IMG/VR virus record: IMGVR_UViG_3300017613_001674
Location: 1 to 35,857 of that record
Length of the DNA: 35,857 nt
Direction: 5' to 3' (one strand)
Source: a virus
The notes beneath the pieces were generated by a model, which saw nothing but the letters and a program-made list of their open reading frames with translations, searched no databases and was not told where the DNA came from. Position 1 is the first letter of the stretch. Each line of letters begins with the position of its first letter. The position numbers were made by a program, and so were the translations under genes. Below are positions 1 to 35,857 of the stretch, piece by piece.

Positions 1-335
1 CCGGAGCCGAAGCCGGAGCCGTCGCCGGAGCCGGAGCCGGAGCCGTGACCGTAGCCTGAGCCGGAGCCGTCGCCGTAGCCGTAGCCGGAGCCGTCGCCGT
101 AGCCGGAGCCGTGACCGTAGCCTGAGCCGGAGCCGTCGCCGTAGCCGGAGCCGTAGCCGTGACCGTAGCCTGAGCCGGAGCCGTGACCGTAGCCTGAGCC
201 GGAGCCGTCGCCGGAGCCGTCGCCGTAGCCGTAGCCGTGACCGTAGCCGGAGCCAGAGCCGTCGCCGTAGCCGGAGCCAGAGCCGGAGCCGTGACCGTAG
301 CCTGAGCCGTCGCCGTAGCCGTAGCCGTCGTCGTA
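1..335 (-). repeat. Hexanucleotide repeat tract encoding Gly-X dipeptides
   Basis: On the plus strand this tract is built from 6-base units such as ggagcc, gtagcc, gtcgcc and gtgacc. On the coding strand these read GGC-TCC, GGC-TAC, GGC-GAC and GGT-CAC. Unit order is irregular, and gain or loss of a unit keeps the frame. It is one of three such tracts in the window. Confidence 0.9.
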
Positions 336-362
336 GCCAGTATTCTTCAACAAGCGGGCCAT
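1..362 (-). CDS. Gly-Tyr/Gly-Ser repeat protein, copy 2, truncated at window edge
   Basis: This gene starts at the ATG at 362-360 and stays open to the window edge, giving about 120 codons with no stop. It begins MARLLKNTG and continues as G-S, G-Y, G-D and G-H dipeptides, because every 6-base unit encodes Gly plus one of Ser, Tyr, Asp, His or rarely Phe. The start overlaps the end of the upstream paralogue by 16 nt, so translation is probably coupled. The C-terminal domain of this family is missing here. A matching C-terminal remnant at the other window end (35760-35857, same strand) may be the rest of this gene if the genome is circular. Function is unknown; the sequence is low-complexity and probably disordered. 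Confidence in coding is high because the start and frame match two complete paralogues. Confidence 0.8.
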   Translation of the reverse strand, partial: MARLLKNTGYDDGYGYGDGSGYGHGSGSGSGYGDGSGSGYGHGYGYGDGSGDGSGSGYGHGSGSGYGHGYGSGYGDGSGSGYGHGSGYGDGSGYGYGDGSGSGYGHGSGSGSGDGSGFGS

Positions 363-375
363 TTGTCGATCTTTT
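336..375 (-). repeat. 40-bp leader repeat, copy A (identical to 35463-35502)
   Basis: This 40-bp segment spans the start codon and first residues of repeat gene 2 and the last codons of the gene upstream. It is identical, base for base, to 35463-35502, which holds the same position at the start of repeat gene 3. A shorter diverged version lies at the start of repeat gene 1 (about 829-860). It marks the 5' boundary of a duplicated cassette. Confidence 0.9.
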
Positions 376-847
376 TCAGTAGTCCTAGGACTTCTGCCTC
401 ATCTACAGAAACATCGTGCTCCTCTGCAATCTCTACCCATTCTTCTTTCCACTTATCAACCGTTCGACATTCGCATCCCACAGCTATTAGATTCCAGGGT
501 GGGATGATATAGACCAAGTACTCATCTTCAATAATGCCGATTTGAAAACCGTAGTCGTAACCGAAGCCGTAGCCGGATTCGTGACCGTAGTCGTAACCGG
601 AGCCGTAGCCGGAGCCGTTGCCGTAGCCGGAGCCGTCGCCGTAGCCGAAGCCTGAGCCTGAGCCGTGACCGAAGCCGGAACCGTTACCGTAGTCGTGACC
701 GTAGCCGTAACCGAAGCCTGAGCCTGAGACTGAGCCGTAACCGTAACCGTAGCCGGAGCCGTCGCCGGAGCCGGAGCCGGAGCCGTGACCGAAGCCTGAG
801 CCGTCGCCGTAGCCGTAGCCGGAGCCAGTATTCTTCAACAAAATCAT
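347..847 (-). CDS. Gly-Tyr/Gly-Ser repeat protein, copy 1 (complete)
   Basis: The 166-residue product has three parts. Residues 1-8 are MILLKNTG. Residues 9-101 are (G-S/Y/D/H/F/N) dipeptide repeats. Residues 102-160 form a non-repetitive domain with the motifs EYLVYIIPPWNL, GCECRTVDKW and EEWVEIAEEH. The same domain occurs in the copy at 35019-35489. The start ATG overlaps the stop of the upstream nuclease (ATGA), and the end overlaps the start of copy 2 by 16 nt, which adds the tail IDKWPAC. No signal peptide or membrane segment is seen. I do not recognise a function. Gly/Tyr/Ser-rich disorder followed by a small domain would fit a scaffold or condensate-forming protein, but that is inference. 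Confidence 0.85.
   Translation of the reverse strand: MILLKNTGSGYGYGDGSGFGHGSGSGSGDGSGYGYGYGSVSGSGFGYGYGHDYGNGSGFGHGSGSGFGYGDGSGYGNGSGYGSGYDYGHESGYGFGYDYGFQIGIIEDEYLVYIIPPWNLIAVGCECRTVDKWKEEWVEIAEEHDVSVDEAEVLGLLKKIDKWPAC
436..525 (-). repeat. 90-bp near-identical C-domain repeat, copy A
   Basis: This stretch encodes the core of the C-terminal domain of repeat gene 1. Compared by eye with 35099-35188 it differs at a single base (cagCtatt against cagTtatt), while flanking parts of the same domain have diverged. Such local near-identity suggests recent duplication or gene conversion. Confidence 0.9.
545..823 (-). repeat. Hexanucleotide repeat tract of repeat gene 1
   Basis: This is the same kind of 6-base Gly-X tract as at 1-335, but more degenerate. 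It includes GGT/GGC and TAC/TAT/GAC/AAC/TTC variants, giving G-F, G-N and D-Y units as well as G-S, G-Y, G-D and G-H. The degeneracy suggests it is older than the very regular tracts at 1-335 and 35208-35462. Confidence 0.85.
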
Positions 848-1773
848 TTGTCGACCCCTATTCGTTGAATGATAACCCGGACACCTTGCCCGTGTTTTTT
901 CTTTTTAACAACAAACCCAGATTCATCGCCTACGACGAAATGGTCACCCGCAGTAAGCTTGAACCGCCCTTTGATGAGCTTATCAAGTTCATCATACCTT
1001 GTAGCTAACTCGTGAAGACGTTCTCTCTCTTCTATGTGCTCGAGTAACTCGGTGTCATCCACGAATAGCAGTGGGTCCACATCTGCATCGGCTGGTAGAC
1101 AAACCGATTCATTCCACGGACACCCGAGACATTCACTTCGATCGGGTAGACGGTCTGGCAACGTCTTCGTCTTGACGTGGTCACGGACAATCTCAGCCTT
1201 CTTCAATAAGACCTCGGCGTAGCTGTAATCCAAATTCACAACAACCATAGTCCATAACCCAGTAATCTTATCTTTGAACAAGAACAACCCATGCGGCGCG
1301 GCTGTCAGATATAGGTACACTTGCATCTGAGCATAGTACCTCCCATACAACCCACCATGGGACCTCATCCTTTCCGCAGTTTGAGGTGGTGATCCTGTGC
1401 AACTCTTAATCTCAACAGGTACACGTTCAGCACGATGCTCATCGGATAAGGCCAACATGCCATCAATACGCCCACCTATTTCCAATGTCTCGTCACGGAA
1501 TGACCTCTCCGCTTCTAATACCTCAAACCCTAATTCGCTCAATTCTCGTCTAACATCGCTTTGATGCAAATCACCCTCTTCAAATATCGAAGACAGTTCA
1601 ACCCCTACTGGCACAGCGAGTTGCGGGTGTGTGCGTGAATACACTAAACGGCGCGTGCACTTATACCCAAGCGAAGATGCTGTTGTCGATTGTGGTGCAT
1701 ATGGTTTTGTGTGTTTAGCGTGTCGTCGTAAACGCTGAGCATCCACGATTCGCCTTGCAAAGTCATCTAACAT
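844..1773 (-). CDS. Cas4/RecB-type PD-(D/E)XK nuclease with probable Fe-S cluster
   Basis: The 309-residue protein shows the RecB/Cas4 nuclease motifs: H70 in a GxxxH-like setting, D104 in GGRIDG, E121-x-K123 in VPVEIKS, and the QxxxY motif at Q149/Y153. Four cysteines, C39 and then C215, C218 and C225, are arranged as in Cas4 and AddB, where one N-terminal and three C-terminal Cys hold a 4Fe-4S cluster. In phages such nucleases usually act as exonucleases for recombination or replication. Here a putative single-strand annealing protein lies on the same strand at 34091-34963. A GGGAG ribosome site precedes the ATG, and the gene is coupled (ATGA) to repeat gene 1. Catalytic residues look intact. 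Cleavage polarity cannot be told from sequence. Confidence 0.85.
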   Translation of the reverse strand: MLDDFARRIVDAQRLRRHAKHTKPYAPQSTTASSLGYKCTRRLVYSRTHPQLAVPVGVELSSIFEEGDLHQSDVRRELSELGFEVLEAERSFRDETLEIGGRIDGMLALSDEHRAERVPVEIKSCTGSPPQTAERMRSHGGLYGRYYAQMQVYLYLTAAPHGLFLFKDKITGLWTMVVVNLDYSYAEVLLKKAEIVRDHVKTKTLPDRLPDRSECLGCPWNESVCLPADADVDPLLFVDDTELLEHIEERERLHELATRYDELDKLIKGRFKLTAGDHFVVGDESGFVVKKKKHGQGVRVIIQRIGVDK

Positions 1774-1803
1774 AACCGCTCCCTGTAAGTGGGTATCTTG
1801 GAA

Positions 1804-1851
1804 CCGTTACCCATGCAGTGAAGGGGGGATCAACGGCCGCATGGGTAACGG
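1804..1851 (-). promoter_or_regulatory. 13-bp perfect inverted repeat in the nuclease leader
   Basis: Arms ccgttacccatgc (1804-1816) and gcatgggtaacgg (1839-1851) are perfectly complementary around a 22-nt loop containing a run of six G. It lies 30 nt upstream of the nuclease start, in the 149-nt gap between genes 1923-2117 and 844-1773. No U-run follows on the minus strand, so it is more likely a regulatory RNA stem, protein site or processing site than an intrinsic terminator. Confidence 0.6.
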
Positions 1852-1922
1852 ACCAATTCAACCGTCCTACATGACAACCCAGCTCAAGGGGTGGGTCGAG
1901 TGCAGGAGGTCAAAACAGCAAA

Positions 1923-2117
1923 TCAGATTTCGTCTAATGTCCCAATGCGAAACCCTGATAATGCCGTAACAATATTCCGGGCACGCTCGAGAGCCAGCGT
2001 GTCGTCGATAACATCGCCATCCCTTGTGAGCAGTATCTCCCGGACTATAGAGACTGCGGATTGCAAATCCATAGAATTCTGCGAAGAGCGCAAAATGCGC
2101 TTGTGCGTGTTATCCAT
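1923..2117 (-). CDS. Small protein of unknown function
   Basis: The frame is open from 2183, but the best start is the ATG at 2117-2115, preceded by AAAGG and lying 13 nt past the end of the upstream gene. This gives 64 residues starting MDNTHKRILRSSQ. It is probably helical, with charged residues and no cysteine or membrane segment. It is the second gene of the leftward operon from the promoter at about 2393-2422. A 149-nt gap with a strong inverted repeat separates it from the nuclease. No family recognised. Confidence 0.55.
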   Translation of the reverse strand: MDNTHKRILRSSQNSMDLQSAVSIVREILLTRDGDVIDDTLALERARNIVTALSGFRIGTLDEI

Positions 2118-2130
2118 TTTGTCTGGACCT

Positions 2131-2367
2131 TTACAAAGAATTATATTCGTATAGAACACACGCGAAGACGCCAACCAAGACAACGATTAGAAAAACCGCA
2201 GTCCGCTTCCAGAACAAGTAAGCGTCGATAAGATGGCCCATTGCCGTCTCAGCCCTAATGACAGCGTCACACATATCATCTGGGGTTTGTTTTGAGAGCT
2301 CCTCCCGACGACGGAGGAGTTTTACCTGGTTTCCTAGGTCACAGTAGAAAAGTTCTTCTTCTGTCAT
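2131..2367 (-). CDS. Small tail-anchored membrane protein
   Basis: The 78-residue product starts MTEEELFYCDLGNQ and has a charged, probably coiled N-terminal part (residues 1-50). One hydrophobic segment follows at about residues 56-73 (AVFLIVVLVGVFACVLY), leaving only a few residues after it. Topology is most likely N-in with a C-terminal anchor. AGGGGAT before the ATG is a good ribosome site, and the start lies about 25 nt below the -10 element of the leftward promoter, making this the first gene of the leftward operon. Early phage membrane proteins of this kind can be host-takeover or exclusion proteins, but nothing here identifies one. Confidence 0.7.
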   Translation of the reverse strand: MTEEELFYCDLGNQVKLLRRREELSKQTPDDMCDAVIRAETAMGHLIDAYLFWKRTAVFLIVVLVGVFACVLYEYNSL

Positions 2368-2392
2368 GTTGATCCCCTTTGTGTTACAAATT

Positions 2393-2422
2393 ACTGTATC
2401 GAAACCTCTAATTGAATGTCAA
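2393..2422 (-). promoter_or_regulatory. Leftward sigma70-like promoter
   Basis: On the minus strand a perfect -35 TTGACA (2422-2417) is followed after 18 nt by TACAGT (2398-2393, 4 of 6 matches to TATAAT). It faces the first leftward gene, whose ATG is at 2367. An inverted repeat at 2409-2429 overlaps the -35 element. Confidence 0.65.
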
Positions 2423-2429
2423 GCAATTA
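2409..2429. promoter_or_regulatory. Candidate operator over the leftward -35 element
   Basis: TAATTG (2409-2414) and CAATTA (2424-2429) form a perfect inverted repeat with a 9-bp centre that contains most of the -35 hexamer. A third CAATT half-site occurs at 2435-2439. A dimeric HTH protein such as the adjacent XRE-type regulator could bind here. The assignment rests on position only. Confidence 0.45.
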
Positions 2430-2486
2430 AACGACAATTTGTTGGGATGCGGAAGGAGCAGCACAACTACCGGAAAACATTACGGG

Positions 2487-2520
2487 TTGCATGAATGGCC
2501 ATTATGGTGTATGGGCACCA
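2487..2520 (+). promoter_or_regulatory. Possible rightward promoter/operator for the regulator gene
   Basis: TTGCAT (2487-2492) and TATGGG (2510-2515) are 17 nt apart, a weak sigma70-like pair. The putative -10 is framed by the inverted repeat TGGTG (2505-2509) and CACCA (2516-2520). It is 32 nt upstream of the regulator start, so autoregulation is possible. Support is weak. Confidence 0.3.
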
Positions 2521-2551
2521 AAACACAAACTGATGAAGGAGATGTTACATT

Positions 2552-2806
2552 ATGATAAATATGACTGAGCTGGGAAAGGCTATGGAGTCGATGAGAAAAA
2601 CCCGGGGGCTTACTCGAGATGTCCTTGCGAAAACTGCTGGAGTGCATTTCAACACGATTAGCAATCTGGAAAAAGGTCGTTCGACCAATGTCCGTCTAAG
2701 CACACTGTCCGGGATAGCCACAGCGTTAGACGTCGATGTGTACCAGCTAATCAGAGCCACTCGAGGTGAACCTTGCGATGGATCAGAAAAACCGGACCAA
2801 GATTGA
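2552..2806 (+). CDS. XRE/Cro-CI-type HTH regulator
   Basis: This 84-residue protein is almost entirely an XRE-type HTH domain. The core is about residues 5-67: LGKAMESMRKTRGLTRDVLAKTAGV, then HFNTISNLEKGRSTNVRL, then LSGIATALDVDVYQLI. The recognition helix lies around HFNTISNLEKG. AAGGAG stands 10 nt before the ATG at 2552; the in-frame ATG at 2561 is a possible alternative. It is divergent from the leftward operon and separated by 184 bp carrying promoters and inverted repeats, the usual layout of a Cro- or repressor-like switch. There is no second regulator facing it, no cleavage domain and no integrase in the window, so lysogeny is not shown. Confidence 0.85.
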   Translation: MINMTELGKAMESMRKTRGLTRDVLAKTAGVHFNTISNLEKGRSTNVRLSTLSGIATALDVDVYQLIRATRGEPCDGSEKPDQD

Positions 2807-2967
2807 TATTCCACATGGTTGCTTATGCCCAGTCAGGGGATACGTTTACCCGCTTATCTAGATGCGGCCGTGCCTTCGATATATCTGAAATCATTGAGAC
2901 GGCCACCCCCACAATGCTGCACCGGTGCCGATTATGTGAACGGTACAGAAGAATCGACCAGCAATAA
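2773..2967 (+). CDS. Small Cys-containing (zinc-finger-like) protein
   Basis: The frame encodes up to 64 residues. A TTG at 2773 has GAGGTG six bases upstream and would overlap the regulator gene by 34 nt; an ATG at 2815 would give 50 residues but lacks a ribosome site. The distinctive part is VAYAQSGDTFTRLSRCGRAFD followed by HRCRLCERYRRI, with C31, C52, C55 and nearby His that could bind a metal. Small proteins of this pattern are common in phage early regions. Function unknown; the start is uncertain. Confidence 0.5.
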   Translation: MRWIRKTGPRLIFHMVAYAQSGDTFTRLSRCGRAFDISEIIETATPTMLHRCRLCERYRRIDQQ

Positions 2968-2987
2968 AATAAAATTCGTTTTTTCTC

Positions 2988-3016
2988 TTGACACGAAAGC
3001 CGCGTTTTGAGATAAG
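2988..3016 (+). promoter_or_regulatory. Rightward sigma70-like promoter for the replication block
   Basis: A perfect -35 TTGACA (2988-2993) is followed after exactly 17 nt by GATAAG (3011-3016, 4 of 6). It lies 120 nt upstream of the replication initiator and reads into a strongly structured leader (3023-3117). No other good promoter was noticed before the helicase, so it probably drives 3137-7735. Confidence 0.65.
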
Positions 3017-3022
3017 GGCCGG

Positions 3023-3117
3023 GTCGCAGCGACAAACCAATCAAATTTAAAGGTTTCTCGCCACCCCGATCTGGTAGGGTTCTTCAGAACGCTGCGACAG
3101 CCAGAGACGGGGTGGCG
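3023..3117 (+). promoter_or_regulatory. Structured leader with competing stems upstream of the initiator
   Basis: The leader contains several perfect stems. cgccaccccg (3059-3068) pairs with cggggtggcg (3108-3117), extended inward by tctgg (3070-3074) with ccaga (3101-3105). Inside is a gttct/agaac hairpin (3079-3090). GTCGCAGCG (3023-3031) is also complementary to CGCTGCGAC (3090-3098), which lies in the loop of the big stem, and can alternatively fold on itself (gtcgc-a-gcgac, 3023-3033). The GAGGG ribosome site lies just downstream (3128-3132). This may be an attenuator, translational regulator or protein-binding leader. It matches no riboswitch class I know. Confidence 0.55.
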
Positions 3118-3136
3118 GGGAATATCTGAGGGTATC

Positions 3137-4039
3137 GTGGCACGCTACAGGAAGATCGACATCCGAGTATGGGGAGATAAGAGGTTCAATAATCTCTCGC
3201 CAGCTCCACCCAATGCTCGGTACCTCTGGTTTTTTCTCCTCACGAACAAACACACCACAAACATCCCTGGCCTCTATGAGGCCACCGAAGAAGGCATGGC
3301 GGCAAGCCTGGGATGGCCCCTGAAAGCCTTTCGGGAAACCTTCCAGGAAGCATGTTCGGAGGGGCTCGTAAAAGCGGATTGGGGCGCTGGTGGAGCGGGT
3401 TTAATTTGGATTCCAAACGCCATAAAATACAATTCTCCGGAGAGCCCAAACGTGGTCAGATCATGGCGAATTACGTGGGACGAGATTCAAGAATGCGGGC
3501 TAAAAAACGTTGCATGGCGGGAACTTAAAGCCTTTACGGAAGATAGGGGTAAGGGCTTTCTAAAAGCCTTTCTGGAAGCCTGCCCTCAGGCTATCGCTAA
3601 TCAAGAGCAAGAGCAAGAACAAGAACAAGATCTATATAATACTTGTCCAACTGAGCAGTTGGACGTCAATTCTTTGACAAAAGAGACACAAAAAACTGTA
3701 GCTCGAATCGAAGACATACATTTGGTCTTCGACCATTATCGGACCAAATATCCTCGGCGGCATTTGAAGCCAAAGAGCTCGATGGTCGAGTGGAAGAAAA
3801 TCAAAGCTCGATTCGAAGACGGATTTGACGTCAGTGATTTGTGCAAAGCTATCGATGGAAATCATTTGTCGCCGCACCACAACGGCGAAAATGATCAAGG
3901 CACTGAATATCACGATTTGGAACTTATCGTCCGAGACAGCTCCAAAGTGGCTCAATTTATTGGCTACACAGAAAAGCCTCCACAAGCGAAAACACAAGAG
4001 AAATTCAATCCGCCGTATTTAAGAAAATTTGAGGGTTGA
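3137..4039 (+). CDS. Phage replication initiation protein
   Basis: This 300-residue protein starts at GTG with GAGGG upstream. Residues 1-115 match the N-terminal pattern of many phage replication proteins: ARYRKIDIRVW, LWFFLLTNKHTTNIPGLY, a winged-helix-like stretch around EGMAASLGWPLKAF, then GLVKADW, WIPNAIKYN and ESPNVV. A Gln/Glu linker (QEQEQEQEQ, 156-164) leads to a C-terminal helical domain (about 195-275). The next gene is a DnaB-type helicase, so a lambda-O-like role (origin binding and helicase recruitment) is the natural reading; no separate helicase loader was recognised. Three 15-bp iteron-like repeats and a 20-bp palindrome lie within the gene and may be the origin. Confidence 0.75.
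   Translation: MARYRKIDIRVWGDKRFNNLSPAPPNARYLWFFLLTNKHTTNIPGLYEATEEGMAASLGWPLKAFRETFQEACSEGLVKADWGAGGAGLIWIPNAIKYNSPESPNVVRSWRITWDEIQECGLKNVAWRELKAFTEDRGKGFLKAFLEACPQAIANQEQEQEQEQDLYNTCPTEQLDVNSLTKETQKTVARIEDIHLVFDHYRTKYPRRHLKPKSSMVEWKKIKARFEDGFDVSDLCKAIDGNHLSPHHNGENDQGTEYHDLELIVRDSSKVAQFIGYTEKPPQAKTQEKFNPPYLRKFEG
3527..3664 (+). other. Candidate replication origin inside the initiator gene
   Basis: AAAGCCTTTNNGGAA occurs at 3527-3541 and 3563-3577 and also upstream at 3323-3337, with a weaker variant near 3551. A purine-rich (gagcaa/gaacaa) and AT-rich stretch with tatataat (to 3640) follows. Next is a perfect 9-bp inverted repeat GTCCAACTG-AG-CAGTTGGAC (3645-3664). Iterons plus an AT-rich segment inside the initiator gene is the layout of the lambda origin. 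The repeats also encode KAF-x-E peptides, so protein-level selection is an alternative cause. Confidence 0.45.
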
Positions 4040-4083
4040 AATCTCCTCCAAAATCTGAGACACCAGTTTGTGGACTTATTTGA

Positions 4084-5382
4084 ATGAACCAGAAAGAGCC
4101 AAACGACCACGACCAAGCAATTGCAGATTTGAACCAAATCGCCTTGGAAGAATCTGTAATTGGTTGCACAATGCTCTTTGAAAACGAGCAGTTCCCACCT
4201 GGATTGCTTGACGTTGAACCAGAGCATTTCGTCGATAAGAATCGTTCGGCCATTTGGATGGCAATACAATCGCTTGTGAGTGAAAACGCGACAGTTGACG
4301 AAATCACAGTTGCTCGGAGGTGTGAAGAATACAAATCATTTCAACAGTTTCCGTATCTCAGTGAGCTTGTAAATCGAACTCCGAGTTCCGGTTCACTCGA
4401 GCATTGGGTGCAAATTTTGGTGGATGTTGGCGAGCAAAGACTCAGTCACCAGCGAGTGCAAGCAATCATCGCAAACGGTGGTGACCCACTCGATATTGCG
4501 ACACAAATCGAGCAAGTTGCAAAAGACCAGAAGAAGAGGTTTGGCGCAGACGGATTGATTCACGTTGGACAAGTTGTGCAAGGCGTGATCCAGGACCTCC
4601 AGAAGGAATATGAAAATCCGAACGAGGTTGTACTGGTAAAAACCGGTATTCCAAAAATCGATAAAGTTTTACGAATGTCGCCAAGTGAGTTAACTGTCGT
4701 CGCTGGCAGACCGGGCATGGGTAAAACCGCTTTTGCCGGAAATATCGCTTCACACGTTGCTAGAAATCCAGCTTCAGATCCGGTGGCTTTGTTCTCACTC
4801 GAGATGCCAGCTCGTGCACTAGTTCGAAGAATGATTGCTGCCGATTCAGGTTTGGACTCACGGAAGCTTCTTGGCCATCTTGGTTCGAGAGCACTTTCCG
4901 AATCGTGTGATAATATCCATCGGTTGAATTTGTTCGTAGACGCTAGACCTAGACTCGATGTTTTGGAAATGCGACGTGAGCTTTTGAGGCTCGGCCGGGT
5001 GTCGCTGATCATAGTCGACTACGTCCAACTCGCAAAGCTCGACACCAAATTGCCGCGGCACGATTTGCAAATCAGTCGAGTCATCCAAGATTTGCACGAC
5101 ATCGGAAAAGACTTCCACTGTCACGTCATTGCTCTTTCGCAATTGAATCGTGAGTTAGAAAAACGGCCGAAAGAATTGCGAGCCCCACGGATGTCGGACT
5201 TGCGCGACTCCGGAGGGATTGAAGAAACAGCGAACAATATCATTTTGCTGCATAGGCCGTATGTGTATGACGAAGACGAAGACCCGTGTGGTGTGCAGAT
5301 AATCATTCCGAAACAACGAGACGGCGAGACTTGTTGCGTAGAAATATCTTGGAATCCAAGGACACAAAGATTCCATGAGTGA
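4084..5382 (+). CDS. dnaB: DnaB-type replicative helicase
   Basis: The 432-residue protein has the DnaB layout. An N-terminal helical domain (about 15-115) contains [22 protein letters not shown] and [14 protein letters not shown]. After a linker, the RecA-like domain has Walker [10 protein letters not shown] (208-216), FSLEMP (237-242), Walker [10 protein letters not shown] (308-316), the H3-type motif [13 protein letters not shown], and [22 protein letters not shown] near the end. It should form a ring helicase at the phage fork and load host primase and polymerase. It follows the initiator and overlaps the sigma-like gene by 8 nt. No strong ribosome site precedes the ATG. At 432 residues it is slightly shorter than bacterial DnaB, without obvious loss of motifs. 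Confidence 0.93.
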
Positions 5383-5647
5383 AAACTTCAATACTTATGA
5401 TTTCCATATGACGCTTGAAGAAATAGGCAAGCACTTTGGTGTAAGCAAGGAACGCATCAGAGAGACTGAAGCGAAAGCATTGCATAAGCTTCGCCATCCG
5501 TGCAGGGCAAAATATTTAAAACGATTTCTTGGGTGGTCTTTTGGTCAAGAAGTGTTGGATAAGAGTTTATACGGGAGAGTGAAGAAGAAGAAAACTCTTC
5601 AAGAAATTGAAGAGTATGTTCCAAATTATTGGCCGAAAGTTTTCTGA
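5375..5647 (+). CDS. Orphan sigma70 region-4-like DNA-binding protein
   Basis: Residues 12-43 ([23 protein letters not shown], then [10 protein letters not shown]) closely follow the region 4.2 helix-turn-helix of primary sigma factors, which reads the -35 element. Regions 1-3 are absent. The rest (44-90) is basic, with RVKKKK and a C-terminal [17 protein letters not shown]. It begins inside the end of the helicase gene (8-nt overlap), so it belongs to the early operon. A free region 4 could compete with or assist host sigma at phage promoters, like small phage regulators that bind RNA polymerase, or it may simply be an HTH repressor. The domain call is secure; the role is inferred. Confidence 0.8.
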
Positions 5648-5666
5648 GCCAAGTATTGGGGATGTA

Positions 5667-6191
5667 ATGCAGATTAGAGGAAATGTTGCAGGCGATTTGA
5701 TATTCAACGGTGCGAAGCGCTTCGGGGAAACTGGTACACGAATGGCTAAGGTTACCATGAATATCAAAGTCAAAGAGGAAGAGGCAAAGGCAAAGTTTGG
5801 TGCAGACTTTCACCGTGTGGCATTCGGTGCCATGTCTGTAACCGATGGTCTCGCATCATTCCCTTGCGCTGTATTAACTAAGCCGAATTTTACGGTTGAA
5901 GTGCATGACGTTGAATTACTTGGCGATAAAGTTCGAGTGTGTCCAGAGGTACCGAAGATTACACTTCTCAAAGATGAGCCGGCAGTTATACTCACAATAG
6001 TATTGCCACTAGAAGTCAATGAGCTCAAGAAGTCTTTATTTGGAGACCTCACGTGTGTGAGTGGTGACGTGGTGGAATGCAATTTCACGCCTATTCAGAT
6101 GGAGCTTCCGGGGGTCAATGATAGTCCCATGTATGTGGTGAAGAGCGATGGTACGCTTGAAGGTCCTAAGCCTGTGGTGGTCGGTTCGTAG
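5667..6191 (+). CDS. Unknown protein of the replication block
   Basis: The frame is open from 5607, but the ATG at 5667 has GGGG five bases upstream and lies 19 nt after the previous stop, giving 174 residues starting MQIRGNVAGDLIFNG. The composition is beta-rich, with alternating hydrophobic stretches (VTMNIKV, FTVEVHDVELLG, AVILTIVLPLEV) and an acidic balance. There are no catalytic motifs or membrane segments. It lies between the helicase/sigma-like genes and a RuvC-like gene, so a DNA-metabolism role such as single-strand binding is possible but not shown. I do not recognise the family. Confidence 0.7.
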   Translation: MQIRGNVAGDLIFNGAKRFGETGTRMAKVTMNIKVKEEEAKAKFGADFHRVAFGAMSVTDGLASFPCAVLTKPNFTVEVHDVELLGDKVRVCPEVPKITLLKDEPAVILTIVLPLEVNELKKSLFGDLTCVSGDVVECNFTPIQMELPGVNDSPMYVVKSDGTLEGPKPVVVGS

Positions 6192-6193
6192 GT

Positions 6194-6661
6194 GTGGCGG
6201 CGCTCGCGCTTGACCTGGCGTCCACCACTGGGTGGGCTATGTCAAAAGGTGCCGAGGTATATTCAGGTGTTTGGGATTTAACTCCTGGCAGAGGTCGACC
6301 ACATCGAACGCGATGGATGAATCTGTGGTGGTGCTTGGATAATATGCACCTCGCTCACGAGTTAACGCGCGTTGTTCAAGAGAAGCCGGTACTGTACGCA
6401 GGTCGTGTGACTAGTGCTCGAGTTGGCTACGGTCTAGCTGCAGCTGCAGAAGCCTGGTGTGACCACAAGGGACTATCATGGATGGCTGTTCCTCCGGCAA
6501 AGATTAAAAAGCACGCTACTGGTTCCGGCAATGCTACCAAGGACATGATGTTTGAAGCGGCACGGGTGCTGTGGTTGAATGTCATGGACCACAACGAAGC
6601 TGATGCATTGTGGCTGTTGGACTTGGTAATGAATGGCGATAAAGTGAAAGTTGGCGGGTGA
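6194..6661 (+). CDS. RuvC-like resolvase-family protein with altered active site
   Basis: The 155-residue protein starts at GTG two bases after the previous stop. It has the phage RuvC-like signature: ALDLASTTGWA (D7), YGLAAAAEAWCDHKGLSW, PPAKIKKHATGSGNATKD and DHNEADALWLLDL (D132, E135, D137). Related phage proteins usually carry a Glu in a YEEV-type motif on the second strand; here the matching place reads LYAGRV, with no acid and an apparent short deletion before ARVGYG. Holliday junction or branched-DNA cleavage before packaging is the usual role. The missing acid means activity could be lost or supplied differently. Neighbours are replication genes. Confidence 0.8.
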   Translation: MAALALDLASTTGWAMSKGAEVYSGVWDLTPGRGRPHRTRWMNLWWCLDNMHLAHELTRVVQEKPVLYAGRVTSARVGYGLAAAAEAWCDHKGLSWMAVPPAKIKKHATGSGNATKDMMFEAARVLWLNVMDHNEADALWLLDLVMNGDKVKVGG

Positions 6662-6678
6662 TACCGGCGATTCTGTCG

Positions 6679-6746
6679 GTGGTCGAGAAGGCTGTCTGTG
6701 GATTTACTGTACCCCTTCGTGTTGGAATCATAGCATTCTCGACCAC
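6679..6746 (+). promoter_or_regulatory. 11-bp perfect inverted repeat in the 6662-6780 gap
   Basis: gtggtcgagaa (6679-6689) and ttctcgaccac (6736-6746) are perfectly complementary with a 46-nt loop. This is the only notable structure in the 119-nt gap after the RuvC-like gene. The next ribosome site (aaaaggag, about 6769-6776) lies downstream. No U-run follows, so it could be an operator, an mRNA-stabilising stem or a processing site. Confidence 0.5.
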
Positions 6747-6780
6747 ACCCGACCTTTGAAAATTCCGAAAAGGAGCCAAA

Positions 6781-7119
6781 ATGTCGGAAGAAGAAGAGCT
6801 AGAGGAAGAGCCAGAAAGAGACAGCCTGTGGACGTGTGAGGAACTTGGAGACATTAAGTCGAGATTCAATGCCACGGTCAAATGCGAAGGTAAAATTGTC
6901 GCCTATACAATTTATAAAGCACAAGCTGAGTTTTTGGCTGATTGTGCCGAGGCGCTCCGTGACACGTGTCCGGAAGATATTGCATCTATTTGGAGTATTA
7001 AATATTGCTCTCGAAGTAGAAAAACAAAAGCATGGATAGAAGGTTATTGGAGAGGTATTAGTGCTTCCGGTGTGCTCCCGTGGAGCACAATACGTAAGAT
7101 TAGAAGCGGCGAATTGTAA
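6781..7119 (+). CDS. Acidic-tailed small protein of unknown function
   Basis: AAAGGAG stands just before the ATG. The 112-residue product opens with a very acidic stretch (MSEEEELEEEPERD), followed by a mixed alpha/beta region with KSRFNATVKCEGKIVAYTIYKAQAEFLADCAEAL and a C-terminal SIKYCSRSRKTKAWIEGYWRGI. Cysteines are present but not in zinc-binding spacing. It follows a structured 119-nt gap and precedes the sulfotransferase-like gene by 4 nt. Not recognised. Confidence 0.65.
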   Translation: MSEEEELEEEPERDSLWTCEELGDIKSRFNATVKCEGKIVAYTIYKAQAEFLADCAEALRDTCPEDIASIWSIKYCSRSRKTKAWIEGYWRGISASGVLPWSTIRKIRSGEL

Positions 7120-7123
7120 ATCT

Positions 7124-7735
7124 ATGTCTGATAAAATCACAGTTGTCTCAGGCTTTGGCCGGTGTGGCAGCTCGATGGTAATGCAGATGTTGTATGCCGG
7201 CGGGATGCCGATTGACCTCGATAGGGCCAAGTGGCCATATATCGAGGACTCCAGACAGACGAGACGGAGTGACCAGTCATGGGTGGCAGAGTATGCAGGC
7301 TCGGTGCTGAAGTGGCTGGAGCCGTCGGTATATGTCCCTCCTACAGGGCTTCCTTTTCAGACCATCTGGCTTGATCGTGATTTGAAGCAACAGGCTAAGT
7401 CCCACGTAAAGTTCAATCGAGCCCGTGGTCGTGCTGACATTCGGGAAAGGATGCACGGTCAAAGCTTCAAACAGTTCATGGACGGAAAGAGAGAACGTCG
7501 TCCTGCCGCTCTCGAGATTTGGAGACGTCGTGGCCCTGTGTTGATTATGCGGTATGAGGGCGTTAAGAATGACCCTCTTGACTCGGCAAAGAGGATGGCG
7601 GAGTTCACAGGTCATGAGCTCGATATTGACGCAATGGTGGCGGCTGTAGTGGATAGTCAGACCAAATGTCGAAATGATATGCTAGAGGTGGAGCTGAGGG
7701 AAAAGGGCCTACCGGTTTCCCCCCAATCCCCTTAG
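7124..7735 (+). CDS. Sulfotransferase-like P-loop protein
   Basis: The start at 7124 lies 4 nt after the previous stop; a longer frame from 7061 would overlap that gene. The 203-residue product begins with a nucleotide-binding loop typical of PAPS-dependent sulfotransferases: TVVSGFGRCGSSMVMQML (about residues 6-23, compare xGxxRSGTS). WLDRDLKQQAKSHVKF follows, resembling the region that binds the 3'-phosphate through Arg and Ser, and then VLIMRYEGVKNDP, resembling the LRYEDL-DP motif. It lies at the end of the early block. The substrate cannot be guessed; host glycan or tail modification are possibilities. Related P-loop kinases are an alternative. Confidence 0.65.
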   Translation: MSDKITVVSGFGRCGSSMVMQMLYAGGMPIDLDRAKWPYIEDSRQTRRSDQSWVAEYAGSVLKWLEPSVYVPPTGLPFQTIWLDRDLKQQAKSHVKFNRARGRADIRERMHGQSFKQFMDGKRERRPAALEIWRRRGPVLIMRYEGVKNDPLDSAKRMAEFTGHELDIDAMVAAVVDSQTKCRNDMLEVELREKGLPVSPQSP

Positions 7736-7771
7736 GTTCAGTAGTACGTCCGCCGCCGATTAGACCAGGTG

Positions 7772-7800
7772 TTGACAAAATGTTTGTGTTATGCAACGGT
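7772..7800 (+). promoter_or_regulatory. Possible late promoter: -35-like TTGACA without clear -10
   Basis: TTGACA (7772-7777) lies in the 92-nt gap between the early block and the packaging genes. At 17-nt spacing the sequence is aacggt, a poor -10. It may be an activator-dependent late promoter or chance. Confidence 0.25.
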
Positions 7801-7827
7801 CTTTCTTGAGGGAACGAGGAGCATGCA

Positions 7828-8178
7828 GTGCCGCCAGGTGTGACCTTCCGAGAGCCCGAACGTCGAAGCCGCTGGTGGCAGGATAAAGACGGGCGTCTTT
7901 CAGACGCCAAGCGATACGACGAAACTTTAGTGTACGATACAGGCAAGCTGCTCTGGGACCTGACGGATGTTCTCGAGTCGGGTGAGACTGTTAGTTCTGC
8001 TACATTTACAGCTAACAACGGACTTGGTGTAGCTTCGACCGGTAATACCACCGTTGGCGTCTATGCGACGATTACCAAAGTAGGCTCGGTTGAGATTGCT
8101 GTCACGACAAGTGATAGTAGAATTATAGAACGTGAGTTCTTCTGGCTACCTACGGGTACTCCTGAGAGTGATTATTGA
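7828..8178 (+). CDS. Small beta-rich protein, first gene of the packaging block
   Basis: GAGGAG stands six bases before a GTG start. The 116-residue product has an N-terminal basic stretch (TFREPERRSRWWQDKDGR) and then an Ig-like or beta-sandwich composition: TVSSATFTANNGLGVASTGNTTVG, VYATITKVGSVEIAVTT, IIEREFFW. Small proteins with this look are common among phage head genes. It is placed directly before the small terminase, with its stop two bases ahead of the next ATG. No catalytic motif is visible and no exact family is recognised. Confidence 0.65.
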   Translation: MPPGVTFREPERRSRWWQDKDGRLSDAKRYDETLVYDTGKLLWDLTDVLESGETVSSATFTANNGLGVASTGNTTVGVYATITKVGSVEIAVTTSDSRIIEREFFWLPTGTPESDY

Positions 8179-8180
8179 AA

Positions 8181-8624
8181 ATGTCCGGCGTGCCAGGTAA
8201 TGACCCAAAAAAAAGAGCGGAGACTAAAGCCGCTTTTCTTGAAGCGTACAAAAATAGACTTCGAGTAGACCTATCATGCAAAGATGCGAAGGTCACCAAA
8301 ACCTCGATTTACAAGTGGCGAAAAGAAGACCCCGAGTTTGCGGCTGCCTTTGCAGAGGTTCGTACGCTGGTCGCCGAGGCACTTGAGGATGAAGCGTTTC
8401 GTAGAGCATATGAAGGGAATGCTAAACCGGTCTATCAGAATGGCAAGCAAGTAGGCCACGTGCAAGAGTACAGCGACTTGCTCTGCATTTTTCTTTTGAA
8501 GGCTATTCGTCCTGAAGTCTATCGTGATCGATACGACGTACGGACAGACTCGACATTCCGTCATGAGGGTGAAGTAAAGATTTACATTCCAGATAATGGC
8601 AGAGGAAAGCTAACAGAAGGCTGA
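8181..8624 (+). CDS. terS: Terminase small subunit
   Basis: The ATG at 8181 lies two bases after the upstream stop (a TTG at 8175 is in frame but overlaps). The product of 147 residues begins MSGVPGNDPKKRAETK. It has the helix-turn-helix pattern of many phage TerS proteins (LRVDLSCKDAKVTKTSIYKWRKEDPEFAAAF), followed by ALEDEAFRRAYEGN, PVYQNGKQVGHVQEYSDLLCIFLLKAIRPEVYRDR, a stretch typical of this subfamily. It should recognise the pac site and regulate TerL at 10253-11764. The two subunits are separated by about 1.6 kb of small genes including groES, which is unusual. Confidence 0.82.
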   Translation: MSGVPGNDPKKRAETKAAFLEAYKNRLRVDLSCKDAKVTKTSIYKWRKEDPEFAAAFAEVRTLVAEALEDEAFRRAYEGNAKPVYQNGKQVGHVQEYSDLLCIFLLKAIRPEVYRDRYDVRTDSTFRHEGEVKIYIPDNGRGKLTEG

Positions 8625-8630
8625 CATGCC

Positions 8631-8834
8631 ATGCAAACCGAAAACCAAGCCAAAGCCGAAACCACGCCCAAGATAGTTGAAGGCAGGCCACGACTAATGG
8701 TGGGTGACATTGTCAAAGTCGTACTCCCTGGTTGGGGTGGTCAGGTGTTGACTTGCAAAGTGGTTCATGTAAATGAAGGACGAGTGAGATTTTCGTTGAC
8801 TCCGTTGAGTTCCTCGTCGGGGGCTGCCCTTTAA
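8631..8834 (+). CDS. Small SH3-like beta protein
   Basis: The 67-residue product has a disordered N-terminus (MQTENQAKAETTPKI) and a compact beta segment, LMVGDIVKVVLPGWGGQVLTCKVVHVNEGRVRFSLTPL. The G-D-x-V pattern and alternating hydrophobics resemble KOW/SH3-type folds. It starts 6 nt after the small terminase stop. No ribosome site is strong. Function unknown; the location suggests a late accessory role. Confidence 0.55.
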   Translation: MQTENQAKAETTPKIVEGRPRLMVGDIVKVVLPGWGGQVLTCKVVHVNEGRVRFSLTPLSSSSGAAL

Positions 8835-8872
8835 CCAGGTGGAGCTGGGGTCAGTCCTCGGCGGGGTATTTC

Positions 8873-9439
8873 ATGCCAGATCTCGCAGACGAATTACAAC
8901 GCTACCAACAAGCACAAAGAATGGCTCGGGACCTCGGGATGCCACCCCCGGAGAGACCACGACGACGAGCACGGTCTGAGCTTCGTATGCCCGAGGTCCC
9001 AGGGCCAGCTCGTGGTGCGTTCAAAAGGTTTCAAGCACAACGGCAAGCTGGTGGCGGTGGTGTGAATGCCGTAGCGCAATCCCTGTTTGGGAAGTTACGG
9101 TACATGCCTGAAAATGCACCTCTTGGAAGTCAACCGTCGGAAAATCTTATATCGTACGTGTCGATTCCAGAAGAGGTCCGCAAGTCTATTCCGATGCAGG
9201 GTCAAAAACCGTTAGGATGGGACCCTAAGCAACTGGACCCGAAGGAGCATTCATTGCTCCAACATCTCGTATCGAAGGGTGCTCCTGCACAAACTCCAAT
9301 CTCGGATGATGAGAGAGCTAGGATATTGAGAATAAGTGAACAGCAGAAACGAGCTCAGCTTCAAGCGGAACGAGCACGCAAGCTGCGAATGATACAAGAG
9401 GCCGAAGCTCGAGGTGGCAATAAAAGCGTGAGGATGTAA
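8873..9439 (+). CDS. Basic, partly disordered protein of unknown function
   Basis: The 188-residue product is rich in Arg, Gln and Pro. The N-terminus is helical (ADELQRYQQAQRMARDLGM), the middle is disordered (PPPERPRRRARSELRMPEVPGP), and the C-terminus is a coiled-coil-like helix (RARILRISEQQKRAQLQAER, continuing to residue 180). GGCGGGG lies before the ATG. Its stop overlaps the groES start (TAATG), implying coupling. It could be a minor head or packaging accessory protein. Not recognised. Confidence 0.65.
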   Translation: MPDLADELQRYQQAQRMARDLGMPPPERPRRRARSELRMPEVPGPARGAFKRFQAQRQAGGGGVNAVAQSLFGKLRYMPENAPLGSQPSENLISYVSIPEEVRKSIPMQGQKPLGWDPKQLDPKEHSLLQHLVSKGAPAQTPISDDERARILRISEQQKRAQLQAERARKLRMIQEAEARGGNKSVRM

Positions 9440-9705
9440 TGCTAAGACCTATTGGCGATAGAGTCCTTGTGAAGCAACTCGACGCGGAGACTACAACAGA
9501 GGGTGGTTTGTTTATCCCAACCGATTCTCAGGAGCGTCCACCAGAGGGTGTGGTTGTTGCTGTGGGAAGGGATGTCGTGAGTCTTCACATGGGCGACCAC
9601 GTGGTGTTCCGTAAGTGGAGTCCAAAGTCCTGGTCTCTGAAAGACGAAGAAGGCAAGGATATGATTGTTATGAACGAGTCCGAAGCATTGGCAGTGCGCG
9701 AATGA
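9439..9705 (+). CDS. groES: GroES/Cpn10 co-chaperonin
   Basis: The 88-residue protein follows the Cpn10 pattern end to end. LRPIGDRVLVKQ is at the start, a mobile-loop region ETTTEGGLFIPTDSQERP (about 17-34) carries the hydrophobic GLFIP that would dock on GroEL, EGVVVAVGRD follows, then MGDHVVFRKW, and MIVMNESEALAV closes the fold. Phage co-chaperonins such as T4 gp31 replace GroES to help the host GroEL fold coat protein; that role fits the position inside the packaging cluster. It overlaps the genes on both sides (TAATG and ATGA). Length is slightly under the bacterial norm of about 95. Confidence 0.92.
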   Translation: MLRPIGDRVLVKQLDAETTTEGGLFIPTDSQERPPEGVVVAVGRDVVSLHMGDHVVFRKWSPKSWSLKDEEGKDMIVMNESEALAVRE

Positions 9706-10019
9706 GTGATGCCCCAAAACGAGCTCCTGCTAATCTGTTTGACCAATTCGAAGTGGAAGCGCTTACGCTGTACAACAGCCCGACTGACGACGGTGGCGGC
9801 GCTCTGGTGTTTAAGTTTGCAAAGCACGTTGAGATAGAAGGGGATGCGTTGGCGTTCCCTCTCAATGAGGAACAGATGATCCGGTTGTTCAGGCTACTTA
9901 TGGGATATATGGGCGAACGTGGCTTAATCGAATTGAATGAAATGAACCGGCTTGTGAAGCTACCTAGCGAAGTGTTGCCGACCCCAAGGCATAAGTTGCC
10001 GACCCCAAGTCATAATTAA
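9702..10019 (+). CDS. Small protein with duplicated C-terminal heptapeptide
   Basis: The start at 9702 overlaps the groES stop (ATGA); the longer frame from 9615 would run far into groES. The 105-residue product starts MSDAPKRAPANLFDQFE, has a central alpha/beta part (ALVFKFAKHVEIEGDALAFPLNEEQMIRLFRLLMGYMGERG), and ends with LPTPRHK-LPTPSHN, encoded by a 21-bp tandem duplication. The stop overlaps the next ATG (TAATG). No family recognised. Confidence 0.65.
   Translation: MSDAPKRAPANLFDQFEVEALTLYNSPTDDGGGALVFKFAKHVEIEGDALAFPLNEEQMIRLFRLLMGYMGERGLIELNEMNRLVKLPSEVLPTPRHKLPTPSHN
9974..10015 (+). repeat. 21-bp tandem duplication
   Basis: The unit starting gttgccgaccccaag (21 bp, 9974-9994) is followed directly by a second copy at 9995-10015 that differs at one base (aaGgc against aaGtc). 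It lies in frame at the 3' end of gene 9702-10019 and adds seven residues. It looks like a recent replication slip. Confidence 0.9.
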
Positions 10020-10249
10020 TGCCCAGTTCCATGCTGGACAAAAAGTGTGAGCAGCTAGCCAAAGAGCTAGCGCTAGTGACTCGTGATCCGGACGATTGCA
10101 AGATAACCAATATTAGATGGCATGACTACGGCAACACTTTGAGTCTGGTCATATCGGATTGCGGTATTCAAGAGACGGTGTGGTTCACACGCGGAGACAT
10201 TGCATCGTATTGGCTTATGCGAGGTGGGCGAGAGAAACCTCCAGCGTGA
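10019..10249 (+). CDS. Small protein of unknown function before TerL
   Basis: The 76-residue product starts MPSSMLDKKCEQLAKELAL, with the ATG overlapping the previous stop (TAATG); Met5 is a possible alternative start. The rest is alpha/beta: NIRWHDYGNTLSLVISDCGIQETVWFTRGDIASYW. It ends 3 nt before the TerL start. Two isolated cysteines and no catalytic pattern. It belongs to a tightly packed, translationally coupled chain from groES to portal. Confidence 0.6.
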   Translation: MPSSMLDKKCEQLAKELALVTRDPDDCKITNIRWHDYGNTLSLVISDCGIQETVWFTRGDIASYWLMRGGREKPPA

Positions 10250-10252
10250 TGA

Positions 10253-11764
10253 ATGACGACGAAGATTGCTCCGCAACCTGGCCCGCAAGAACAGTTTCTA
10301 TCCAGCATAGCTGATATTACAATCTACGGTGGTGCTGCGGGTGGCGGTAAGAGCTACGCCTTATTGCTAGAACCTCTTCGCCACGTAAGCAACCCCGGCT
10401 TTGGTGGAGTTATATTCAGACGAACATCACCTCAGCTGACAGGTCCGGGCTCACTGTGGGAAGGCGCTACACAAATCTACTCGGTGCTCGGTGCAGAGCT
10501 AAAAGAGAACCCATACCTAATAGCTCGGTTTCCTAGTGGTGCTCAGCTTCACTTCACTCACCTGCAATACATCTCGGATGTCTACACTCACCACGGGAAG
10601 CAATACGTGTTCGTGGCCTTCGATGAAATGCAGATGTTTGAGGAGCAGCAATTCTGGTACCTCGTGAGTCGGCTAAGGACAACAAGCAATATCCCGCCGT
10701 ACATGCGTGCAACGTGCAATCCAGACCCTGACTCATTTGTGAGGGATTTGATTGACTGGTGGATAGGGAGTGACGGCTATCCTCTTGATGAGAGGTCAGG
10801 CGTACTTCGATGGTTTGTGCGTCGGTCTGGTGTGCTCTATTGGGCCGATGAACGCGAGACATTGGTGGAAAGGTTTGATGAGGAGGTTCAGCCACTCTCG
10901 CTGACCTTCATCGGTGCTAGGCTAGCCGACAACCCCGCATTAGTCGGAGCTGACCCTGGATACAAGGCAAGACTTGAGGCTTTGCCAGAGATAGAACGAG
11001 CTCGTCTTCTGGGAGGAAATTGGAATATTCGGCCGACTGGTGGAAAGTATGTGCCACGGGAGTTGTTTAATCAGCGATGGGTGGAAGTTGTTAGCGACAT
11101 GACCAGTGATGATCATGTGGTGCTGCCCGAACGACTCAATGTCTACATGGCCAGTGACTTTGCGGTAACTGAGCCTGAGGATGCGAGTGGTGATCCAGAC
11201 TTTACTGAGCATGGTGTGTTCGGATTATGTGAAGAAGGCAACGTCTGGGTGTTGGATTGGTGGTATGGTCAAGCCACTAGTGACGTGTGGATTGAATCCT
11301 TGCTTGACCTCTGGGTGCAGCACAAGCCTCTGGCATGGTTTGGTGAAGGTGGTGTAATACGTCGGGCTATTGAGCCGAGTCTTAAACGTCGGATGAGAGA
11401 GCGTAAAGTTTGGTGCAGGACAGAGTGGTTAAACCCAACTGGAAGGGCAATAGGACAGGGTTCAAGCAAAGAAGGTTATGCCGATCGGTCGAAACAAGCT
11501 AAGGCAATTCGTGGTAGACCCTTTCAAGCACTCGCTCACAACAGAAAGTTTATATTCCCTATAAACGCTGTTTGGCTTAGTCATGTATTGGAAATAATTG
11601 TGAATTTCCCGGCTAAAGGCCCAGATGATGCGTTCGATGTTGCATCATTAATTTGTTCTGCTATTGACATTTCTCACCCAGCCGTGACAATAGATTCTGT
11701 CGTTGTGGATCGATCCAGGGACTACCCTAGGCAAAGGGAGTCCGGATCGTGGCGGATAGCGTAA
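10253..11764 (+). CDS. terL: Terminase large subunit
   Basis: The 503-residue protein has both TerL domains. The N-terminal ATPase shows Walker A GGAAGGGKS (26-34), Walker B YVFVAFDE (118-125, catalytic E125) and the coupling motif ATCNP (153-157). The C-terminal RNase-H-like nuclease shows YMASDFA (Asp near residue 300), the FTEHGVFGL-WVLDWWYG region, WFGEGG, and the final acidic motif GPDDAFDVASL. It cuts and pumps DNA into the prohead at the portal. The end overlaps the portal start by 16 nt. A P22-like head gene set suggests headful packaging and permuted ends, but the TerL clade cannot be decided by eye. Confidence 0.95.
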   Translation: MTTKIAPQPGPQEQFLSSIADITIYGGAAGGGKSYALLLEPLRHVSNPGFGGVIFRRTSPQLTGPGSLWEGATQIYSVLGAELKENPYLIARFPSGAQLHFTHLQYISDVYTHHGKQYVFVAFDEMQMFEEQQFWYLVSRLRTTSNIPPYMRATCNPDPDSFVRDLIDWWIGSDGYPLDERSGVLRWFVRRSGVLYWADERETLVERFDEEVQPLSLTFIGARLADNPALVGADPGYKARLEALPEIERARLLGGNWNIRPTGGKYVPRELFNQRWVEVVSDMTSDDHVVLPERLNVYMASDFAVTEPEDASGDPDFTEHGVFGLCEEGNVWVLDWWYGQATSDVWIESLLDLWVQHKPLAWFGEGGVIRRAIEPSLKRRMRERKVWCRTEWLNPTGRAIGQGSSKEGYADRSKQAKAIRGRPFQALAHNRKFIFPINAVWLSHVLEIIVNFPAKGPDDAFDVASLICSAIDISHPAVTIDSVVVDRSRDYPRQRESGSWRIA

Positions 11765-13992
11765 ACCGGGAATCCCCGGAAGAAACGGCCGAGCAGCCTC
11801 GCTCCCAAGTTACGTTCGAGACCAGACTACGATGGTATGAATCGTACGTTCTAGACAAGTCCGAAGAGATACGAAGGTCCAAAAGAGATAGACGGTACTA
11901 CGATGGGATCCAGTGGACCGCAGACGAAATCAAACAGTTTAAAGCCCGCAATCAACCAGTAGTTACCTACAATCGCATTCAGCCGAAGACTAACTTTATC
12001 CTTGGTCATGAGGTTCGGACTCGAGTCAACCCGAATGCCCAACCTAGGACTCCTCACCATGAGGACTCCAAGGGAGCCATCACGGATTCGTTGAGGTACG
12101 TCGGGGATGATGTAAACTTTGATTCTACCAGGTCGTTTTGTACTGAGGACCAGCTTATCCAGGGGTGTACGGGTGTAGTGGTAGGCATTGAAGAAAACGC
12201 GATAATCACAAAGCGTGTCCGGTGGCGTAATTTTTTCCATGACCCTAAGTCAGTCGACCCGGATTTCGGAGACGCTAAATACTTGGGTGTGGCTAACTGG
12301 TGGGACCTCGACGACGCTATATCAGACCCACAATACAAGCACGCTCAGGATATTCTCGAAGATGCCTCATCTAGGTCTGGTGATGAGAGCGACCAGAACC
12401 GAGACGCTAAGGGCATCTGGAGTGACCCGGACCGCAGACGTCTACTCATTGTCGAGATGTATTGGAAAGAGGGTGGCGAGTGGTGGGTCTGTCACACCAC
12501 GTTTGCTGGTGACATCATTGAGCCCCAGATGGTTGTGTACGTTGATGAAGACGGCAAGACCTTCTGCCCCCTGATTGCCACGAGCTGCTTTGTGATTCAG
12601 GAAGATGAAGACGACGAAGGTCCTAGTGGACCTATCGGTGAGCGCTACGGTGTTGTGAGAGGATGGATATCCCCTCAGGACGAAATCAACCATCGTCGGT
12701 CACGAGCTCTGCACGACAGTAATGTATATGGAGCAATCTACGAAGAAAACGCAGTCGACAATATACATGGCTTCCTTACTCAGATGGCCAAGCCTGGTGG
12801 TATGGCTAAGGTGCGTGACGGGGCGCTAGCTGAGAGTCGTATTCAGCTGAGGCAGCCTGGTGAGCTATCCCAGGTGCACCTGGCTCTCCTGCAAGAGGCG
12901 AAGCAAGAGATTGACGCTACTGGTCCGTCTCTGCCTGTCACGGCTGGTGATTCTAGTGTCATGAGTGGCCGGGCAATCATCGCCAAGCAGTCGATTGGTT
13001 CAATGGAGCTCGAGCGACCGTTTGACAATATTCGACAGTGGCAGAGACGAGTCTACACAGCATGGTGGCATCTCATTAGACATCCCGAGCTTGGGTGGAA
13101 AGAGGAGATGTGGCTTCGGGTGCGCGATAGCAAGATGAAGGAAGGCTATCGGTTTGTGACTGTCAATCGAGTGATGACACGGGCCCAGCGTATCCAGGAG
13201 TTGATGCAGAAAGACGTGCCCTTCGAAACTGCTATCGGGAGTGTGGGGCTTGCGGCGGGGGAGGCTGAGGCCATCATGATGCAGGCTCAGCAAGTGGCAC
13301 AGCAACAGATCCAACAACAAGTACAAGTTGCACAGCTACAAATACAACAGCAGGTTGGTGCCATGGGTGGCCAGGTTCCTCCTGAAGCCCAGCAACAGAT
13401 ACAGCAACAGGCGCAACAGGTCCAACAACAGATACAACAACAGATGCCACAGATGATTCAACAGTTGGTCATGTCTGCACCTCAGCTTCAAGAGCAATAC
13501 AAAGAGCACGACATTTCACAGCTGTGCATGGATATCATTATCGAAGAGACTCCGGACACGACTATTGCGGCTCAAGAGGAGTTCTCTGAGCTCATGGACC
13601 TTGGACAGCGCTCTCCAGGTTTGATTGGAAACCCGGCGTTTATGAAGGCGTTGATCCGGAACAGTTCACTTCGCAGTAAGAACGAGTTGATCGATGCCTT
13701 GGAGCAGGACCCTGACCCAATGCAGCAACAGGCGGCGCAAATGCAAATGCAGCAAATGCAACTGGGAATGCAACAGATGCAGGCCCAGATTGCTAAGCTA
13801 CAGGCGGACGCCCAACTCACAGCGACCAAAGTACAGAGCGAACAAGCTTCGGCAGCACGAGATATGGCGCAAGCTCAGATAGCCATTCCGGCCGAGGCAC
13901 AAAGAGACCAGGCCGATGCCATGAACAAAGCGGCATCAGCGGGGTCTCAGACAGTAGCAGAACCACAGCCACCCATTCCGGGCGGCGTCTAG
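11749..13992 (+). CDS. Portal protein, P22 type, with Gln-rich C-terminal region
   Basis: The GTG start overlaps the terL end. At 747 residues it matches the long P22-type portal class (P22 gp1 is 725). The N-terminal half has the usual portal features: DRRYYDGIQWTADEIKQFKARNQPVVTYNRI, WRNFFHDPKSVDPDFGDAKYL, and VVRGWISPQDEINHRRSRALHDSN. Residues about 510-580 and 660-700 are extremely rich in Gln (QQQIQQQ-type), likely coiled coils matching the C-terminal helical barrel of P22 gp1 that reaches into the capsid. It forms the dodecameric ring for packaging and tail assembly. The gene is followed by two lipoprotein-like genes rather than directly by scaffold. Confidence 0.9.
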   Translation: MADSVNRESPEETAEQPRSQVTFETRLRWYESYVLDKSEEIRRSKRDRRYYDGIQWTADEIKQFKARNQPVVTYNRIQPKTNFILGHEVRTRVNPNAQPRTPHHEDSKGAITDSLRYVGDDVNFDSTRSFCTEDQLIQGCTGVVVGIEENAIITKRVRWRNFFHDPKSVDPDFGDAKYLGVANWWDLDDAISDPQYKHAQDILEDASSRSGDESDQNRDAKGIWSDPDRRRLLIVEMYWKEGGEWWVCHTTFAGDIIEPQMVVYVDEDGKTFCPLIATSCFVIQEDEDDEGPSGPIGERYGVVRGWISPQDEINHRRSRALHDSNVYGAIYEENAVDNIHGFLTQMAKPGGMAKVRDGALAESRIQLRQPGELSQVHLALLQEAKQEIDATGPSLPVTAGDSSVMSGRAIIAKQSIGSMELERPFDNIRQWQRRVYTAWWHLIRHPELGWKEEMWLRVRDSKMKEGYRFVTVNRVMTRAQRIQELMQKDVPFETAIGSVGLAAGEAEAIMMQAQQVAQQQIQQQVQVAQLQIQQQVGAMGGQVPPEAQQQIQQQAQQVQQQIQQQMPQMIQQLVMSAPQLQEQYKEHDISQLCMDIIIEETPDTTIAAQEEFSELMDLGQRSPGLIGNPAFMKALIRNSSLRSKNELIDALEQDPDPMQQQAAQMQMQQMQLGMQQMQAQIAKLQADAQLTATKVQSEQASAARDMAQAQIAIPAEAQRDQADAMNKAASAGSQTVAEPQPPIPGGV

Positions 13993-14007
13993 CTGAGGAG
14001 AGAAGAG

Positions 14008-14925
14008 ATGCGGAAGTTTCTAGCGGCTTTGCTGGCGCTGACCTTCGGAGGTTGCGCCCAGGTTTCCAGCGACGAATATACTCGTGGCCATGCGCGATAT
14101 GGTCGGGATGACGGGTTATTCCAAAGAAAAGACACGAGTGGGTTGGATTTCCATATCAATGGATATCGTCTGAACTCACCTACCAAGGCAGTGTACGAAG
14201 ATTTTAGTGAGTACGGTGATGGCGACAAATGGTGCATGCAGGCTGACTGGTCTGGGTGCTCGGCGACCGATACAGAGACGAACCTGATTGGCTTTCCAAG
14301 TGGTAATATTCTCGCTTGCAACATGTATGTTGGCCAAACTGTCGACGGCGGCGTAGACATGGATGCAGCGTCACTAGACATCTCTGGTGACCAGACTGAC
14401 AATGATGGGCTTGAATGTGCTTGGGGCACTCATGGTGCTACTGGCGCCCCATTCATAGTTGGAACGGATCCGGCTTTTTATTCGTGTGCTACTTTCACGA
14501 TTGCTGATGCAAGTGGGACGGATGACTTCCACTTTGGGTTCCGTGTTATCCACGACGGTGATACTGATTATGGGTTCAATAAAGCCTATGACGACTATCA
14601 TGATTTAGCTGCCATCGGAATTCTTGGTAATAACAACCCCGCTAAGATTCAAATCACTACGGCGGCGGCCGATGGTGCCATGACTGAAACCGATACTACG
14701 CAGACATGGGCCGACGCTGCCGAGAAGACTCTCTGCATATATGTCAGTGCTGCCGGAGTTACGACCTACACGATTAATGCAATGGCTCCGGTCACGACCG
14801 CAGCGTACACTTTCACCGATGCAGAAGCGTTGGTTCCGTTTGTCCATCTGATTCAGCATGGTGATCTCACCGAAGAACTTGACCTTACAGAGTGGGAAGT
14901 CGGCTACGGCGCTGCACCCTTCTAG
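14008..14925 (+). CDS. Lipoprotein-like beta-rich protein A
   Basis: The 305-residue product begins MRKFLAALLALTFGGCAQVSS: two basic residues, a hydrophobic core and a lipobox-like FGGC, so C16 may be lipidated after export. The mature part is beta-rich, with Thr/Asp/Gly patterns (DGDTDYGFNKAYDDYHDLAAIGILG, TLCIYVSAAGVTTYTINAMAP). It looks like a carbohydrate-binding or tail-type jelly-roll fold. Several cysteines suggest an oxidising compartment. GAGGAG precedes the ATG. The first 40 residues resemble protein B (14941-15795). Whether it ends on the host surface or on the virion is unclear. Confidence 0.75.
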   Translation: MRKFLAALLALTFGGCAQVSSDEYTRGHARYGRDDGLFQRKDTSGLDFHINGYRLNSPTKAVYEDFSEYGDGDKWCMQADWSGCSATDTETNLIGFPSGNILACNMYVGQTVDGGVDMDAASLDISGDQTDNDGLECAWGTHGATGAPFIVGTDPAFYSCATFTIADASGTDDFHFGFRVIHDGDTDYGFNKAYDDYHDLAAIGILGNNNPAKIQITTAAADGAMTETDTTQTWADAAEKTLCIYVSAAGVTTYTINAMAPVTTAAYTFTDAEALVPFVHLIQHGDLTEELDLTEWEVGYGAAPF

Positions 14926-14940
14926 GCATAGGAGAAACTA

Positions 14941-15795
14941 ATGATTAGAAAATTTCTAACGTTAATTCTGGCTTGGACTTTCATTGCATGTGCTCAGGTC
15001 GACCCGGATACCTACGCCCCTGTAGGTAATGTTTACGGTCGTACTGACGGATGGTACCAGGACTCCAGTGGCAACTGGCAACAGATTGTTAATGGGTCGG
15101 CGACTGGAGCATACTTTAGTTCCACTGGTGACTTCACCACGACTGGCACTGTTGCTTATACGAATTTCAGTGCAAGTGGAACGGCGAGTGTTACGGGAGC
15201 TTCAACCCTCACTGGCAACGTTGCCATGGCTGGTGCTTTGACAGTCGTGTCTCAGACCATTGGGTTGGACTTTGCTACATTTAGAATATTTGACAACTTC
15301 GACGCTCGGTTGACGAGTGCAGCTAGTGATGATGACGACCTGACTTATTATCAGGGAACATTCGGAACCAATGCATCGACACTTGAGACGATTGATTGTG
15401 GTGGTCTGAATGACACGACTCAAAAAGCCGTGTTCTCGTTTGTTATGCCTCCGACGTTGACCACCGGCGCCACTGTTAATCTCAAGGCTAACGTGGGCAT
15501 GCGGACTACTGTAGCAGACCAGTCCGCTACACTAGATTTCCAGTGCTACGTGGCTGACTATGCCAATGCTGACGGCACCATGTCGGGTGATTTGATTGGC
15601 ACGGCAGCGCAATCCGTAAACAGTGCGACCTTTGCTGATAAGTCATTCGTCTTGGATGATGACGCTACAGGGTATGTGCTGGATGCTGGTTCTGTAGTTG
15701 AGTGTCTTGTTATCGCATTATGCGATGATGACGGCAACGCAGCTGGCGGAATTACGGTAGTGGTTAACCGCTTGGATGTAGTGATTTCCACCTAA
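14941..15795 (+). CDS. Lipoprotein-like beta-rich protein B
   Basis: The 284-residue product begins MIRKFLTLILAWTFIACAQV, with a lipobox-like FIAC (C17). The start region matches protein A: RKFL, TF, CAQV, D-Y and YGR-DG. The rest differs: Thr/Ser/Gly-rich repeats (SSTGDFTTTGTVAYTNFSASGTASVTGASTLTGNV) resembling tail-fibre shaft modules, then a beta-sandwich-like C-terminal domain ending VVVNRLDVVIST. AGGAGAAACTA precedes the ATG. The shared anchor with different bodies suggests duplication followed by domain exchange. Probable surface-exposed or virion-associated protein; function unknown. Confidence 0.75.
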   Translation: MIRKFLTLILAWTFIACAQVDPDTYAPVGNVYGRTDGWYQDSSGNWQQIVNGSATGAYFSSTGDFTTTGTVAYTNFSASGTASVTGASTLTGNVAMAGALTVVSQTIGLDFATFRIFDNFDARLTSAASDDDDLTYYQGTFGTNASTLETIDCGGLNDTTQKAVFSFVMPPTLTTGATVNLKANVGMRTTVADQSATLDFQCYVADYANADGTMSGDLIGTAAQSVNSATFADKSFVLDDDATGYVLDAGSVVECLVIALCDDDGNAAGGITVVVNRLDVVIST

Positions 15796-15859
15796 AACTA
15801 AATTGTAAGACTCAGGCCAACCCGCCGCCGGGGTTAACGGGCGAAAAGGAGACCGGGCC

Positions 15860-16585
15860 ATGTCAGACGAGACCGAGAAGGAAGTTCAAGAAGTTGAAGA
15901 AAACGCTGCCGAGGACAGTGGGTCAGTTAATGATTCCGCTGAGGTGTCATCCGATGAGCAGCAAGAACAGGGACAGCCTGATTGGAACAAACGTCTGACG
16001 GGGCTCGAGTCGGCACTGAGTGAAGAGAGGAAGGCTAAGCAGGAGTATCAACGTCAACTGGATTACCTTAAGGGCGCAGTCGAGCACGGAGGTGCTTCTC
16101 GGCAACAGACGCAACAGCAACCACCGGAGTTCAATATCTCAGAAGATGAGTTTTGGGCAGACCCGGCCGGGGCGTTGAAGCGTGTGTATGAAGACGGTGC
16201 TAATGCGGCCGTGCGAAGAGTGGAGGCTGTACAAGGCGAGAAAGAACGCCGCGCACTCACTCGTAGAGCAAAAGCGTTTACGAAAGAGCATTCGGATTAT
16301 CCGGAGGCAGAGCAAGCGTTTTTGCAACGGGCAAAGAATGAACCTTGGATGATTCAAGCAGCACAAGATTCCGATGACCCCGTGAAGCACGTCTACGAAT
16401 GGCACCAGAGCCAAAAAACGAACGGCTCAGCCGAGGAGTTGAAGAAGCGCATCGAGGAGCTCGAGGCTCAGTTAGGCGGAAAGGCACCTGCAAAGTCACC
16501 CCCTAGAACTCAGGCCGGCGCAAGACAAGCCGGCCCGACATCGGCGGGCAACTTGGACGATCCATGGTCGGATCGCCCATTGTGA
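15860..16585 (+). CDS. Scaffolding protein
   Basis: This 241-residue, strongly acidic, coiled-coil-rich protein lies immediately before the coat gene, as scaffolds do. The N-terminus is disordered and acidic (DETEKEVQEVEENAAEDSG), a long helix covers LTGLESALSEERKAKQEYQRQLDYLKG, the middle is mixed (EDEFWADPAGALKRVYEDGANAAVRRVE), and a second coiled coil (SAEELKKRIEELEAQLGG, about 195-212) is followed by a basic, Pro/Ala-rich tail that could contact coat protein. It should direct prohead assembly and then leave. AAAAGGAG precedes the ATG. Identified by composition and position, not by a catalytic motif. Confidence 0.8.
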   Translation: MSDETEKEVQEVEENAAEDSGSVNDSAEVSSDEQQEQGQPDWNKRLTGLESALSEERKAKQEYQRQLDYLKGAVEHGGASRQQTQQQPPEFNISEDEFWADPAGALKRVYEDGANAAVRRVEAVQGEKERRALTRRAKAFTKEHSDYPEAEQAFLQRAKNEPWMIQAAQDSDDPVKHVYEWHQSQKTNGSAEELKKRIEELEAQLGGKAPAKSPPRTQAGARQAGPTSAGNLDDPWSDRPL

Positions 16586-16614
16586 GTTGTTCGCCATGAA
16601 AGGCGAGAACGACA

Positions 16615-17679
16615 ATGGCAGCTTCTTCAGTTGAAAGTGCGAATAACGTACAACAATGGGATGAGAAATTCTTCCGTGAGTGGCAACGAGCAGACCAGTT
16701 TGCCCGTTACACTTCCAAGTCCACTAACGCCATAATCCAGGTGTGTGAGAAGCTCACTGGTATGCCTGGCGATCAGGTCACCCAGTCATTGGTTACTAGG
16801 TTGACCAACAATCCGACCACAAATGACAACACCATGTATGGGTCGGAAGAGGCTATTGGCAATTACGGTTATAAACACACCGTGGCTCAGTTCCGTCATG
16901 CTGTGTTGATGGGTCATGCCGAGCAGAAGAAAACCCACATCGACATGCTCAAAGTCGCTACGCCTCTTCTGAAGGACTGGCGTGCAGCGTACCACCGTGA
17001 TGAAATTATTGCGGCTGGTACTGTCATGAATGTCGATGGAACAACTCGGTACGCTTCGACGTCAGAAGCGGATAAGGACACTGCCTTGGCAGCTAACAGT
17101 GACAGGGTCCTGTTTGGCGCAGCTATAGGCAATTACTCGGGTGATCACAGTGTTGACTTGGCGAAAGTCGATAGCACCACGGATGTTTTTGATCCGGAAA
17201 TGCTTTCGTTGGCCAAGCGCATGGCGAAGCTTGCTGATCCGCATATCCGTCCTGTGCGTGTAGATGGGCATGGCGAAGTGTATGTGGCGTTTTCTCCTAC
17301 GTATGCTTTCCGTGATTTCAAAACCGCTGCTAGTCAGCTTGCGGCGCACCAGTATGGTGCGGCTCGAGGAAATAAGAATCCTCTCTTCACCGACAACAGC
17401 CTTTATTGGGACGGCATAATGGTTACAGAGGTACCCGAGATTGCGGCGTTGTCGAGCGTCGGTGCCTCGAGCATTGACGTTGCTCCTATCTTCTTCTGTG
17501 GTGCTCAGGCTATTGGGTACGCGGTTGGGGAGCGAACTCACTCTGTCAGTGATGAGTGGGATTACGATAATCAGAAGGGGATCGGTATTGCAGAAATATC
17601 GGTTGTTAACCTTTTGGTGTTCAATAATAAGTTTAATGGATTGTTGAAGATTTACGCGTCCAACGTTGCGGACAGCTAA
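16615..17679 (+). CDS. Major capsid protein (N4 gp56/DUF4043-like)
   Basis: The 354-residue protein follows the scaffold and resembles the N4-gp56/DUF4043 capsid group. It has an N-terminal VESANNVQQWDEKFFREWQRADQFARY, a loop-like segment TNNPTTNDNTMYGSEEAIGNYGY, then KHTVAQFRHAVLMGHAEQKKTHIDML, and a C-terminal core with YVAFSPTYAFRDFK, NPLFTDNSLYWDGIMVTEVPEI, FCGAQAIGYAVG and KGIGIAEISVVNLLVFN. It should build the HK97-fold icosahedral shell. No N-terminal scaffolding extension is seen, consistent with a separate scaffold gene. A very strong hairpin follows the stop, probably protecting or processing this abundant transcript. Confidence 0.9.
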   Translation: MAASSVESANNVQQWDEKFFREWQRADQFARYTSKSTNAIIQVCEKLTGMPGDQVTQSLVTRLTNNPTTNDNTMYGSEEAIGNYGYKHTVAQFRHAVLMGHAEQKKTHIDMLKVATPLLKDWRAAYHRDEIIAAGTVMNVDGTTRYASTSEADKDTALAANSDRVLFGAAIGNYSGDHSVDLAKVDSTTDVFDPEMLSLAKRMAKLADPHIRPVRVDGHGEVYVAFSPTYAFRDFKTAASQLAAHQYGAARGNKNPLFTDNSLYWDGIMVTEVPEIAALSSVGASSIDVAPIFFCGAQAIGYAVGERTHSVSDEWDYDNQKGIGIAEISVVNLLVFNNKFNGLLKIYASNVADS

Positions 17680-17690
17680 CAGGTGATGGG

Positions 17691-17717
17691 CTGGGGGTCG
17701 GGATAGCCGGCCCCCAG
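17691..17717 (+). terminator. Strong hairpin after the coat gene
   Basis: ctgggggtcgg (17691-17701) pairs with ccggcccccag (17707-17717), an 11-bp stem with one T-G wobble and a 5-nt loop. It starts 12 nt after the coat stop. Only two T follow, so it is not a canonical intrinsic terminator. It may be a leaky terminator or a 3'-end stabiliser that keeps coat mRNA high. Confidence 0.5.
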
Positions 17718-17738
17718 TTCCGCCATACCGAGGAAAAC

Positions 17739-18191
17739 ATGCCCACATTCGTCTATCGAGGACTTCCGAAGGAACAGAAAAAGGCACTTCTTGACGCCCA
17801 CATGGCCCCGTTGATGGATGACTATGGTCCTCATCCAACGTTTGGTGGGTTTCCTCTTGACCCGCATGGCAATCCATCGAAGTTTTACGAAAACGATAAT
17901 GACAAGCCGAAGGCGCGTGTTGCGAAAGAGAAGAACCGGGACGCCTATCGCAAGCAACGCAAGAAAGAATTCGAGAAGGGGCTCGAGAAGGGCGATATGT
18001 CACTGCGACTGGAAGGTATGGACTTTCCAAATGGAACGCCTGTGGAGGTAGCCGAGAAGCCGCAGAACAAGCGAGTGATTGCGAAGTTGCGCGTGCTGCC
18101 CTATGTCGACGAGGTTGTGTTGGACACTAAGAGCACGGCCAAGACGTCAGAGTCCAAGACTACTACTCGGGTTGAGAAGGCCAAGGTTTAG
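17739..18191 (+). CDS. Unknown head/connector-region protein
   Basis: The 150-residue product begins MPTFVYRGLPKEQKKALLDAHMAPLMDDYGPHPTFGGFPLD. It has a highly charged middle (KARVAKEKNRDAYRKQRKKEFEKGLEKG) and a Ser/Thr/Lys-rich tail. No membrane segment. GAGGAAA lies before the ATG, and the gene ends 2 nt before the gp4-like gene. The position between coat and head-completion genes suggests a minor head protein or decoration factor. Not recognised. Confidence 0.65.
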   Translation: MPTFVYRGLPKEQKKALLDAHMAPLMDDYGPHPTFGGFPLDPHGNPSKFYENDNDKPKARVAKEKNRDAYRKQRKKEFEKGLEKGDMSLRLEGMDFPNGTPVEVAEKPQNKRVIAKLRVLPYVDEVVLDTKSTAKTSESKTTTRVEKAKV

Positions 18192-18193
18192 CA

Positions 18194-18547
18194 ATGGCTA
18201 CATGGACCAAAGCGAAGCTGGCGTCTCGAATACTCGAGGCACTTGGTGTTGTGGGTGAGAGCCAGACAGCTACAGCTGAACAGTCTGCCCGGACACAAGA
18301 AGTCATCGATTCTGTTTATGACAGACTTCGTCCCAGTGGTTTGGTCCCATTTGCAACCTCAGCCGTGCCTGAGTGGGCTCAGCAAGGGTTTCTCAAAGTC
18401 ATTGCTGCTGACGTAGCTCCACGTTTTGGCTATGCAGGAGCAAGGTTAGCTGAACGTGTACAGCTGGCGCGTGTTGGTAAAACAGAGCTCGCAGAAGGTG
18501 TTGCTGGTAACGCTCCACCCATACCCATTAAATCGGATTTTTACTAA
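18194..18547 (+). CDS. Head-completion/adaptor protein (P22 gp4-like by position)
   Basis: The 117-residue, mostly helical protein starts MATWTKAKLASRILEALGV, continues ARTQEVIDSVYDRLRPSGLVPF and SAVPEWAQQGFLKVIAADVAPRFG, and ends with a Pro-rich tail. The pattern of short helices and its place between coat and the gp10-like gene match the adaptor (gp4 or gp6-type) that binds below the portal. P22 gp4 is longer (166) and also has muramidase activity; that part is absent here. Its stop overlaps the next start (TAATG). Confidence 0.65.
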   Translation: MATWTKAKLASRILEALGVVGESQTATAEQSARTQEVIDSVYDRLRPSGLVPFATSAVPEWAQQGFLKVIAADVAPRFGYAGARLAERVQLARVGKTELAEGVAGNAPPIPIKSDFY

Positions 18548-19938
18548 TGCAACCAAGACAGCCGGTCCCATACTGGACAAAGAGCGAGAAGGGGAAATCC
18601 CCGGCTGTCACTGGTGAGAAGCTAGAGAACTGGCACCTTGAGCCTGCTGGTGGCCGTCAGAAGTTCCCGTTTCATCTCAAGCCTGATCCAGGTCTCAAAT
18701 CGTTTGCATCTGTGGGAGATGGCCCTATCCGTGGACTACTTTATGGGGGGTCTAAGATTTGGGTTGTTAGCGGTGACCATCTATATACCGTTTCTAGTAG
18801 TGGATTGACGGTTGATATTGGTGTTGTCGCGGGGGTGGGCCATGTTGACATGGCCTGGAACGGTAGCGAATTACTGGTTACAACTAATGGCATCGAGTCA
18901 TATTACGCTACCGAAGCCTTGGGTTTGTTCCCTCTTTCCGAGTCTGACTTTCAGGACGCCACGTATCAAGAGGGATACGGCATGGCCATCAAGCGCAGCA
19001 CAGAAAAATGGCACATCTCCGGTTTAGATGACATGTCTAGTTGGAACGCGCTGGACTTCACTAGTGCTGATATGAAACCGGATGAGGCTGTAGCCATTCA
19101 ATCCATACATGGTGTGATTTGGGTGGCGGGTAGTCGGACTGTTGAGAAGTACCAGAACACAGGCAATGCTACATTCCCATTTGAACGAATCGTCGGTGAC
19201 AGGATGGAAGTGGGGTGTATTGCTCACGGTAGTTTTGTCATTGCTGACAATGCCGCATTCTGGCTCGGGCATGACCTGCGTGTTTATAAGGCTGTAGGTC
19301 CGCAGCCAGTGCCTATCTCGACAGCTGCAATTGAATACGACATAAGCCAAGAGACCTCGCCACAAACGGCCCGGGCATTTGTTTACACTCAAGACGCTCA
19401 GACGTTTTATGTCCTTTCGTTTGCAGGTCTTACAGTAGTCTACAATGACAGCACCCGATCATGGCACCACCGCACATCATATGGTCTCGATCGATGGCGA
19501 GCTGAACACTACGCCTATGCATGGAACAAACACATAGTAGGCGACTATGACCTCGGCGAGCTCTACACTCTAGACACTGAGACTTATGATGAGAATGGCG
19601 ACACACTGCGCCGAGTAGCAGACTCTGCCCCCTTCCATATCAATGGTGACTTGTTTACCATGTGGGAACTGTTTGTGGAAATGGAGTCTGGTGTTGGTCT
19701 AGACGGCGACCAGCAAGGCGATGACCCTGTGGTCATGATGCAATACTCAGATGACTACGGTCATACATGGAGTAATGAACGCACGGCATCAATTGGCAAG
19801 ATTGGTCAATATAACGCACAAGCTCGATTCTTTAGTCTAGGCCAGTCAAGAGAGCGGATTATTCGCATTGCGCTCAGTGACCCTGTTAAGGCAGTTATCA
19901 CTGGTGTCTACGCAGCCGTGGAGAAGATGGCAACATGA
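18547..19938 (+). CDS. Head-completion/DNA stabilisation protein (P22 gp10-like)
   Basis: The 463-residue product is close in length to P22 gp10 (472). It shows the repeated beta-propeller-like blades of that family: GPIRGLLYGGSKIWVVSGDHLYTV, VDMAWNGSELLVTTNG, EAVAIQSIHGVIWVAGSRTVEKYQNTGNATFPF, CIAHGSFVIADNAAFWLGHDLRVY, FYVLSFAGLTVVYNDSTRSWHH, YAYAWNKHIVGDYDLGELYTLD, and MMQYSDDYGHTWSNE. It should plug the portal-adaptor tube and bind the tail needle or spikes. It starts within the previous stop and overlaps the next gene by 4 nt. Confidence 0.85.
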   Translation: MQPRQPVPYWTKSEKGKSPAVTGEKLENWHLEPAGGRQKFPFHLKPDPGLKSFASVGDGPIRGLLYGGSKIWVVSGDHLYTVSSSGLTVDIGVVAGVGHVDMAWNGSELLVTTNGIESYYATEALGLFPLSESDFQDATYQEGYGMAIKRSTEKWHISGLDDMSSWNALDFTSADMKPDEAVAIQSIHGVIWVAGSRTVEKYQNTGNATFPFERIVGDRMEVGCIAHGSFVIADNAAFWLGHDLRVYKAVGPQPVPISTAAIEYDISQETSPQTARAFVYTQDAQTFYVLSFAGLTVVYNDSTRSWHHRTSYGLDRWRAEHYAYAWNKHIVGDYDLGELYTLDTETYDENGDTLRRVADSAPFHINGDLFTMWELFVEMESGVGLDGDQQGDDPVVMMQYSDDYGHTWSNERTASIGKIGQYNAQARFFSLGQSRERIIRIALSDPVKAVITGVYAAVEKMAT

Positions 19939-20810
19939 ATTTGCCGTTCATTCCACGGACCGAATTACCACCTCGGTGGATTAGGTTTCTACACGATTCC
20001 CTAGTTCAGCACCTTCGAATCAATTTGGGCGTAGTTGGATTGCGAGAACATACAACTACTGAACGTGATGGAATTAACGCTCAAAACGGAGATTCGCTTT
20101 ACAACTCTACCTCTGGTAATCCTGAAGATTATTACCGTGCGCAGTGGGTGGGTCGTAATGGATTACCCACCCTCACGGAGGCTCAGAGGGATGCTCTAAC
20201 TCCTGCAAATGGTGACCAGATTTACAATTCCACTGCTGGCGAGGCTCAGATTTATGCCGGTGGGTCTTGGTATGAGCTTGGCGTCTATCCTAAGTGGACA
20301 GACTTATGTATGCCAACGCAAAGTTTTAAGACATCGGGGGTAACTGATCCAGACTGGGCTAATGTTACAGGTAACCTCTATGCTTGGGCGTTTGATGGTG
20401 GTGGCGCACGTGATGAGCGTGTGATGTTTGCAATGCAGATACCCCATTCGTGGGACGGCGTTACGGCCCTGCAACCACATGTGCATTGGGCTCCAAGTGA
20501 TGGTTCTAGTGGAAACGTCCGTTGGGGTTTTGAATATTCATGGGTTTCCTTAGACGGCGTATTTCCAGCGGCAACCACAATCTATGTTGAAGATGCCGCG
20601 GCCGAGGTAGCCAACACTCACCAGATTGCGAGCTTTGCGTCTATTGACGTAGGTAGTATTTCTGGGATGAGTAGTATGTTGCTTTGTAGTGTTTTCCGGC
20701 ATGCTACTCATGCTAACGACACGTATAACAACCAGGATGCGTTTTTGTTAGAGTTTGATGTGCACATAAAAATGGACGCTCTGGGAAGTACTTCAGAGTT
20801 TGTTAAGTGA
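19935..20810 (+). CDS. Tail protein with repeated N-GD-YNST motif
   Basis: The 291-residue product overlaps the gp10-like gene by 4 nt (ATGA) and sits where P22 has its needle gene. After a short start (MNLPFIPRTELPPRWIRFLHD) it carries two related segments: INAQNGDSLYNSTSGNPEDYY and ALTPANGDQIYNSTAGEAQIYAGGSWYELG, a pattern frequent in tail fibres. The C-terminal 170 residues contain IPHSWDGVTALQPHVHWAP and RWGFEYSWVS, a beta-sandwich common in tail or receptor-binding proteins. No coiled coil like gp26 is visible, so a fibre or tip protein is more likely than a classical needle. Confidence 0.7.
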   Translation: MNLPFIPRTELPPRWIRFLHDSLVQHLRINLGVVGLREHTTTERDGINAQNGDSLYNSTSGNPEDYYRAQWVGRNGLPTLTEAQRDALTPANGDQIYNSTAGEAQIYAGGSWYELGVYPKWTDLCMPTQSFKTSGVTDPDWANVTGNLYAWAFDGGGARDERVMFAMQIPHSWDGVTALQPHVHWAPSDGSSGNVRWGFEYSWVSLDGVFPAATTIYVEDAAAEVANTHQIASFASIDVGSISGMSSMLLCSVFRHATHANDTYNNQDAFLLEFDVHIKMDALGSTSEFVK

Positions 20811-20817
20811 GGCACTT

Positions 20818-21372
20818 ATGAGCGTAGCTGCGGCTGGGGTTAGACAGTCAAATAAACGGAAAAGGAATCGCAAACGCCGAGGCAAACTGACCGTGGCGGA
20901 GAAGCCGTGTCCTAAAATCCGAGTGACTGAAGCCGTGCTAGAGGATCTTCCTATAGTGGAGGATATGACTAGGCAAATGTTTGAAACCATGGACGTAGTG
21001 AAGGGCTATGGGGGGGTTAATAAAGAAAACGTTTATTCAGTGGGCGAAATGATAATCAAATCCCCACAGCATATAATACTAGCTGCTCGCACAAGCGACG
21101 GTCGTATTGTTGGCATGTTGATGCTTATGGAGGCCTCGGGGTTTGTTTTTGCCCAGAAAAAAGTGGCGCACGAAGTGGCGTGGTGGGTATACCCTAATGC
21201 CCGAAAAATGGGCGTCGGCGTTGCGTTGTTAAAGGCTGGCGAACAATGGGCTCGTTCTAATGGAATGGTGGCCATAATTATGAACGCTTTTCGTGAATCT
21301 CAAGATGTAGCGCGGTTGTATTTGAAAAACGGTTTTCGTTTGGCCGAGTCTTTATATAGCAAGGAGTTTTAA
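20818..21372 (+). CDS. GNAT-family N-acetyltransferase
   Basis: The ATG at 20818 has GAGGCACTT upstream. The 184-residue product has a strongly basic N-terminal extension (about residues 9-24, RQSNKRKRNRKRRGK) followed by a GNAT fold: RVTEAVLEDLPIVEDMTRQMF, then IILAARTSDGRIVGMLMLMEA, VAHEVAWWVYPNARKMGVGVALLKAGEQWARSNGM with a Q/RxxGxG/A-like acetyl-CoA loop (RKMGVGVAL), and DVARLYLKNGFRLAESLYSKE at the end. Acetyltransferases occur in this gene position in other P22-like phages. The acceptor is unknown: an ejection protein, a surface glycan or a host protein. Confidence 0.85.
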   Translation: MSVAAAGVRQSNKRKRNRKRRGKLTVAEKPCPKIRVTEAVLEDLPIVEDMTRQMFETMDVVKGYGGVNKENVYSVGEMIIKSPQHIILAARTSDGRIVGMLMLMEASGFVFAQKKVAHEVAWWVYPNARKMGVGVALLKAGEQWARSNGMVAIIMNAFRESQDVARLYLKNGFRLAESLYSKEF

Positions 21373-21373
21373 C

Positions 21374-23578
21374 ATGGCTACTGCAGCTATTGTAGCGGCT
21401 ATTGCCGCTTCTGCCGCCGCTGGGATTGGCGGAAATGTAATTGCTGCCAATGCGCAAGAAGAAGCGGCAGAAGACGCAATTAAGGCACAGCAAGAGGAAG
21501 CGGAGCGCGGTAGAAACACTTCTCGTATACAGGGGGGTAGGGCATCACACCACCTAGGAAGGGGAGGCCAGCTTGCAGTAAAGGCAGTAGAGGATTCTGG
21601 TGGTGAGGCTATTGAGATCCTGGGCCGATCTCAGTCTGACGCTATGGGGGCTCTACGCGAAGGTGGTAGGCGCGGGGTTGAGACTGCCACTACTGGTCAT
21701 ACCGATGCGCTTCATAGGATAGACCAGGCGGGTAGTGGCTCCCGTATAGGTAGCGCTGTAGCTAGAGATGAGTATGGGGACGAGCTTACTCGTGCGGAAG
21801 AAATGCGCCGGGAAAGCGCTGCTGAGTATGGGGACAATCTTGGTGATGCCCTCGGTACACAGCAAGACGTTGAAGACCAATTCCGCACAGACTCTACAGA
21901 GGCACTTGCCAAGGGCGATAAGGCTATCTCCGAATACGGAGATGCGCTAGGCGACGCTATCACCGGCCGTGAAGAAGGGCTGGACCTTTATGGCGCAGGG
22001 GCTAGGGGCGCCGAAGGTGCGATGCAGGAGGGGATTACTGGCTATGGAGAGGGTGTTAGTGGGGCTAGAGAGGACCTAGCTAGTGCGCTTGGCGCATACC
22101 AGGGGGCTGGTGGTAAAGCGCGGAAGGGTTTAGTAACCAAATCACGAAAAGCCGGCAGTACGCTTGAAGAAGGGTTGGGAGGCGCTGATACTGTACTTGG
22201 TGAAGGGCTGGCGGGGGCAAGACAAGATATTCGGGGAGGTATGGATCAAGCTCGAGCGGATATGGCCCCAGTCACAGATATGTCTGGGTACGCCGATCAA
22301 GCCGCCCAAGGGATCGAAGCTTATGACGTCGAAGGGCGTTTTGGTGAGCAGTCCAGACTTAATCAATTGTTGAATGACCCTGGTGGATATCTAGCGCAAG
22401 ACCCTGGATATCAATACCGACTACAACAAGGCGAGCAAGCAATCAATAGGGCCGCGGCCGCCCGTGGTGGTCGTGTTAGTGGACGTGCGTTGCAGGAATT
22501 GCAACGTCATGGCCAGGGCTTAGCGTCTCAGGAATTAGGGCAAGCGGCGGAAAGAGCACGAGCAGCTGATTTCCAAACACTTGCAGCCTTGACTAATCAG
22601 GGGGGGCGTACCGACCAAGCAGCACTTACGGCCCAAGGCATTCGAGCTGATTTGGGCAAGATGGGCCATGGTGCGCGGCAAACTCTTGCGGGAATGAGTC
22701 AAAGAGAGTCTGAGAAGCTAGCCGGCATGGAGCTTGGGGTATCTGGACAACAAGCTGAAAATGTCATGGGTACATCAGGAAAAAGGGCAGTAATGCAGCA
22801 AGAAATGGGGCGGGGCTTGGCTGACATAGCTATGAGAGAGGGGGAACAGGCTGGGGGGGTGCGCCGTGAAATGGCAGCACACAAAATGGAAGGCGCCAGA
22901 CATACCGCTGATATGCAGGCAGATCTAGCCGGTCAGCGACTCCGAACTGGTGAGGGCATGGGCCGGATGAAACAGGATATGGTCGACGCAGGAGTGGGTG
23001 ACGCCCGTCACTTGGCCGAACTTGGCCAACGAAACGTGGGTCAACGTCTTGGTGCTGCAGGGACAGTTGCTGATATAGGGGAGCGCCGTGGCGAGATGAA
23101 GATGACCGGCGCTGATAGACTAGCCGGGATCAATGAGAGGACGGCGGATTTGACACGAGAGAACGCCGCGGACTTACTTGCTTTTGATCAACACGGTATA
23201 TCAAGGGATTTAGCAACTGAGCTTACAGGCGCGGAAGCACGTAGAAGTATGGGCATAGACATTGCTAATCGGGAAATGGCTACGGGCCAAAACGTAGCTA
23301 CTTTGGGTGCAGACACCGGCGGGCGAATGGCCGGTTTGGTAGCTGGTCAAGGGACTGATCTTGCTAATATCCACATGAATACAGGCCAAGGTAGGGCGAA
23401 TGCAGAATTAGGTGTAGGCGGTCAAATGACAAGTCTTTCCCAGACCCTGATCCCACAGCTGTCAGCCGGGGTTCCATTTGCAGGTGGCACGGCCAGTGCC
23501 GTAGGGCAGGGTCTATCGGATTTAGGTCAAACTGCAATGCTTATGGCCATTATGGGTGGCACCCCCAGAACCCCATAG
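21374..23578 (+). CDS. Ejection (internal virion) protein 1, repeat-rich
   Basis: The 734-residue product begins with a hydrophobic Ala-rich segment (ATAAIVAAIAASAAAGIGGNVIAA) and continues as a long Ala/Gly/Gln/Arg-rich helical protein. EYGD-LGDA-like units recur around residues 135-200. A conserved block near 335-395 (LLNDPGGYLAQDPGYQYRL, INRAAAARGGRVSGRALQELQ) is typical of phage DNA-transfer proteins. From about 430 to 640 there are many short degenerate helical repeats. It is the first of three large genes in the place of P22 genes 7, 20 and 16, whose products are ejected to form a channel for DNA. It may insert in membranes through its N-terminus. Confidence 0.78.
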   Translation: MATAAIVAAIAASAAAGIGGNVIAANAQEEAAEDAIKAQQEEAERGRNTSRIQGGRASHHLGRGGQLAVKAVEDSGGEAIEILGRSQSDAMGALREGGRRGVETATTGHTDALHRIDQAGSGSRIGSAVARDEYGDELTRAEEMRRESAAEYGDNLGDALGTQQDVEDQFRTDSTEALAKGDKAISEYGDALGDAITGREEGLDLYGAGARGAEGAMQEGITGYGEGVSGAREDLASALGAYQGAGGKARKGLVTKSRKAGSTLEEGLGGADTVLGEGLAGARQDIRGGMDQARADMAPVTDMSGYADQAAQGIEAYDVEGRFGEQSRLNQLLNDPGGYLAQDPGYQYRLQQGEQAINRAAAARGGRVSGRALQELQRHGQGLASQELGQAAERARAADFQTLAALTNQGGRTDQAALTAQGIRADLGKMGHGARQTLAGMSQRESEKLAGMELGVSGQQAENVMGTSGKRAVMQQEMGRGLADIAMREGEQAGGVRREMAAHKMEGARHTADMQADLAGQRLRTGEGMGRMKQDMVDAGVGDARHLAELGQRNVGQRLGAAGTVADIGERRGEMKMTGADRLAGINERTADLTRENAADLLAFDQHGISRDLATELTGAEARRSMGIDIANREMATGQNVATLGADTGGRMAGLVAGQGTDLANIHMNTGQGRANAELGVGGQMTSLSQTLIPQLSAGVPFAGGTASAVGQGLSDLGQTAMLMAIMGGTPRTP

Positions 23579-23599
23579 AGTCTTCTATAGGAGAGTGAA

Positions 23600-24904
23600 A
23601 TGCCGGCATATCCATGGCAGAGAAAAGGGTGGACTCTGGCTGAGACCTTTATGATGGGTCAGCGTCTCAAATCCATGCAAATGGATATGGATGAGAAGCA
23701 ACGCCAGATTGATTTAATACCCAAGCGTGCAGAAGCTATGAAGGCGTATCAGGGCGGAGACCCATCCCAGCTTCAACTCATGGATCCAGAGCTTTATGGG
23801 AGGCTTGAGGATAGGCGTATCCAAGGTGAGAGGCGTGCTCAAGAAGGTGTGGATCGCAATCAGGCACTCGAAGCCAAAAAGCTACAGATGCTCGCCAGAA
23901 CAGTTCCTGCAGTCCAGCGCAACCCCGCAGCCTATCAAGGAGCTAGAGCTCATCTGTTGCAGTCTGGATTATTCAAGCCAGAAGAAATTCCAGATGAGTA
24001 CAACAAAGAACAGGTTGACCAGCTCGCAAGTGTGTTGCCTCAAATGGCTGGGACAGCTCCGCCACAGCAACAAGCACCAACCCTGCGTGACGCTGTTGAA
24101 AAACGTGCCTTTGTGAATTTCCGAGCTGAAAACCCAGGGGCAAGTCCGAAAATTGCTTTTGAAGATTCATCTTGGCCTCAACATATCGAAACCGCTAAGA
24201 GCGAACTGTTAACTCGGGCCAAAGCCGGCGCAACTCGATTAGATGTCCATACTGGCCCTGGCCGTCAAGAGCCAACGAAATCAGTAAAAAGCAAGCTTCA
24301 TAATATCATTGTGGATAATGCTCTGTTGGGTCCTCAAATAGCAAGAATCAAGTCTCGGGCAAAGCCCGAGATGTTCATGGCATTTCCCCAACTTAAAATG
24401 TTTACCTCAAAGTATGCGGCGTGGTTCAATCCGAAACTATTATCAAAAGATACAACAAAAGCGTTCGGAGCTAAAACCAAGCTGTTAGCCGATGTTGGTA
24501 AGGGTATGCTCGTCTTTCGGAAGTGGGCAACCGGTGTGGCTGGTGGTGAAAAGGAGATGGATCGGATTGAAGCGCTTATGCCGAGGAAAGAAGATGTGTG
24601 GCCGGAGTTTGTAGCCAAGTTAGAATTATGGGGGGAAGAAGTCAACACAAAGGTCCGATTGGCACAAAGGATTTTGTCTTCAGGTATACCTATCGATGAT
24701 CCACAATTTGAAAACGATATGTTTATGGCAATAGCGGAGGGTGATGAAGGTCGAAGCCGTGAAGATATTGAAAGAAGACTAGTAACCCTTGATAAAAAGC
24801 ATAAAGGCGACCGAAAGAAGACAGTCGAAATCATGATAGGTGAGGGGTATTTCAACGAAGACACCGAGGATCAAGCACGTGCCTTGTTACGAATGGGGCC
24901 ATAA
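23600..24904 (+). CDS. Ejection protein 2 candidate
   Basis: The 434-residue product begins MPAYPWQRKGWTLAETFMMGQRLKSMQMDMDEKQRQIDLIPKRAEAMKAYQGGDPSQLQLMDPELYGRL. That is the helical N-terminal pattern often seen in phage injection proteins (a coiled segment, then short helices with PELYG). No enzyme motif was recognised. AGGAGAG precedes the ATG. It is flanked by the repeat-rich ejection protein and the 843-residue protein, and its position corresponds to P22 gene 20. Function is inferred from position and composition. Confidence 0.65.
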   Translation: MPAYPWQRKGWTLAETFMMGQRLKSMQMDMDEKQRQIDLIPKRAEAMKAYQGGDPSQLQLMDPELYGRLEDRRIQGERRAQEGVDRNQALEAKKLQMLARTVPAVQRNPAAYQGARAHLLQSGLFKPEEIPDEYNKEQVDQLASVLPQMAGTAPPQQQAPTLRDAVEKRAFVNFRAENPGASPKIAFEDSSWPQHIETAKSELLTRAKAGATRLDVHTGPGRQEPTKSVKSKLHNIIVDNALLGPQIARIKSRAKPEMFMAFPQLKMFTSKYAAWFNPKLLSKDTTKAFGAKTKLLADVGKGMLVFRKWATGVAGGEKEMDRIEALMPRKEDVWPEFVAKLELWGEEVNTKVRLAQRILSSGIPIDDPQFENDMFMAIAEGDEGRSREDIERRLVTLDKKHKGDRKKTVEIMIGEGYFNEDTEDQARALLRMGP

Positions 24905-27436
24905 ATGGGCGACATATTAAACGACTGGCGTAGAGTACAGGCTGGTGACATCCCGCCCGTTACTTTGGAAGAACGGGTCCGGGAAACCTACGGTCAAAGT
25001 CGAAACGACCAGATCCAATTTATACTTGAGAAGCGAGCTAATGACCTTATCTATGGCGAGGGTGCGGAAGTAGAAATTCTCTACGGTGGTGAGCGAACCA
25101 AGAAAGTAAAAGAGGCTCGCCCCGGAGACACGACTGCAGTTACTCAAAAGAAAGTCCCGGTAATTGATACCGACCCTGAACTCGGCACACCCATCGGTCT
25201 GCGGGTAAAACAGACTGGCGACCGTTCGTCTGTTCCTGCGGGTGACATCTTAATCGAACATGATTCGGACCTTCAAGAGAAGGTGTCTCAGGTTGTAGAG
25301 CAAAGACAGAATCTGTTACGGGACATACGAGATTCGGGTGAGAAGCTGTCTTATGGTGCACGGCTAGAACCGGGTGGAAAAACAACGAGAGCCGGCTATC
25401 TAGGAAACCTCAGAGATGAGTATGGGAAAGACAACGTTAAAGAAATCGGTGACGATGAGGACCATGTAGTCGTTCTTCGCAAAGGACAGCCTCCTGCACT
25501 TGCGGATGTCCGTGGTGGATGGGCAGGGCTTGAAATTGCAGACACAGCGGATATTAGTGGTGACATAGGCGAATCGGCAGCGGCTCTTGGTGGGCATGCT
25601 GTGGCACAATATCTTACGAGACGTGGTGGCCGAGGACTTGGAAAAACCGCAACAACCGGTTTGGGCGGAGCGATTGATACGGCTGCGGCTGTAGGTCGAC
25701 AGCTGGTTAGTGGGCAGCTTCCGGGTGAAGATTACCCTGGTCAGTCAGTAGGCGAGTCTCTCCCTGAACGGGCCGGTCAAGCATTGGTTACAGGACTTGG
25801 TGGTGTCGTCGGAGATGTCGCAGCAAAGAAGGTTTTAGGCCCATTGGCTAAACGTGTCCGTTTGTTAGCTGGTCAACGATATGCTCATAGATTGGCCAAG
25901 GCCAAACAAGAGGAAGTAGCGAATCTCACAAGTGGGAAAAAAGTAGGTGAGTTTCTAGCAGAGTCTCAAGAAGTTGAGAAAGAGATTGGTGAACTTGCAG
26001 GACGTCAGACTAGCATGTCACTTGGGCAGGCTACTGGTGAAGAAGCTGCACTAGTTCAAGAGTTTTCCATTGCCGGCAAGACCGGCAAAGGCCGCACGGA
26101 GATTATCAAGCAGCAAAAGAAACGACTCGAAGACGGCGCAACGGCACTTGATGCTCTGACTGCGATGGTAGCCAAAGACCCAGAGATGTTGGGGGACGGC
26201 GCTGTTTCCCAGCAACTTGCTGATAGCTCTAAGCAATATATTAATTCAATTGAAACCTTGCGAAGCACAAGGGCTGTTCCGCTGTATGAACAAGTCGAAA
26301 AAACTACTGGAAACCTGTTTACGGCCAAACCTGTTACTGACCAGGCATTTCAAATCATAGAAGACTATGGTCGCTTTGATGGCGTTCAGGGCAAGATGCA
26401 AAAGGCCATTAAGTTCTTAAATAGTCGAAAAGCCAAAAACGGGAGATTATCAATCCAGAGTTTGAATCAGGAGCGACGCAAGTGGAGTCTTATTGCTGCA
26501 GGTAAGGGCAAGGTAAGTCGGGACATGAGTCCGGCTGAGAACGTCGCTGCGGGTGCTAGAATGTTGTCGGCTATTGATGACAGCATGGATCAAGCCGCTA
26601 AACAATACTCAACCACAGCGGGCGCGGCAAGTGAGGCCCTTCAGGCTGCGAACCACATTTGGTCAACATATACTCGAGAGATCGACAATTTCATGGGCAG
26701 AACCAAGGGCTCGAGAAAGCTCGGCCTGGCTGCCAAGGTTATGGGCCTTTCTGAGGCTGGTGATGACGCAGCTGTTATTGCTGCTCTTGATCGGGCTCCT
26801 CCGAAACAAGTCGGGGCGATGCTGACTGCTATAGAAAAGCTGCCGGCGGGCGCTGGCACAGCGCAACAAGTTCGTGCTCGGTTGATGCAGCGTTCTTTTG
26901 AGACTGCAGGTCACTATCGTCACGATGACCCGCTTGGAGTTGGCGAACGCGTATCAAAGACGATGGCCCCGAAAGAACTTGCCGACGCTATAGAGCGGCG
27001 TGGCGAATTGTTTAGCGAGCTATTTAAAAAACAACCTCAAATGCGAAACAAGCTCAAAGCAATTACACGGTTTTACGACAGGATTGCCCAAGGGCCACAA
27101 GTGCCGGGGTCGCAAACTGCACCCGGCTGGGCAGATATGAAGATTGTGGACGAGGTTTCACGTCGTGGATTGATTGAGTCACTTAGCGAAAAGGGCCAAC
27201 GTTTTGCTGGCGCATTAATTAAACGGTCTTTGCAAGCAGGCGATATGGTGGCATTTAGCACGGAAGAAATTGCCAGATTAGCAAGCACGACTGAGGGGGT
27301 TAATTCGATGTATGCTTTAGCCTCTGCACAAGCCAACCCTTTCCGTGCGCGTGCTGTAGAAAAAGGTGCTCGTGCCCTGGCTCACATGGTTACGATTCTA
27401 AGTCGCGAGGACATTCTGGAGGAGGACGATCAATGA
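24905..27436 (+). CDS. Ejection protein 3 candidate (largest virion protein)
   Basis: The 843-residue product starts directly after the previous stop. The N-terminal 200 residues are mixed alpha/beta (GDILIEHDSDLQEKVSQVVEQRQNLLRDIRDSG). Residues about 215-310 are Gly/Ala-rich and could contact membranes (GRGLGKTATTGLGGAIDTAAAVG). The rest is long and helical (ANHIWSTYTREIDNFMGRTKG, AVIAALDRAPPKQVGAMLTAIEKL). No lysozyme or transglycosylase active site was found. It corresponds in position to P22 gene 16. It overlaps the tailspike start by 4 nt. Confidence 0.65.
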   Translation: MGDILNDWRRVQAGDIPPVTLEERVRETYGQSRNDQIQFILEKRANDLIYGEGAEVEILYGGERTKKVKEARPGDTTAVTQKKVPVIDTDPELGTPIGLRVKQTGDRSSVPAGDILIEHDSDLQEKVSQVVEQRQNLLRDIRDSGEKLSYGARLEPGGKTTRAGYLGNLRDEYGKDNVKEIGDDEDHVVVLRKGQPPALADVRGGWAGLEIADTADISGDIGESAAALGGHAVAQYLTRRGGRGLGKTATTGLGGAIDTAAAVGRQLVSGQLPGEDYPGQSVGESLPERAGQALVTGLGGVVGDVAAKKVLGPLAKRVRLLAGQRYAHRLAKAKQEEVANLTSGKKVGEFLAESQEVEKEIGELAGRQTSMSLGQATGEEAALVQEFSIAGKTGKGRTEIIKQQKKRLEDGATALDALTAMVAKDPEMLGDGAVSQQLADSSKQYINSIETLRSTRAVPLYEQVEKTTGNLFTAKPVTDQAFQIIEDYGRFDGVQGKMQKAIKFLNSRKAKNGRLSIQSLNQERRKWSLIAAGKGKVSRDMSPAENVAAGARMLSAIDDSMDQAAKQYSTTAGAASEALQAANHIWSTYTREIDNFMGRTKGSRKLGLAAKVMGLSEAGDDAAVIAALDRAPPKQVGAMLTAIEKLPAGAGTAQQVRARLMQRSFETAGHYRHDDPLGVGERVSKTMAPKELADAIERRGELFSELFKKQPQMRNKLKAITRFYDRIAQGPQVPGSQTAPGWADMKIVDEVSRRGLIESLSEKGQRFAGALIKRSLQAGDMVAFSTEEIARLASTTEGVNSMYALASAQANPFRARAVEKGARALAHMVTILSREDILEEDDQ

Positions 27437-29808
27437 GACTCTTGTCAGCCATCACGCTAGCTTGTTGTCTGGCTTTAGCTCCATCTGTTTCTCCGGCAGC
27501 TTCGTTGCCTGTTTTGAGATACCAAGCCCTTGATAGTGATGGGACAGCAATCGCTGGGGCTCAGCTATTCTTTTATGAGGCTGGTACTTCAACCCCATTG
27601 GCTACATATTCCGATGAAGCTCTCGCAAGTGCAAATGCTAATCCTGTTGTTGCAAATGGGAGTGGGTATTTTGGTGAAATCTATTTAAAGACGGATCAAG
27701 AATACAAAGTTGTTTTAAAAGATGCCGACGATGTTATTCAATACACTGTCGACGATATTGACGCGGCGTTACTTAGCGGCACGCTCAATACACGAGTAAA
27801 GCAGATTGCCAGTAACCCGTTAGATTATAGAGACGCTGTTGGCGATGGCGTGGCCGATGAGTATCTCGCTGTTCAAGATGCAATCGATAACGCTACTGGC
27901 GTTGTGGATTTACTTGGTAAGACATTTCGCTGCGATAGCCAAATTACGCTAGCCAGTAACATCACACTGCGTAACGGCACACTCGACTTTTCGAATTCCA
28001 CCGATAGTGAGCACATTGTTGTGCAGGGGACACTCGAAGCGGCTGTAGCTTTAACAGCCTCTAATAATGCAGATAATTTTACCGTGGCATCGGTATCAGG
28101 TCTCTCGGCTCAAGATTGGCTATATTTGTATTCAACTACTGTTTGGTCGTCGGGCGTCACTCTCGGTGAACTTTTGCAAATATGGTATATTACAGGGTCT
28201 GATATTTACACGAAAAACATCGAAGGTGGGGCGACAGTTTACACTGTTGCTACAAGCGGCAATATCCGCAAGATGACTGCGGTTGATCACGTCACGATGG
28301 AAAATCTCAATTTGACCATGTCTTCAACCGGATCAAGTTCTGGAATCTATATCGATAACGCATCTAATGTTGTTGTGCGCAATGTTATATTCTCCTCTGT
28401 TGGAGATACAGCTGTTGAAATCAAAAGAGCTGCAAATGTGATTATTGATGACTGCATTATCGGGTTAGTTAAAAACGGTGGTTATGGTGTAAATATATCT
28501 GGGACTGCAGTGAATATTAGAATTCAAGATTCTATTATACAGTTTGTCGGGACAGATGCAGGTGCTGCCGCAGGCATATATGTCCAAGGAGAGACGGCCG
28601 GCCAGGCTAGAGATATCTGGATCGAAAACAACACAATCATTGGCCATTCAACTGGGGCCATGGTGGACATAGGCCCAAGTGCTGAGTTTGTGTTTGTTAA
28701 CGATAATGTCATTGAAGGGGCTGTAAAATCTGGGGGTGCGGCACCTGTCAACGGTGTTCGGGTACAATCACCGAACTTCGTAATAGATGGTAATCGTATT
28801 GGCCACACTAGCGGAGACGGGGTTGCCACAGATTCTGATACCGTTACGTTTGCCTCGTCCACGACTCAGCAAGGGATTGTGTCCAATAATAGATTTAGCA
28901 ACACTGGCGGCTCGGCAATAGATTTTGATGGTGCGAGCGGGGCTGACTTATTGGGCGCTCAGATTATTGGCAATATAATACATACCACAAGTAAGCATGG
29001 TATTGAAGCGAGAGCCAATGATATTATTGTTGCGGACAACACAATATATGACCCTCTGTACCATGGCATGGTATTCGCAGATTCTAGTAATGTATCCATT
29101 ACGGGGAATATTATTTCGGGTGTAGATGCCAATAACTCTTACTGCGTTCACGTGGATTCAAACGTGGACGTTATTTCCCATATTGCAATAACAGATAATA
29201 TATTTTCTCGAGACGATGATTTGGAATCCAATATATATCTTGGCCCAAACGTATCTGCCGCTGTGGTAACGTCCAATGTGTTTATTAATGGCCAATATGG
29301 TATTGCAATAGATTCTTCAGAGGTCGCCGACATTATTCTTGCGGATAATGTTTATTCCGGGATGAGTTTAGGTGCGATTGTTGGAGATGAAGCGGGGTTT
29401 GACGGATTGCAGCAACACTTTGTCGCGCGCGCGACATTTGACCCGTCTTCTAGCTCTTCAGAACGGACAATAGGAGTACACACTTCATCTTTTCGATTAC
29501 CAGACAATGCCGTTGTAATTCGAGCATGGTATGATGTGATCACGACATTCACATCAGCCGCCGACACAGCAACGATATCTATTGGCATCGCCACAAATCA
29601 TGTGGCCGGTATTGTTTCAGCTATTGCTATTAATGATGGTTCAAATCCATGGGATGTTGGGCTTCACGAAGGCATACAGGATGGCACTGCGGCAGCCGCT
29701 ACGACCAAAACAACTTCAGGTTCTCGGTCAATAGATTTCACGGTTGCTGGCCAAGTACTGACTGCAGGCAAACTAGTTCTCTTTCTTGAGTATGTAATCT
29801 CCGACTAA
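27433..29808 (+). CDS. Tailspike with right-handed beta-helix and Sec-type signal peptide
   Basis: The 791-residue product begins with an apparent cleavable signal (MRLLSAITLACCLALAPSV, cleavage near SPAAS). Next comes a tail-associated domain (about 27-115: LPVLRYQALDSDGTAIAGAQLFFYEAGTSTPLATY, VVANGSGYFGEIYLKTDQEYKVVL) common at the start of phage tail fibres. From about 150 to 650 it has pectate-lyase-like beta-helix coils with repeated N-x-I/V-x-x-N-x-I patterns (NVVVRNVIFSS, NVIIDDCIIGL, DIWIENNTIIG, NVSITGNIISG). A C-terminal beta domain follows. It should bind or cleave a surface polysaccharide. The export signal is unexpected for a virion protein. Confidence 0.85.
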   Translation: MRLLSAITLACCLALAPSVSPAASLPVLRYQALDSDGTAIAGAQLFFYEAGTSTPLATYSDEALASANANPVVANGSGYFGEIYLKTDQEYKVVLKDADDVIQYTVDDIDAALLSGTLNTRVKQIASNPLDYRDAVGDGVADEYLAVQDAIDNATGVVDLLGKTFRCDSQITLASNITLRNGTLDFSNSTDSEHIVVQGTLEAAVALTASNNADNFTVASVSGLSAQDWLYLYSTTVWSSGVTLGELLQIWYITGSDIYTKNIEGGATVYTVATSGNIRKMTAVDHVTMENLNLTMSSTGSSSGIYIDNASNVVVRNVIFSSVGDTAVEIKRAANVIIDDCIIGLVKNGGYGVNISGTAVNIRIQDSIIQFVGTDAGAAAGIYVQGETAGQARDIWIENNTIIGHSTGAMVDIGPSAEFVFVNDNVIEGAVKSGGAAPVNGVRVQSPNFVIDGNRIGHTSGDGVATDSDTVTFASSTTQQGIVSNNRFSNTGGSAIDFDGASGADLLGAQIIGNIIHTTSKHGIEARANDIIVADNTIYDPLYHGMVFADSSNVSITGNIISGVDANNSYCVHVDSNVDVISHIAITDNIFSRDDDLESNIYLGPNVSAAVVTSNVFINGQYGIAIDSSEVADIILADNVYSGMSLGAIVGDEAGFDGLQQHFVARATFDPSSSSSERTIGVHTSSFRLPDNAVVIRAWYDVITTFTSAADTATISIGIATNHVAGIVSAIAINDGSNPWDVGLHEGIQDGTAAAATTKTTSGSRSIDFTVAGQVLTAGKLVLFLEYVISD

Positions 29809-29818
29809 GGGGTAGACG

Positions 29819-30223
29819 ATGAAAAGGTTTCTAAGGGTTTCTATTCTCTGCTCGTTCACCCTCGCTGCGGTTGCAGGTTGCGCGACAATAGGCCAGCCTA
29901 ATCTAGACGGTGGTCAGAGTTACTATGATGCAATTGGCAGACCTTGCTCTCATCCTACTGGTGGGTGGACTGAGATTGATTGCTCTGCCGGAGCTGCTTA
30001 CTCAGCTGTATTAGAAACGTGGAGCCGGTATGTTGTACAGGCTAATGCCGGGGATGCCTACTTCGCAGTAACCACGGCCGGCAGTAGCCAAGACGCTGAC
30101 TCGAGTGATGGGTACCTTCCCGAAGGCTCATGGTATGAGTTTGTCACCATGGGGACTTTGAATTACATATCCTGTGATGGCTCGGCAGGCACCGCTACTG
30201 TCCGTTACTTCCAGTGTAGATAA
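29819..30223 (+). CDS. Small lipoprotein-like tail-region protein
   Basis: The 134-residue product begins MKRFLRVSILCSFTLAAVAGCATIG, with basic residues, a hydrophobic stretch and a good lipobox VAGC (C21). The mature part is beta-rich with four more Cys (RPCSHP, IDCSAG, ISCDGS, YFQCR at the end), suited to disulfides outside the cytoplasm. AGGGGTAGACG precedes the ATG. It lies 10 nt after the tailspike, so it is expressed late with it. It may be an outer-membrane protein of infected cells or a lipid-anchored tail component; not recognised. Confidence 0.75.
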   Translation: MKRFLRVSILCSFTLAAVAGCATIGQPNLDGGQSYYDAIGRPCSHPTGGWTEIDCSAGAAYSAVLETWSRYVVQANAGDAYFAVTTAGSSQDADSSDGYLPEGSWYEFVTMGTLNYISCDGSAGTATVRYFQCR

Positions 30224-30233
30224 GAGGTGAGTC

Positions 30234-30836
30234 ATGAGTAAGAAGACGACTATACTCGCTTTCGTCGCGGTTGCGATGTTCATGTCGTGGCCAGCCCTTA
30301 CGCGCAATCTCAGTCTGCCGTCTCCTGTCAATTGGTTCCCGGGAGGTACTGCGCGTGGCACTGTCGACATGAACGACCAGGTAATTAACGATAACGGTGG
30401 GGATGACAAAATTCGATTTGATGACGCAATAAGTGTGTATCACGCCGGGAGCGTACTGGTTTTTGAAACTCACGGATCGAACAACAAGAGCTATAAAACT
30501 CTTGTTATCGATGGATGGCTAGTTACGCAAAGTGACGAAGACACAATTGCAGACTCCGGAGATGGGAACCCTGCCACCCACACTCTGACTCCAGAAGATT
30601 CTTATGTTGAGTTGACATGCAACGATGCACATACTTGCGACATCACCATGGGAGAAGCTGGTCTGTGGGAAGGTCAGGTGCTTCGTATTACTAACGTGTC
30701 CGCGAATGTGTGCGACTTCGCTGACACCGGGGGGGTTTCTGAGTTGGCCGGAGCATTTGCAATGGGCCAGTATGATTTTCTTGAGTTGATGTATGACGGG
30801 ACTACATGGATTGAAACAGGGCGTTCTAACAACTAG
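30234..30836 (+). CDS. Exported tail-type protein
   Basis: The 200-residue product begins MSKKTTILAFVAVAMFMSWPALTRN, a Sec-type signal or anchor. The second half carries a module seen at the end of many tail proteins: DEDTIADSGDGNPATHTLTPEDSYVELTCNDAHTCDITMGEAGLWEG, then VLRITNVSANVCDFADTGGVSELAGAFAMGQYDFLELMYDGTTWIETGRSNN. GAGGTGA precedes the ATG 10 nt after the previous stop. A short tail-fibre or spike accessory is the best guess. As with its neighbours, the signal peptide is the odd point. Confidence 0.7.
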   Translation: MSKKTTILAFVAVAMFMSWPALTRNLSLPSPVNWFPGGTARGTVDMNDQVINDNGGDDKIRFDDAISVYHAGSVLVFETHGSNNKSYKTLVIDGWLVTQSDEDTIADSGDGNPATHTLTPEDSYVELTCNDAHTCDITMGEAGLWEGQVLRITNVSANVCDFADTGGVSELAGAFAMGQYDFLELMYDGTTWIETGRSNN

Positions 30837-30842
30837 GGCCCA

Positions 30843-31865
30843 ATGTTCAGCGTTTTAGTTGTAGCGAGCATGTACGCTCTTCCTGAAGTGTGGACTGATT
30901 TTAATCACGAAGACTTTTCGCTTGTATACGACGAAGCTGTGTTTTCTTCAGTAACCGATCACCTTATGCGTCTACAGTACAATGACAACTCAATGCCCTG
31001 GTACGACAGTTCCATGGTGTCGTTTGGGTTGCAGCTTGAATCTAGATACTACTCGTCTTCAACAGAGACCACTGCGAGCGAGATTGTCTTCTCGTTCGAT
31101 AACAACGACGGGGTCTACATTCGTCCTCTTCAGATGTCTTATGAATGGGAGACTGAGAGCTCATGGATTCGTAGTGAGGGGCGATTTGAATTCCGCAGTT
31201 CAGACGGGCGTGAAGGGTGGCGATTTACTGAGGACCTAAAGCTTTTAGCTATAGACGGTATTCTGGCCAATCGTAACAGTGGTGAGCAGTGGATCTACCA
31301 AGAAGACTCCGACAACATTGAGCGGTCTTTGATTTACCGTGAAGGGCGTCGTGTCTTACTCGGAGAGCTAGGGGATAGTGTTCACACCTTCGATGATTTG
31401 GCAATCGGATATGCAAGCACACCTTCAAGCTTGCTTCACTTCCAGCCGACTAAGGATTCCTCTGGGGCATGGTACACGCCAATCCGTTTGACCCCCTACA
31501 TTACTACCGATAATGACGTATCGGGAACCTGGAGCCGAATGTCAGTGAATGTTGCTGACAATGCCTTAGTGAGCAATATCAAGGGGTATTGGCTCAGCCC
31601 CCCCAATATAACGCTTGGGAGTGATGCATCGGTGCACCGGGTAGACACACTGTTCATTGACGGGGCTGCCACGGAAGGCACTAAAAACCACGCTCTCTAT
31701 GTGAATGGCGGGGGGGCGTTATCGGTGGTCAAGGGAACCTTGGAAGTAGGGACGCTGAAGATTGGCGACACGGCCGACTGTGTGCATTTCGATGAGGACA
31801 CTTGTTTCCTTATCCAAGACGGGCATGGGGGGCAATACGAAGTCCCTGCACACCCGTTACCGTAG
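30843..31865 (+). CDS. Tail-type protein with hydrophobic N-terminus
   Basis: The 340-residue product starts MFSVLVVASMYALPEVWTD: a hydrophobic segment without leading basic residues, so a weak signal or buried anchor. The rest is beta-rich, with many aromatic and Ser/Asp residues (RLQYNDNSMPWYDSSMVSFGLQLESRYYSSSTET, YEWETESSWIRSEGRFEFRSSDGREGW), and the C-terminus has GGGALSVVKGTLEVGTLKIGD and two cysteines (CVHFDEDTCFLI). Modules of this type occur in phage tail fibres. It ends the tail block, 12 nt before the lysis-region genes. Exact function unknown. Confidence 0.65.
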   Translation: MFSVLVVASMYALPEVWTDFNHEDFSLVYDEAVFSSVTDHLMRLQYNDNSMPWYDSSMVSFGLQLESRYYSSSTETTASEIVFSFDNNDGVYIRPLQMSYEWETESSWIRSEGRFEFRSSDGREGWRFTEDLKLLAIDGILANRNSGEQWIYQEDSDNIERSLIYREGRRVLLGELGDSVHTFDDLAIGYASTPSSLLHFQPTKDSSGAWYTPIRLTPYITTDNDVSGTWSRMSVNVADNALVSNIKGYWLSPPNITLGSDASVHRVDTLFIDGAATEGTKNHALYVNGGGALSVVKGTLEVGTLKIGDTADCVHFDEDTCFLIQDGHGGQYEVPAHPLP

Positions 31866-31877
31866 ATTGGGCTGCTC

Positions 31878-32228
31878 ATGAATGCCCCAGATACAGCAAT
31901 ACTCGCCACGGCTCTCGCTATCGCACTGGGGCTAGTGCGCTTGATGTCTGAGCTGATCAAGATGGGGTGGTCTCGGGTCTCAGGACGTAATGGTGATGAT
32001 GACATTAAAGGCCTTCGGTGTCCTGTGAATGCTGGGGATGGAATCAAAGCATTGCACGATATTGGGTACGAGCAGCTCGATGTAATGCGGGACCTCGGGA
32101 AAAGCCTTGATGCACTGACATACGAAATCAGAGCACAGGGCCTTGAACAAGGTCATGTTCAGAAAAGTGTAGAGGCGTTGCACCGTCGTGTGGATGATGT
32201 GACGGTTTTGTGTAAAACTAAAAGTTAG
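31878..32228 (+). CDS. Single-pass membrane protein of the lysis cassette
   Basis: The 116-residue product has one N-terminal hydrophobic helix (about residues 7-30, AILATALAIALGLVRLMSEL). A soluble, partly coiled C-terminal region follows (YEQLDVMRDLGKSLDALTYEIRAQGLEQ and VQKSVEALHRRVDDVTV). It lies just before the two-TM holin-like gene. One anchor plus a coiled coil is the general shape of an inner-membrane spanin or a class III-type holin, but no partner is certain. It could also be an antiholin. Confidence 0.6.
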   Translation: MNAPDTAILATALAIALGLVRLMSELIKMGWSRVSGRNGDDDIKGLRCPVNAGDGIKALHDIGYEQLDVMRDLGKSLDALTYEIRAQGLEQGHVQKSVEALHRRVDDVTVLCKTKS

Positions 32229-32236
32229 GAGACATC

Positions 32237-32485
32237 ATGTCGTCTGAAGTCAAATCCGGGAAAGAGACCAGCGAGTACAAGGTGGAGTGGCTCAGCACGC
32301 TTATCTCGATAGTTGCGGTTGTGCTCCCGGTTGTTCTCGAGATGCTCAACAGAGGTTCACTGGCCTATGTCATTCTGGCGTGTGTGCTCGCCGCAGTCTT
32401 GAAGCTTGGTTCTCTTGGGTATGGTAAGAGTCGAGCAATAGTTAAAGCGGCAGCCAGTCAGGCTGAATCTGGAAACCCTCAATAG
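32237..32485 (+). CDS. Putative holin (two transmembrane helices)
   Basis: AGGAGACATC precedes the ATG. The 82-residue product has a charged N-terminus (SSEVKSGKETSEYKVE), two hydrophobic helices (about 19-37 and 41-61) joined by a short turn (NRG), and a basic/polar tail. Size, topology and position ahead of an M15 endolysin match class II holins. It would open the inner membrane at lysis. Proven only by pattern; a holin family could not be assigned. Confidence 0.65.
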   Translation: MSSEVKSGKETSEYKVEWLSTLISIVAVVLPVVLEMLNRGSLAYVILACVLAAVLKLGSLGYGKSRAIVKAAASQAESGNPQ

Positions 32486-32517
32486 TCCCGGACGTACTCC
32501 GGGAGATAAGATCGGGG

Positions 32518-32736
32518 TTGGATTATGCAGGAACCCTCAGACCCGGGTCTGGACGGCTGGATATTGGTGCTATTGCTGATCGTAATTTCTTTGGGGCTGG
32601 CATTGGGTTTGGTCTTAACGTGCCAACAGGTCTAGCGGAGTCAATGAGTGCATATGCTAGAGCTGAAGCACTGTGGAATAGACATCACCACGTATGGGGG
32701 TATCGGGCGTCTGGTGGGCTTAGGATGACATGGTAG
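32518..32736 (+). CDS. Small protein between holin and endolysin (TTG start)
   Basis: No ATG exists in this frame; TTG at 32518 gives 72 residues (DYAGTLRPGSGRLDIGAIAD, then FFGAGIGFGLNVPTG, ending GYRASGGLRMTW). The Gly/aromatic alternation and the terminal Trp resemble the last strands of an outer-membrane beta-barrel. The stop overlaps the endolysin ATG by 7 nt, which suggests coupling and supports it being real. However, another frame inside it (32525-32635) encodes a clean membrane peptide with a better start, so one or both may be used. Confidence 0.45.
   Translation: MDYAGTLRPGSGRLDIGAIADRNFFGAGIGFGLNVPTGLAESMSAYARAEALWNRHHHVWGYRASGGLRMTW
32525..32635 (+). CDS. Embedded 36-residue membrane peptide in an alternative frame
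   Basis: An ATG at 32525, with CGGGG eight bases upstream, opens a 36-codon frame ending at TAG 32633-32635. The peptide has an acidic N-terminus (MQEPSDPGLDGW), a single hydrophobic helix (about 12-31, rich in Leu/Ile/Val/Gly) and the end LTCQQV. It lies wholly inside gene 32518-32736. Embedded small membrane proteins are common in lysis cassettes (for example Rz1 within Rz). The Cys context lacks a proper lipobox and the N-terminus is acidic, so it is not a clear outer spanin. Confidence 0.35.
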   Translation: MQEPSDPGLDGWILVLLLIVISLGLALGLVLTCQQV

Positions 32737-33185
32737 ACCTGACTAAACGGCTATCGCCACATTTCACATTAGGGGAGATGATACACACGTCACACCGGAC
32801 GATTGACAACACTCCCACTCTTGAAGTGGTTGATAGACTGGCCGTTCTTTGCGAGGAGTTTCTTGAAAAGGTACGCCAGCATTGGGGACCGTTGTGGGTC
32901 AATAGTGGATACAGATGCCTAGAACTCAATACTGCTATTGGAGGGTCTCCTACGTCGGCCCATATGCACGGTTGTGCTGCTGACTTTGTGCCGATGTATG
33001 GATGGGGGACTTCTGATATTGCTGAATGGATCATGAAAAGTACACTCCCCTATGACCAGGTTATCGACGAATACAGCACCACTGGGAACTGGATCCATCT
33101 CGGTATGGCCAGACCTGGGAAAGAGCCGCGGCGTCAAGCATTGACCATGCGGCATGGGGAGTATCGGCAGTTTACGGGGTTATGA
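32730..33185 (+). CDS. Endolysin, peptidase M15 family
   Basis: The 151-residue protein matches the M15 (D-Ala-D-Ala carboxypeptidase-like) fold. It opens with LSPHFTLGEMIHTSHR, followed by WVNSGYRCLELNTAIGG, the zinc motif SAHMHGCAADF (H78, D85) and the third ligand in WIHLGM (H123). TSDIAEWIMKS and the acidic VIDEY (E114) lie between. It should cut peptide cross-links of peptidoglycan once the holin opens the membrane. No signal peptide, so it depends on the holin. The start overlaps the 72-residue gene; AGGATGAC precedes the ATG. Confidence 0.9.
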   Translation: MVDLTKRLSPHFTLGEMIHTSHRTIDNTPTLEVVDRLAVLCEEFLEKVRQHWGPLWVNSGYRCLELNTAIGGSPTSAHMHGCAADFVPMYGWGTSDIAEWIMKSTLPYDQVIDEYSTTGNWIHLGMARPGKEPRRQALTMRHGEYRQFTGL

Positions 33186-33186
33186 G

Positions 33187-33660
33187 ATGATTTCACGTGA
33201 AACGGTTGAGCAAGACATAGATGAGCTCGAGGTGCGTCTAATAAGCCACCGGACTGCGTCAGCTCGAGGTGTCAGTAGTATCGCAGCATGGGCCCCCTTG
33301 TTCGGATACAAGCGGTTCAAGGAAACCGTATGGATGACGTTGAGGCCATACATCATCCACCCGGTGGGCATAATTGATCCGTTTGACTATTGGCCTGTGA
33401 TGGCTCACGAGCTCGCGCACTGGAAGCGGCAGCCAGATTCTAGATTGAAGCTAATGTGGTGGGTCATTCGGTATGGCACTAGTCAGCGGGTCCGCGCTGT
33501 CGAGGAGATGCACGCCCATCTAGTAGACCTGGAGACGAAACGACTAGGCGATTCTGTGCCTCATATAGTCGAGAAGATGCGGGACTGGTACAGGCTAAAC
33601 CGCATTGACCCGCAATGGATGATCGATTGGATGTCAGACCAGGTCAGAGGTGACGGCTAG
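33187..33660 (+). CDS. Zinc-metallopeptidase-like protein (HELAH)
   Basis: The ATG at 33187 is one base after the endolysin stop; the frame open from 33154 would overlap it. The 157-residue product contains VMAHELAHWKRQ (H74, E75, H78), a classic HExxH zinc motif. RAVEEMHAH follows (E106/E107, H109), a plausible third ligand as in small gluzincins. The surrounding sequence (PFDYWPVMAHELAHW, LKLMWWVIRY) is helical with aromatic residues but no clear membrane anchor. It may process a phage or host protein at lysis. It ends the rightward block, sharing its stop bases with the leftward gene 33657-33869. Confidence 0.7.
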   Translation: MISRETVEQDIDELEVRLISHRTASARGVSSIAAWAPLFGYKRFKETVWMTLRPYIIHPVGIIDPFDYWPVMAHELAHWKRQPDSRLKLMWWVIRYGTSQRVRAVEEMHAHLVDLETKRLGDSVPHIVEKMRDWYRLNRIDPQWMIDWMSDQVRGDG

Positions 33661-33869
33661 CGTCTATGCTTGTCGGCCTGTGGGCACGTCACGAAATGTG
33701 CCTGATAACGTTTAGTGTCAGCTTGCGGAGCCACCACTCTAGCCAAAGCACCAAACGCTTCTAATACAACATTCCCACCATAGACAGGCTCGGGATCTAG
33801 GGGGATAGGCTTATCGTGGATAGTCCGACTCCAAACGATGCGCTTCCCACATGTTTTGCATTTAGCCAT
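33657..33869 (-). CDS. Phage zinc-ribbon protein
   Basis: The 70-residue product starts MAKCKTCGKRIVWSRT and continues HDKPIPLDPEPVYGGNVV. It ends HFVTCPQADKHRR. The CxxC at C4/C7 and the distal C plus H form a probable zinc site. Proteins with this same outline (CxxC, W, PLDPEPV-GGN, H--TCPQA--R) are frequent in phages but uncharacterised. The ATG overlaps the previous gene's end by 8 nt. It is the last gene of the leftward operon, and its stop codon lies in the same CTAG as the stop of the rightward metallopeptidase-like gene. Confidence 0.7.
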   Translation of the reverse strand: MAKCKTCGKRIVWSRTIHDKPIPLDPEPVYGGNVVLEAFGALARVVAPQADTKRYQAHFVTCPQADKHRR

Positions 33870-34086
33870 GACTTGCCTCGGCCGTGTTGGTTTGCAAAAA
33901 CTTACTGAGAGCCATTAGGCAATCATCGGAAAAAACAGGGCCTTCATCTGGGACAAAAATGTACTTCTGCCATACCGGATACCATTCGGTATAGCCAATA
34001 GCTGAGCCATGTGAATCATAAATTGCATAAACCTCGTGTGGCGATATCCCAACAGCTTCGGCTGTCATATGTTTGCCGATTTTCAT
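33862..34086 (-). CDS. Small protein of unknown function
   Basis: The frame is open from 34113, but the ATG at 34086-34084 has GGAGGGG upstream and lies 4 nt past the preceding stop. It gives 74 residues starting MKIGKHMTAEAVGISPHEVYAIYDSHG. The rest (SAIGYTEWYPVWQKYIFVPDEGPVFSDDCLMALSKFLQ) is alpha/beta with several aromatics, and it ends AEASHG. It lies between the putative annealing protein and the zinc ribbon, overlapping the latter. Not recognised. Confidence 0.6.
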   Translation of the reverse strand: MKIGKHMTAEAVGISPHEVYAIYDSHGSAIGYTEWYPVWQKYIFVPDEGPVFSDDCLMALSKFLQTNTAEASHG

Positions 34087-34090
34087 TGTC

Positions 34091-34963
34091 TCACCCCTCC
34101 TCACCTGGCTCACGCTCTCGTTCCATCGATGCTACTTCTTCATCTGTAAGCTGAGGAGGTCCGAAATCTACGTCGGGCACTGGTGGTGATTCCGCCTCGG
34201 GTGGAGGAGCTGCATGTCGTCTCTTGTGCTCGTCTCTCAGTGCTGTGAGCAGCGTCTCGTTCTTAGACTTCCACTTGGACTTAGCAGGGTCATCGATGGA
34301 TTTCTTGATCGATTCGGCCACCCACTTGAGTGAGCTGTCATCGACGTCTGTGATTGGCTTACCCTTGTCTCGCCCGAACGGGATTGTGGCAGTGTTTGGG
34401 TCAGTGTCATGTGACTGAAACTCAGCACGGCGCTCAAGTCTAGTAACGTCGAGACCTAGCTCTTTAATCTCCGCTGGAGAGCGGAACCGGAGTCCAAGCA
34501 AGTCACGAACTGCCACGGATTTCATGTTCTCCAAGACAGATCGGCGTAGGTCCGCTTCTGTTTTGATATAGCCACCCATCATGCGGTAGCCTGTGAAGTG
34601 TTCCACCCTCTCTTTGCCGCTCATCAACCATGCACTACAAGTTGCCAGCTTGCCGTCAGGTGTGTCTTGGACAGTGATTTCCTTTTCTGACCATGTGAGG
34701 CCAAATGCTCGACGCAAGATAGTATCGGCTGCTCCACCTGTTGGGTAAATCGTCTCTCGATAAACTCCGACTTTATCGGTCCCTGCAAATACAGTCCATT
34801 GGTCTGGTGCTGTAAGCTTTACAGCGATAGCCAGCATCTTCTTTTGGTTCGCTACACGTTCTTCCATGAGGGCAAGTGCTTGAGCACTAGCGTCTCGAAC
34901 GTCTAGTGTAGCAACGGCTTGAGCCTTGGTAGTTACAAGGGCGCTGGTCGACTCTTCTGACAT
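34091..34963 (-). CDS. Putative single-strand annealing protein with FGxxKGK domain
   Basis: The 290-residue product has a region (25-170) resembling phage recombination proteins of the RecT/Rad52-like functional class. It includes VRDASAQALALMEERVANQKKMLAIAVKLTAPDQW, LRRAFGLTW and ADLRRSVLENMKSVAVRDLLGLR. A separate domain follows at 192-250, IPFGRDKGKPITDVDDSSLKWVAE, a motif found after exonuclease and DNA-binding domains. The tail is acidic and Pro-rich, as in single-strand DNA-binding proteins. GCGGAG stands before the ATG. Across the putative circular join it shares an operon with the Cas4-like nuclease, forming a plausible exo/annealase pair. The fold assignment is from pattern memory and needs a profile search. 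Confidence 0.5.
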   Translation of the reverse strand: MSEESTSALVTTKAQAVATLDVRDASAQALALMEERVANQKKMLAIAVKLTAPDQWTVFAGTDKVGVYRETIYPTGGAADTILRRAFGLTWSEKEITVQDTPDGKLATCSAWLMSGKERVEHFTGYRMMGGYIKTEADLRRSVLENMKSVAVRDLLGLRFRSPAEIKELGLDVTRLERRAEFQSHDTDPNTATIPFGRDKGKPITDVDDSSLKWVAESIKKSIDDPAKSKWKSKNETLLTALRDEHKRRHAAPPPEAESPPVPDVDFGPPQLTDEEVASMEREREPGEEG

Positions 34964-35018
34964 GATAACTCCGCGCTCTACCCACGAGCAGTGGACACCA
35001 GAGGAAACCGCCTGGCGT

Positions 35019-35489
35019 TTACGGTGATTCGGCTTTTTTCAGCAAACATTCTACTTCGGATTCTTCTATATCAACATTATGCTGGATTGCAATCTCCTCC
35101 CATTCTTCTTTCCACTTATCAACCGTTCGACATTCGCATCCCACAGTTATTAGATTCCAGGGTGGGATGATATAGACCAAGTACTCATTCCCAATGATGC
35201 CAATATAATGGCCTGAGCCGGAGCCGTGACCGTAGCCTGAGCCGGAGCCGAAGCCTGAGCCGTCGCCGGAGCCGGAGCCGTAGCCGGAGCCGTCGCCGTA
35301 GCCGGAGCCGTCGCCGGAGCCGTAGCCGGAGCCGGAGCCGTCGCCGGAGCCGTAGCCGGAGCCGTCGCCGTAGCCGGAGCCAGAGCCGTCGCCGTAGCCG
35401 GAGCCAGAGCCGGAGCCGTGACCGTAGCCTGAGCCGTCGCCGTAGCCGTAACCATAGCCGGAGCCAGTATTCTTCAACAAGCGGGCCAT
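35019..35489 (-). CDS. Gly-Tyr/Gly-Ser repeat protein, copy 3 (complete)
   Basis: The 156-residue product has MARLLKNTG (1-9), a very regular dipeptide tract (10-94: G-S, G-Y, G-D, G-H, few G-F), and the family C-terminal domain at 95-153 (IGIIGNEYLVYIIPPWNL, GCECRTVDKWKEEW). It ends KKAESP instead of IDKWPAC because no repeat gene follows it. The start overlaps the DUF6948-like gene by 16 nt, the same way copy 2 overlaps copy 1. The putative annealing protein follows after 55 nt. The regular tract and identical leader suggest a recent duplicate of copy 2. Confidence 0.85.
   Translation of the reverse strand: MARLLKNTGSGYGYGYGDGSGYGHGSGSGSGYGDGSGSGYGDGSGYGSGDGSGSGYGSGDGSGYGDGSGYGSGSGDGSGFGSGSGYGHGSGSGHYIGIIGNEYLVYIIPPWNLITVGCECRTVDKWKEEWEEIAIQHNVDIEESEVECLLKKAESP
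35099..35188 (-). repeat. 90-bp near-identical C-domain repeat, copy B
   Basis: This is the partner of 436-525, with one mismatch in 90 bases by eye. Sequence on both sides diverges (for example HDVSVDEAEV against HNVDIEESEV in protein), so identity is confined to this block. Confidence 0.9.
35208..35462 (-). repeat. Hexanucleotide repeat tract of repeat gene 3
   Basis: Regular 6-base units (ggagcc, gtagcc, gtcgcc, cctgag-type variants) encode Gly-X dipeptides on the minus strand. The tract is less degenerate than the one at 545-823. The other minus-strand frames through it are also open but simply mirror the repeat. Confidence 0.9.
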
Positions 35490-35502
35490 TTGTCGATCTT
35501 TT
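35463..35502 (-). repeat. 40-bp leader repeat, copy B
   Basis: Identical to 336-375. It contains the end of the DUF6948-like gene (coding IDKWPAC) and the start of repeat gene 3 in a different frame. Confidence 0.9.
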
Positions 35503-35755
35503 CAGATGCCTCATCGGACACGGTAACCCACTCCTGCCACTTAGCCTCTACGATCCTGTCTGCAGTATGTGTGATCCGTGAATCTCCTTTAGGTCCTTTC
35601 GCTGCTAGTCCCAGCAATCCACCACAATCGGCCGACCAGAAGATCACCATGCGGGCGTTTTGTAATTCCACTGGTTCGCCTGGTACAGGGTCTGCCTTGA
35701 CGTCACCAATTAAGACTGCTTTCCCCTGATTACCTGCACAAAGTATGATCCGCAT
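35474..35755 (-). CDS. DUF6948-like small phage protein
   Basis: The 93-residue product starts MRIILCAGNQGKAVLIGDV and contains VELQNARMVIFWSADCGGLLGLAAKGPKGDSRI, then RIVEAKWQEWVTVSDEASEKIDKWPAC. The NARMVIFWS-GLLGLAAKGP core is what I remember of the DUF6948 family in phages; the family name is from memory. The C-terminal IDKWPAC is the same as in repeat protein 1 because both are encoded by the repeated 40-bp leader. It begins 4 nt after the end of the partial repeat gene at the window edge. Function unknown; no catalytic residues apparent. Confidence 0.7.
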   Translation of the reverse strand: MRIILCAGNQGKAVLIGDVKADPVPGEPVELQNARMVIFWSADCGGLLGLAAKGPKGDSRITHTADRIVEAKWQEWVTVSDEASEKIDKWPAC

Positions 35756-35759
35756 TGCA

Positions 35760-35857
35760 TTACCCTTTCTTTTGGTTAAGAAACTTTTCTGCCTTTTTCA
35801 GTAGTTTTATAACTTCTGCCTTGTCTATAGAAACACTATGCTCCTCTGCAATCTCTA
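35760..35857 (-). CDS. C-terminal end of a repeat-family gene, truncated at window edge
   Basis: Reading the minus strand from the edge, the frame encodes EIAEEHSVSIDKAEVIKLL followed by KKAEKFLNQKKG and a TAA stop at 35762-35760. This aligns with the end of repeat protein 1 (EIAEEHDVSVDEAEVLGLLKKIDKW), so it is the last 32 residues of a fourth C-terminal domain. It is not overlapped by a MARLLKNTG start; the DUF6948-like gene follows. On a circular genome it would be the missing end of copy 2 at 1-362. The central part of the domain and some repeats would be in the gap. Confidence 0.8.
   Translation of the reverse strand, partial: EIAEEHSVSIDKAEVIKLLKKAEKFLNQKKG

Follow-up and report, generated by a model that had tools for sequence, protein, structure and literature searches.

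At both ends of a virus contig lie genes for proteins in which glycine alternates with a small set of other residues, designated here (Gly-X)n, and the question raised by this locus is what such proteins do and with which partner. The contig (IMG/VR record IMGVR_UViG_3300017613_001674), of 35,857 bases and classed as linear, was analysed over its full length and is referred to as the window. The initial annotation had described these proteins as a paralogous family with a common leader and a conserved C-terminal domain (C-domain), located in a recombination operon between a Cas4-like nuclease and a putative annealing protein. The architecture, paralogy and location hold, ORFs A and C being complete and sharing both leader and C-domain (Table 1); of the two complete and two partial proteins originally counted, A and C stand as such, while the partial ones are most simply a single gene, B, cut inside its repeat by the contig ends. 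The genes form an overlapping minus-strand run, with the Cas4-like gene, A and B at the left end and the tail of B, a DUF6948 gene, C and a 290-aa protein at the right end. Four nucleotides are shared between the start of A and the end of the Cas4-like gene, and 16 nt each between the start of B and the 3' end of A and between the start of C and the DUF6948 stop; the stop of B's probable 3' part overlaps the DUF6948 start (TAATG). The right-end tail is 68% identical to A's C-domain; since the contig is classed as linear, closure across its ends, which would join the two parts of B, can only be inferred. A DUF6948 partner at the opposite end is also found in three other (Gly-X)n contigs, and, of 80 DUF6948 contigs, 14 terminate no more than 260 bp beyond that gene on its downstream side vs. 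four on its upstream side.

Table 1. Features at the two ends of the window, with positions counted over its 35,857 bases.
Feature	Position	Strand	Length	Description
Cas4-like exonuclease	1773-844	minus		phrog_1990, E 1.3e-20; first of the overlapping gene run
Paralogue A	847-347	minus	166 aa	Complete; leader MILLKNTG, (Gly-X)n tract, C-domain (350-541)
Paralogue B, 5' part	362-3	minus		Leader MARLLKNTG followed by (Gly-X)n tract; truncated at the left contig end
Probable 3' part of paralogue B	35857-35755	minus		C-domain tail EIAEEHSVSIDKAEVIKLLKKAEKFLNQKKG, ending in a stop
DUF6948 protein	35755-35474	minus	93 aa	Pfam PF22253; between B and C
Paralogue C	35489-35019	minus	156 aa	Complete; leader MARLLKNTG, 86-residue (Gly-X)n tract, C-domain (about 35028-35204)
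Putative annealing protein	34963-34091	minus	290 aa	Family unconfirmed

Regarding the flanking genes, the identification of a Cas4-like neighbour is confirmed by its PHROGs match, to which a weak match to the TIGR00372 cas4 model, under that model's cut-off, can be added. The annealing protein finds no such backing, as no annealase domain is recognised in its sequence by Pfam, PHROGs or NCBIfam. The C-terminal part of this product (residues 186-230) weakly matches a Pol III epsilon/ExoX-like model.

The gene that answers the question of the partner is the one overlooked by the initial annotation. Its product is a member of DUF6948 by the curated cut-off of Pfam (42.3 bits vs. 27, residues 14-87), a family to which Pfam gives no function. 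As a sole query, the DUF6948 sequence of the window retrieved no relatives, and these were reached instead via the repeat. A 32-nt DNA pattern encoding G[S/Y]GYGDG[S/Y]GYG in any codons occurs three times in the window vs. none in 100 shuffles, so that the tract is not a product of chance, and at least 119 stretches matching it were found in IMG/VR. Among the matches listed, 50 records reach at least 28 kb and Pfam DUF6948 is present in 38 of them, in every case on the same strand as the (Gly-X)n gene, at most 764 bp away (median 58 bp) and upstream, 35 directly and 3 across the contig ends. The other pattern-found records mostly encode a DUF6948 homologue of about 100 aa at the equivalent position; this divergent group joins DUF6948 by hhalign (97.5%, E 8.5e-12), and two of the four members tested also weakly match the Pfam model, under its cut-off. 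With a combined, wider DUF6948 profile, an adjoining match is found at 80 of the 96 pattern-found loci among the matches listed; 11 of the remaining 16 have less than 200 bp of upstream sequence, and where there is room upstream a DUF6948-like gene is thus present at 80 of 85 loci, again among the matches listed.

The linkage also holds in the reverse direction. A search by DUF6948 alone, whose query alignments were built from loci first found via the repeat, gave 88 loci, namely the best 80 viral contigs, which are those nearest to one query, and 8 genome contigs titled Xanthobacter, Aurantimicrobium, Rhodopseudomonas, Acidobacteria, Methanoperedens, Aequorivita, Daviesbacteria and Myxococcales. 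By the fixed criterion of an alternating-glycine frame at most 700 bp downstream of DUF6948, a (Gly-X)n gene comes next at 84 of these 88 loci, among the matches listed, and at 86 on inspection, two contigs (L224 and L246) adding a short tract before they end. The same test just upstream of DUF6948 was positive in 3 of 80 cases and, at 1.5-2.2 kb downstream, in 0 of 58. These controls were taken within the records, a set based on random 15-mers having been dropped as it drew mainly related-looking records of similar size. Besides, the stop of the DUF6948 gene and the start of the (Gly-X)n gene overlap in 55 of 61 cases, usually by 13 nt. DUF6948 and the (Gly-X)n gene hence constitute an almost obligate and widespread phage gene pair, a two-gene cassette that is probably translationally coupled, and the near constancy with which an overlapping (Gly-X)n gene follows DUF6948 makes a functional partnership of the two proteins likely. 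The window itself contains the cassette together with two more tandem (Gly-X)n copies and a local C-terminal domain.

Several variants of the pair were encountered. In a second (Gly-X)n class, paired with the divergent DUF6948 group, the proteins have a short leader in ...PV and often a basic tail (RTRRR, RKRRR), as at loci L015, L020, L021, L023, L057, L065, L078, L091 and L114. At L101 (219-2451) six (Gly-X)n genes, and at L025 (1681-2971) five, are arrayed in tandem close to a single DUF6948-like gene, with conserved leaders such as MKIAINFEDSQNS... and ...GLKAFLKF. Contigs binned as Candidatus Methanoperedens, an archaeon (L259), and Candidatus Daviesbacteria, a candidate-phylum bacterium (L261), likewise carry the pair; these are possibly proviruses or misbinned phage contigs.

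Cultured and named phages encode the pair as well. In Pectobacterium phage Taid, genes for ExoVIII, Erf and SSB are followed by DUF6948 overlapping a (Gly-X)n gene. In Iodobacter phage phiPLPE, the tract lies in an unannotated gap behind DUF6948, near RecE and Bet (L169, 1186-1430), and in Chlorobiaceae phage CV-1-33 the stretch behind DUF6948 is annotated as a protein reading MAMALAMA..., which reads as the repeat in another frame (L170, 6283-6528). Vibrio phage IKEMa6-1 and the environmental genome MW202898 also fit the pairing. The absence or wrong frame of the partner gene in two of these annotations may explain its being overlooked; in the open-access literature searched, no description of DUF6948, of these repeats or of their pairing was found.

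The recombination context proposed for the window extends to other phages. RecT/ERF is recognised in 24 of the 50 (Gly-X)n records, in 20 of them at a distance of at most 4 kb, for an expected 5; none of 500,000 simulations reached 20. The terminase, taken as a control in these records, is that close in 3 of 22. In the second sample, found via DUF6948, RecT/ERF is recognised in 11 of 36 records, 6 of the 11 having it within 4 kb (expected 2.2, P 0.013). A PHROG scan near the (Gly-X)n genes returned ExoVIII, ExoVII, RecT, Erf and Bet families, none being found among the 25 top far families. PDDEXK_1 (PF12705) was rare (4 of 50 records), and Cas4-type nucleases are thus not the general neighbour at that sensitivity. 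The proximity is real but regional: as a gene pair of the early region, the cassette is often found alongside recombination genes, any early gene would show some proximity to RecT/ERF, and many early functions fit this neighbourhood. The constant partner of (Gly-X)n is DUF6948, not the recombinase.

As for the tract, the X positions of 72 tracts are occupied by Ser (38%), Tyr (27%), Asp (22%), Asn (4%), Phe (2%) and His (1%), with Lys and Arg together at 0.6%, Ala at 0.2% and Pro near zero. Glycine takes a median of 100% of the positions of one parity and 0% of the other, with almost no parity slips, and alternation is strict throughout the tract of paralogue C. The proteins are short (median 77 aa), and the order of the X residues is scrambled, whereas their composition is held in both low- and high-GC loci (32-67% GC). 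Synonymous codons vary all along (TCC 345 and TCT 271, TAC 294 and TAT 203, GAC 238 and GAT 168). That X composition and strict alternation are held while synonymous codons vary indicates that selection acts on the protein, and points to backbone periodicity, Tyr content and negative charge as the properties needed. The tract is not a basic nucleic-acid-binding tail and, being nearly devoid of Lys and Arg, is itself unlikely to coat DNA ends, as had been suggested at first.

At the boundaries of the tract, the conservation of the leader is in part explained by the overlap of its DNA with the 3' end of the upstream gene: at both the A/B and the DUF6948/C junctions, ...KWPAC with its stop and MARLL are read from a common 16 nt. 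In addition, the last residues of A, KIDKWPAC, are those ending the DUF6948 protein, which suggests that the extra (Gly-X)n copies arose by recombination at this junction. The C-domain of about 60 residues has 44 of 59 positions identical between A and C. Of 61 related (Gly-X)n proteins, 59 have less than 30 residues beyond the tract, and C-domains found on other (Gly-X)n proteins are different ones; the C-domain of the window is a local addition rather than a core feature. Whether it falls within an established family of different function was checked against the Pfam and PHROGs libraries, neither of which recognises it. No relatives were found by tblastn in phages or by searching viral contigs for relatives and for a degenerate motif, at the sensitivity used, nor by a local profile search over all collected loci. 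For paralogue C, AlphaFold2 from a single sequence gave a model of low confidence (pLDDT 38), in which a beta-beta-beta-alpha-alpha tail is suggested.

Other C-domains recur among (Gly-X)n proteins. One of about 110 aa, with the motif (F/Y)W(R/K)S...G.PSNGG...HAT..KW.GER, is found at loci L040, L060, L061, L109, L111, L116 and L121, and Pfam is blank for the one tested. Another, marked by DGxPTII (L130, 105-509), also occurs behind BspA-like repeats (VTHIGDWAF) in Riemerella phage CRP5; kinship of the C-domain of the window with this domain was considered and is not supported (hhalign probability 0.7%). In CRP5 (OQ268095.1, 46497-46710), near Erf, apparent BspA-like repeats take the place of (Gly-X)n ahead of the DGxPTII domain, and the repeat module may accordingly be exchangeable.

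For the DUF6948 protein, AlphaFold2 with 29 sequences yielded a high-confidence model (mean pLDDT 95.9), predicted to comprise three strands, a helix, two strands and a helix in this order. In VIA, the best 50 PDB rows are all Sm/LSm or Sm-like (Z 5.7-7.0), headed by 3by7 (Z 7.0, rmsd 2.9, 69 residues), a protein from an uncultured source whose title presents it as structurally similar to Sm/LSm-like RNA-binding proteins. In Foldseek, nearly all PDB matches are likewise Sm/LSm, the best with E 0.013 and probability 1.0, and none below E 0.001. The 29-sequence profile has no match among PDB chains at E up to 10, and no sequence relationship to the Sm, LSm, Hfq or Rof chains in PDB was found. 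With Z below 8 and no sequence link, the likeness is a resemblance and not a membership; DUF6948 is a predicted small barrel resembling Sm/LSm, and this resemblance could be just the common small-barrel arrangement.

From these sequences and models, what we infer, tentatively and at somewhat less than an even chance, is a two-component assembly in which DUF6948 binds a client while the (Gly-X)n protein self-assembles and clusters this client early in infection. Both proteins would act together at this stage. DUF6948, through its predicted barrel and perhaps as a ring like Sm proteins, would bind a client, the likeliest candidates being nucleic acid and nucleic-acid enzymes; the (Gly-X)n protein would contribute numerous Tyr stickers, borne on a backbone either flexible or silk-like, self-assemble and so concentrate the client in a replication/recombination zone, and the optional C-domains would fit the scaffold to individual phages. 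Condensation or scaffolding by the (Gly-X)n protein, as already envisaged in the initial annotation, is plausible, and the X make-up fits the scheme of Tyr-rich condensate-forming proteins, i.e. Tyr stickers with Gly/Ser spacers. Against it, Arg is the usual partner of Tyr in condensates and the tract is nearly without Arg; besides, in most of the records no RecT/ERF is recognised. That an Sm/LSm-like barrel and a separately encoded Gly/Tyr/Ser low-complexity protein widely build an intracellular condensate or filament round phage nucleic acid in tailed phages is rather doubtful; if true, it would be the viral, prokaryotic analogue of eukaryotic RNP granules, in which LSm and low-complexity components are likewise combined.

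The strict alternation could also be read in terms of fibres, as silk-type (GX)n sheets such as those of silk fibroin need it. DUF6948 would then be a dedicated chaperone or assembly factor and the (Gly-X)n protein would fold into silk-like beta sheets or fibres with glycine on one face, with no liquid condensate. Glycine alternation is indeed stricter here than a disordered sticker-and-spacer chain needs, and a chaperone-client pair fits the fixed gene order and overlap. Silk GX tracts are rich in Ala and Ser, however, whereas here Ala is almost excluded and Asp abundant, a 6-nt slippage unit alone would keep parity too, and the (Gly-X)n model is of low confidence, so that such a filament appears unlikely.

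A role in regulation of transcription or RNA, with DUF6948 acting like Rof, an Sm-like Rho inhibitor, or like Hfq, and the partner tuning or sequestering it, would agree with the Sm/LSm-like model and with the early-operon location. Rof is described as inhibiting Rho through obstruction of its binding site (PMC11018626). Such a regulator is distinctly unlikely, given that DUF6948 shows no sequence similarity to Hfq, Rof or any other Sm chain in the PDB, and it would leave the near-universal (Gly-X)n partner unexplained.

Two small overlapping genes spread across many phages, the partner being hypervariable and its copy number changing from the A/B/C of the window to the five- and six-gene arrays, also recall a counter-defence or toxin-antitoxin-like unit in which one protein is active and the other neutralises or delivers it. 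Yet a Gly/Ser/Tyr/Asp repeat would be unusual as a toxin or inhibitor, additional tandem (Gly-X)n copies without additional DUF6948 are atypical of toxin-antitoxin systems, and PADLOC, whose models cover defence and not counter-defence, returned 0 hits for six proteins; this reading is quite improbable. Finally, the tract might matter as DNA, as a recombination, packaging or replication site with an incidental protein reading, in view of its highly repetitive sequence near recombination genes and of the contigs that often end in it, but these ends are explained by the failure of short-read assembly in repeats, and the preservation of frame, start-stop overlap and amino-acid composition over varying codons and GC content makes it hardly credible.

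The reciprocal linkage makes of two function-less families, a predicted small barrel and a pure low-complexity protein, one testable system, common in environmental phages and often near DNA recombination genes. Should the partner self-assemble, phages would possess in this cassette a compact natural means of organising nucleic-acid processes within bacterial cells, and it would also be a source of short sequence-defined repeat proteins. The novelty resides in the gene pair as a system, and its biochemistry could yet be of a known kind.

Compared with known systems, the cassette shares its genomic neighbourhood in many records with the RecT/Erf and Cas4/ExoVIII modules of phages, whereas it is neither a nuclease nor an annealase by family match and many records are without a recognised RecT/ERF. 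DUF6948 exists as a Pfam family, whose (Gly-X)n partner is described in none of the papers found. Like Sm/LSm proteins, it is predicted to be a small barrel, from which it differs by a predicted helix between strands 3 and 4, a C-terminal helix and the absence of sequence similarity. Silk fibroin (GX)n has the same strict alternation of Gly with Ser and Tyr, while the phage tract is almost without Ala and carries Asp instead, is short and is phage-encoded. The prion-like low-complexity domains of the FUS type are built on [G/S]Y[G/S] and, like (Gly-X)n, are rich in Tyr and Gly/Ser and disordered by prediction; unlike them, the phage protein strictly alternates Gly, contains almost no Gln or Arg, bears 22% Asp at X and is a separate protein encoded by an overlapping gene.
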